The translations under genes were made by a program, and so were the position numbers. Positions 1 to 64,000 of a DNA stretch of 64,000 bases are shown here, piece by piece (positions within the stretch are counted from its first letter, which is position 1; every line of letters starts with the position of its first letter). Origin of the DNA: Polytrichum commune (Eukaryota; Streptophyta; Polytrichopsida; Polytrichales; Polytrichaceae); assembly GCA_950295325.1 (NCBI GenBank), contig OX485804.1:60046533-60110532 (forward strand), read 5' to 3'. Under the pieces are notes generated by a model. It searched no databases, was not told the origin of the DNA, and saw only the letters and a list, made by a program, of their open reading frames with translations.

Positions 1-3000
1 CATCAGTGTGTTTCTAATGATGTGTAATGTCCGTTCACCCTCTCGCAGAGCTGCACGGCTATTGGAGGGCACGTCTTACTCATATACCATCCAGCATGAC
101 CATTCATGATCAAGTTATACATTGCAAACTCATCAACACCAAGAGTTGGTGGAGTGATCAATTCTCATCAATCATATGCCATGCACATCTCCTTCGCCAT
201 GCAAGTTTGACCCATCATCATGTTCTCAAGACACCTAGATCCCACCCATTTAGACCTTGTTGGAGAGTGAGTGAGAAAGCGAGCGATCTTTGTGAAGTCG
301 ATGTAGGTACAACCAAGCGATTGACAAACTTATGAATGGCTTTGGGCGGCCTTCTTGCGTCGCGAATCCCTTGACCTAAGATTCAATGGCACCCTTGAAG
401 ACAAGAAAATGGGCGGAATTTGCAAAGAAAGGCCATCGAGCATGTGACGTAACCGTTTCATGATTACATGCATGCGAAGAAAAATAATAAAAGGGAGGTG
501 CTTAACCCATGGCACCGTGTGTTTGTTTGCCTCCTAGTGGATTCCTTCTTTTCTTCCCTTGCAGCCTTTATAAAATGCTTTTTTGCCACTTGGCATCGAA
601 GGGGGCCGTGCATGGGATGATTTGCAAAATGATTGACGGGCACTTGGCTTTAGACTCCCAAACCCTTTCGCTCAACACTACAACAACAACATACGACTTA
701 CACTTTAAACTCTTTATATTGAGTGTTGAGTCGGAGTCTTTGGCCCGAAGGATACGTTAGCATTGAAAGCCGGCAAGTTAGACTCCTCCAAATGTGCAAT
801 GCATGTCCAACCACGGCCCGATTTGGAGTGATTTGGCAACACTTAGCTCAATGATTTCACTAGGTAGTCCCATTCGATTTGACATTTGGAAGGCTACTCT
901 TCTATCATCCATCCTATGTGGAGAGCACTCTTCGATAAAACTAGGATCTAAGAAAATACAAACAAAGGACTTGTCCAAAAATAATAATGCATATGAGGGT
1001 TCGTTTTTGCGTTGTCTAGACATGCACATCACGAAGAAGAAAAAAATTATTTAGGGGAAGAGATCCGAAGAACCTAACAAAAACCCTATTCATACATACT
1101 TTGAGAGACAATGCGGTCAAATCATCAGTCTTTATTTTATTCTTCATGTACCTAGCCATTTGAGTGCATTGAGCTTTCAAAATTCCAATCTTATGATGTT
1201 CATATATTGCTTGGTCTTTGTTGAAATAAGGAAACGAAGAGTCCATGTTGTGATTTGTTTCAAGATCTTTCCGACAATCTATCAATTATCACCTAATAAA
1301 ATTTGAACCGCAATGACCTTCAAAATTCTAATTATACATTGCCTTGGTTTTCATGTAATAAGAAATTCAACAAGTGGCATATTGCACACGGACAACCCAT
1401 TATATTACCACCCTAATTTCATCTCAAATACTCACCACCTTGGGACTGGATGTGATTATCTTGTAAGAGAATAGGTATGCACAACAAATAAAGTTCTAGA
1501 GTTGAGAATGCTAGTGTTAAGAAAATCTCGGGGTCTTCCCGATTATTAGTAGAATAACTTTGGAGAAATAACCATGGACACCCTGGGCTAAATAACATAT
1601 GTGTTCGGCTGGGCCCCGCCTCTACCACGCCTCTTTCCCTGCCCGGTCTTTCTGCCTGCATTTGCGTGAGACCTCTTCCTCGTTGGGAAGACAATACCTG
1701 GTCAATATTACAAATATTCAAGTTGACATCACTTTCGTTATTTCCAAATTAATTGATGGAGTTTCTTCACGTGCCAAAGGTGTTCCTTGAGCGTGGTTAG
1801 ATCGCTTAAGTGCTCAGGGGGGGCACTGGCGAAAAACGTAGGAACTACGTGCGATAAAATATAGGGTCTTGTATAAAAATTTGGCGTAAAATTTGTAAAA
1901 TTATTAGATGTAGTATAGGGTGCTCTGGGATTGTGAAACATGATTATATGTAATATAGCATTTGACATAACATGATTAAATTACCTAAGTGGTACATATA
2001 AAATAGCATGGAGAAAAAGCGATAGTTTAAAAAATTAAATACTTTGCCACCAAAATATAAAACCGGCCCCACTTTAGACCTTTCGGAAATTGCATAAATG
2101 AAAAAAAAAATGCTGGCTAATTTCCTAAATACATTAGGAAATGGGGGCTATCAACCGATAAATTTTGCACTCTCTAGGCCCACTCTTGGGTAAAAATTGA
2201 AAAATCTGAGCTACCTCCAAAAAGCTCGGCAATTAGCCGTTTCCTCTACAAAACTCCCCGGACTCTGCTCCCGCCTTCTCTCGCCCCCGCCTCCGTCAAC
2301 CCTAGTTGGTAGACCTCAACTTGGTGCAAGAGTTAGGCACTCTGCTTCTCTGAGACCCTGGAACAATCGGAGGATTCGGCTTCCAAACAATCGAAAACAA
2401 TCAAGCAATCACCACCGGAAGCCTGAACATATAAGTAATATAGGGTACCATAAAATCAACCATCCAATAATTTATAATTACCAATAGGGTGCAAAAAATC
2501 ACAACAATTTACCATTATTTAAAAAATTAGCATCCCTTATAATCCTTTCTCATAGGTAAATAGCCCCCATTTTAATAGGTCATTATCGCAGGTGTATGCA
2601 AAATATACAAGGGAGTGCCCCCCCCCCCGAGCTTAAGTGACCGGGTATTGTCACTTTTGGTTCCCAACAAGGAAGAGTTTCCACACAAGTGCGGGCAGGA
2701 TGACCGGGGCGTGGGAGGGGCGGGCCCCAGCTGAATGAAGATGTGATCTAGCCTGGGGCATAATGGACAAAGAGCCTCTAAAATAAATAAATAAATAAAA
2801 AGCCAACCCCCTAGCAATGTTTTGTGGGTGATTCAAATTCCCAGTTGAAGGCCAACAAAATACTAACTTGGGTTGTTCCTATTATTCATGGGATCAAACT
2901 AAAAACTCAATTTCAAACCATAAACTAGTTAATAATGCCTTATGAGTGGATGAATCTATGTGGCCAATAAGGGAAGGACCAATAGTTAAGTGAAATTGGA

Positions 3001-5600
3001 TTAAGTCCACAATTGTAACATGTTGAATTCTATGGTAGGATCTTTTAATATGATTGTATGATTGGATCCTTTGATAAAATATGTAAAGTTGATTATGATA
3101 ATACTACAACAATTTTTAAATTTCATTTTCATTACTTAACATTTAGTTACATAATTTAACACCAATGAAATAATTTACTTTTCTGACATAGCATTCAAGT
3201 AATTACCAAGAGTCACGTATCTCCCATGAAATCTGGGTATACTAGAAACGCATCGATGGATCCGCCCATAGACTTACAGTGACCAAAAAGTCCAAATTTT
3301 AAGAATATGTCCAAATGTACTCAAATACGGATTGAAGCTCCAACCTAAGCTCAACATAACAACCACTTCTCTACCACACTATACTCATTTCTATCCAATC
3401 ACTGAATAAATGTTAGCAAGTTGATATGGAAAGGGTAAAGACTAAAAACCCATGGAGGCATTTATTCAACGAGACTCCTATAATTGCTCAACATTCATAG
3501 CATTTTGGGAGTGGTATGAGTGGATGTGGTCCTTTAGGGAGATTAGCACTCTCCAAGCCGGTGTGTTTTAGGTTTTCATTTCATATGTTTCTCCCATGGA
3601 GGTCTCATGCCTTCAATTTTGGCCATCAAGCAGTTGCGATTTCTACAAATTGATGTATCTCAATGTAAACCCCTTAGAAATAAATGGCAAGTGTAATGGC
3701 CATGGAAAGAAGTCAATAAGGTTCCTCCAATTGCTAAACGAAGCATTTTGGAGTGGCTTGATTCCATTTGGTGTGCTACAAATTCCTTGGAGACGGAAAG
3801 GCTTGCTCATGGATATAATTTCTTATTCTCTTTTTATGGAGGCCCATGTCCTTGGGTAAGTTTGCCTCCCAAGCGGCTTGAGCTTCATAGGCTAGACCTA
3901 CCTAAACTTATTCGTCATGCATGAAGAGGTCGTATTATCCCCCCATGTTGAGGGTTGATTCATGCCTACTTGATCCCACTAGATTAATTTGGGGGTCTAT
4001 GATGTTATTTTCAAAGTTAAATGTCTAGAAACAATCATTAGCAACATGTGAAATATTCATTGCTCATAACATTACTCAACTCATTGGTTATGTTCGAGAA
4101 GACCATGTATTGGACAAGAATAATTCTCCTCTGATTTTGGGATTCCCCTTATTGGGGAGCACTCAAGCTTTGTACTGTAGAGTTTTTGACAAGCATAAAT
4201 AATTAATGAAAGTTTATTTAATTACATCGTCTTTCTTTGGAAAGAGACCATCATCTAGATGCTTAGTAATGTTATGCATTTGTACCTTCCTGATGAATTT
4301 ATATACAATGGAGGATGTCGTTGTGGTGGTGAGGTTATTGCCCCACTATTCCTCACCGTTTTGGTGTTGTGTGGCATGAGTCAATGTGGAGTTAAGAAGT
4401 GGACACTAAAAGGATAAAGGAGGAAAACAAGTCATATAGATGAGTGAAGCTTAGGATGAGTCTCCATGCAGGCCGTTTGCCCACCAAATTCTAGTGGGAA
4501 ATAGGACAAACTCGCCCAAATGTAGATGGAATTTGGTGGGTAGGGTTCGTATGTGGCAACTAGCTACCCTCATCTTCTTGAATCCAGGCCCACCTACTAA
4601 CCTCCTCCTCCATGTTATCAAGGATGGAGTTCTAGACTGCACTCCTTTGGTGACCAACATTTGTAAGTTAGCAAGTGGTTTAGTGGGCGCATGGAAGTCT
4701 AGCGGCCCATGTCCAGGGCCCTCCACATTCTAGTAGGCCGCCAAAATGTGGTTGGTGGATGGCTTGTGTTTCTTTGCATGAGAACACCTCCAACCCATTA
4801 TTATCTAGAATCTAAAGTTGCACATCTATTCCTGATAAAAAAAACCCATCGGTTATTGAGTGCTAGAGTGAGGAGGAATGCACTTCAAAATGAGCGGTTA
4901 TGGCATACTCTAGATATTGGTAATGTGTTCAAGCCAACTTTTGGCTTCAAAAATTCACAACATTTTCAATTTTAGAAATACAATTACCAAAAATTATGCA
5001 ATCCTCTTGATTTCCATCTTCCTACAAGAGACAAATTTGTACCGCCTTATACTTCTCCAAATTTGATACAAAACCTCTTAAGTAATCAGTTATGGATGGC
5101 TCTACCTTATTGGGGGAGTGGCCTACATGAAAACTCACCCTTAGTAAGCTACCCAAAATTAGTGTGGAATATTTTTAGGCGATTAGTAAACCACCTATAG
5201 CTTTTTTGCAAATCGCATGCGTCACTCAAAATTGTAACTTCTTGAAGTAAGCTGAAAGTGAAAGTGAGATTCATGACTTGATAAGTCACAGCCAAAAGGC
5301 TGTTGGAATCATCCATGCATGTCACCCACATGGCGGGGCCTTATACTTCATAGGTAGCAATATTTTAATTTTTAGAGTATAGAAATTTGTGTTGAGTACT
5401 ATTCTTTCCCTTTAATATGACACATTTGGTCGCCCAAGAAAGTGTTGTATTATCCGGATGTCCTATTTTGTAGGATATGAGATTTTTGCCTCAAATGTCG
5501 TACTATCGAGGTTTTTCAAGAAAATGGCCTATTTCAATGTAGAATGTCAGTTTGTATACACAATGAACATACATGAGGATGAAAGAATATTTACATTAAA
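1..5600. other. Gene-free AT-rich stretch
   Basis: I see no supportable gene here. Open frames are at most about 100 codons, lack recognisable motifs and occur on both strands as expected by chance. A GC-rich segment near 2240-2400 looks like mRNA leader or captured exon sequence but leads into no long frame. An A-rich run of AAAT units at 2780-2800 could be the tail of an old retroposon. A C-tract lies near 2618-2628. Confidence 0.5.
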
Positions 5601-5632
5601 GAGATATGCTCACAATGCCACACGATATGGAA

Positions 5633-6208
5633 TCAAACATAAATTATGATGATGTCTTCATCACTACAATAGTAAGAATTTACTGTCTTTTGATGTTGTT
5701 TGTTGATGTTGTAAATTGGTATCTTGTTCAGTTTATTCATAAAATACTGCATGTACATCACATTCATAACTAAAAACTCCGAAGGATGCTTCATTGTAAA
5801 ATTTGATAGTAATTGGGCATAGTCACGGGCTTGAGGAAGCTTGACTATTAGTGTCGGTCGGTTATCCACATCGTTCCCCTTCATTGGCTCTTCATTCAAA
5901 TCTAAACCCAAATGGATTTCTCTATCTCATGTCAAATCCACCAACTTAGCCATGCTTTACTCTGCGTCGACAATTTCCTCTCTTGCCAATTGCACATATT
6001 CTTCAATAAGCATTTCTACACTTCCAAGATTCAAAGAGGAAATGAGACTTGCCAATTCATTTGTTGCTTCTTTCATTCTCATGTTCATCGGCCATGGTAA
6101 AATTGGCACTCTAGTTTGCAGGTAAGATCTTGGACATCCTCTAGTTGTTTTGTATGATTTGGTGGATTCATCACTCTCCACACTTGAGAGCACCACATAA
6201 TACTTCAA
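5633..6208 (-). pseudogene. Possible Tigger/pogo-like transposase C-terminus, degenerate
   Basis: On the minus strand one frame runs from about 6208 to 5633 and is broken only by two stops (TAA near 5957, TGA near 5921). The translated stretches have a protein-like composition: an acidic, helix-prone segment (EEYVQLAREEIVDAE) is followed by GLDLNEEP and a second helical segment. Short acidic helical C-termini of this kind occur in plant DDE transposases of the CENP-B/Tigger group, which is why I suggest that origin. No catalytic core is visible, so this is a tail fragment at best. It could instead be an exon of an unknown dead gene. Confidence 0.3.
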
Positions 6209-6499
6209 AAAAAATAAGTAGGTGGGAGGGTGGGGTTAGTGCGTACGAGGGTATGGTGTTAAAGGATAGAATGAGGAGCATAACATTCTTAGGCGGTGTG
6301 CGTTCGTTCATGTAGAGCTTGAGAATACAACCATTGGATACCGCAACTAGTGAACATTCAGACTAAATGTGCACTTAGCTGTGGCATCCCATGGTTATAT
6401 CCTCAGGGTCCACATGAACGAACGCACCTAGTTAATAATGTTATGAGGAGGAGGGGGGACATGTATGCAAAAAGAAAAAGAAAATACACATACACAAAT

Positions 6500-6660
6500 A
6501 AAAATCGTTGACTAGGTATAAGGTAGATGGGTCTTAAGTGGCTCGTTTTCTTAATTGGACTCCTATATTTGATTGGTATGTGGATTGGTGAGGATTGAAG
6601 AGCAAACATTGTAAAGACACATGTTTCACATAGATTAGACTAAGTGTTTGAATATTAATA
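6500..6660 (+). repeat. Fragment of foldback family A
   Basis: It carries the family signature of an AAGGTAGA start, then a CCTATATTTGATTGGTATG block, then an ACATGT block and AGATTAGACTA. The same order is seen in the full-length element at 60481-61147. Only the left arm is preserved. Confidence 0.5.
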
Positions 6661-6699
6661 ACTACTCTACACTCAATCGTGAACACAATCGGGAGAACC

Positions 6700-6900
6700 T
6701 CTATATTTAGTTAAAACAAAATCAACAACACATGCATTTTCAATAACCATAACTAAATCTAGGGAAGTCTGATTTTCAATCCGGTTTTTGCAGATGTTTC
6801 TTCGTAGATTTGCTAATGCAACACAAGTCTTATTGTGCAAATATAATTGGTAGAAGTTGGGCAACACGTCCAAGATTGAACCAAATAACACCCACCTACT
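6700..6900. repeat. Dispersed repeat, also near 33580-33700 and 41920-42020
   Basis: The block with TGCTAATGCAACACAAGT, then AATTGGTAGAAG and CCAAATAACACCCAC recurs at 41920-42020 with a few changes. The adjoining block with GTGCATGT and a GATTTTCAATCC-like part recurs near 33600 and 42250-42350. No coding capacity is seen. The family is unassigned. Confidence 0.4.
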
Positions 6901-7214
6901 ACCCTTACATGAGGTTCAATCTTTCGCCCTCTCAAGTGGTTGTAAGTTTATTTGTATGGAATGGAATACTCTCGATGTATACCCTGCATCAAAGAGACAA
7001 GCGGGCAATGGCCGACAAGTGCCTCTCAACTAAAGCTGAAGATGTAAGAGAAAAGGTGTCCACCTATCTTCTTCCTTTTTCCCCCTTTTCTCCTTCTCTT
7101 ATTTGGAACAACTTCAAATTGAGAAACTTAATCTTTAGAACAAGGGCATCTCGGGTACATATAGTGTTGCCAGCTAAATAAAGGTACAAAAACTCAATCA
7201 TGTGCATGCTCTCA

Positions 7215-7450
7215 GCTAGGGGTTCATGGTGTCTATGTAAACTCATCCATTTCGGAGGTGAAAATACATTATAACATGTAGATGGCTAAATTAAGATATT
7301 TGGATTCATGAATTAATATCAAAGATCCCAAATTGATGTAGTGGAATTCATTTTGAATGAATCAGCCATCAACCTTGTAGGGGGTTTGTTTTTACTAGAG
7401 CCCTTTCATCCATGGTGGATGAGTTTGCAGAGACATCATGAATCCGAAGC
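7215..7450. repeat. Dispersed repeat, second copy at 29175-29430
   Basis: Both copies begin with a GTGTCTA(T/C)G(T/G)AAAC(T/C)CATC block, continue through ACAACATGTA and CCCAAATT(A/G) blocks, and end with TTTACTAGA(G/A)CCCTTTC and a GGATGAG segment. Shorter traces occur near 20500-20580 and 28590-28640. I see no open frame or clear termini. Confidence 0.45.
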
Positions 7451-8269
7451 CGATGCTCTCTACAATTTATATAACCGTTGCTTGCAATTGTCACAATCTC
7501 TAACGAATGTGGAGGGTAGTACCTTGGCGGAATCTTCACTAAGGTAGTGGGTGCTTAATGTAATTTAGCCTGTTTTTTTGCAGCATTCGAATTAGTGGAA
7601 TGCATGATTGGCTTAGCAAATCGGCTTAGACATGGTAAGTAGAAACTAAACTAAAGTAAAATGCACATCATATGAATGTACTACAAAAATTTGAAGCACT
7701 TACTCTTAGCTTCTTCAATCTCTCCTTAGACTCACAAATTTTCCACTACAAACCACTTCCAAATTTGTCACAACACTTGTCCACGATTGCCATGTTTTTC
7801 ATCCAAAATCATCCCCACTTTCTCCCCAGAATTGCCCCAACCTTGTGCCCAAACTACCCCCGCACTAAAATCAACACTTCACCCAATCAAAAAAAAAATA
7901 GCCCTTACAACTATATTACATACGGGATCTTAATGAAAGTATGTAAGTGATCCACCCTTAGTTGCATTATAAAGTGCCCAAACCCTATCCCTCTTTTGCC
8001 CAAACCTAACCCTGCATTTCCCCAAAAACACCTTACTTTCACTTGAATCCACCCTTGCTTTGTGGCACAAATATTCAGACGGTTTAAGGTGAGGTCCAAT
8101 CCCCGGATTAAGAGGCATGCATCAGCAGAACAACATTGAGATCACGTGAATCAAAGCATATCTAATTAACATAGAATTCTCTTAAAATATATATCATTTG
8201 ATCCTTATTGAAAAAGGTGTGCAAGGTGTAATGTGGTTATCTAGTTGGGAGCATATGTACTTATAAGGC

Positions 8270-8460
8270 CATGGATTACACTTCCATGAGCTATATATAA
8301 GATAGTGGAAGCAAGTATGGCATGTGACTCATGGTCCAACATACTCACAATCATGAGGTGCTAGACAAGGTCCTAATAGGTTTCAAGAAGCACTTTATCC
8401 CATACAAATGGTAGCGTATGACCAAGATGGGTAGCAAAAACAAATGCCCTTTTTGTGATC
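8270..8460. repeat. Dispersed repeat, second copy at 34470-34640
   Basis: Shared ordered blocks include ATAGTGGAAGCAAGT, GCATGTGACT, CATGAG, TTATCCCATACAAATGG and CATGACCAAGATGGGTAG in slightly diverged form. It is probably part of a larger decayed element. The surrounding 8100-10560 region has only short frames (60-110 codons) that I could not assign. Confidence 0.4.
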
Positions 8461-10584
8461 ATAATGTATACAATAAGGTTTTGATGATTGTGTGTTGTGA
8501 CATGCAATTTGAAGATGGCGCAACTCAAACTTTGTTATGGATAAACTTGAAATTCAACCATGAATAAGAATGGAATGTTACACGTGAACTTCAAGGGTTT
8601 CATGACAGACAATGCTTAGGCAAATTGGAATGCAGTCATGAAGATTTACGGAGAGGGTAATCCAAAAATGCCAGTGGTGAGATGTGAGTACATGTGTTTT
8701 TTACACTAGTCTTCAAGCTTGGATAAGGTAACACAAAAGCAAATCAAATCTTCACTACAATTTCAATATAAACAACTATGAAATGACAAGGATGTAAAAA
8801 TAATTGAAGAAGCTGACACTAAAAATCATGTGATACGGTCACGGTGGTTGTTATTTGGAGCTTCCCTCAGGGGGTGCACTCACTAATAAAAATATGGATT
8901 TGCATGAATGTACAAAAGGGGTATTCATTGTATCTAGGGGTTACAAAATATACATAAGGGTTGGGTATTATTTATTTTATCTTTGTAAATGTAATATATC
9001 CAATGGATGAACAAGTGTTCATTGATTTCATTAATGATAAATAAATATATCTTGCTAAGAATATTATACCCATATTTTTCATATGACCATTCTAGTGTAT
9101 ATATATATGATTGGAGTCTATATGATTTATTTATTTCTCACTTGTGTGTATTTGAGGGGACTTCCTAGCTACACATTGTATGTATATCATTTTAAAAGGG
9201 GGGAAAATCTTGTATATTAGGGATATTAGATTCAAGGTCATGCATGCACATAGTTCCCAATGCTAACAATGAGTGTACCCTCCATGGAACTGCAACAGAA
9301 GAAGACATCCTTGGACTCTCCGAGTGGTTGGGGTTCTCGCAAATCTGTTACATGCAATGGGGTGGTCTTATGATTCTTGTGAGTGCATTTTCCAATTGTA
9401 TTATGCACTATTCTTTAATTTCAATTATCTAAGATATATAAAATCTATTGTAATTTTTGTGGTGTTTGCAGGACATGACTATGGGTGAACGTGTAGTACC
9501 CAACACATGGCAATCCACGTGTAATCTTGCAAAGATGATACACACACAAATGGCTCCAACAATTTGGCAATAAGATGACTTGCCTCTACAAAGCAACAAT
9601 GCACGATATGATTTGCTTGTTCATGCATATTGCAACTTACATGTCATGGTTGAAAGGTGGTTCCATTGGTAAAGGAACAATTTATGTGTCCTTGAAATTG
9701 AAAGTTGTTGTCAAGTGTGGAGACCCCAAGCTGTTGGCAAATGCCATGAAGTCATATCCAAGTGCAAAAACCCTTAACACATGCAATTGTGCCTTGGAGG
9801 GTTCGGAGTAATTTAGGTCCACCAAACGGAAGCTTGACTTACCAATAGGTGGTGATTAGAATACATACCGACTTGACAAAGTGAACTACTATATTCATCT
9901 CCCTAACACTAGGGCCAAAAGGTCATGCATAGGAACGTCGTTGCATTTTGCAGATCATGGTGTGGCTCACACTACATCGGTGTTAGAGACCGGTTGTGTT
10001 TCTTCCCATTGGCACATTGCACGATTGCCACTCAACTCCACCAAAGATGTTGGGCTATGCAAGCTATTATAGGGACTTTATGCAATGCCAAAGTCGGAAT
10101 TGGCAAACATGGTACCGTAATTCCCACGTACAAGGGTTTAAAGTAGGAGTATTGCTCCACCAACAATGTGGAGTATGAGTTTTGGTTTTGTGCTGATGGC
10201 ATCAAGCGTTGTGTGGGTGGCAACAAGAAGAAACACGTGTTGGACTGGCCTATAGTACCCAACACAAGGCTAGTGAAGATTGAAACCAATATATCGAAAG
10301 AGGAGGTGTTGGCGCTTGAGGATGCTAAATTTGGATTGCATAAGAAGGAGGCACTTTCACCTTTTCAAAGGCTTTCAACAATTGCAACCCTCCCCATCCC
10401 TCCATCGTGTTTCCATGTGCCACCAAATCCAAATACGCACCTTACTTTGAGGTTTGGGAAGACAGTGCATCACAATTTGGGTGCCCCAACTACATAACAC
10501 AAAAACAAATGGGAGAGCGTTGAACTCATGGACAATTATTATGTAGTTGGGGTCACTACCATTCCATATCCGGGGTTCGGAATG

Positions 10585-11353
10585 CCCGGGTAGGGCACTC
10601 ATACATGTATTTAATAACCCATCTGCGATGGAAGGGTATTTATCATGGGGCTATTTATCTAAGAAATTGGAATTCTTTACACCCTATCAATACAGATAAA
10701 TCTAAATTTTGTCATTTTAGATGATCCTATTTGTATTCATAAAGTCGCAAGTGAACTAGTTTCTAGTACCCTATGTTCCTTATAATTTTTATATTTGACC
10801 CCATGAATGACGAATAATAGGACTCTTGAAAGTTTGTAGTGAAAATTCAATAAACCATGTCTAGACTGAAGACATCAAACAATGTACCAAAACATAAAAA
10901 CTTGAAGCATTATTAGGACCTCCTATTGTTCCAAGACATACATCAAACAATGCTCAAATCAAACAATCTTGAAGCAAGCAACCCTAGGCAAAAATCAAAG
11001 ATACAATGCACAAAGCAAAGAACACCAAAACCCTCGTCATCCAAAATTTTCATTCGGAAATTTGGATTGAAAATGGATAGTTTTTCATTCATTGACCACC
11101 ATAAAATGCATTGTATACCTCTGCCTCAATATTTTTTTCTCTACCTACTATTCCCAACCCTATTTTAGATTGAAAGAATTAGATAAATTGATGCATTATA
11201 TGGTACCCTTATTTTTTTATACACACAACTTTGCAATTGAAGAGGTGCTTCATTATATCGAAGAATTGTATAAATTTTCTCACAAATGAATAAAAAATAC
11301 CCTACATTCTTTCTCACATGGTTTCATAAATTTTCGTGAGTGCCCTACCCGGG
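10585..11353. mobile_element. Complete nonautonomous hAT-type DNA element
   Basis: The element is bounded by perfect 17-bp terminal inverted repeats, CCCGGGTAGGGCACTCA at 10585-10601 and its exact complement at 11337-11353. Both ends are flanked by the same 8-bp word TCGGAATG (10577-10584 and 11354-11361). An 8-bp target duplication is characteristic of the hAT superfamily. The 769-bp interior is AT-rich with no transposase, so movement would need a transposase from elsewhere. Perfect termini and target duplication suggest a relatively recent insertion. The termini are not the textbook hAT CAGGG start, so P-like or other 8-bp families cannot be excluded. Confidence 0.8.
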
Positions 11354-11361
11354 TCGGAATG

Positions 11362-14300
11362 TTAATCAGCATCATCTCCAAGAAGGACATCACATACCAC
11401 ATCCCAATTGGCGGCATTCCACATTGCACATGCCCAAACTTCACGAAAATGTCATCGCAATTTTTGGGAAAGAGAAAGAAATGAGTGTACTACAAACATC
11501 TTTAATATGTTGTTACTCATTGATCATCGCTCATGTCTTAGTTGCCCTCCCAACTTGCCTACTTCTAGATTGAAGGCCCAAATTCCTTAGGACAAACAAA
11601 AGAGAACAAACATGTAAACTTGACTTGTGTATAATTTAATAGATTCAAATATGTGAATATAAAATGATTCATGCTAATGGATTTTGTATTTTTGAAGTCC
11701 ATATCTTATGAGTCAAAGTGGCATCCAACAAGCGTTAGGATTGGTAGGGCCACGTAGTAGTGTAAAGTGAACATAAGCTATACAAGTCATCCTTGATTCT
11801 ATGGCTAGAATTACTACTTAACTGTAACTTAAAGTTCCTACAATATGCACACTAAATAGTCCTATTAATGTGGGCCACAATAATTTTCTAGAGCTGACGT
11901 TGATTCTCATCTTGAAAATCAATGCATGCCACATTGATTTCAACCCATACTAAACTTCCAGTAGAAATTTGTGTGGGTGATTAGTTTGATTTGTGCTACT
12001 CTTATACCATAACTAGTATTGAATATGTTTGTCGGAAGTCTTTAGAGGAAGTCATGGGGTCTTGGACCCAAGTTAATTCCACCTTCACTAGAAAATCAGT
12101 GTGACCCACTCTATTTTTCCACCCACACACTAATGGAACTATTTGGTGTAGTTATTTTAATTTGCCATGTTTGCTTCAGACGAACTCACAAAAAGTTTGG
12201 ATTATGAAAGGTAATAATAAAAAGTGGAAAGATAATGTAAATGATACACTCCTCTCCCTTTTGGAATTGGTCACATTGGTTTATTCGAGTGACTCCATTC
12301 TTAAGCTTCTTCAAATAACACAAATATATTGTTGTGTAAGTATATAGGTGCCACCATATGCAAGGTAAGATAGACGTGCCTAATTTGATTACTTATGTTG
12401 ATTGGACACCTATATTTGAGTGGTATGTGGTTTGTTGTGGCTCCAAGAAGGTGTATAAAATCAAGACATGTGTTTGAAAGAGATTGGACTACGTTGCTCA
12501 TAACATGGTAACCATTCTAGGGTACTTAGTTATGTTAATTTTGGGGACTTGTATGACCATTTAATGGGCACAAGAAAGTTCACTTTGATAGTAAATAAGA
12601 TATTCATATGATCTCCAAACATTTATGAGGACAATGGCTACAACCTTGAATTATGTTTCCCAACCATCTTATACTAATCGCATGTTTCATATCCTAGGAG
12701 AAGTGGACTAGTTGGAATAATTAACCATTTAAGACCCATCTTTTGTGATGTGTGTGGCCTTACTCAAGAGACTTCCAACTCCACATACGATTTTGGCTGT
12801 TGGATTGGATCATAAGTTCTCTTACCCAATAAGCAATTGCTAGTCACACAAATTGTGATTTGAAATAACAATATGTAAGTACTTCACTTTTCGGTATCAA
12901 AGCTGAGATATGGAGCTTAATATGTAAAATCCTATAGATGCACTAAGCAAATGGCATGTGGAGGATTTGAGTACTAAGTTTTCTATACTTGAAATTTGGA
13001 GCTTTGTATCTATACATATGATGTATATATAGATGCAAACCATCATGTGGAAAATTGAACGATGAGATTTTGATAAAAGTTGCAAATGTCTTCGGATTTG
13101 GAGCTTCAATATTTATCTTGGTAACCACATAGACTCCAAATTATTGTGGTGGAGACTGAAATTACTATTACACTTGAGTTATAGAGCATACTTATAAGTA
13201 ACCCTACATATGTAAACAAATGACACGTAGAGAAATTTGATTGCGAAATCAGCAAAAGTTGCAAATGTCTCAAGATTTGCAACCTTGAGATTAAGTTTAT
13301 TGTTGTTCTGAATATGAGTTATACCTCAATGTCGGCAGTTGGTTAAACTATTTTTCTTGATGTATGGAATTGTGAACGATTGTCTTGTGAATGAGTTGTA
13401 GTTGATTGAGTGAATGAAAATTATGAGTGAGTTGCCTAAGTGTGAGAGAATTGATGTTAAAAAAGGGTGAGTGACGTTTTGAGAGTGTGAATTTGTGAGA
13501 ACATTTGTCCAATAATCAAGTGATATCAAACAAAAATTGATAAACATAATGATCATGTGTGAGAACAAAGTGAAAGCAATTGCATTAATGAATAATGCCT
13601 ATGTTGAGGAGAGTCAAATTGACTCCATTTGCGTGTAATTGTGTAAAACTATTGGTTGAGTGTCCAACAAACACTAAGAGTGGTTAAGAGTATAGCAACA
13701 CCATTGTTCAAGAGTTAAAACTCTTCAGCGTAAAAGAAAGGAAGTATAAGATATCTTTAATATGAGCGGTTTAGTAAAAATATCAGTATAGTGCCAAACG
13801 TACACTTCAAACTTGAGAGCAAATCTAAAACCATTGACTAAAGGTGTCGATTGAGTGACTACTCATAAGTGAAGAACATAGATAAACTATTGGTTGAGGA
13901 AGGCGTTATTGCACCGAGGGTATCGAACCATAGCATGCTAATGCCCGAAAAAAAGATTTGAGTGATTAGGACAGAGCAAGCAAGTGTTAATCAAATGTAC
14001 CTAGAAGAAAAGGAACTATTGACGATGAAGAATATAATAGTTACCCTGTGATAGGAAGAGGGTTAGGTTCACCAAGGGTTACCTAGGAGAGGAGCACTTG
14101 AGTAGCAGTAAGTCTTGTGAAAGACGATGGAAGAGTTAGGAAGAAAGAAGGTCAAGGGTTAGTATGAGAACGATGTCACTTGACTATTGTTGAAGCCTGT
14201 GAAAGGTGAATAACATGAAGAATCATGATATTAAATGTGTGATTCTAGTTTTAAAATAGACTATAGTCTTTTCTGTGAGTATGTAGGAGTTGAATTAGCG

Positions 14301-14820
14301 AACCCTTTTACCAACTGAAAATGGTCATAATAGAGTTTGATGAATAAGGTAATTGTTGGGAATTGAAAGAGAACCTTTATGTTTTGAGAGTGAAATAGGA
14401 TCCCTTTTGTCTAATTAATGAAGTGTAATGTGACAAATGCCTCTTACATACACCAATTAACCCTTCCTTGAGAGCATGTACCTTGGGTTTTGGTTATTTT
14501 AAGTCATACAAAAACCTAACTATAGGCCATATTATAAATAAGAATTTTCCAGGATAGTCCATAATAAACCAATTGCTTTGGTGTGGAGGAATAAGACTAT
14601 CATATCGCTAACTAAAATCTAACGCAAACAACATCCAAAATAGCAACATTGGAGTGCTTTTAGAAATGTCTTTATAGGAACCTTATTCTCTAGAAGAGAA
14701 TCATAGTATTATTGATAATCATAAACATAAAATGAAAAATCCATTGTAATTGTTTTAATTGTTTTTTTGGAATGATAGTCACTGAATTGGTGTTCGGTGC
14801 GGATCATCACTAGTAACGTA
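11362..14820. other. Gene-free stretch with repeat fragments
   Basis: No convincing gene. It contains a left arm of foldback family A (12361-12735) and, at 12765-12880, a block recurring near 54655-54780 and 25935-26000 (a GGCTGTTGGATTGGAT-type segment, then AGCAATTGC, then a CACAAATTGTGATTT-type segment). The rest has no visible structure. Confidence 0.4.
12361..12735 (+). repeat. Foldback family A, left arm
   Basis: This is a long, well preserved arm. AAGGTAAGATAGACGTG is followed by TTGGACACCTATATTTGAG, then AAAGAGATTGGACTACGT, TTCACTTTGATA, and finally CATATCCTAGGAGAAGTGG. The order matches 60481-60812. The mirrored right arm is missing or heavily diverged. Confidence 0.6.
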
Positions 14821-14826
14821 CATAAG

Positions 14827-14828
<2 letters not shown>

Positions 14829-14883
<55 letters not shown>
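14829..14883. repeat. (CT)n microsatellite
   Basis: An uninterrupted CT dinucleotide array of about 54 bp. It gives a spurious RE-repeat open frame on the other strand. Confidence 0.95.
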
Positions 14884-14886
<3 letters not shown>

Positions 14887-15493
14887 TGTGCACTTAGCAA
14901 ATGCTATGAATCATTTTGAAGCAAAGGTAGATGTACAAAAAGAGACCTTGAGGTTTAAAGCAAAAATTGAGGTTTAAAATTCTTCTTTATAGAACCTATT
15001 TCCTTTCTCCTTGCACATTTAATATTCAAACTAAAAGTGTGAAAGATGCCATCAGCCTACGGCTTTGCTCTATCATCTAGCAATCTAGGTTCTTGGAGCA
15101 TTGAACGTGTAATTGAATATTGTTGTGAACTATATTAGCTAGGAAGTGAAGATTTTGATCACAAAGGAATACACTAAATATGATATTGAGTATCATAGAG
15201 TAATTAGTGTCACTATGGTAACTTTTCGGATGATACTTTTACGAGTAAGTGAACAAATACTGTCATGGATGATGGATGAGTTCATCCATTGCCCAAAACC
15301 CTATCTTCTCTTGTCAGCAACTTGTGATGATATATTATCATAAATGATTGAAAAGTTGGATGAAAAATCACTTGGTAGGTGACAGTAATTGCAACATTGT
15401 AAAATTATAATCCCCGAAAAATTTCACAAGGAACAACGAATGATGTTGGGTTGATATTTAGTGTTGGTGACACTATACCGCAGTTTACAATTA

Positions 15494-15810
15494 CTCCCTC
15501 TGTTTCAAAATAAAACCGTGGTTTCTATTTCAGTGCGGGATTAAGAACAGTGACCAGCTTTGAACCACAATGTGTTTTTTAACCAAAATTGGGAGCTGCC
15601 GAAAATTAGCAAGCTGGCACGGAGTATACAGTATTTACCAAGGCTACTGTAGCTTCTTAGATAAATATACCATATTTATTAGTAGGCCCAGCTGCACTGC
15701 CGTTGTTAGCCGTGAATGATAGGCATGAGTAGTGGTAATAACGAAACCATGGTTTTATTCTGACACGGAGTTTATGCAGAAACCATGGTTTTATTGTGAA
15801 ACAGAGGGAG
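15494..15810. mobile_element. Stowaway-like MITE
   Basis: The left end reads CTCCCTCTGTTTCAAAATAA and the right end mirrors it, with TTATTGTGAAACAGAGGGAG. A TA dinucleotide flanks both ends (15492-15493 and 15811-15812), as expected from TA-targeting mariner transposition. CTCCCTC(C/T)GT is the hallmark terminus of plant Stowaway MITEs, which are mobilised by mariner-like transposases. At 317 bp it is within the usual size range. Two copies of an AACCATGG-type block near 15748 and 15781 may form internal secondary structure. There is no coding capacity. Confidence 0.88.
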
Positions 15811-16009
15811 TAGTATTGAGCAAGCCAATTAGAATAGGTGGCACTAAATATCGTATTTAGTGTAGTTCTGCCTAGTTTCAAAATGCAGTCAAAGAGTCTT
15901 CTAAGCATAGTAGAGCTGACTTCATATAAGCTATATGGACCGTAGGCAGCCACTCCCCTCAATCATACCCCCTATATTTGAGTGGTCCATGACAAGGGGA
16001 AAAATCATT

Positions 16010-17985
16010 CCTTTTTTTTTTCTTTTTTTTTGGCACAAATCAAAAGCGAATTCAAATGCAAAAGGAAAAGTACAATCACCTTGAGCGAAAACAAAGCAAA
16101 CAAGGGGACTTAAGAAATAATGCCCATCCTAGGTCTAATTTTCCCAAGTAACCACTAAATTGTTACAAGTAACAATAAGATCTTTGGCACACCAAAACAT
16201 TGTCAAAAAGTTTAAGAACATCCTCATAAGCAACATCCGGTGTTTTTTTCAAATCTGTGAGAGTCCATTGCCACTCAAATCTACCATAGTCAAGTAAGGA
16301 ATCCCACACAACTTGGTGTGTTTTCTCCACTGGCCATTGAAGAACATTAAGAATTAGATCATTCCATTGACGCCAAATAATCCACAGAAGACCACTCCTC
16401 AAGAAGAACAAAGTACGACGGAAAGGTTTTAGTGATTTGCTAAGAGATTAATCAAAGGGGCACTATATCATTGAATAAGAATTCTGAGGGCCAAGGTTAT
16501 CTCTTTTAGCAAAGAGTTGCCAAATGATGTTAGTTGCATAGCACCACACTTGTTGAGCCAAAGGGTAGCTAAAGAATCTATGCTCCACCTACTCCACAAC
16601 TGGCAAGCCACGATGGGGGCAACTCTTATGAACCTTTGCCAAGATTTGTCCATGCCATTTGTTCACTGCTACCTTATGATAAACTGACCAAAGGAAGGTT
16701 GCCTCCTTGTATGCCTTGTACTTATGCCAAATGATCCTCCAATTGGGAGAGGTAAAAGGAGGATTTTTGTTCCGCCATTTGTCAGAGATTGATTTTTTAA
16801 GTATCTCTTGAGTAGTGATCCATTTTCTCCCAAACTTGACCAAATATGCAAGGAACGGAGTAATCTCATGCCACCACCACCTCACCATGTCAAAAAAAAC
16901 TGATCCGAATTCTTAAAGAATAAAATGTATTGGGTCTGAGCACTGCCACATGAAAGCATATCCACCCTAATTCTTGACATTCAACCCAAGAATGCCGTGG
17001 GGGCTTCCACATCCCTAGCATACAATTTTACTTCACTAAGGCTAAAGTGTTGTGACTCAACAATGGATTTAAGGAAAATATCTGTAAATGCAACACTAAA
17101 TTGGATGAGTCCCAAACTAAATTCCTTAAAGTAACTTACACTAACCACCCATTCCGGCAACTTAACCTCTTGGTTTTTATACAAACCAACCCATTTATGT
17201 GAAGCGGGATGCGCTCATTGTTGGCTAATCATCCTATCATGGAACAAACCATATTGTTCCAGTAGGTCGACCCAAAAATCGTAATAATCATTTGCAAGGG
17301 AGAATTTGGTATGTGTTCCCTCCCAATTTTTGAAAATGATTCCTTCCCATAAGTTTCTCAAACCTTTACTATAAAGTACACAACCCTTATCCATGGTAAT
17401 GTTGAAGTACAAACCTTGGTATTTAGATTGCCACTAGAGGTTAAGTTGTAAAATATCCTCCAAGCAAGACAAAGATAGAAAAGTCACCATACATGCCATC
17501 ACCTTCCACCATTGAGCAGTATGATACCAAAGTTTTGACCCGCCTTTGATCGAGAAGTTAGGAGGGAACAACCAAAGAGAGGAAGGGCCCCATGAACCAT
17601 GATAAGAAGGTTGGAGTTGCTTAATGTGGTACCTCAATAAGATTTGCAAATTCGACTAGCTAGGTAGAAATGCTTCAGTGATCCATTTACTCATGAGTGC
17701 TCGCATTGTGTCCTCCGGGAAGTAAGGCTAAGACCTCCAAATTTCTTTGGCATCACACAATCTTCCCAACTCCCGTGCTCTTGCAATGGTCTAAACCCTA
17801 ACTAGAGGTAATTAGGCAATAGAGCCTTAATTTTCCTCAAGACTTTCTTTGAACCAGCCCAAACCATACTGAAATACCAAAGGGATGATAACAAAACATG
17901 ATTCACAATGAGTGTTCTGCCAGCAAGCGACAATTCATCCCTATGGATATGCTCTCTCTCTTGCTTGCGCCAAAATACACATGTT
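16010..17985 (-). pseudogene. 5'-truncated LINE (L1-type) relic
   Basis: On the minus strand, several broken frames spell the C-terminal half of a plant non-LTR retrotransposon ORF2. Near 17935-17800 there is LSLAGRTLIVNHVLLSSLWY, the typical end of the reverse transcriptase domain. About 16890-16590 gives a zf-RVT-like stretch with LWSVYHKVAVNKW and a CPHRG knuckle. About 16410-16300 gives an LLWIIWRQWNDLI segment typical of the extreme C-terminus. A T-rich run at 16011-16031 on the plus strand is the poly(A) tail, marking the 3' end. Stops and frameshifts abound. Endonuclease and most of the reverse transcriptase are absent, consistent with 5' truncation during insertion. Confidence 0.82.
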
Positions 17986-18197
17986 AAAATGAGATTGAGC
18001 TATGTGATCAAAATACACAAACCATTCTTGTTCGACAGAAATTCAGAATGCAGGTGTGAAGATTCAAAGAATAAGAATATCTTCACTTTGACATAATATG
18101 TATTTTTCAACCTTAATTCATATATTGCATGGGAAGCTCTAGATCTTGAGGAGTATAATAAGTATTTCAAATGTAAGTGCACTACATGGGAAGGGCT

Positions 18198-18232
18198 CTT
18201 TTCTTTTCTTTTCTTTTCTTTCTTCTTCTTTT
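18198..18232. repeat. (CTTTT)n-type microsatellite
   Basis: A pyrimidine tract of repeated CTTTT units. No gene is visible between the LINE relic and 19760. Confidence 0.8.
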
Positions 18233-19765
18233 GTCGCCCGAACCATCGAGCATGGTTTTCTTGTTCTTTTTTTAAATAAATAAATATAATGCAGTAGATG
18301 CTTGATTGATTGCAACAAATAGTACCCAACAGGCTATATTAAACTTGAGCTTGTAAACTTCAAACTCTTTAATATCCACTCATCCTCCTGCTTCCCTTTT
18401 AGATTGAAATAAGGGTGCGGGAAGATTTTTGGCATAAGCAGTCGAGATCCTAGTGTTTCCAAGCCTAACCGGTTACATGTTGACATCTTTTGGTTTTTCT
18501 TTCTTGATTTGAGGTATATTCTATAATCTCCTAAAACGATGGGTAAGTGTAGAACTTGAGCCAAGCCATGTGTCGAACTTGAGATACTATTCACTACTAC
18601 CATGGGATGGGGGGGTTCTTGCAATTGGAATCGTCTCCCAGTCGTAGACAAAAAGCAATATCCCTTTATGTATAATACATGCATGTCAATGCCCCAAATA
18701 ATATCCCTTTTCACACTCTTACTAGTTTGCATGTGGTATGAAGAGTCCACCCCTCAGGGGTCAAGGTTGAGTGGTCATTTTCGTACGTACTAAACATTGA
18801 CATAGGAGAGGATTGACACATATGAACTTCAATCCATTGACAAAATGTTTAGCATTTTCTTAGTAGTGCATTAGTAGTGCATAAAGTAAAGTAGACGAAA
18901 CCATGGGTCGAGTTCTAAACCCTGAGTTTATGAGGATTAACACAACGTCATCCAAGTTTTCTCAATGCTTAATTTACCATACACAAAGAATGATGTCAGA
19001 CTCTAAAAAACCAACTTTCTAGCTTGTCCTACTAGAACGGGTGGGCCAAGCTAGCCTTGCACAGGCCGATCTGGGAGCTAGGACAGTGGGTCCCATGCGC
19101 ATACCCTATTTTAAATCCTAAAATTCTCTCAAAGTATGAAAAATGGAAAGGCAAGTCCCAAAGGTTTCACCCAGCTTCCAAAACAGGGTTCAATACACGA
19201 CGAGCCAACAAGATATCAACAGGAGGTTATCTCAAAGAAGGATCGAACCGACTCCACGGTTCCATCCCTCTCCTCTTTGAGGAACTTTATAGTGAGCTCT
19301 ATTGACACAAGAGCATAATATGACAAACGGTTCGTGTTGAGAATGTTAAGTAGTGGTTTTTGTTTTTTTTTTCCCCCTCTCATTGCTTCACGCCGACTTG
19401 TAAGCTTTCTCTTGTCATTGTTATCCAAGGATTGTCATGAGCGCATGTGAATATCTGCAAGGAAGGCTGCTGAAACTACCGAATTGTTATACATCATACA
19501 CACCAAAGCACCAATCATGGAATTCTGAGGGCCCTCAGTTAGTCAGTGCATGAACTAAGCCACTGACCCAGAATTTGTTTTGTTTTTCCGGAGGAATTCG
19601 GGAAATTTTCAGACAACTGAAGTACATACGAGCTTCCTTCAGAGTTTTTTTTTGCAGTTGACCGGGACGATTCTTTTCTTCACATTATTTCTTCATACTT
19701 TGATACCCGAGTGTCATAGGTTGCAGCGTACATTTTGGGTCCTCTTGGCTCGGGCTTCGTGTGGC

Positions 19766-20282
19766 ATCTGAGGGCCACTTCACACACGAGCCAAGAGCCG
19801 TGACCATGAAGTTGTGAGAGCCCAAAAGAAAGTGTCCAAAGGCCGTCCCAAGGCACTTCCAAAATCATGTAGTGTGGTCGCGCACCCTCAAGTGTAGTGT
19901 GAAGCCATACGTGACCGGGCCCTCAATCAAATGCTATTTCAATGAATTTCTATTCATGCAGGTCCTCACACGTGATAAAATAGAATAAATCAACGGTTGT
20001 GGGCGTTCGGAGTACCATAGTCTCTTGGTTTTGTGTTAGTCGACCTACTTCCAAGAGGTGGTTTTTGAGAACAGTCCAAGTGACCATGAAGCATGATCCA
20101 TTTGATGTCATGTAGGAATCCATGTAGACTTTACATCCATCTTCTTGCATTCACATACTCCGTTGGTCCCTCAAGCGTAGTGTGAAGCGAATTTGGACCG
20201 GCTCTGCCATTTCCACCAATGAGAGTGCTTGAAGTGTAATGGTCACGGGCTCTCAGTCTCGTGTGTAAAGTGGCCCTGAGTG
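19766..20282. mobile_element. Putative inverted-repeat DNA element
   Basis: Inverted arms of about 40 bp match imperfectly. The left arm contains AGGGCCACTTCACACACGAG and the right arm contains the complement-type CTCGTGTGTAAAGTGGCCCT. The next block, GAGCCGTGACCAT, mirrors ATGGTCACGGGCTC. Internally a CCCTCAAG(T/C)GTAGTGTGAAGC block occurs twice in direct orientation (near 19887 and 20168). I see no clean target duplication, so the boundaries are approximate. Confidence 0.5.
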
Positions 20283-21104
20283 GATTTTTTGGCACTGGGG
20301 ATTTTGAGGGGTGTGGCGTCGAGTAAAAACAAGCTCCGTATAGGTATATGTTGAAGGCCAAATTCATGGTTGTTGTTGGGTCTCTCTCCTAGACTTGTTA
20401 GGAGGTTTAATATGAATGAATTTTGGTGTCAAACTAAGTAATGGTAAGAAATTATTATTTTGTTATAGATCATTCACATCATTTTGTACTTCCCTTTCAA
20501 GTTCTCAATGGATGAGTTTACATAGGCACCATGAAACATATGTCGATTCTCTTTAGGGATTGTAGTAGTAAAACAAGCTCCCTTTACATAAAGGGTTGAT
20601 TCATTCCAATCTATGACTGCATATGTGACCTCAACATAGCTCTCATATGTGATCTAGTGAACTTTCTAGAGAGGTTTTTGTACATATAGGGCTCCACATA
20701 AAACAAGTGACTCCTTGAGGCACACATGGCACCTTACTACAAAAATGCTAAGAAACTTGTTTGTATTTACAAAGTAAGTTACACCATCATAAAGGCGCCG
20801 CACTGAAGTGGGTTCGGAGTTGGAGTCCCTCTCATTACTTAGGAAGTCGTATTTCTCGCGCTTTCCAAAACGGTTCTTGGCGTCTATGAAAATTCATTTT
20901 TTGTGGCTGTTGAAAAACAAGTCGCCCACAAGCTTGTGGACCGATTTATCTCAATTAGAGTTCACTAGACTAATATGGGGTCTATGATGCCATTCCAAGA
21001 GTCAAATGATCTTAAGATGCTTTTTCTTGGACTATAATGTAGTTCGATGTGTTTTCACCTTGCTAAGGGATATGTCTACGTAGACACCCACAAATCCCTA
21101 GCAA

Positions 21105-21325
21105 CAAAGGGGAGAATCGAGCGCTAGTTACAGATGAACCAGTTGAGTTTGAGAGAAAACCGGTTGAAGTTCAAGGTTTGATGAGAATTACTGACCATTT
21201 TAGAAGAATCTAGAGAACATAAACTCAGATTAACAAAGAAAAGCTAGAAGATGTCAACATGTAACCAACTTGACTTGGAAACACTAGGACCTTGACCGAT
21301 TATGCCCAAAAGTCCTCCCCGGACA
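21105..21325. mobile_element. MITE family B, copy 1
   Basis: It shares its whole interior with the copies at 29705-29928 and 37924-38305. GCTAGTTACAGATGAACC is followed by GAGTTTGAGA, AACCGGTTGAAGTTCAAG, a GATGTCAACATG block, then CCGATTATGCCCAAA. The right end TCCTCCCCGGACACTG mirrors the GGGGAGA left terminus. The left terminus is diverged. Confidence 0.6.
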
Positions 21326-21555
21326 CTGATCTGTAGCCTTCTGAAACCATTACTTATATAACTTTTATACTCACAATGAATTCTCTACACTGCTTATAGT
21401 TTATTTAGTGTCACGCCCATTATTTGCAAAGGGCCTAAACTAGATGCCTCGAGGTTTCAAAGTGTCATGCCCGCTAATTGCCAATATGGTTGCATTCGTC
21501 AACATACGTAACTTCTTCAAGTTAAATAAATAAATAAATTTATTATGACATATAA

Positions 21556-21720
21556 TTCAAATGTCATATGAGGATACGTCAAATGATAATCTTGTGTTTT
21601 AGTATGCAAGGGGAAGTTATTTTTTTGCGTACTAATAGCAAGTGTCATGTGTTGACATTTAGAATGAAATAGGAAAATATTCTTGAGCATATTAATGGCA
21701 AGTGTCATCTATGTACACTT
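21556..21720. repeat. Short direct repeats of GCAAGTGTCAT type
   Basis: Two segments about 65 bp apart share a TACTAATAGCAAGTGTCAT-type block and then GACA(T/C)TT, just upstream of the larger tandem array. The GTGTCA/TGACAC motif also occurs near 21410 and 21465. It looks like part of the same repeat neighbourhood. Confidence 0.4.
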
Positions 21721-21820
21721 TAATCAACTGGTAGCCCCATTGTGCAACATAGGCATACACCTCATAACACTATCGAATGCCACACTCATGCCAAGGTATT
21801 AATCACAACGCACACATGAA

Positions 21821-22790
21821 TGCCAAGTGTCATGAAGTGACACTAATGGCGAATTTTGTTAATCATTAGGGCACCCTAGCATACGCCTCGAAAGAGGGTA
21901 AGTGACACTACTACACATGTGACACTAAGCAATGCATTGGTATATTGTACAACTTGTGGCTCCTCTTGTACGTTTTTGGTGTCCCAACTTTGCACCCGCC
22001 ACTGGAACAAAAGAACTTCTAAAACGAAAGGAAATGACAATGAACGTGAGATATTGAGAGGAGGACTCAAGAGTAAGTTACATTATTGGGTTTGGGACGG
22101 ATGGTAATGGATCACGCACTTGAACGTCAAGTGTCATGAGATGACACTAATGGCAAAGTTTGTTGATCATTAGGGCATCCTAGCATACGCATCAGAAGAG
22201 GGTAAGTGACACTATTACACATGTGACACTAACCAGTGCACTGATATATTGTCTATAGCCTGTGGCACAGCCTAGAGGCGAGGCTCCTCTTGTACGCTTT
22301 TTTAGTCCTAGCTTTGCCAGGTCATGCCGTACTGGCCACTAGAACAAAAGAACTTGTAGAACGAAAGGAAATGACAATGAACGTGAGATATTGAGAGGAG
22401 GACTCAAGAGTAAGTTACATTATTGGGTTTGGGACGGATGGTAATGGATCGCGCACTTGAACGCCAAGTGTCATGAGGTGACACTAATGACGAAGTTTGT
22501 TGATCATGAGGGCACCCTAACATACGTCTCATAAGAGGGTAAGTGACACTATTACACATGTGACACTAACCAGTGCACTGGTATACTATATATAGCCTGT
22601 GGCAGAGCCTAGAGGCGAGGCTCCTCTTGTACGCTTTTTTAGTCCCAGCTTTGCCAGGTCGGGCCGTACTGGCCACTGGAACAAAAGAGCTTCCAGAACA
22701 AAAGGAAATGAAAATGAAAGGGGGATATTGAGAGGCGGACTCAAGAGTATGTTACATTATTGGGTTTGGGACGGAGGGGCAGGTGGCCGG
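21821..22790. repeat. Tandem triplication, unit of about 306-336 bp
   Basis: Three head-to-tail units start near 21821, 22127 and 22463. Each opens with CAAGTGTCATGA(A/G)(G/A)TGACAC. Each continues through a GTGACACTA(C/T)TACACATGTGACAC block, a GGCTCCTCTTGTACG block, an AACAAAAGA(A/G)CTTC block and TTACATTATTGGGTTTGGGA. The second and third are nearly the same length; the first lacks about 30 bp near its middle. All three encode a similar short peptide (HWNKR...GGLKS.LHYWVWDG) in one frame, which probably reflects shared ancestry and not a gene. Each unit contains a TGTCA/TGACA mirrored pair. Confidence 0.85.
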
Positions 22791-22819
22791 CCGTGCAGGC
22801 AGTGGAGTATACACAGATA

Positions 22820-22840
22820 GAATAGATAGATAGATAGGCC
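22820..22840. repeat. (GATA)n microsatellite
   Basis: A short run of GATA units immediately after the tandem triplication. Confidence 0.8.
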
Positions 22841-23410
22841 GTAAGGTAGAAGCCTGGCCCCCTAGCCTCCTGTGCCTGATCGCTAAGTTACCGACATACA
22901 TGTGATGTGGAGCCTGGCAAACAAGCATCCAAAGAGCTTCACACTCATGGTGTCATGAATGTGCCAACTTCGCCCTTTATGGCCGTGGGGGGTGCGTTCC
23001 CAATGATCTCGAACCTTTCCTTCCCCCCCCCCCCCCAATTCCCTCCTTTGATGGATGTCGCGGGGCCAAGCTGTAGGGGTTCGAGTGAATTATGTATTTT
23101 TTCTCCTCGAATGATCACATAGACCCTCCCAGTTGTGTTTGTTATTGAGCTCATAAATGGTAACTATATGTGTTGAGCACATAGTGTCATTGTTGTAGGT
23201 GTTGTCTTTAAGTCTGTGTTCTCAACGATAAGTCTTGCCGGCACCGCATGTGTGCGTATTGTGGGCGCTTTCAATCCCACGTACCAGAACTGTCGTTTTG
23301 GATCCGACAAGCTGAAGAAATCGTTTTGTAACCGTGTGTATGTGAAGAAGAGCGCCGGCGAAAAGTTTTAGATCGGAGTTCATGTGTTGATGGGGATCTG
23401 TAGTCGGTCT

Positions 23411-23572
23411 GAGTTGACCCTAAACTACTAGAGGATAGTGGAGAGGTACCCAAAACTGAATGGAGTAGTTGGCGGTTTTGATTCCCAGCCGTGAAATTTT
23501 GGCTATACTTGATGGAAAAACTAGCCAGGTGGCCACGCGCCTCCTGTGTTCCACAAGAAAAGAAAACAAAAA
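23411..23572 (+). mobile_element. SINE-like element, copy 2 (diverged)
   Basis: It is homologous to the minus-strand element at 33297-33458. Shared blocks in order are TGACCCTAAACTAC, GGAGAGGTACCCAA, GTTGGCGGTT, a CAGC(C/G)GTGAAAT-type block, GAAAAACTAGCCAGGTGG and GTGTTCC, then an A-rich 3' tail (23554-23572). The position corresponding to a pol III B box (GGTTTTGATTCCC) is degraded. I could not find its target duplication. Confidence 0.6.
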
Positions 23573-24339
23573 TTCCGCAAGTCATAAATGGTCGTGTAGG
23601 GGGGAGGGCATTCCGAGATTCATGTGTGCTTTACATGGCAATTTTGTTTGTCTACTTGGGTGTTAAACGACGTGTAAACTACTACTTTGCCACATTCAAA
23701 CAAGCATGTCTTCTATTTGAACACGTGCATGGGAAGAACCTCTTGAATATGTGGAAGTGGTCTCCAAGTGGTCACAAAATAAGGCGCGCATTGCTCCTTC
23801 AATTGAGAACGACATCAAAGTGGCTTCACTCCCTTCTCAACTGCTAGCATCAACTTTCATGAACGAAAGTGGACATAAATTGCAAGATTGGAAAAGCTGC
23901 ACCTAGAATGACTTGATCACTCTTGACCTACACAAGATAAAAATCCTAGCCAACTTACGTGCGTCCAGAATTACAATCAAAACCCCAAACTAGCTAGCCA
24001 CACAAGCCACTCCACCATCACTTGGACGTCCATTTATAAGACAAGTGACCACATAAGGCCCACATACCATACATAGCATACGCTTTATTTGTGTTTGCTT
24101 TTGGTCGGGCTTGAATCGAGTTCCAAGGGGTTTCAATGAGCAAGAGAACCCGTAAGGCTGCCCAAGTTGACTCTTCTCTCCGTCAATATATAGGCTCAAT
24201 TACGAAGCATTAAAAGGAATGCAACCCACGCCAATGCATGTGCATGAGGAGTCGATTCATTACACACGTGGACTCGAGTTCCAAAGAGAAGTGTGTAGAT
24301 CAAAAAAGATAAGAAGTTATTAGTAAAGTGCCCAAGGCA

Positions 24340-24366
24340 AGGGAAGGGAAGGGAAGGGAAGGGAAA
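24340..24366. repeat. (GGGAA)n microsatellite
   Basis: About five tandem AAGGG units, followed shortly by an AGCC tetranucleotide cluster at 24382-24398. Confidence 0.85.
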
Positions 24367-25989
24367 AGGCATCCAACCCGCTAGCCAGCCAGCCAGCTAG
24401 CCCAGTTCTCAGAGTCTGGGCTCAACTCTACTCTCGAGAGCGAGCACTGAGGCTCATCATTTTGGGGCCTTTTTAGTGTATTATGTGTGAATGACATTTC
24501 GGTTTATGTTCGACCTTTTTGCCCATTAATCCATTCAATGGATCCAACCCACAATGGGCCCGTTCGTTAGTCTGGTGCCGGACTTAACGTTAAGGGTGCC
24601 TTTACACACGGCCTAGAGTTGGATTGAGCACCGGCCCGATTCTCAAGCATTAAGTCTCAACTTGGTCTAACGTTATCAACTTTGTTTTGGGTCTAACTTT
24701 GTCGCATGTAGAGTGAGGAGATCTAATTTTAGGTCTTGATGCTTTTGAGGGGGAAAGTTGATAAAGAGAATTAACCTTTCATAAATTGACGGTACTAGAG
24801 ATGTTCTTTATCCAGTGGATGGAACCAATTTGGTCCATGTTGAGAGTTCGAAGCCAAGGAAAAACCTTGTCCCGAAATTTTGCAAGTCGGCTTGAACATG
24901 GGCACCATTTTTATGCGACCTAGGACGCCACGTAGGATGACTAGATGTTCGGGCCCAACCCTAGTAGAAAGCCCTTCGGACGGATTTGATGAAATTGAAG
25001 AATCCTCTTGGTTGCAATTCTTAGAGTTCGGACGAGCCCTCAATCCAGGCCCGAGTATAACGTGGGCCTTAGTTACTCATTCAATCATTGGAGCATGGCT
25101 CGAGACCAACATGTCAACTTGACATTTGTGGCAAAAGCAGACCAAAAACATGCCTAAGGTGTAGACACATGGCCATATATTTATTGTGTTTTGGAACAAA
25201 CAAGTTCACTTATTGCAAGAGCAAAATACTATCACAAGGCAGCAAAAACCGAAGACCCAGTTCCACCAAGAGAGCTACCAAGCCAAGGACCGGAGGTTCT
25301 TGAGGTGACCATGAGCATTCACCTTCTAACAATCAACTCACGAACATCCCACACCATAACATTACTCAGGTGCAGGCCGATGCACCATAGGGCTAGGAAT
25401 TCAAGCATTATGCCACTCTTATCTTGACCTTTTCTTTACAAAATGAATAATATTCAATCCGAGTATTGTGCATAACATTCCATTGATTACCAACAACTAG
25501 TTAAACTTGGGCGGGCTTTGCCAAGACAACTAATAATTTTGTATAATAAATAGGCATACCTGCATCTTTGGCTATAATGCAAGGGTCCCACGTCGCATTA
25601 AGCTTGAATCATTACCTGATGGTCAGGTTAGCCGGCTTTTTAAAGTTTATCTTGCCTTGACAAAATCTCCTAAGGTTGAGAGCCTAGGAAGTTGGGCCCA
25701 CCCTAAGCCCCTATTCAAAAAAGGGTGTTGGGTGTAGGCTATGTAATGTTATGGGAGTCAAAAGCCTTCAACGTATTTTCCAAAGTCATCTTGGGGTTTT
25801 TGTGGTAATCCTCCATAGTCTTTTGCAATTCAATCATGCCATAATCGAGGAGACCATTCTAGACACCCGATGGGTTTCTTAAGTGGGTCATTGTTGTTTT
25901 GGGTTAGGGGGTAGTTGTTGAATCCAATTCGGGCTTGTCTCAAGCAATTACGATCCACACAAATTGTCATTTCAAGTTTCAGAATGAAA

Positions 25990-26295
25990 TGAGGGCCAGT
26001 TCACACAGGGTCCCTAGTCCCACTCATGTTAACAAGCTCCAACATGGAGGCAAAGTCCCAACTTGTGAGCGTCAGGTAACCACTAAAATATGGTTAATTA
26101 TCAATAAAGTCGGATCTTGATTAATTTATCCAAAATTACTCACATGACTTGGGTTGAGAGTTGGGTCTAGCTTCTTGCTCGACCCAACTTGCAACACAAG
26201 TCCCAAAGCCTCACCTCCAAAAAGTGTTGCCATGTAGGCATCCATGTCATGGTTGAGACTTAGGACTTGGGGACCCTGTGTGAAATGACAAATCC
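25990..26295. repeat. Imperfect foldback
   Basis: The segment with TTCACACAGGGTCCCTAGTCC near 25999 is mirrored by GGACTTGGGGACCCTGTGTGAA near 26263. An adjoining part of each arm also pairs. Termini are unclear and there is no coding capacity. Confidence 0.4.
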
Positions 26296-26664
26296 CAACT
26301 TCCATGCTCTCAACATGTGAGATTACACGGATTGACCTCAAGTGACTTGGGACTTAGGACTCGAGACCCATGTGAACAAACCCTAAGTTGAGATACAAAA
26401 GCTATAAGAGGTCACAATAAGGATTTCCTTTCTATATATACATGACATCACATCATAACGTTGCTTAACGAATTGAGCCTGCTATGTGGACCCCAACATG
26501 TTGAACAATGTGTTCTCGCGCAAAGTCATTGTGATGGCTATAAGATAGCAGTAGCCTGTATGCGAAGAAGTGTCTGGCTCATGCCTCGTGGGTCAATCCC
26601 CTCAAAGAAGGGAGCAATCGACAAGGCTTTAGGGACTCCGACACGACACTAGATCGCGGAGGTA

Positions 26665-26665
<1 letters not shown>

Positions 26666-26703
<38 letters not shown>
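26666..26703. repeat. (TA)n microsatellite
   Basis: An uninterrupted TA array of about 38 bp. Confidence 0.95.
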
Positions 26704-26705
<2 letters not shown>

Positions 26706-26744
26706 TTCGCAAAAGGAGGACAAGCCCCCGTATCTAGTAAAGTT

Positions 26745-26940
26745 ATGATAGGCCCTCCCAAGTGTGTCCACTATTAATACACCTATGATTAACACGTATT
26801 GAGCACACCGTCCAATCTCATTGCAACACGTGCGTTTTTGGTTTGCGCTCCTAACTACAAGCCTTGTCAAATGCCACTCAAATATGAGTGTCCGTTGAAG
26901 AAGAGTAGCCACATAAGGCCCACACGCCTTAATTATTGGC
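26745..26940 (-). repeat. Foldback family A, arm fragment
   Basis: Read on the minus strand it gives the family order: an AAGGCGTGTGGGCC start, a CTCATATTTGAGTGGCATTTG block, then a GATTGGACGGTGTGCTCAA block. It matches the arm seen at 36965-37310. Confidence 0.5.
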
Positions 26941-27141
26941 CTTGGAACCCATAACGAGGCTCCCTTGTCTAGATTTTGAGGAACTCATAAGGAGAGCCAT
27001 GAGATCTGCTCACCACCGACACTCTCTTGACCCCCCCCCTTCTTTTATATGCTTCTTATCTTAAGCTTAATAATATCACTTCTCGATTCAAAAGCCATTA
27101 CACCCTTTGGTTCGCGGCGATGAACGTCGGGAGAATTGACC

Positions 27142-27531
27142 ACTACACTATTTTGTCTAATTAGTGTGGGTTGCCATTCAAAGTTACGCATCGTTATACA
27201 CATTATTTTTATTGAGAGTATCATTTTTTACCCAAATAACATAAGTAGTTAGTATGCACACTGAAGACTATGATGTAACTTATAGCCCACCCACACTTAC
27301 TGGTGCGGGCCACCAGTGAAGGGTTCCTACCAATAGGGGCCACTTCTAGAGTTGGTTTAGCTAGTGAGAACCACTAGATGCAACCAGTGTTGGTACTCAC
27401 CGTCTAGTGGTGGTCCGCACTAGTAAGTGTGGATGGGCTATTAGTTGGTAAAAAATGATAATGTTGGTTAAAAACTATAGCAACACGTAACTCTGAAGGG
27501 TAACCCGCAATGATGAGACAAAATAGTGTAC
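27142..27531. mobile_element. Inverted-repeat element family C with a nested hairpin MITE
   Basis: The left end ACTACACTATTTTGTCTAAT is mirrored at the right end by GAGACAAAATAGTGTA. The same termini bound 63008-63280, so this is a dispersed family. A second element is nested inside at 27285-27438. I see no transposase and the superfamily is unassigned. Confidence 0.6.
27285..27438. mobile_element. Nested hairpin MITE, 154 bp
   Basis: Terminal inverted repeats of about 31 bp differ at only about three positions. The left begins GCCCACCCACACTTACTGG and the right ends CTAGTAAGTGTGGATGGGC. Both sides are flanked by TA. The whole unit can form a near-complete hairpin. Confidence 0.7.
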
Positions 27532-27534
27532 TTA

Positions 27535-27640
27535 TAGATGGACTGGTGAGTTTGAGAAATAACCGGTTGAAGTTGAAGACTTCAAGAAAAAGACTAATCA
27601 ATTTAGAGGAATTTGTGGAATACACCTCAAATTACGAATT
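27535..27640. repeat. MITE family B, partial copy
   Basis: It contains GAGTTTGAGAAATAACCGG, a GTTGAAGTTGAAGACTTCA block, and a TTTAGAGGAATTTGTGGAAT block in family B order. Both termini are missing. Confidence 0.5.
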
Positions 27641-29481
27641 ACTATCTGACCCATATACTCATTTTGATACATGTTGGTCAGGTTATTTGATACCATTGTT
27701 GATATCATACATGGATATCAGGCATACACTTGTACACCCATCAAATATCGGAAAAAAACTTACCCCCCCCCCATGTAGATTTATGGCTAATTCATCCCAA
27801 CTTAATTTCACTATATCAATTTGTATTGTTTGATTATGTTCAAAAAGACAAAAAATAAAACTACAAGGAGTTTCCTAATATTTTTCACCGTCACCTACCG
27901 AGCTGCCACAAATCCTTGACCATTGTATTTTGAGTTTGATGCCATTTAGGTACATATACCATGCACAAATTTAGATACCGAGGTAAAATTAACCTAGTAC
28001 CACATTCGCACTAGCATGGGATCGGCCCAAATAATGACTTGGGTGTACAAAGATTCTCTCTTTTTGTGATACCCACCAAGTATCGTGACCTGATTGGTAT
28101 CATGGTTTGGATGCCAATTGGATAGGTTCTTTGATACCATTATTGATGTTGGGTATTGATGCCATGCATTCACCTATAATATATACTACACTCATTATGA
28201 TATATGAAGTTACAAAATGCTACATGTTCGTATTATTGATCTAATCTTTTATCATGTGAAGTTGTTAGTGTTTTGTAATGTCCAAAGAACCAATTTGACA
28301 TTTGTTGGTAAAATATGAGATATACAATAAATGAATATAGCATTGCGTAATTCCAAATAGTAAGTGACACTAAGTACAATATATAGTGTAGTCCAACATC
28401 GGTAAAAACCTACTTGGTTGGCGCATTCCAACTTGATTATCTCATCAGACTATCTAGAGCCTTTATTCCTTATTCTATGGTTTAATATGCTTAAAGGGTA
28501 ATATATTGAGCTATGAAGTGTTTCCAATGTTTCGCCTCAACTAACACGGTTGCCACAAATCCTTTGCCTTAGCACATGGCTTGGGGATATTGATGTTTAT
28601 GTAAACTCATCTATTGTGAATCAAGGGGCTCTAAAGTAAGTATATCCATAACCAACACCTGAACTAAAACCAATACCTAGAACTATGTAAAATAAGTACA
28701 TATTGTTTATGAAGATGGACACCATTTGAACATCCAAGTTAGGTCTTAATTTCAGGTTGCTTACAAAGACAGCTTTGAACACTTATAACAATTGCATATA
28801 TTGTCCAAACAATGCCTTGTTCAATGCAGTGGAATTCGCTCCATCTTACAAATAAAATAAAATAAATCCAAACTATAGAATAGTTCATTATGTTTTCACC
28901 TTTGTAATGAGTAAGTTCATGCAAACAATCACAACCCCGACGATAGGAAATTATTGCATACAAGCATACCTCTCATTCATGCAACATAAATGCTCTAAAA
29001 TATTATGGAGTCATTATTTTAAGTGAATTGGGCACCAAAATTAGTTCCAAAAACCTAGAAGTAAATCTGATTAAAGTCCTTTGAGATAAATCGTCCATAA
29101 ACCCATAGGGTCAAGGTTTTATGTTGGATGGATGTGAGGCAAGCTTGTATGTGATAGTTCCCTCTGGCTAGAAATCAGTGTCTACGGAAACCCATCTATT
29201 GCATAGGTGAAACCGCAATGAGTTATATTACAACATGTAAATGATTATTTTTGAATGATTTGATTGTGTAATTAGCATCAGGGGCCCCAAATTAGCATTG
29301 CAGAGTCTAGTTGGAATGAAATGGTCCTCAATACCATAGGGAACTTGTTTTTACTAGAACCCTTTCCTCCACAATGGATGAGCTTACATAGATGCCACAA
29401 ATTCCAAGCCGTATCCTCTCGGCACCAAGCCCTAGCCCCATATGTATGCTAAGTTAACACAAGTTAACTTTACATACTCTA

Positions 29482-30141
29482 GGGTCAATTTCGACTAAGG
29501 TGAAGAAGTGCATTGGTCAATCAAATTTTTTAACCCAAGACAAGGTTATTTGAGGCAATGGTTGGTACGATGGACAAGATGAGAAAACAATTTCATTTAT
29601 TTATTTTAATTTTAAAGCCTCAAGTTGGAGTTCTGCAGAGGTCAAGTTTCTTGTTCAAGTGTTTGAGATTGCCCAAGAAACTTGACCTCAAGATACCTCT
29701 CCTATGATCGGGGAGAGCCGGCCATTAGTTACAGATGAACCGGTTGAGTTTGAGAACCAACCGGTTGAAGTTCAAGACTGCAGGAAAATTACTGATCATT
29801 TAAGAGGAATTTATAGAATATACCCCAATATAGTAAAGGAAAACCAAAGGATGTCAACATGTCACCGGTTGGACTAGCAAACACTAGGATCTCAACCGAT
29901 TATGCCCAAAAATCTCCCCGATCACTGGACCTCTCCTAGTCAAGAGTGTCGCCATGTTGGCAATCATGTCACTTTTTTCATCCATGGTTGAAGTTCTCCA
30001 CTGAAGAAGTGTTGGCCACAGTGTCAACCCTAACCAGTGAAGAACAAATTTTGTAACCAGACCATAGTTCTCCATTCATTCCCCTAACCCTAAGATTCTT
30101 GACCGGTGCACTTCTTCACTGTAGTAGTCTTAACCCGGCCC
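29482..30141. mobile_element. Tourist-like MITE interrupted by MITE family B
   Basis: It aligns along its length with the intact Tourist-like MITE at 32681-33074. Shared parts are the terminal GACTA(A/T)G(G/A)TGAAGAAGTGC, the internal stem GTCAAGTTTCTTG / CAAGAAACTTGAC, a TTGGCAA(T/C)CATGT block, and a mirrored right end finishing in CGGCCC before TTA. It is longer because a 224-bp element sits inside it at 29705-29928. Confidence 0.7.
29705..29928. mobile_element. MITE family B, nested complete copy
   Basis: The ends TGATCGGGGAGA and TCTCCCCGATCA are exact inverted repeats. The host sequence ACCTCTCCTA occurs on both sides (29695-29704 and 29929-29938), which looks like a target duplication of 8-10 bp. 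The four right-most bases are not mirrored on the left, so the exact junction is ambiguous. An 8-bp duplication at another copy (37916/38306) favours a hAT-like mechanism. It is noncoding. Confidence 0.75.
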
Positions 30142-30448
30142 TTACTGTCATCAGGTTGACCTCAGATTTGCTTTATTTGCTTGTGTTGTGCTTACACATG
30201 TCTGACAAGTGGCCAAGATTCTAGTATTATTCCCTTGGTTTTCATCAATTAAACTAAGGCTGTCAGCAAACATGTTATTGATGAGTGAGAGAAATTCAGC
30301 AAATAATTAAGGAGAGGTGAGGTGAAACCAGGTTGACAAAGGTACATATGTAGTACACTATAACCTTCACTTACGAGATTCCAAGGGAGCACTTTAAGTT
30401 ACTGGTCAAGGCTGTGGAAATTCTTGCTCGTACGATGTATTATTAAGG

Positions 30449-30680
30449 GCAAATGGTCCTAAACGGTACTTTTTTCCAACTAGCCCACTCTTCCTAGGAT
30501 ATGAAACACACGAGGAGTAGTAAAAGATGGTTAGCAAATCCCAAATCGAGGTCATAGCCATTTTCCTCATGATTTTTGGAGCTCATATGAGTGTCTTATT
30601 CATTATCCAAGTGAAGATTCTCGTGCTCATTGAGTGGTCATGTATGTTGACTCCCAAAACAGAGTCAATCAACAAAACAT
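30449..30680 (-). repeat. Foldback family A, inner arm fragment
   Basis: On the plus strand the order GGTACTTTTTTCCAACTAGCC, CTTCCTAGGATATGAAACAC, GGTTAGCAAATCC, GAGCTCATATGAGTG and AGTGAAGATTCTCGTGCTCA is the complement of the family A arm (compare 12540-12735 and 60813-60960). It lies just upstream of the Tc1-like relic. Confidence 0.55.
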
Positions 30681-30990
30681 CAAATTTCGGGAAGCCATAT
30701 CTAGAAGAGTGTTTTTTTTTGGTTGTCAAACCGTTCAATTGGTTTAGATGCGCAATCAAGTTGCCTACTATCCTTCCAGATTTCATCTTGAGCATTGTAG
30801 CAATGAGAGAGAAATTGCATTTTGATTGAACTTATATTTATTGACCTAGTTTTTGGGATTGTTTTTATCACTCACCTTCAATTGCAAGAGTAACTTCACA
30901 ACACCGCCTAGGGTTCTACCTATGAGTTTTGGTTAGTAATGTGGCCTCTTGTGACATTTGCTCTTATTGTTGTGAAGGTTTTCTTTACTC

Positions 30991-32009
30991 ATGAGGGCAT
31001 TACCAGTGGAGAAGAGGTTGAATCCTATAGCCATGTTGCAATATGGGCGTAGTGTAGCACATGTGAAGTGTCAAAATTGTTGGATGTCTCTCAATCTACA
31101 TGCTCTAGGATTCATACAAAGTTGTGTTCCTCATGTGGAGCCTTCAAGAGGAGGGCACCCAAGAAGCATCATGCTACTCAACGACGAGCGCGTGAAAGAG
31201 CCATCACAATTGGTGGAATAGATAATGTTGTCGGCGTGAGGAATGTTTTGAGTGAGCACCTGAATGTGGTAGTGAGCACCAACACAATAAGGCATGCACT
31301 TCATGAAGCATGTCTTGGGTCATTACACAATCCAAAAAACCCATTGCTCATGGCCAAGAATGTGCGTTGCAAGTTGGAATTTGCTCATCATCATCAAGAT
31401 TAGACTATCCATGATTGGTATAAGGTGATGTTTAGCATTGAGACTAAGATCAATCGATTTCAGTCTAATGGTTGCGCTTGGTGTTGGGTGAAGGATGGAG
31501 AATCTCAATTACAAACTCATCATGTGAGTCGGTTAAACATGGAGGTGATGTAATTCTTGTGTATGACTTCCCATGGCATGGGTTACATGTGCAAGATAGA
31601 GGAGAACATGACATTAGCTTTGTGTCTTAGCATTCTTCAAGATGGGCTCATAAAGATAATTGAATGGTACCATTTCAACCCTTCTCGTGTCTTATTTCAA
31701 CATGATAATGATCCTAACCACACTGCAAAATTAGTCAAGCAATGGTTGTCAAAGCATAATTTTGATGTATTTATTTGGCCTCCTCAATCACCTGACCTAA
31801 ATCCAATTGAGCATGTGTGGGCACTTGTGAAACAAATATTAAATGAGTATCCAACACCAACCAAAGGAATGCTTCAATTGGGGGAGCGTGTGCAAGCTTC
31901 TTTCCATTCCATCACACATGCACAATATCAGAGGTTTATCATAGCATGCCCAATTGTATCCAAGATGTTTTCGTTTCTAAGGGAAGGTGGACAAATTATT
32001 GATTTATAA
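30991..32009 (+). pseudogene. Tc1-like (DD34E) transposase relic
   Basis: Fragments in different frames assemble into the whole architecture of a Tc1-family transposase. The N-terminal helix-turn-helix has MLQYGRSVAHV and SKLLDVSQSTCSRIH (near 31030-31115). A second HTH region includes VVVSTNTIRHALHEACLGS and KNPLLMAKN. Then comes the DDE core. The second catalytic Asp lies in LFQHDNDPNHTAK and the Glu in PPQSPDLNPIEHVWA, with exactly 34 residues between them. The first catalytic Asp is lost: FSIET replaces the usual FSDE(S/T) near 31430. There is a TAG stop at 31401, at least two frameshifts, and the WG(C/S) segment before 31560 is gone. It is therefore inactive. I found no terminal repeats or TA duplication. 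Plant Tc1/mariner elements are normally mariner-like DD39D or pogo-like, so DD34E is unexpected here. Confidence 0.88.
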
Positions 32010-32680
32010 GTAGATGTAGGTTACAAAACTGAGCCAATGTATAGTTCTTTTTAAATCATTGTTTCTTCATGTGTAGTTTTGCAATAGACATGAGGCTTTG
32101 GAAATGATATACTAAACTCCGATTATTAACTTACGTATTTGAAAGTTTGTATGTTCTTGTTTTTGTTTGCACGGCATTGTGTGTGAAAATTGATGTAGTG
32201 AGTCAGTGACTATGCTTTAAGAGTCAATCTAAGCATATGTTTGGTAATCTAGGAGAAATGGGGACTAAGATGAGCCTACCAAAAACCAACACCATGTAAA
32301 ACATTTGGGGCTTCAAAAGCATGACTGTGGTCATAGTTGTACATTTAGATTTCATGTTGGTTTGGGATCACCTAGACTCTACATTATTCAGGAAAAAGTG
32401 TTTTTTTAAAAAATAAATCATGAGTCGTGCACCGACTTGCAAAGTATTTTAGGTTAGCCCAGCTTTGACACCAATTCAAAAAACCAAGAATAAAGGAAGG
32501 GGAAGGGGAAAAAAAAATGGGTGGGCCTTTGGGTTACGGAACCTTCACATTTTGACATGCTATCGCATCTTTGACTTCCCACTCCAATGATTGAGAATAG
32601 TTTGAGGAGATGCTATCAAACCTGGGACCTTGTTTGGAAAACACGTACCTAACATGATTTTTCTTCTATAGGTACGCTTA

Positions 32681-33074
32681 GGCTTAGTTTGGACTATGAT
32701 GAAGAAGTGCACTAGTCATTAAAAAGTTTGAGCCCAAGATAAGGTTATTCGAGGCAATGGTTGGTATGGCAGACAAGATAGAGAAACAATTAAATAAATG
32801 TCTCAAGTTGAAGTCCTCTGAAGGTCGAGTTTCTTGTCCTAGGGTTTCAGGTTGTCCAAGAAACTCGACCTGTGCAGAACTCCCCTAACAAAAAGTGGTT
32901 GCCATGTTGGCAACCATGTTAACTTTTCATCACGTTTGAACTTTTTCACCGGAGAAGTCTTGGTTGCATTGTAAACCCTGGTTGGTGAAGAGCCCATTTC
33001 GTAGGCAATCATATTGCTTTGTTCCCCTAAAATTCTTGACCAGTTCACTTCTTCATTGTAGTCTAAACTGGCCC
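32681..33074. mobile_element. Tourist-like (PIF/Harbinger) MITE, intact
   Basis: The left terminus GGCTTAGTTTGGACTA is mirrored by the right terminus TAGTCTAAACTGGCCC. Both ends are flanked by TTA (32678-32680 and 33075-33077), the 3-bp target typical of PIF/Harbinger. GGCC(T)TGTTTGG-like ends are characteristic of plant Tourist MITEs. An internal stem formed by GGTCGAGTTTCTTG and CAAGAAACTCGACC lies near 32823 and 32859. The 394 bp are noncoding. Confidence 0.82.
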
Positions 33075-33296
33075 TTAGACGCATTGGTTGGGAATGAAAT
33101 GAAAGTAAAGGAATGTGAAAACTCGATTGGAGAATGTTGGTAAGTTCTAATTTAAATTGGAAAACTCAATGCAAAAATATACTTGGATCAAGAACCCAGG
33201 AGATCTTCATCAGAGCCTGAAGCAATCGACCAGGAAATATTATTGCTGCAAGAATCCCATTGAGTCAATTCTAAGTTCAGACCAACCCTGATTTTA

Positions 33297-33458
33297 TTTA
33301 TTTGTTTATTTACTTATTTTGGAACACGTGAGGCGCTTGACCACCTGGCTAGTTTTTCTGTCAAGTAGAGAGTCGATTTCACAGCGGGGAATTGAACCGC
33401 CAACCACTCTGTTTGGGTTGGGTACCTCTCCATATAATCTGGTAGTTTAGGGTCATCT
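33297..33458 (-). mobile_element. SINE with 19-bp target duplication
   Basis: The insertion is bracketed by direct repeats CAGACCAACCCTGATTTTA (33278-33296) and CAGACCAACCTTGATTTTA (33459-33477), one mismatch in 19. The side next to the left repeat is T-rich (33297-33322), which is the A-rich tail of a minus-strand retroposon. On the minus strand GGTTCAATTCC matches the pol III B-box consensus at about 60-70 bases from the 5' end. No convincing A box was found. This combination is diagnostic of target-primed insertion of a short pol III-type retroposon. A diverged plus-strand relative is at 23411-23572. Confidence 0.8.
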
Positions 33459-33479
33459 CAGACCAACCTTGATTTTAGT

Positions 33480-36400
33480 GTATTCATAAGGTATGTGGGC
33501 CTTGACTTCAGTTAGTTTTTCATTTGCTCCAATCTTTACATACCATATTTATGCAACAAAACTTCAACTGTTGCATTACCAAATCTACGAGGAAGAATTA
33601 GTAAAATCGAACCTTCTTTGATTTAGTTATCATTATCGAAAGTGCATGTGTGTTGTTCTTTGAATGAATATTTAGGTCCCTCAATTGCGTTCACTACTGA
33701 GTCTAGATGCCCTTGATAAAATTCTAAGCAAGTAGTCCAGTCTCATTTAAACACACGTCTTGTTGGGTTCTGTTTGTGGATCTAACTTAATCACACACCA
33801 CTTAAATATAGGTGTCCAATTAAGATAAAGAACCAAATAAGGCATAGAGACCTTAGTCGCGGTAACAAACAAATGTTGTTCAATTGTGATCAGATACATA
33901 GTGGGCCCCTCTTAAGATTTTCATATATTTGCACTACATTATGTGCACCAATTTCAATTTGTGACCTATTAAGGACACCTTAAATTAAGATATCATGGAC
34001 ATGAAGCATATGTTACATATCAAAAGAGTAAACAAATCAAGTGAGATATAGAATCACTAATTGGACACAAGGGCATCTCCAATCATGGAACCACAACCGG
34101 ACCTCTGCCATTGGTTTTTTAAGGCCTTTAAGGCAAACTAGCATGGTACGTACCACCCAGTAAGCCCCTGGATGTATCTAAAAATGTCATTGTCCATGGA
34201 TTATATCATAGAGACCTTATCTTGGCTCACCGAGTATGGTACGTCAAGAGGCTCTTGAGAAAGGGCCTCTATGACATCACCGCTAGAAACAAAAAAAAAT
34301 ATTGGATACACATCCGGATGTAGCATGCAATGTTACTTCAAAAGAGTTCAAAAGTTGATGGCACTGGCTCGTTTGCGGCTTCATGAGTGGAGATGTTCCA
34401 AGGCAAGTCCAATGTGTAGCACATTGTGACATAAACAAGTGAGTGGAGGCTCCAACATAAGTAAGGCCATGGCTTTGCCATTTTTATATTTCGACGAACT
34501 ATAATAAGGTATTGGAAGCAAGTGTGTCATGTCACTTGTCGTTACGCATTTTCGCAAACATGAGATCTTAGGCAAGATCGTTATCCCATGCAAATGGTGG
34601 GCATGACCAAGATGGGTAGTGAAATGGATATCCCTATGTGACCACAATGGGTAATAGGAACTTTTTACTTTAAAAATCTGTAAGAAATTGGAATACCATT
34701 CCAAAAAATGAGTTGTGTGGCTTCCAAATGCACATTTAGTGGCTCACTAACAAGATAATTCGGATATAAATTGGATCATTTTAAGTACCAAAACTTGCCA
34801 AAGTGTATGGAGTAGGTGCAATTACCTTAGTACCCCTCTTCCATGCAAAAGATATTTGACATAAAGGAAAAGAAGAAGAAGAAAGGATCTAGATCATGGT
34901 AGAATTGACATATCCTCAAGCCACATGGCTCAAGTGCAAACTTATGATTACACAACTAAAACAGAGAAGCCACTCTTGAAGAAGGTTGCTCTCTCATTCC
35001 AAGTGTGCACACAACCCCTTTGTAATTATTTCCCAGTCATCTAGGTTTTGTAGTTACTAATCTATTTGGAAGTCATTTTTCCTATTTGCTAATTGCAACT
35101 ATCCACATGTCAATTTGAGTTAACTTTTGCATGGCTACATGAATCGAAAAACCCACACAAGACTTTACTTGATTATATCATCATGCTTCAAAAATATCCA
35201 TCCCGCAATGAGACCTCCTATTGCAATGAGATACAGTTGTAAACACCAATTGTGTAGATTTGCATAGCACTCATTTATGAATGACTTTGTTTTAAGATGT
35301 TTTCCTTTTCGTGTAGAGGAAACATGCTATTTATAATAGAATTTGAAATTGCTCAAAACCCTCAAGCGTAAGGAGTTAAATTTCACTCGACTAATTTGGG
35401 GTTTATGATGTTGGTACTAGGGGCATATCATCCTTTAGAATCAATTTTCAATGCAAGATGTAAGGAGTTTCCAATATTTTCACTCTCAGCTTACATGGTT
35501 GCCATATATCTATGGTCGTTTCGAGAGGATAACATAGATCAACCTCCCACTAATGCTCTTTTTAAAAGGAGAAGAATTTGATGGGAGGTAGTTGCCTAGG
35601 TAATGTGCTTGCATGGTGATTGAATAATTGGTTGGCAGCCAATTTCGTGGGTGTTAGTGTGGTGACAACCAGGCACCCATCTAAAAACAACATGTGCTTT
35701 GCGAGGGTGTGAGGTTCATCTCTCAGTGCCCATGACGGGTTACCACACACCCAATTTAATCTCAACCTGGTAGAAGGTGGATATGTAATATGAATTATCC
35801 GCTAAGTAATCGTGGACCCACATTTTAACAACTTATGTGGACTTAATAATGTTAAATAATATCCTCTATTACTAGACTTAAGTTACAAACACTACAAGCA
35901 TACATGTCCTCAAAAATTGTCATGTGTCATTGGAAACTTGTCCTACATCATTGGAAAATATGCAAATCTACCACAAAAATAAAGTTGTAATGTTCTTCCA
36001 CCAACAGAAGACGATTGCCAAGGATTCATATGGTGGTAATGACGCTTGGAGTATTTACAAAAAAACGTATTCTTTGTCAAGTAGGAGTGAAAGGCTCAGC
36101 TTCCACATACATAGCACAATTTCTAAATCGTGCTCGATGTCATTAGCCTTACACAATCACCAAGAGTTTCCATCAGTCCCACATCTCCAACCCATTGAAC
36201 AAAATTAAAGCCTGTCCACATTGCGTCCTTTGCAACTCCTTTGGTTAAAAAAGAAAAAGGTTGGGGGGGGGGGGGGGGAGAGACACATGTTATCTTGTGA
36301 TTGGTTGGAACCTCTCAAAAGGTGATGTGAAAATTGAATATAGGCACAAACATGTCCATTCAAATTTGAATGTATGGTACCTATCATATGTTACATGTCG

Positions 36401-36960
36401 ATTCTTGGAGTCACTTTAAATCTATAGATTTTTTCAACCTATATATATATATATATATATATGATAACGTTGTTTTCACTTTTGGATGAGAGATATGCTC
36501 GTATCCATCATAGACGGATTTGTGATGGCCATGTACATTGAAAGTGAAAACATTGGGAATCTCTTACAACTCAAATATTTCATTCCATAGTTGTTGTTAT
36601 CCCGGAATTGACATCATAGACCTCTTTCTTACACCTTGAATTAATCTAGTGAGATTAGGTTGGGATAGATCAATTACAAGCCTTTAGGGTTGGGGGTTTT
36701 ATTCTGAACCCCTTTAAATGGCCACCACAAATCCCAAGTCAACCGCCATGCGCCAACAATTTGGGGTTGAGTTATGGTCCACCTACTTCTTCTTTTTGTA
36801 GCTTCTACTAAACAAATACCACAATAAAAGAGTTTGCCTTGCATTACAAGCACAAAGGTGCATCTTTATTACAAATGTGGCTTTCTTGCTTGGCAAGAGC
36901 TTGAACATTCCCCTTATAATGTTTATAGAAAAGAAGACTCAAACAAGAACCAATTCAAGA
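33480..36960. other. Gene-free stretch
   Basis: No gene is supported. It holds an arm of foldback family A (about 33735-33862, minus orientation, with a CACTTAAATATAGGTGTCCA signature), the second copy of the 8270-8460 repeat (34470-34640), a G-tract near 36267-36279 and a TA microsatellite at 36441-36462. Open frames are short and overlapping. Confidence 0.45.
36441..36462. repeat. (AT)n microsatellite
   Basis: An uninterrupted AT array of about 22 bp. Confidence 0.9.
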
Positions 36961-36964
36961 TATG

Positions 36965-37315
36965 CTTTGTGTCTATTATAAGGTAGACGTGCCCGATTCA
37001 ATTGCTTATCTTGATTTGACACCTACATTTGAGTAATATACGATTTGGTGTGTCTCCAAAAACAAATACCAAATAGAACATGTATTTAAAAAGAGATTGG
37101 ATGGTGTGCTCAGAATATACAAGCCATTGTAGGCTCATTGATCAACATAATTGGGACGACATATACGATTATTTAATGAGATCGATAATAAGATATTCAT
37201 GTGAGCTCCAAAACTTATAAGAAAAATGACTACAACCTCAATCTGGATGAGCTAAACATCTCGTACTAAATTACATGTTTCATATCCTTGAACAACTGAA
37301 GAAGTGGGCTAGTAA
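36965..37315 (+). repeat. Foldback family A, left arm
   Basis: The order is AAGGTAGACGTGCCCGATT, TGACACCTACATTTGAG, AAAGAGATTGGATGGTGTGC, AATTGGGACGACATATACG, AAGATATTCATGTGAGCTCC and TTTCATATCC. It matches 12361-12735 and 60481-60812 throughout. Confidence 0.6.
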
Positions 37316-37923
37316 GCAAAAGTAACCATCTACCTTACCCTTGATTTTAGGTGTCCATAGAAGGTCACAAACCAAAATACATGCACCTAATTACTTACCT
37401 TAATACAAGAGAAGAATGAAACTCCCAGCTCCCGGAGTGAGTCAAGTTTGTAAATGGAGCAATACTTTGACCTCATTCAAATTTTTAATTTATTTTAATT
37501 TATTTTAAAAACAAACAAACAAACAAACAAGTTCCCAAAGTTTGAACCTTTTGAGATAAAGCATTTCACACTCTTTTCCTTGCTTTGCCTCAAGCACTTG
37601 TTGACGCGGGCTTACAAGGGAGCTTGAGTGTGGAGTGTTCCACATAGTTACTTGAGAGTGAATTTCGGTCAGTGTTTTGAATTCATGCAAAATTTGGCAC
37701 AAACGTCACACTATTTTATGGGATTTTCTTAGTTTCCAAAAGAAGTATTGGATTTAATTTAATTAGTGTCGAACGTGCTGTGGGAAAGAATAGAAGAAGA
37801 AAAAAATGAAGGTAGTGAAGTGCAATACAAGTCAAGAACCCAAATTCTTGCTTAGAAGACCAACCACGTGAGTCCATAGTTGAATAATATTTGCACCGGT
37901 ACTATATGTTTGGGACTTGGTGT

Positions 37924-38305
37924 CAATGAACGGGGAACGCCGACTGCTAGTTACAAATGAACCAATTGAGGCCCGGATCCCACCAAACTTTCCGTCTGGT
38001 TCTAGATGTGAAATTGTCTGGAATTATGTTGAGAAATAAATGCTAGCCCATCACTTTTCACACTATTACATCCGGAGATGCCAATGGATGGTGCCAGTAG
38101 TGGCTGGTGTGATCAACCCCTGAGTTTGAAAAATAATTGGTTGGGATTCAAGACTTTAGAAAAAAATTACCGATCATTTTAGAGGAATCTGCATAATGTA
38201 CCTCAAATTGATAAAGAAATACCGAAAGATGTCAACATGGAACCAGTTGCACTTGGAAACGTTGGGATCTTGACTGATTATGCCCAAGAATCTCCTTGGA
38301 CACGG
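37924..38305. mobile_element. MITE family B, copy with internal insertion
   Basis: CTTGGTGT flanks both ends (37916-37923 and 38306-38313), an 8-bp target duplication. The interior matches the other copies except for about 150 extra bases at 37971-38120. The ends are CAATGAACGGGGAA and TTCTCCTTGG..ACACGG in mirrored relation to the family termini. Confidence 0.7.
37971..38120. mobile_element. 150-bp insertion inside MITE family B
   Basis: It is absent from the copies at 21105 and 29705. It is flanked by TGAG on both sides (37967-37970 and 38121-38124), and its ends share a short imperfect mirrored GATC(C/A)CACC. It could be a very small TIR element or a filler insertion. Confidence 0.4.
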
Positions 38306-38324
38306 CTTGGTGTTTCCCCATACA

Positions 38325-38900
38325 ATCTAACCTTGTTAATACGACACATTTTTGCGCGACCAATCTTTTAAGTTCAAAACTCCCTCTTTTATACGACTAC
38401 GACACTCGATAATGCAACATTTAGAATCTCCATTTTGTCATATTAAAGAGGTAAATAATGCTAAAATTCCTTTCATCTATGTTATGTACGTACATCTAAA
38501 ATACATCCACTTTCACATGGGAACTTCACTTACCATTGGGAACTTAATGAGAATTTGGGTTACTAGTGCAAAATGGGTATGGTTAGGGTTAGAGTGGCCT
38601 CCTGCTTAGTATGTTGCTAAACGTCATGCACCATCGTTGTCTAGTTTCTTGTTAGAGAACTCTTTGTATTTTGGTGGGAATGAAATTATTAGTTTTCAAA
38701 AGTTAGTAGGGAGTTATAATCTATTAATCATACCATCCATATTGCTTAAACTCGTTGTATATAAATTATTTAAGCTCATATTACTTATGTTTTTGTATTC
38801 CCTCGATAATACAACAACTTTACGCCATTTGTCATATTAACGAGAAGACAACACCTCGATAATACAACTTTTTTGTGTTTCCCAAACGTATCATACTAAA
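38325..38900. repeat. Pogo/Tigger-like terminal motif cluster
   Basis: Several copies of a CCTCGATAATACAAC-type word and its complement-type GTCATATTAACGAG occur at about 38332, 38388, 38427, 38800, 38830, 38856 and 38888. Plant pogo-like elements and their MITEs have ends related to CTCGATAA. The motifs are too disordered to define one element and no transposase is visible between them. Confidence 0.3.
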
Positions 38901-41900
38901 GAGGAAGAACGGTATATGTATGTTTCAATGTACATGTATATGTTATGTCACGGTGGCATTTGATTAGCCGTGTTGCATTTATTGAGTGCTCCACAACCCC
39001 ACTATTAATAACACGGGAGAAGGTACCAATGAGACAAACTTCCATCATAGCTTCAAGCCAAGCAAGAAAGACACATTTTGTGATGTTGTAGATTGTCTCG
39101 TATTGAAAGACTTCATTCACATAAATGGAGAGGTCTTGCATGGTCATTGGTCAACTTAGACGGGAAAGTTATGGGATAAGCCATATAACACAACACATGT
39201 TCCAGCACTAACAACAACTTCAGTCGATTTTTATCGATTCTTCATTGTTTGTAAAGCAAAGATTTTATCACACGCTTTGTAACATTAGCTCCTACGATAA
39301 CATCATACAATCTTATTGTAAGCTCCTACAACAACATTTAACATATTATAATTTTAGACTTGGATCTAGTCTACTTTTACTTAAATATCAGCTATATTGG
39401 TCTCCCACCACCCCCACCCCCTCAAAAAAAAATCAAACAAAAATCAACTGGTCGAGTCGACCTTATTTGTTCGGTCAAAAGGAATTTTTAGGTCAACTTA
39501 CCATGTTTAAGAAATAAGAGATAAAAAAAAGAAAAAAAGTAGAAGAACTAAAGGTTATGTTTTGGATTTGGGGAGGTGACCTAATTTGTTTGGTCAACTA
39601 CACTATTAGTGGTAAAATTATGGCCACACTACGAACAAGGAATCAAACATTAAAAACATTGAGTATAAAATTGTGGTTCCAGCCCATATTACACAACATT
39701 GGAGGTCTATGTTGTGAAGGTAAGAATATTTCTATTGAAATTTGGATGAAAGAAAATGTGTTGTTGAGAGACTTCCAAAGAAGTGAGATCCAATTGATAC
39801 CTATCCTAACTAGGCGATTTCAAATCAAAGATTGGAATACTTAGTCTATTTTCAAAACTAGACTTCAACAAACTTCAAGTTAAGTGTTAATGGATTTAAG
39901 ATAGAATTTCCAAAAAAAAATGGTGTCCTATCAATAAAAAAGAATAGTTTACATCGAAGCCACATGAGCACAACATGTATGTGGACAAATTGAAGCATTC
40001 CCCCCCCCTCCAGTATAAGGTTCAACACTAGTTTAATGCATGATGGTGTATATTGTGAGCCACACTATAGTGCAGTGAATTGTAAGTCACACTGTATGCA
40101 TACCACAACATATACCATGAACATTGTAGTCAAGTCAACCTTAATTTTTAAGTTAACTAAAGAAAACTCCCTTTGTTGTCCCATCCTTGTCGCGTTACAT
40201 GTGACAACCCACATTCCAGATTTCTCTACAATTGAACTTGGCTTCCCTATCCACGTTTGTGGATTAACCAAAGTTACGAGTTCACAATTTGGAGTTGAAT
40301 TTCATAGCAAACAATACCCGTCCGCCTTCTAATGCCACATGTCCAACACCACTCACTTGTAACCGGTTAAGTTTAATATGGCAACACTTGTTTCCCATGG
40401 ACCGCTAATAGTTTGCCACTACTGTCCATGCCAAGTGATACTTCCCCACACCACACCATGTAGGATGCTAGTAGGGGACTCCCAATTAGAAGGGAAACCC
40501 ACTACATAGCATAAATAGTGATATATTTGTATGTGTTTGTGGTGATAATTTTAACACAAAAATGTGATGTTTTTGACAAGTCCTAGCTCAAATTCATCAC
40601 ATCAACCGTGAGAATATAACCATAAGATGCTCCAACCAAGTGCAAATTCAAACTTAATCTGAGTCTCCTTGCACTAGGTTGGGGCATCCCATGGTTATGT
40701 TCTCAGGGCCCACAATGCTTGATAACGTTATGGAAGTCGAATGGTACATGGGTTTATGTGAATCTTATGAATTCAACAATTTCAATATGCAACAATTTTA
40801 TCTTATGAGTATATTAGCATGATGTGATGTTTCATCGTATGCATTGACCAATGCAAAAGTTCATTAATGAGTTTGGGATGCTATCACTATCATCATATGA
40901 GTCCTAGACAGTCGTCATCTGTTGGTGACCAAATTATGCAAATCTATCACAATGATAGATTTACAAGGTATCCAATGACGTAGAATAAAATTTCAAGGGC
41001 ATAGGACAATTGCCCATAACTCATATGCTTGTAATATATGACGGATTACGATAGGTGCCAAGATTCGCACAAAACCAAGGATGTGTATCAAAAGGCACAA
41101 AACCATGTAGGTGTATTAGAAGGCACCTCCAATTGTGTAGAAAATGATTATGGATGCATTTGATGCTATTTGGTGTGCCAAATTTTTGATTGCTCAAAAG
41201 TTTGGCTTGGTGTTAGTTGGAGTCCCAAAGGTCTAGCATTGGGCTTGGTTACTGACTCGTCCCCATGGTCCCTGGTTCATAACATTACTAAGCAACTAGA
41301 TGATGGTTTCTCTCTAAAGAAAAAATAATTGATATTAGAAACATTTGAATTTATAGTTGATTGTCAAGAACTTGAACACAACCTTAGTACTCCCCATGTG
41401 CGGTTGATCCTGGACTTAAAGGAGAAATGTTCTCCCCAATACGTGGTCCCACAAAACGCAGCCATGGAGATGAGTAATGTTATGATTTTGAGTTTCTTCC
41501 TTTTGATGGTTGTATATTATCTCTTGAGCAATTGTTTGAACATCAATATGTTCCAAAATGAAGAATAAATGAAAAAGGACAAAATAGCTTGTATACAAAA
41601 AATTATGTAAAACTTTTAGGGAGGGTTTACATTAAGATTTGGGTCCATAAAATTTGAGGTCCATAAAATTTGAGGTCCAAAACATCCCTTAATGAACCTT
41701 ACTATTGGACTCAAAGATTGGACCCTAGCTTGTTATTTTCATGCAATTCACATTTTCATATTGGACTATGTTTTCAATGTGATGAATCACTCCACCCTCA
41801 CTATCCAACTCTGAATACAATTAGGAGGACCTATGTATTCAAGTAAGGGATCAACAAACATGCACTCGTGATAAACATAATTAACTCAAGGGACATTTGA

Positions 41901-43340
41901 TTTTTTGCTAATGCTTCATTATAGATCTACTGATGCAACACAAGTTCTGGTGTGTAGATCTAATTAGTAGAAGCTGGAGCACATGAGAAACAAACCGAAT
42001 AACACCCACATACCTTAATCACTCCAATTATTTTTGGACTCCAATACCTAAACCAATTACAGATTACAAGTTAGAAAACCAACCCACAACCATCAACCAC
42101 AACCACAAGGATTCACACAAGACAAATGTGAACGAAAAAGACCGTATGATTTGTGGGTATAATTTAGTTTGCTTTATTCATGTTCTCCAACTTCTACCTA
42201 TAAGGGCTACATAACAAAACTCGTATTGCCTAAACTAATCTACAATTAAATATTAGCAATAATTGGATTGAAATTCAGACTTCCCCTGATTATCAAAAGT
42301 GCATGTTTGTTGATTTCCTAAGTGAATACACAAGTCTTTTCAATTGTGTTCACTTTGAGTGTGGAGTAGTAGTTAATAAGATCTAAGGACGTAGTCCACT
42401 CTCTTTAAAAACATGTTATTCTTACGATGTTTGTCCTTAGATGCCACATAACATTGCTCAGGGCCTCTGCCCAATTACGTGGAACCGAAGTATCCCTGCT
42501 GCAAATTCAAGGATAATTGGTGCGGATGCCGGAATCACTGGTCAATGATATTGAATTTAGGACCAGACCATTCATGGGAAGTGAACACAACTAATCTGAA
42601 CAATGTTATGCACTTGACCACACACCAATCAAATATAGGTGTCCAATTAAGAAAAAGTAATCGAATAACAACTACATACCTTATGCCCCCTCCCCACCTG
42701 ACTTTACCAAATAACCAAAGTCTTTCCTGCAACCCGGGTAAAGCTCCCTCGGTTATAGGGGAGGCATCCGGCTATCCCAATGCACCTACAAGAACTTGCT
42801 CTGGAGATTTTTGAGTAGGTTTTAGTTAAGTAGCTTTCACACATGTTCATGGTTTAATCTATCAAGCAATGAATGTCGAATTGTTTTTGTCACATCCCCA
42901 AATGCCTTACTACTCATCTCTCTTACCATCGGTTTTTGTTGACGAAGCTCCTCGTGCCCTCATAACTAAAGACTAAAAGCAACCACTCACAAGGGCGGGA
43001 GGCGACACTTTTAAGGGTCCTACATTCTTGCCTCATGTCTAGGTACCGATGAGAGGGTCGGTGCTTGAGGCTTAAAACCTCCACTCTTAAACCATGCCAC
43101 ATCATTTGCTAATTAGGCTCGGCCTTAGATAATGTCGATGGTGTGAAGGCCGTGTGTTTAGAAGCAACTTTTTGGCTTAGCTAAAGTCGAGTGCGGAGGG
43201 GGCACTAGTTGGGGTTGAATATCGTGGTTAAGTAAGCACCCGTTATTAACCACAACCACAACCACAATTGCTTTCCTAGTGTAAACAAGCCTAAGTTAGT
43301 AGACCTCACTACGACCATTATTGCGTTCGATTTCCACTAC
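38900..43340. other. Gene-free stretch
   Basis: No gene is supported. Contents are a short direct repeat of a GTCCATAAAATTTGAG unit at 41642-41680, a dispersed repeat at 41920-42020, and a foldback family A arm in minus orientation spread over about 42375-42690. The largest frames (under 115 codons) have no recognisable motifs. Confidence 0.45.
42375..42690 (-). repeat. Foldback family A, interrupted arm
   Basis: The outer part near 42600-42690 has CAAATATAGGTGTCCAATTA and then ACATACCTTA. The inner part near 42375-42420 has GTAGTCCACTCTCTTTAAAA and ACATGT. About 180 bp of unrelated sequence separates them, so the arm has been interrupted. Confidence 0.45.
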
Positions 43341-43348
43341 TTTGTAGC

Positions 43349-43360
43349 TAAATATAGCAC
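43349..43360 (+). promoter_or_regulatory. Possible TATA-type promoter element
   Basis: CTAAATATAGC lies immediately before an abrupt shift from AT-rich to GC-rich sequence (from about 43380). It is a plausible core promoter for the DUF688-type gene, with initiation near 43380-43400. This placement is inferred from composition only. Confidence 0.3.
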
Positions 43361-44058
43361 GCCTGTGCACCCCTGCATTATTCTTGCCCTGGCACTGGGC
43401 AGCCACAGCCTCCCAGCCTTCATTATTATATTTCCTATTATTACCTCCCCCCTCCTTTCTCACCGGCTCCCCCGGTCACCCCACTCCACACGCGCCCCCC
43501 GCCACCGGATACCGGCAACACCCACCACCGGCCCACCCGGTCCAAAGGGCGGTCCACAGACGAACGCAAAAGATTCGTCAGCCGCCAGCGGACCGCCCAC
43601 CATCGCAGCCTTCGACCTTCCCAACATCGCCCAATTCGGCCATCGCCAACAACCCGATCTCTCAATACAACACACACAGTACGCATGTGAACCAGTAGAT
43701 AAAAACTGTTCCATTGGCATCCAGAATCGCAGAAGACGGTGTCGTCCCCCGGGAGGTGTCGAAGGTTCATCGATCAGCAGGAGGTCCTCCAGCAGCAGGT
43801 AAAAGGAGCGAAGGACTAGGAAGGCGGACTCAGTCTGCCTAAAGGCTTTTGGATGCAGGTAGGCCGCCGATTCGGGGCTTGGTTCTTACTTTCTAGTCTT
43901 GATTGTAGTGGAGCATTGTGCGATGGTCGACCCAGCTGGAATTTGAGTGGTGGGGTTGGGTCGGTGCTCATGCATGTGGGCCAGGCGAGGTGAGGCTTTG
44001 AGCTAAGCCGGCGATGGTGGCAGGGCTAATTTAGTTCGGAGGTATGTGTGTAGGAATG

Positions 44059-44082
44059 TATGTGTGTGTGTGTGTGTGTGTA
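44059..44082. repeat. (GT)n microsatellite
   Basis: An array of about 11 GT units in the leader region. Confidence 0.9.
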
Positions 44083-44665
44083 TAGGGAAGTAGGATATTG
44101 AGAATTGTTGTAGGATTGTGGAATTTGAGGTGTGTGTTTCTGGAGTTGTGAGGGGAAGGAGTGGGCATTCTTGGGGGTTGTGAATTCGGTGCGTATTGCG
44201 AGGCTTGAATGTGAGTGCACCGAAGTTTAGTGGATTACGGTAGTGTGGGGTGGAGCTGGAATAAGGGTGGTGTGTTTGATTCGATATGGATGTGGGGTTG
44301 GCGATGGTGGCGGGGCTTCGGAGGTATCCCGGTATCCAGGTATACAAAAATATGTATGTATGTATGCATGTGTATGTGATGATGGGTGCAGATGCCAGTC
44401 ATCATCATCACGTGTAGGGAATTAGAAGTCTGGAAGGCTGTGGGATTGGGAAATTACAAGTGCCTTTGGAATTGGTAGACGAAGAAGTGAACATTGCAAG
44501 GTTAGTTCGGAGGTATGTGTAGGGAAATCAGAATGTGGAATTGTGGTCTACAGGTGTCAAATCTGCAGTATTTTCTGGATTTGTAAGATTGAAGGAGTGG
44601 ACATGGCAAGGTTGGGTAGTTCGGAGGTGTGGATATGACAATATGTATATATATACATATACATG

Positions 44666-44667
<2 letters not shown>

Positions 44668-44704
<37 letters not shown>
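44668..44704. repeat. (GA)n microsatellite
   Basis: An uninterrupted GA array of about 36 bp, 1.06 kb upstream of the DUF688-type start codon. It is a GAGA-type motif. Confidence 0.93.
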
Positions 44705-44706
<2 letters not shown>

Positions 44707-44978
44707 CGGCGCACGTGCTGATCACGTGTAGGGAATTAGAAATCTGGGTTGAGGGATTGCGGTCTGCAAGTGTTGATTTATGCAGCTGTGTCTCGAATTG
44801 TAATAAGGCTCGGAAAGAGAGTGGGCATTGTGGGGGACAATTAACTTAGTTTGGTGGATAATGAGGCATGAATGCGAGTGCACCGAACTTCGAAGTTGGC
44901 GTTGGCGTGCCTTGACGTACAGGCGGAGATCGAGGAGAATCCCTGTGAGAGATCAGGGGGTCAGTTGTGAAGTCGGCG

Positions 44979-44979
44979 C

Positions 44980-45013
<34 letters not shown>

Positions 45014-45025
45014 GAGAGAGAGAGA
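44979..45025. repeat. (GA)n microsatellite, interrupted once
   Basis: A second GA array, broken by one GGG. It is followed by a GTCG/TCTG-rich cluster at 45047-45100. Confidence 0.93.
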
Positions 45026-45760
45026 TGTGAATTTTTTTTATTGCCGTCGGTCCGTCGGTCGGTCGGTGTGTCTGTCTATCTGTCAATCTGTCTGTCTGAT
45101 TGGGATTAAGTAAACCGGACGGTTAAACCCTGCACTGCCTGCGTCCAGTGATGCAGGCAGGCGAGTCATCTTGTCTTCTCATAGCCGCTGTCAGCTTGTC
45201 AGAGACGCGGCTATGAGTGCCGGCTAGTGTGATTATACTCCAAATTTTCCCTGAGCTTCCCTTGATTGGCACTTGATTAATCAGTCCTGCTGCCTTGGGC
45301 TAAATTATGGATCCCCTTTGGTGATGAAGCATTGGAAATCATCTACCCGAGTTGCATGTTGTTTGTACTTTTGTTGGAACTCAATGGTACAGTGGTGTGT
45401 GAGTTTTTTTCCTCTTTCTTTCTTCATCTCCTCGCTCCTCGGTGTCAATGTGGAAGTGATTGCAGCAGCATTGTTGCGGGAATCCTTATTCATTCCTACC
45501 CTGGCAGCAGCTGCAGGAGATACAGGGAGGAGGTTGGGCTGACCTGGAAATGAGGATGAGGATGAGGATGCGTTGAGATTCGTGTCCTGGGATGATCGTG
45601 CTGCATTGAGGTGCGAGAGAGGGGTGGCGTTGTTGGTCGTTATCATTGACGACAATCTAATCTATCTTCGATGTGGGGGAGTTTTTGGGGAGGGAGGGAA
45701 AAAGGTACAGGTTGTAATTGTAAGATGATGATGTCGTAGGCGGGGAGCCCAAGAGAGGCG

Positions 45761-48700
45761 ATGGATCCGAGGTGGGGGGAATTGGTGAGGGAGAAGAATA
45801 GTAGTACGACAAGCTGCAGGCATCCAAGAGTGTTGTCACCATCCTCCAAGAATGTTGCTGTCACGGCGGCCCATGGCTATGTGAAGAGCGAAGAGGAGGA
45901 GGACGACGGTGAGTTACCACTCTTCTTCCCCGCTTCTTCTGACTCCCTCCTTAATACAGACGGACAAATTGACAACAATCCAAATGAGGTAATGCGAAGT
46001 AGCTTGGAGCCGGGTATAATGCTGCGGACTAGTGAGGCTGGGTGGCCACTCGCCAGCCATGAGATGGCAGCGAGCTTGGCAGGCAGCTTGGCAGGGAGTT
46101 TTCGTTTCGATGTTGAGCTTAACCACCCCGAATTGCAACAAGAGGAGGCGGCCACAGTAGTTCTGGAGAAGCGCCCCACTCCCAGTCCCAGCTTCGGAGG
46201 CAAATTCCTTAAAAGTCATCAGATTCCAGCTTCTCCGGGCGCAAGTTTCCGGACCTTCACGTTTCAAGGTGTTGAGGAATTGGATCGACGGCATTACGGG
46301 TTTCTGAAACCGTCGAGACAGAATGAGCATCATCACCAGCATCCAGATGCTTATGGTTTCGTCAACACCACCACGACCACCACCACAACAACAACATTGG
46401 TGTCGAATGCTGCGGCGTCACCGAGAGTGTTAAGCCCCAGGGATGAGGTTGTGCTGAAGCTCTCGAATCTGAAGGCAAATGGCAGGGAGGAAGTTCTTGA
46501 AGAGACTCTAGTGAAGAAGAAAAAGGACAACAAGAAGCTTCTTGTTGTTGCTTCTTCTGGTCATGTGGATGTGAAGCCATTGAACCTCATATTGAAATCA
46601 AGCCAACCATCACTGACCGAGTATGTTGTGTCCAAGAGCCGCAACCAATCCCCACGAACACCATCCTCCTCCGCCCTTTCAATGCAATCTTCTTCCCCAC
46701 GCATCATCAACAATATGCAACAGCAGCAAGGGAATAATAAGAATCATCACATCTTGGGGGAGCTCGAAATCATGCCAACCAACACCCCTTCTTCTCGCCT
46801 CAGAAACAACAACAACAACGAGGTCATCCTTCTTCAACAGCCGCAGGAGCAAGGGGAGACGAATCATCTGCAGGCCGCCACTCCACCACCGAGGAAAGTA
46901 GCTGGGAACTCCAACTCCAACTCCAACTCTATACAGGACCAAATTGTGAGCATTCGCAAGCACTCGCTGGCTATGGCGAAAAGGCGGGTAGGAGTGGGGG
47001 TAGGAATGACAAGCAGCCCATCACCGGACCATCACAACATCACATCCCCTCACAGCATCTCAGCAGCTGCTGTTCCATTCAATTGGGAGGTGCAGCCTGG
47101 GAAGCCTAAGACACTCGCCGAAGCTGCACAGCGAGCTTTAGCTCGCAAGTTGTCACGAGAAGCCGTAGAGTTCATCACCAATTCAGAAGACCAAAAGTTG
47201 GGGGTAAGGCAGCAACAATCTGTGGAGGAGTCATCATCAGATAGGTGTGGATGGTCGAAACATGATGAGGGAAAGGATGCTCAAACTTTATTACCGAAGA
47301 GTAGTGCACTTAGCCCTTCCCATAACAATAATACCTCTTCTCTCTGCAAAGAGAATGGGATTGCAGAGAGGAGTGGAAGCCACAGGTACTATGGTAGAGG
47401 TCATTCAAGGGAGGCAAGCTGGGGGAGGTCGAGCAGGAGATACAGCAATTGCGAGCAGAGGGATGCTCACATTGATCTTGTTGCACCTGCAGCTGCCAAG
47501 TTTTTGGTTTGTGAGAGTGGCGAGTCGCCTGCGGGAACACCGAGCAGAAGAGGTGGATCTTCCCCTACGGTTGCTGTGCCATTCAAGTGGGAAGATGCAC
47601 CGGGTAAGGCTAAAGTGGAGATGGCAGCTAAAAAACCACACACTCTGCAGTTACCCCCTCGCTTGACTGTTTCTTCCAACCGGGTGGGTTCAGATGGGTC
47701 AACTCGTGATCTTCGAGGTTCCTATTTCTTCCCACAACCTTTTGCAGGGTTGTTTGCTCCTTGTATGACAGCGGCGGGTTCGTCACCAGTGTTAAGGCAA
47801 AGCGAGGGAGCATCAGCATTTATGCATCAGTATGGTCACGGTGCTAGCAACAAGAATTTGAGCTTGCCTCCTAAGGTCCCCAATCCTGGGTTGTTGGTGG
47901 GGAATTGTAATTCGGCGCCAAGAGAAGGGTGTCACATCCGTGTTTCGAAATCCTTCCAAGAGAAGGGAGTTAACCACAACCCCAACCTCAACCCCAGCAA
48001 GATTGGTAGGGCATTGTCTGGGCCGTTGCCTGCCATGGAGTCATCGAATGTGATGATACCTCGGAAGCTTTTCAGCTCCGAACTGAAGCCTTCCCACCCA
48101 TGGATGCATCATCATCACAAGGGGAATGGCATCATCAACAACAACAACAACATTAACCCTAACCCTTCCTCCTCACCTACAAGCATTTTGTATGGGCCAG
48201 ACGAGGGGGGGAGCCAGTCTTCAACTTCCAACATGTTTTCTAGCGGTGATTTGGAGGCTTTTACTCAGCAAACCACTCTCTCTGGGAAGTCTGCTTCCAA
48301 ATCTGGCTCCAACACTTCGTATGGGTCAATTGAGGAGGATTTTGATGATCCAGCCAGCCCTTTGGGCAGTAGCCTGCCTGTAGCTGTAGCTCTCCCCTTT
48401 GAGGTGATTCCACCTGAAGGATCAGCATTACCCTCGCCCAACTGCATGCACCTCGGTCCAACCGTGGCCGAATTCTCCTCAGGAAAGGCACATTACAGGT
48501 CAAAAGCCACACCTGAGGGCGGCGTGAAAGCGTTGCTCAAGCTTTGCAAAACCAGCAACTGTTTGGGGAAACCCAAGGGCCATCATCAACAACGGCTGAG
48601 CAATGCAATTTACAGCCCTGACGTTTGGGCTCCCACCCTTGCAACCTACTTTCAGACATGTGAGGCAACTGAAGGCACTGCAACAAGTGAGCTCCTTGGT

Positions 48701-49859
48701 GAGAGTTTGGGGCCAACTTCAAGTGGCTACCTGAACAGCAAAGGAGAGCCGCTTGCACTCAAAGATCTGCCCAAAGACCATGGTAATGCGTCCCCCAAAC
48801 CCGCGACACGGTTGCCTTACACGATGCCCAGTGTTGCTGAGCAAGAACTAAGGGCCAAAACAAGTTTCCCTAGCAAATCTTCGATCCTGGTGAAAAGCCT
48901 CTCAGGCAGGCAGCTCACCCCGAGTGGGTCGGGTGCCAACACCCCTGCAAGAGTGGAGAGGTATTTGATGGCCGCCGCGCATGCGAGTCAAGGTGAGGAT
49001 GTTGTGCCATCTCCAGCTTATGCAGCTGCTTTGGAGTTGTTGTCTCCTGCGGTGACCCTCATGGCGCATAGACGAAAGAATTTGGGGGCTCATCCCAAGG
49101 CACCTCGTCATGCGGCTCATGCGAAAGGGCCCGCGGCTCCGAAACCACGCAGGCGTGCTCGATTCATTGTAAGCAATTTGTTTGTGTTAAATCTTTAGGG
49201 TTCATCCTTTTTTTGATGTTTTTTTTATTAAGGGCCTCTGTTCCACCTGTGGTTACGTTGCTCTTGGGGTTGTCACACAAAACTTGAGCTCAAGCTCAAG
49301 TTTGCAAGTTTGGTGGGCCAACGTAAAAGAAATTGAGCCCTTACATGTGCCTAATATGGTTCTCATTGTAAGCAATTTGTTTGTGTTGTTTAAGGTTCAT
49401 CCTTTTATTGATGTTTGTGAATGAGGATCTCTGTTCCACACGTGGTTACATTGCTCTTGGGATTGTCACACAAAACTTGAGCTCAAGCTCAAGTTCGGTG
49501 GGCCAAGGTAAAAGAATTTGAGCCCTTACATGTTCCTAAGATGGTTCACTGTAAGCCATTTGTGTTGTTTGTGTGAGTCATCCTTTTGTTTGATGTTTGT
49601 GAATGAGGATCTCTGTTCCACCTGTGGTCACATTGCTCTGTTTAGTGAAATGGTTGGCAGATTTGCTGGTTTTTTCTGATGATTATGGTCATTTTGGTGA
49701 ATGCAGCTGTCGATATGCAAAACCCTGAAGCGGGTTCTCTTCGGACAACGGAACCACAAGGCAGGTGTGGAGGCAAAGCTGATGTACCATAATGGCCAGG
49801 CTCCTACCACCTTCCAATTTTCGAAGGTACTTACTGCTACAAATATATTGCATGATTGA
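45761..49859 (+). CDS. DUF688-type plant protein
   Basis: Two exons, 45761-49168 and 49707-49859, both phase 0 at the junction (ATT|GTAAGC donor, ATGCAG acceptor), give 1186 residues. The start is the first ATG of a 3.4-kb open frame. Two copies of the family signature are visible: VPFNWEVQPGKPK (residues about 438-450) and VPFKWEDAPGKAK (about 606-618). Such VPFxWExxPGxPK motifs characterise the plant DUF688 family, whose function is unknown to me. The rest is low-complexity and probably disordered: an acidic stretch EEEEDDGE near residue 50, a T10 tract near 206, Asn runs, and Ser/Pro-rich spacers. A conserved-looking YAAALELLSPAV lies near 1087 and the C-terminus is basic (KPRRRARF then TLKRVLFGQRNHK). 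It is long compared with the family members I know. TCGAAG|GTACTT near 49826 could be another donor, which would move the true end downstream. Confidence 0.85.
49165..49645. repeat. Tandem triplication spanning the exon 1 donor
   Basis: Three head-to-tail units begin near 49165, 49362 and 49547. The first two open with CATTGTAAGCAATTTG and the third with CTGTAAGCCATTTG. They continue with a TTCATCCTTTT block, a CTCTGTTCCAC(C/A)(T/C)GTGG block, CACAAAACTTGAGCTCAAG and TTGAGCCCTTACATGT. The third unit is truncated. The first unit contains the actual splice donor, so the donor is duplicated within the intron (49169-49706). Confidence 0.85.
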
Positions 49860-50520
49860 GTGGGGTTACTTAGATTGAGTTTCTATGATCAGCTGCTCAT
49901 ACATCATATGGCGTTGATGGAACATTACTTGCTGATAAAGTACAAATGAATGTGCAGCCAAATTGAAATTTCAAACAGCCACGTACAGTTTGACACGGCA
50001 GTGGAAATCCGCTTAGAAGAATGCACGATTGAGCAGGAGTAACTGGCAATAGAGACAGACAGCATCGATGCATTCACCCCAAATTCCAATCCACGAACAT
50101 GGATGTGTGCATCTTTCCCTAGGCTTACCTTGAGCTCTAATAAGCCGCCAACACCATAGCTGTGGGCGTGTACGTGGTGCCTCTGTACATAATACCCATG
50201 TATCCAGCACCTGACCCATATGGTTTTTGTGGAGGCTTGTGATGGGCGCGCAACAGAACCAACGGTGAATCACTTTGGGATGATCCAAGCATGGTTACTG
50301 CGTTTCCCTGACATTCGTTCTTTACAATGTACATACTGTACTACTATCAGGCGACTGAGAAGTGAGCTCTTTGAGAAGGATGAAGCTGAGGGCAATGTAC
50401 ACTGTTTGTTCTTAAATTGGTAGCCTTCAAAGCATGCTACAAGACAGGTGCATGTCATGTCATACCACCTTGATATCTGAGGAACCCCTTTTTTGTGTGC
50501 GCCGAAATCTGGGACTTTGA

Positions 50521-50526
50521 AATAAA
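50521..50526 (+). terminator. Candidate polyadenylation signal
   Basis: AATAAA, about 660 bases after the proposed stop of the DUF688-type gene and before a T-rich segment. It is plausible as the 3' end but unproven. Confidence 0.3.
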
Positions 50527-50559
50527 GGTGGATCTCTGTTTCTCATTTGCCTGCTTGAT

Positions 50560-51900
50560 TGATCAAACTCGCTTCCTTTTTGGCCAAGATTTTCCACTTT
50601 GAGGTTTGCTTCAGATTCAGTGATTCAAGTACTTACTCTCTATAAAATTAAGGGGAGTGGTACAATGCAACAGCTTTAACAATTACACCAAGCTTTACCC
50701 ATTCACATATTCCTCTGTATCTTCTACGAAACTTGCTGCTTCTTAGTAATTTAGGCCCCTGTTTTAATTGTTCAAATATATGTCCCTTTCCCGCCACATT
50801 GCTACTGTAATTTCTACATCTGCAAGGGTTGATGTGAACAAAACCAAGAGCTTCTTGCTTGATGAGCAGGTTACTTGAAATTGCAAGAGAGGTTTCTCAC
50901 AGGGCCATTGGCTAGAATGGAGGAATTGGCAGAAAGGCCGAAACCCTTCACATTAATGCACTAGCAATCAACGTGACGTCACATATGTACTGTAGCTGAT
51001 TCTTGGTCGGAAGTTCATATTCTGAATTGATTTCTTGGAGTTCATCGCGTTCATTGCTCTGCCAATAATTCTGGTCATCCGGTGTTGACTTCCATTGATG
51101 AGTGCGAAACCTCTATTGTTCTCTTCCATTTGGAAGCTTGCCAATGTACACTTGCAGGGGAGGCCTCCCATGAAGTAAATCTTGTGGGGATGGTGAATGA
51201 AGACGACATTCAATTGCTTCTCTATAAGCAGGGTGTTTTCAAGAATATTCCAATTGCCACAAGCTAAGGAGTCAGGACGTCCTATTCTCAGTAAGTTCTG
51301 GCTTGCTGTACAGAGGATGGCTATGGCCTGCAGGTTCACTTGGAACCAGAATTTGGATGTCAGAAATTTCAGAGACACTTCTATTCCGGTATTATCTCTT
51401 TTTGATGCAAATTCTAAGTGAGGCTTGAACAGCATCATCATAGTAAGCGAGGCTTTGTTGGCTTCGAATTGTTGATGGAATGTGACATTAAAAGTTGAGA
51501 GATGGTAGAAGATACATCCAACTCGAGTTGCCATAAAACAGAAGGAAACGGATATGTAGGTGTCACTGCGCTGATCTTTGGAATTGATACTAGAAGCAAC
51601 TGTGCACTAATGGATGTGAAATTTGGAAGGGTCAGGGACAGTTTTGATCCTTCTCTATATGGAGACTCATGGAACTCCGGTAATTGGGATGCCATGGAGA
51701 GGACTGGATTTCTGTTAATTTCTGTGATTCTGGATTCATAGGAGGTTTGAGGTACAATGCCCGGAAAGAGAGCCATGCACGTGAGTGGATTTAGATTGCG
51801 ATAGATACATTGGCAAGACTTCTGAACTTGCAACAGTTTTCTGAGTTTTAGTCAAACGTGCTGGTTGAAAAATTGGAAAATGTGGAAGTTAACAGCAGAT
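50560..51900. other. Intergenic stretch with unassigned frames
   Basis: Two overlapping minus-strand frames of 188 codons (50968-51534) and 131 codons (51438-51833) occur here. They show no motif I recognise and their residue composition does not look protein-like. Weak plus-strand frames also overlap. I leave this as noncoding but not settled. Confidence 0.35.
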
Positions 51901-51911
51901 TCGGAAGAGAA

Positions 51912-52477
51912 GCTTGAACAATGTTCTCATGCCGGGGGGGACATAAACAGGCTGCACTGACTCCATTCTAAAGATCAGGACCATAAACTGAAATAAATAA
52001 TGAAGGTTGGAATGCAACATATACATAGCGACTGAGGAACCGATGTGAGCTTGGGATAAGGATTCATATAGAGGTAGAGTTCAAAATGGCGGTTGATGTC
52101 TTAAAATAGCATTGAATAAGTTAGGCCACTTAAGTGGCCATGGATGGCGTGAAGAGTGCACGCAAGCATTACCTCGCAGCCTGTGGGCAATGTTCTCATG
52201 TGGGGTGAAGGACAAATATGTTACATTGCCTCTCTTTCTAAAGATCGGGACCAATAAACTGAAAAACCAAAACTGAGTGCTGGAATGCAACATACACATG
52301 GATCACTCGGAGCGACCAGAATGTACATATCTCTCAATTTTCATGTATATACACACAAGGAGCATTGAATATGCAACACATAGATTGGAATGTAACATAT
52401 ACTTAAGAGAGCATTGAAATTCAGTGGTCATGGATGGCGTGAAGAATGCACGGAAGAATTACCTCGCAGCCTGTGAC
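51912..52477. repeat. Tandem duplication covering the start codon of the ARM-like gene
   Basis: Two units of about 276-290 bp (51912-52187 and 52188-52477) each hold a block with CAATGTTCTCATG, CTAAAGATC(A/G)GGACCA and TGGAATGCAACATA. Each then has a block with AGCATTGAA and ATGGATGGCGTGAAGA, then a TACCTCGCAGCCTGTG segment. The second unit's ATG (52430) opens the gene. The first unit's ATG (52140) opens a 22-codon frame that starts with the same residues and ends at TGA (52206-52208). Confidence 0.75.
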
Positions 52478-54086
52478 GCACTGGGAAGATTGAATCATGG
52501 TGGAGCCGATGTGAAGAGCGCCTGCAAGGATCTGGTGGGCAATGCCGCAGCCGCATGTGCCACTTTCTGTTCCACGTTGCATGGCTACGTTAACCTTGAC
52601 GCTGCACAGGAAGGTCACACACATAAGAAATCAGCCCCTCTCTCACCACGAAAGAGCGACGCATCTCGGAAGAGAATTAAGAAGAAAGAGGCAAGAAAAG
52701 ACATCCCCGTAGCTTGGAAGCATGCTGTGCAAGATTGCTGCATCAAGGCATTTCCAAAGCGGATGGGCCTCACCATATCGGCAAAGTTGGATACGTTTGC
52801 ACCTGGGATGGTAGCCATGTGGTTGACATCGCTCAAAAGCCTGGACTCATGTGCATATCTCTGTAAAACATAATCTCGCTCAAACCCTAGACCTGATGAC
52901 CAAAGTGAAACCGTCACCCTTGCAAATTACACCCAGCAAAGACCTCTGCAAGAAGCCAAGCATTAATAAGGTGAACGAAAAAGGATTACAATCGGATCCT
53001 GCCATTTTGCAGCTCCTGATCAGCATGATGTCTGGCCTGAGATAGTGAAAAGAGGAGGTTTCTTGGCTTCGGAGTGGTCCGGCCGTGTGGCAGCTGTGGA
53101 GTTAGCTTCCATGGTGGCCTTGGAGGAGTGTCCTCGTAAAATGCATGTGTCCGTGTACCAGGAGATGCTGGAGTTTCTTGTTTTCGACATGGCTATTGTC
53201 GACACACAATGGCAGGTAAAGTTTGATCCCATCAATTTATCCTCCATATTGCAGTTTCTATGGGGATTTACATCTCCAGACATTTTGTGGAATGGTTTGA
53301 ACTTGCAAACGTTGCTCTGTTTCAGGTTCCTATGCACAAAAATGATAACGAGCAGACCTATGAGGCCCCGCAAGGCCCCACAAAATACGGATTGTACTTG
53401 AATGAATTTGTGGCAAATCGGACATACATTGAAGTTATCTATTAACTCAATGGGCCTTTTCGTCGGGAGTTGGTACCTTGTGATTTTCCATTGATTGTCG
53501 TGCATACAATATAGATTAAAAAAAATTCCACTTATGGTGCATGCTCGGAGGTAGTGTTTGAATTTGAATGAAGAGCAACCTAGTGCGGTTCGTTGAGGGC
53601 CGAACTCATTTTAGCACCTCTTGGCATTCCAACATGAGTTTGATCCTCAATGAAGCGATATAGAATTTTTTGTTTAAGCCTCCACAGTACCTCCAAGCAT
53701 ACACCGAAAACGTACCGAACATGGAAGGTGTTGTACGCAGAACAACCAACTCTCGACTGAATGTCATGTTGCGTCAGAGGATAACTGTAGTGTGATACCT
53801 TCATCGCTGTGTTGAAATTAAGAGCCCCTGAGTCATTGATGACCTAAACAACCAGATTGAGATTGAGATTGCAATTTGGGAATGCAAACGAAAGCGCGAG
53901 CAAGATTTGTAACTTTCTGTGTGATAACTTCCATAGTGCAGGTCCGTGTTGCTGCAGTTTGTGCTGCCTCTCAGATAATGGACGCTGCACAAAAAATCCT
54001 ACCAGAATCTCTGTAAGTTAAGGAGTCTAATGTAAGTAGTGTTTGTGGGTGTGCGCATTGTGTAGTGTCGAATTGGGGAATTAGTA

Positions 54087-54325
54087 GTCCTCCACAGACG
54101 GTAGATGCCTTCCTACTTTGTGGCGTGATGAGCTATTCTCATTATCAAAATTGTGATGTCAAAAAAGGGAATCAAGAGTCTTCAACAGACCGTACTTAGA
54201 TGCTATCCTACTTTGTGGTCTTGATGAGCTATTGATCTTCAAAATGTGATGTCAAACTAGGACAGTCTTCAACAGACAGTAGATAGATGCCGTCCAACAT
54301 TGTGGGTTGATGAGCTATTGATGAT
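54087..54325. repeat. Tandem triplication in intron 4
   Basis: Units start near 54087, 54179 and 54265 (period about 86-92 bp). Each has TC(C/T)(A/T)CAACAGAC-type, CTACTTTGTGG-type and TGATGAGCTATT blocks. The third is truncated just before the exon 5 acceptor. Confidence 0.75.
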
Positions 54326-54654
54326 CTGCTCATGGTTTGCATCACCAGGGTAACGAGGCTGATGAGGGAATACTTGCAGTGAGGATAAATCGCCAGCCTG
54401 AAGTGCAAGAAGCTGCAGCTAAGGACATCTTGTCTCGAAATCTGACCCCATTGTATCCTGAAGTAAGTAATATGCCCAACATGTGATAGCTGAAATGAAA
54501 TAATGTGCTACATAAAAATAAAATAAAACTATAATCTACTTCGTATGAAACACTGGAGTTTAAGAAAGTATATGCTACTGACGAAGCATCTGTGGGAACA
54601 AGCTGCACCTTTAGTCGATATCCCACAAGGTATGTGGCCCTATTCTGGGCACAT

Positions 54655-54985
54655 CCAACTCCATAGACAATTTTGACTGTTGGATCGACTTGGGAATTAG
54701 CTCATCCGGTTAGCAATTGCAATTCATGCATACAAGTCGTCATTTCACGTTTCAGAGTTGCTATGATTGTATGAGGTCCAAGTGAAGATTCTCGTTCTCA
54801 TTCAGTGAACACACACCCTCCCAATTCTACCAGTGGTTAGTATATTCTGAGCACATAGTTCAATTTCGTTGTAACACATCTCTTTTCATGTGCATTCTTG
54901 ACTACAAACCTTGCCATATACCACTCAAATATAAGTGTCCAATTAAGTAGAATGATCACATTAGACTCACATACCTTAGCATATG
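54655..54985 (-). repeat. Foldback family A remnant in intron 5
   Basis: The 54765-54985 part reads on the minus strand as the family A arm (TAAGGTATGTGAGTCT start, TTGGACACTTATATTTGAG, GTGCTCAGAATATACTAACC, AATTGGGAGG, GAGAATCTTCACTTGGAC). The adjacent 54655-54760 part matches the dispersed repeat at 12765-12880. It shows that the gene's intron was expanded by a mobile element. Confidence 0.55.
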
Positions 54986-55440
54986 ATCATATTGTGTGTC
55001 TGCTGCGCAGGAATTGGTTCAACAATTTGTGCAAGAAACAGTACTAGGAACAACACCGACTGGAGGAGATCATGCAAACATGAATAATATTGAGGCAGCC
55101 ATTATCTCCAAAAGATCAACAGACTTGACACTACTTGCGGTCTGTACATTAATCAAGTTGCATCTTATTCCTATCACCTTCTCAGTACAAACACATGGTG
55201 AGATTGGAAAACCTGAAGTGGGTACACTACCCCTCATACTACTAGTACCTGCAGTGGCAGTCGAAGATGCAAAAAAGAAGAAGCTTGAAGCCAAAGATCA
55301 GATTCCTGCTCAGCTCATCCTTGTAAATGGTTATTAGTATCTTCATTGCCATTGTAGTATCATTATCAAGTGATCTCCTTGCAGCCAGATGTCTCTATAG
55401 ATTTCAACCTGCACCTTACAAGCCTGAAGGCCCAGCCACG

Positions 55441-55768
55441 GATTGCTTGAGCTTGAGCTTAAGTTTGTAAGTGAAAACAAGTCGAGCCCTTACTTGTGCC
55501 TGAAATAATGGAGCTTTGGTTCCTTCTTTTTGTTTTAATTGGTTTTGAAGTTGAATCCCAAACATAAAGTTCTAGTTGTCCGACTTGAGAATTGGACAAG
55601 TTCAAAGTTGGGATTGAGCTCGAAAAATCAATTCCAAAAACAGCACGGATCAACCTGGAGACAGAGCTTTACCATGTAAGAGCCAAAACTTACCTTGGCC
55701 CACCAAACTTGCAACCTTGAGCTTGAGCTTGAGCTTGAGCTTGAGTTCAAGTTGTGTCTGGCAATCCC
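55441..55768. repeat. Inverted-repeat element in intron 6
   Basis: The left arm ATTGCTTGAGCTTGAGCTTA with GAGCCCTTAC(T)TGTGCCT is mirrored by the right arm with CCTTGGCCCACCAAACTTGC and repeated CTTGAG units, ending CAATCCCATGAGC. The same GAGCCCTTACATGTGCCT and AACTTGAGCTCAAG words make up much of the triplicated unit in the DUF688-type gene's intron, so both introns received the same element family. Confidence 0.6.
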
Positions 55769-57085
55769 ATGAGCTTTCTCATACCTTTCACATTCGTTCT
55801 GAAATGAAGATAACGAGGCAAGATAAAATTGGAACTTGATGACTTTGGCTTATTGTACAGTTTCTGTGTGCATCAAACTTTGCACTTGATCAGTGCCATC
55901 TAAGCAAGAATCAAGCCTAGGTTTTTTTCTTATTTAATTACTTTGAATCAAACTGACAGTAAAGGATATTTATTAGCAGAAACACAAAACCTTCCAAACT
56001 GAACCTTCTGGTCCTGCAGACTCTATTATAATCTCTGTATCCCGTGTTGTCCCCATGTTTATGCAGCTGGATGGTAGATCACTAGGTGGTTACCATGACT
56101 CTCTGCTTTCAATGTTGGATAAAGAACACCCTTTACATGACACTGTTTCCATAGCTACTTATTACCACAAGCACGCTGAGATAAACAGTGAAATCTTCAG
56201 TGCACTGGAGAATGAGCCTTTAATCACCACAATGAGGGCTCTTGCCAAAGCTATGGAGTCAGTGCAACAAGTAAGCACTTTTGGTGGGCTTTCTGACATT
56301 AGCCATAGCCGATGGGTTGCCGAGACCAAGCTTGATACACTCCAATATTTATGTGAGGTACGTAATAAATGTGCATACTGAGGTAAATTATCATAGGGCA
56401 CAAAGTAAACTTATTTTGTCACAATTTTAGGTCCCCATTTGCACCAAGTTTTGTTGTTTCCTTATTTACACGTGCAGCACCTGAGACTGCATCAAATGCA
56501 GCACGTGTTGCGATCAGTGGTATCTTTGCTCTACAGAACAAATGATGTCACAATGTCAACTGTCAATAGCAAGGTTAGACAGGGGCTTCTTTCTCTCGTT
56601 GAAAATTATTGCTCTAAAACCTAGTGCAATTAAAATCCTCCTGTAAAACCTTTCAGATACTGTCCTCGGAATAGAATTTCCAAATTTAGGAGCTGGCTTG
56701 AAAATCAGATCTGACATGCCACAGCTGCTGCATGCACATGACACCTGTACTACATGAACCACAACATTCTTACATATTGTCACAAGGAGACTCAAAAAAG
56801 AAACATCGTGACAATAGAACTTACGATGCTCCCAATAAACTCTTTTGTTTGAGGCAAACTTATACTGATACATGCTCGAGTCTGAGACTCACAAGGAGAT
56901 ACCATTTCTTCTTCCTCTTCTTCCTGTCATTTTAACTTTACAACTGCAAATTGAATGGGATAAGTGCTGCAGAGGGGACCCCTCCCTCTCCGCCTGCCGT
57001 TTCTTTGAGTTGCTGCCTCCCGCAACCTTCTAATCTCATTGATTACCTCCCTAGCTACAGCTCACCTTCTACCTGTTCAATGTTT

Positions 57086-57200
57086 ATTTATTTATTTATT
57101 TTGAAACCCAGACATGAGGGGTCAACCCTTAACATTCCAGGCAACAGCCTTAGCAAACCCTATTTGCTCCGCCCTGTGGGGTTTGCATGGTAGGTCACAA
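57086..57200 (-). mobile_element. Possible SINE-like retroposon in intron 8
   Basis: TTTATTTATTTATTTATTTT at about 57083-57102 would be an A-rich tail on the minus strand. The adjoining sequence is GC-richer and unlike the surrounding intron. No target duplication or B box was found, so this is tentative. Confidence 0.25.
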
Positions 57201-58388
57201 ATGGCCTAATCCAAGAAACTAAGGGCAAAGAGGGGGGCAAAAAGAGATGGGATCCCCTCTGCATCAGAACTCTACCCGAATTGAACTGATTCATGATCAC
57301 AACATTGCAGTTCTAATCATGATTTCTGGTTGTCTCTGGTCAGCAATTCCTGATTCCACCCAGGCTCACACTAAGGGAGAAGGACATAGATGCTACCATG
57401 AAGGTTATAGTATTCATAGAAATGGTGGAACCTGTATTGTTGATCATAGGAGCTATCAATACCAGGGAGTGGACTTCCGAACAAGCATGGACAAGGCCAG
57501 ACCTCGTTGTGGCATTAGTTCTCACCTGCTCAACTTTTACCTCGGGACTCTTCAGTCTGGTAGGCGGCAAGACAAATGCAGAATTGCTGGAAGAAATTGG
57601 TTAGAAGGTCATCCTTCAGTTATGAAATGCATTGTCAAATGAAGAAACCAAGGAAGCCCAGAAGGCTATTTTATCTGAACGTTCAGAGGGCGACAATCGA
57701 GTATACATGACCATGTTACTCAGCAAGCTCCCACTTGCAATGCTTCCAAAGCTAGAAGCTTGTCTGAAGCGTGAAAATAGAGGGGGTGCAGATGATAATA
57801 TTATGCAGTCAGCTGCCATTGTCGCGAGTCACCAAATGCAGTGGTGCATAGCGCAGGTAACTAATAATATAAGAAATGTTCATTTGATTTTCAAATAATA
57901 TGCCTACTTGTGCACTTACAAATGGGACAAGTATTTTGCGAGTTCTTGAAAATGGCTACAGGGAGGGACGAATATGGTTGCACACGAATTAATCTTCATC
58001 CATGGCCTTCTCTTGAAGTTGCATGCTTGAAGTTTCACTCTTCTTATGGTGGAGGCATAGTTAACTTACCTGCAGATGCGAATGTAGTAGTTGGTAGGTG
58101 CCCGTAGTCAGACTCAAATATGACAAGCTTTAATTCATTTCTGTGTTTTGCTGCAGGTTGAAAGACCTTATTTGTCACCTCACACGGACTTGGTCATAAA
58201 TTGTGCTTTGACTGCCTTGACCCATTCCTCGATACTCGTCAAGGTACAACTACATCCTACATTGCCATTCCCAACATGAACATACTACTCTATATAAAGT
58301 ACTGGTCCAGTAATAAACCTGTGACGCAAAAGACAATGGCAAAGTACACACACTAGACCTCTGAAATTGAATCCATTGCCCATGATGT

Positions 58389-59075
58389 AATTTCCTACTT
58401 TCCTAATCAAGTCAACTTTAGCATTTGATAAGTTGTGTAAGGAAACAATGTAGTAGAGTTTAATCATATCTGAAAAATTGATTTGAATAGGTATCTCACC
58501 AATCACCAGGCTCAGCAGCATCAACACATTTACTCTGTATACACATATTGCACTTTGGAAAAGCCCTCGTGTTTCGCACCTAATTTCATACTGTAGTTAT
58601 AACTTGACAATTTCCTACTTTCCCAATTGAGTCAACTTTACCTTTCAATAAAGTTTCATAAGGACGAGATGTAGTAAGTTTGATTCTGTTTGAGAATTTA
58701 ATTAACAAGAATGGGTACTAGGTGTCTCACCAGTCACTAGGGTCAGCAGCAGCAGACTACTAGGTATACTACTGTACACCCAGGAATTGCCCTCGTGTTT
58801 CGGACCTGATTTCATACTGTAGTAAGTTGTAACATCATAATTTGCTAACTTCCCTAATCAAGTCAACTTTACTATTCAATAAGTTCTGTAAGGAGTACAA
58901 CTAGATGTAGTAGAGTTTACTCCTGTCTGAGAAATCAACAAGAATAACAGATATTTCAACAATATTCGCCAGGGTCCGTCAGCCTGCAAGTGCAGCAACA
59001 CATTAACTATATACACACACCCAGGAAAGGCCCTCTCGTGTTTCGGACCTGATCTTCTACTGTAGTAAATTAATA
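58389..59075. repeat. Tandem triplication in intron 10
   Basis: Three units begin near 58389, 58607 and 58838 (period about 218-232 bp). Shared blocks are TTTCCTACTTTCC(T/C)AA, AGTCAACTTTA, a ATGTAGTA(G)AGTTT-type segment, CTCACCA(A/G)TCAC, CCCTCGTGTTTCG(C/G)ACCT and ATACTGTAGT. It fills most of the intron before the last exon. Confidence 0.8.
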
Positions 59076-59450
59076 TAGCAAACATGAACCCGGATTTTTT
59101 TGCAAGTAGGTGACTGGTCATGCAATATGTGATTAAGCCCAATGCCCATGCATGCAGAGGGGTGGAATGCTTGCCTTCACTCACCTGTCATACAACCTGA
59201 GCAAGGACGACTTGATCCCCCACCAATACACCATAATGGAGGCCATGTCTGAAAGCCTCCAACACTGTGGAGATCATATGTGGCCCGTTGCTGTCCAGAA
59301 GGCTGTACTCCTTGTACGTGCAATTGAGGGCAACTACAACATCAACAACTGTGGGCTCTGGTGAGTTCTATAAAGGTCAACTGTAACCAGGCACAACATG
59401 AGGTTACACCAAGTGAGACAACTCCAGCCAGCTGCTATATATGTAGTGCT

Positions 59451-59763
59451 GTATGAAAGCAATTATGAGGTATGTGTGTGTTATGTAGGCACTCTTCTTG
59501 AATGGGCTTCTATATTTGAGTGGTATATACCAACACTTGTAGTTGAGAATAGATACCACATTAACATGTGACTGGACTATGTGCTTAGAATATCATATCC
59601 ATTCCAGGTTTAGGGTTTATGTATGAAAGCAATTATAAGGAATGTGTGCCGTATGTGATCACTCTTCCTAATTGGACGCCTATATTTGAGTGGTCTATGG
59701 TATCAGTTATAGTTGAAAATGGACACCACAGTAGCATGTGTCACAATGGGTTTAGGGTTTAGG
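59451..59763. repeat. Tandem duplication with foldback family A sequence
   Basis: Two units of about 171 and 142 bp start at 59451 and 59622 with TATGAAAGCAATTAT(G/A)A. Each contains the family A word CCTATATTTGAGTGG or TTCTATATTTGAGTGG, and each ends in GTTTAGGGTTT. The family A arm was apparently duplicated together with its flank. Confidence 0.65.
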
Positions 59764-60480
59764 GTTCGATATTGAACACAACTGGGAGGGCCTATGCAAT
59801 CGTTTAGAGAGATAGGGAATCTTTACCTTGGACTCTTATAACTTTTGCATCTCTACTTCAATACTTAACCAAAATGACAATCTGCATGATTTGCAGTTGC
59901 TGACCAAATGAGACAACCCCTGAACCAATCCAACGGCCAGAACTGCATGTGGAGTTGGAAGTACCCACAATAGGGTCACATACCTTATCCTTTGTATAAA
60001 TGACATAATTTTTAGTGAAAACATTTAGCTTTGTGTAATAATTCTGTTCCTGTATTCAGTGTATGGTTCTAGTAGGCTCCATAACTGATGTGAAAGATTT
60101 GTGGGTCATAGAAACTGACACCTCTAGTACAAGTATTCACATTGTATAACCTGATCGGTGTACACACACTCCAATAACTCTGGTTGGTGTATTGTATGTG
60201 TACTTGGTTGGTGTATTTTTATATGTTTCTTAAGCATAGGTATATGAGTTTGGTTCAAATGTTCTTGGCGTGAATGGTATGAAAGCATCCTGAAAGTGAT
60301 GTTGAGTGAACTAGAGATTCACAAAGATAACATAGAATGGCAAATGACGTGGCTGGAATACATAACCGAGTTGGTCGAAGCAATGAAGGAGATTGTGTTG
60401 CCTTGATTCGAAACCCTATTTCCTCTGCTCTTCTACTGGCTCCATGCTCCAGACAATCCAACTTGCATATTGCATATAAG

Positions 60481-61147
60481 GTAAGGTAGATGTGCTTAAA
60501 TCCAACAACTCAATTATTTGGACACCTGTATTTGAGTGGTATGTGGTTAGGTGTGGATCTAAGAACTGGCAACCAAATAAAGGCATGTGTTCTAAAGAGA
60601 TTGGACTACGTGATATGCTCATCATTCTAGATTCAATAGTCAACATGATTGGGAGGACCTATATGGCCACTTAATGAACACGAGAATCTTCACTTTGACA
60701 TTGAAAAGATTTTCATATGAGCTCAAAAATTTACAAGGCAAATGGCTATGGACACAATTTGAATTTGCTATCCATCTTGCACTGATTTTGTATTACATAT
60801 CTAAGGCACGATTGCCTTACACAGGGTCTTAAATCGGTACTTTTGTAATTAGCCCACTTATCCTAGGCTATTACACGCAATTGATACAAGATGATTGCAA
60901 ATCCACATCAAGGCCATAGCCAATTTTTTCCCCATAAGTTTTGGAGCTCATGTGATAAATAGACATAAAAATGTTAACCAATTTTGATCATGTAGTCTAG
61001 TCTTTTTCCAACACACTGGTAGTTATTGATGTCCATACTGCTGAGATGATCGTTCCTACTTTGAGTGGTCTATGATTCCCAATCACAGACCACTCAAATA
61101 TAGGTGTTTAATACACACAAATAATTGAATTAAGCCAGCTTACCTTA
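60481..61147. mobile_element. Foldback family A, full-length element
   Basis: Two long mirrored arms of about 330 bp make up the whole element. The left end GTAAGGTAGATGTGCTTAAA is mirrored by the right end AAGCCAGCTTACCTTAC. CACCTGTATTTGAGTGGTAT is mirrored by ACCACTCAAATATAGGTGTT, and GAGCTCAAAAATTTA with ATGGCTATG is mirrored by GGCCATAGCC...AAGTTTTGGAGCTCATG near the centre. Only a short central loop (near 60800-60830) is unpaired. There is no coding capacity. No clear target duplication was found, so superfamily assignment is open. At least ten partial arms of this family are scattered through the window. Confidence 0.7.
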
Positions 61148-62284
61148 CAAAGCCTTTATGCCCACACAATAGAACCAAAAGTTAAAAGCTGAATGCGACA
61201 CAGATATTGCAGTGTTTTACTTAGGGTGCACTCCAAGCCATTGCTAGCTTTGTTGCGAAGTTGATTATTTCACCTCGAGCTTCTCATCTGACTTAACTTA
61301 CTTGGAGCATAATAGGCACTGGCAAGGCTATCCACAGTCATAAACCACAGATCCCCTGCTATTGCACTTCATGTACCCAGGTGACTTGATTAACCTATGG
61401 CATATTCTTGTCACATGAGTAAAATATATATGATCCGGAACCTGGACATAAAACGAAATAGATCTATAATGCACATTAGTATATGTACTTCTCCAGAATA
61501 TTGTTAAGTATGGAGTCAGATTGATTTATTGATTTTATGTGTAAGTTGTCACACAGAATTGAAATTGAGCTTGGTTTAGGACACAGCTAGCGCAGTCCAA
61601 AATAGAGAAGCAGGTGAAGAGATTCAACAAGCAATCAACCATATCCGCCACCACTTGCATTTGTCAGTCCTGGTGACCTCCATCCTCATGACAAGCTTCT
61701 ATTTGCACACCCACCTGAAATTTAACTGTTGATTATGCCCTGGAATTACACCTGTTGAGTATGCCACTAAGCTACTACTTAATATTTTTCCACAAGACTC
61801 AAAGTAGGAACGGTCATCTTCTTAAAACATTATCCGATCCTCACAAGTTGATAACAATCACTTTTCTTTGGACAGAATTCCACAACCTGCAGATGCTGGA
61901 AACTCCAAGGAACTAGCTCCCTAAGTGACCCAGATCAGGTCAAAGTTATTTCCTGAGCCAACGAAGTCATGTCATTTCTGGAAGTGGATGCGCATCTTTT
62001 GTGAATGCCCTCCAAGCACTTATCTGCAATCATTGTACAAACAGAGAGTCAAATCACTATAGTACAAAAGGGGGGTAATTTTGACGCTCCAATGACACTC
62101 ATTTGACATGGTTTCAGTGCCTTTGAGTGCTGTCAAAGTTAGCAGGCATTGCCCACGAGACTATCAAAATGCTGTCATCCTGGACATTTCAACAACCGAC
62201 TCGATCTAGACCGAATGCAAACCAAGGCCTACCCCAAGCTGCTCCCGTGTGAGTCTTATTTGCTTATTATCTGGAATAGGCATT

Positions 62285-62665
62285 CCTGCTAAGGTAAGCA
62301 GGCCTTAAAACTGACACTTTTTAGCTGTGCACCCACTTTTCACAGGATTCAAAACACGCAATCAGTGTGAGATGATTAGCAAATCCAAATCGTGCATGTA
62401 GCCATTTCCCCATAATTTTTAGAGCTCATACGAGTATCTAATTCATTATGATAGTGTATAATTCCTTTCTCAAATGTCCCCCCGATTATGTTGATTATTG
62501 AGCCTAGAATGGTTTACAAAATTTGAGCACGTAGACAAACCTCTTTCAAATACACGTCTCGTTGGTGTCCATTCTTGGATCCACACCCTAACCACACCTC
62601 ACTCACATATAGGTGTCCGTTAAAGGTGAGTAACCGAATTAGGCCCACTGACCGTCAGCATATTA
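62285..62665 (-). repeat. Foldback family A arm
   Basis: It reads inner arm first on the plus strand: TTAAAACTGACACTTTTTAG, CCACTTTTCACAGGATTC, GATTAGCAAATCC, GAGCTCATACGAGT, then ACACGTCTCGTTGGTGTCC, CACATATAGGTGTCCGTTAA and AGGCCCACTGACC. It closely parallels 30449-30680 plus 33735-33862. Confidence 0.55.
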
Positions 62666-63007
62666 AGTCACAGCACAATCCTGAGTGCCCGCCACCAAGA
62701 GTTAGACCGGAAACACCATGTCATGATGCTATAACTTATCCAATCCTCACACACCATGCTAACTTGATTAACTTGTGTATTATCTGCATGAATACACCTG
62801 GTTGTTTGTAATTTCACAATCTTGTGAATTCACTATCTGCAAGTTTGGAAGAGCTCAAGATGCTTCCACTCTTTCTGCACTATGAATCATTGCTGCAAAG
62901 TTTGCATGACAACCTGCCCTTAGTGTACTAAGTACACAAGTTTCTGCAGTTTGGAATTTTAATGTAAACAAAGCAATTCTTTGCAGGAAGGGCTTTGTGC
63001 TAAAAAG

Positions 63008-63280
63008 CTACTTTGTTTTGTCTAACTAGCGTGGGTGGGAAATTCATGTGGGCTGGAATTGAGTGTGGCCCGCATTAATTCTATAGTACTTGCCTTGGTT
63101 AACATTAGTTATTTTATAGTACTTGTCTTGCCTTGAATTTTCATCCAAATATGCAGACAAGACCACCCACACTAATTTCACACTGAAAATTACAGTGGGC
63201 CACTTCAAATCATAATCTAAAACTAGTGTGGGTTATTGGGAGTTGGTATGGCCTACACTAATTAGACAAAACAGTGTAGT
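63008..63280. mobile_element. Inverted-repeat element family C, second copy
   Basis: The left CTACTTTGTTTTGTCTAACT is mirrored by the right AATTAGACAAAACAGTGTAG, matching the termini of 27142-27531. Inner GTGGGCCAC-like and GTGTGGG blocks also pair. No open frame. Confidence 0.65.
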
Positions 63281-63665
63281 TAGCCAGCACATGCACAAAG
63301 TAGTCGAAGAGCATACATGGATGGTGATGGTTGAATACACTTTTAATTTCTAAGTTTTTGAATCACCTTTGGCAACCTGAAACAAACTTACAGAAGGTCT
63401 TTCATACATGAGGGCCACCATGGCACCTATCTTTTTTGACATCCATTTGGGTAATTAAGGTGAAATCACCACTTCAAGTTTTCACTGCATTCGAGTTTTC
63501 ACTGGGTTTGCACATGAAACAAATGGTTGCGGGGGGGAGGCTTTTACTTTTTACTGCAAATATTAATAATAAAAATAAAAATAATATAAAAGTGCAACAA
63601 AATCGAACTTTATTTTGATCTAATCTTAGTTTTTAATTTTGTGTCAGTGGAGTTGACTTGTACTT

Positions 63666-63680
63666 TGTGATAAATAGAAC
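63666..63680 (+). promoter_or_regulatory. Possible TATA-type element
   Basis: GTGATAAATAGAACC lies about 65-70 bases upstream of the ATG at 63739, a plausible spacing for a plant core promoter with a short leader. Confidence 0.35.
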
Positions 63681-63738
63681 CCCAGAAAGCCCGACCACAC
63701 CTTCATTTCATTTAGTCTCAACCAAGTGGAAAAGCCCA

Positions 63739-64000
63739 ATGTTGCATCCAAAGATGAGGCCACCATCACGGATCCATCATCCCTTCCTCACAAACCGGTC
63801 GAAGAAGCCCACGACCACCATCTTCGGCCGCGTAGGAAAGTTCGCCCAAGACTTCCCATGCCTCACAATCACAGTCTCAATCTTGTCTATGGTCTTATTC
63901 GCCTTCATCGTGCTACAATTCAACCCCACAGCACCTCCTCGCCTAGAGCAAGGACAAGAACAAGTGCAGCACATCGACCTCCAAGAACTCATTCATGCAC
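63739..64000 (+). CDS. Putative type II membrane protein, N-terminal part only
   Basis: An ATG at 63739 opens a frame with no stop to the end of the window (87 codons), so the gene continues beyond it. The N-terminus is basic and Pro/Ser/Thr-rich (MLHPKMRPPSRIHHP, then NRSKKPTTT). A single hydrophobic span follows at about residues 41-61 (CLTITVSILSMVLFAFIVLQF minus its end), then a Pro/Gln-rich stem. A short basic cytosolic tail, one anchor and a stem is the usual start of Golgi type II enzymes such as glycosyltransferases; that is inference, since no catalytic domain is visible. GC content is higher than the flanks. The longer minus-strand frame over the same bases (63777-63992) is a shadow. 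Confidence 0.55.
   Translation, partial: MLHPKMRPPSRIHHPFLTNRSKKPTTTIFGRVGKFAQDFPCLTITVSILSMVLFAFIVLQFNPTAPPRLEQGQEQVQHIDLQELIHA

Follow-up and report, generated by a model that had tools for sequence, protein, structure and literature searches.

Positions 30991-32009 (+) of the window, by which we mean the whole 64-kb stretch of DNA analyzed, hold the broken reading frame of a Tc1-like transposase (Table 1). The interval had been described beforehand as a dead Tc1-like transposase relic, and this identification is borne out by matches to the Pfam families DDE_3 and HTH_Tnp_Tc3_2, by similarity to Sleeping Beauty (SB), and by an in-frame stop accompanied by frame changes. We are confident that the relic is what is left of a dead cut-and-paste DNA transposon of the Tc1-like kind, present as the only copy in the window and lying in a chromosome that resembles that of a land plant.

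Table 1. Parts of the transposase relic, in window coordinates.
Part	Position	Strand	Content and basis
N-terminal part, first frame, from ATG	30991-31060	+	Translation; possible start of first helix-turn-helix (HTH), by eye; right boundary approximate
Second frame: presumed end of first HTH, second HTH, linker	31053-31403	+	Pfam match, translation
Start of catalytic domain	31404-31550	+	Same frame as 31053-31403; Ile in place of first Asp
SVKHGGDVILVY in third frame	31529-31564	+	Aligns where Sleeping Beauty has TVKHGGGSIMLW; modest support
Main catalytic part	31554-32009	+	151-aa frame, second Asp to Glu, through final stop

Catalytic and DNA-binding parts of the relic

The 151-aa frame at 31554-32009 (+) matches DDE_3 (E 3.2e-13; 50.2 bits, against a curated cut-off of 28.6). 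Compared with solved structures, it finds Sleeping Beauty SB100X as its top match (PDB 5cr4; E 5.4e-18), with Mos1 ranking second (E 8.2e-6). The second catalytic Asp is encoded by the GAT codon at 31704-31706 and the catalytic Glu by the GAG codon at 31809-31811; exactly 34 residues separate the two, just as the preliminary description had claimed. Its title, by calling the relic DD34E, implied a full triad, and here it went too far: in an ungapped alignment to Sleeping Beauty, the position of the first Asp reads Ile (ATT codon, 31437-31439), and the relic keeps two of the three catalytic residues. The segment that carries this position, 31404-31550, is without a meaningful Pfam match when searched alone. 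It does align with SB100X without gaps, at 13 identical residues of 30 (E 5e-6), and this score was reached by none of 500 shuffles. Because the neighboring residues are kept, we read the Ile as probable decay of a former DD34E member, of which the relic would be a dead descendant.

The relic had also been credited with both N-terminal DNA-binding regions. For the second of these, the frame at 31053-31403 (+) matches HTH_Tnp_Tc3_2 over its residues 64-116 (E 7.5e-9; 36.2 bits, against a curated cut-off of 31.5), covering profile positions 21-72 of 72. To search across the breaks, we used a read-through in which the frames are joined at the protein level with an X placed at each break. The first 115 residues of this read-through, taken alone, scored 14.4 bits against the same profile (E 0.049), which is below the cut-off, and most of the match is therefore owed to the linker that follows the HTH. 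BLASTP of the same frame against a Tc1 sequence entered by hand gave a weak match (E 8e-5), and solved structures gave none at E<=5. What is detected is part of the second HTH plus the linker; the first HTH, which is plausible by eye, has no profile behind it, as the read-through returned no Pfam match for this domain at E<=10.

Several lesions interrupt the coding sequence. A TAG stop lies in frame at 31401-31403, and a frame change near 31060 was judged by eye. In addition, the stretch SVKHGGDVILVY is read in a third frame. No Pfam family matches 31529-31564, and the frame 31469-31627, when compared with SB100X, gave its best alignment at the expected place with a score that 17 of 500 shuffles reached, which lends modest support to taking this stretch as a putative remnant matching Sleeping Beauty. 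Such a stretch entails two frameshifts around it, bringing the frame changes in the relic to three when it is counted together with the by-eye change near 31060. Given the in-frame stop, the frame changes and the replacement of Asp by Ile, this copy is dead, and its decay is shown by the sequence.

Ends, copy number and surrounding DNA

CAGT-type termini and TA duplications, which the preliminary description had associated with intact copies, were sought around the relic, where neither a CAGT left end nor an inverted match above shuffles was found. CAGT is absent from the + strand of 30301-31000, the region searched for a left end, and ACTG is present to the right of the relic at 32028 and 32324. 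When 30683-30990 was compared with 32010-32676, the top ungapped match in inverted orientation scored 20, with a shuffle mean of 20.12, and 60 of 100 dinucleotide shuffles reached this score. A wider search yielded a 43-bp gapped inverted pair (30647-30688 and 32185-32227; E 0.064), which we rejected as the ends of the element: the left arm of this pair runs into a dispersed repeat situated just upstream of the relic at 30455-30657; judged by eye, other copies of that repeat seem to run on slightly further. Neither blastn nor tblastn found a second transposase copy in the 64-kb window, and with one copy only, ends that are eroded or displaced are indistinguishable from ends that are absent.

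Copies of the dispersed repeat occur at 12553-12736, 37187-37321, 60649-60955 and 62332-62449, and a 31-bp piece of it lies at 54.8 kb. The relic itself is bracketed by a single kind of MITE, present once on the left (about 29482-30141) and once on the right (32681-33074), both copies pointing the same way. Another repeat breaks up the left MITE copy. The right one has inverted ends and TTA on each side, features that suggest a PIF/Harbinger (Tourist-like) element. The repeat nested in the left MITE (about 29705-29937) has relatives at 21109-21328, 38121-38295 and 18418-18532. The copy of the dispersed repeat at 60649-60955 consists of two arms in opposite orientation, resembling a foldback element or a long-armed MITE.

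For host genes, 30 chosen stop-free frames outside the relic were scanned with Pfam, and a single one passed its cut-off: the frame at 45740-49198, which runs unbroken from stop to stop over 1152 aa, includes several low-complexity runs, and matches DUF688 at 24.3 bits (cut-off 20.3). DUF688 is presumably a plant-specific family. Among eight titles out of 17 papers that contain this word, six concern plants, two of these six being on DUF668. Rfam gave no matches in the window, and no tRNA was found there. Two tandem arrays were observed, one at 21998-22775 with 2.3 copies of a 337-bp unit, and the other at 49164-49639 with a 193-bp unit, overlapping the end of the DUF688 frame. Frames at 16166-16912 (-) had a LINE-like look by eye, but were set aside with no Pfam match. 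The earlier placing of the relic in a plant genome agrees with this picture, in that the DNA around it looks like that of a plant; as far as the window sequence goes, this identity rests on one Pfam match, that of the DUF688 frame in the contig.

Placement among related transposases

Searches for relatives found seven loci in bacterial and archaeal genomes. Among plasmids, eight records matched, of which seven are annotated as IS630 at the match and one carries no annotation; among phages, the single matching record (E 7e-3) is labeled a helix-turn-helix protein. Viral contigs held no relatives for either query used, the 151-aa piece or a three-sequence alignment. These viral, bacterial, archaeal, plasmid and phage searches have no bearing on plant, fungal or animal relatives.

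Five of the seven bacterial loci, all of IS630 type, were placed in a tree of nine sequences together with the relic, SB100X, and Tc1 and Mos1 (both entered by hand); the remaining two, L006 and L007, come from the genome that also contains L005 and were not included. Branch values in this tree are local support, not bootstrap. In line with the preliminary description, the relic joins SB and Tc1 (0.956), not mariner or IS630, and it falls outside the SB and Tc1 pair (pair support 0.896). Since fungal, plant and pogo rows are absent, this result shows that the relic is of Tc1 type, and nothing further on its source. Pairwise comparison gives 37.6% identity to Sleeping Beauty over 117 residues, and 36.5% over 96 residues to Tc1, again with the sequence entered by hand. 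These animal DD34E elements have the D-34-E spacing, as aligned, in common with the relic; unlike them, the relic is dead and lies outside their pair in this small tree.

A reading in which the relic is a remnant of a plant mariner (DD39D), a pogo element or a bacterial IS630 element, misread as Tc1, has some basis in the IS630 side of these comparisons: IS630 profiles and the bacterial loci also match, though more weakly, and L005 branches beside the group of relic, SB and Tc1 (support 0.756), apart from the other four loci. Yet the IS630 profile scores 48.7 bits against the relic, below its cut-off of 100, and BLASTP ranks SB (79.0 bits) and Tc1 (63.9) above the best IS630 locus (45.4) and Mos1 (40.8); one bacterial locus, L001, the frame of which ends within the domain, has no listed BLASTP match. 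The original assignment to Tc1 instead of DD39D or pogo is further upheld by the spacing of 34 with Glu, and the 151-aa frame matches no Pfam family other than DDE_3 at E<=1. Pogo elements, by comparison, feature a DDE_1-type catalytic domain. The third catalytic residue is Glu, not Asp as in mariner and PlantMar. PlantMar, a plant family described as DD39D in the available part of its report, comprises mariner-like elements that have the superfamily and plant hosts in common with the relic, but they combine a spacing of 39 with Asp where the relic combines 34 with Glu (PMC7325037). We therefore regard a misreading of this kind as exceedingly improbable. Only slightly more credence can be given to contamination by DNA of a fungus or an animal, whether of this stretch or of the contig as a whole. 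It would fit the frequent occurrence of Tc1-like elements in animals and fungi, and the single copy of the transposase in the window; against this, copies of one MITE sit on both sides of the relic, and the repeat just upstream of it recurs at about 12.6, 37.2, 60.7-60.9 and 62.4 kb, making the locus continuous with the contig that bears the DUF688 frame. Together, the MITE pair, the recurring repeat and the DUF688 frame make contamination very unlikely.

Plant precedents and the origin of the element

Tc1-like elements of plants have been reported before; the papers are cited here from those parts of their text that were available. In 2014, Liu and Yang described DD34E elements of the Tc1-like kind from the moss Physcomitrella as well as from nine angiosperms, naming PpTc1 and PpTc2 in the moss and BnTc, HvTc, PtTc and others in angiosperms. 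The majority are fragmented, most of the angiosperm ones are single-copy, and their occurrence is patchy (PMC4054914). By this description, PpTc1, PpTc2 and the angiosperm elements resemble our relic in having a DD34E-type transposase in a plant genome. The moss elements, however, occur in multiple copies and have CAGT ends and TA duplications, and some of their frames are intact (PMC4054914), whereas the relic has lost its ends and its first Asp. A DD34E copy in a plant had raised the question of horizontal acquisition or an overlooked lineage; in view of the 2014 reports from moss and nine angiosperms (PMC4054914), the premise that such a copy would be new is incorrect. Plants are also included in a list of DD34E/Tc1 hosts (PMC7731502). 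Sailor, a different family, is described from one land plant (PMC8533490), and in BAC and fosmid sets of loblolly pine, Mariner/Tc1 accounts for 0.32%, a figure in which the class is not split (PMC3762812). A 2020 study of Physcomitrium found PpTc1 and PpTc2 to be closest to fungal elements and suggested horizontal transfer from fungi, and its available text gives no significant hits for Marchantia, Arabidopsis or rice (PMC7466625). As far as the available parts of both papers go, the null search in rice fits poorly with the rice element described in 2014 (PMC4054914).

Against this background, and as a refinement of the main reading, a Tc1-like element may have been transferred horizontally into the plant lineage long ago, the donor being a fungus or some other non-plant organism, and then decayed. 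We give this reading less than even odds. It draws some support from the grouping of the moss elements PpTc1 and PpTc2 with fungal ones, as given in the available text (PMC7466625), from the patchy distribution described for plant Tc1-like elements (PMC4054914), and from the position of the relic outside the animal pair of SB and Tc1 in the nine-sequence tree; that tree, without fungal or plant Tc1-like rows, offers no pointer to a donor. That an old Tc1 DD34E lineage, possibly derived from fungi, became set up in the ancestors of this plant, and that the present copy is its now fully degenerate product, strikes us as rather unlikely.

How the element formerly worked we infer from its family. 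In a living element, the transposase would bind the inverted ends through two helix-turn-helix domains, the DD34E site would cut the element out, and the excised element would be reinserted at TA. The reading frame, the first catalytic aspartate and recognizable ends have since been lost, and the relic now has small non-autonomous transposons on either side.

The relic is an ordinary, decayed representative of a kind of element already known, and another example of a Tc1-like element in a plant. On its own it matters little, adding one more degenerate plant copy. It has a modest use as a fossil physically embedded among host repeats, and in this respect makes a cleaner case than an isolated short contig would. 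If the copy does descend from an old lineage, possibly of fungal origin, in the ancestors of this plant, the horizontal transfer proposed for moss would also hold for a further plant lineage, and the same insertion, if found in related species, would set a minimum age for the invasion of plants by Tc1.
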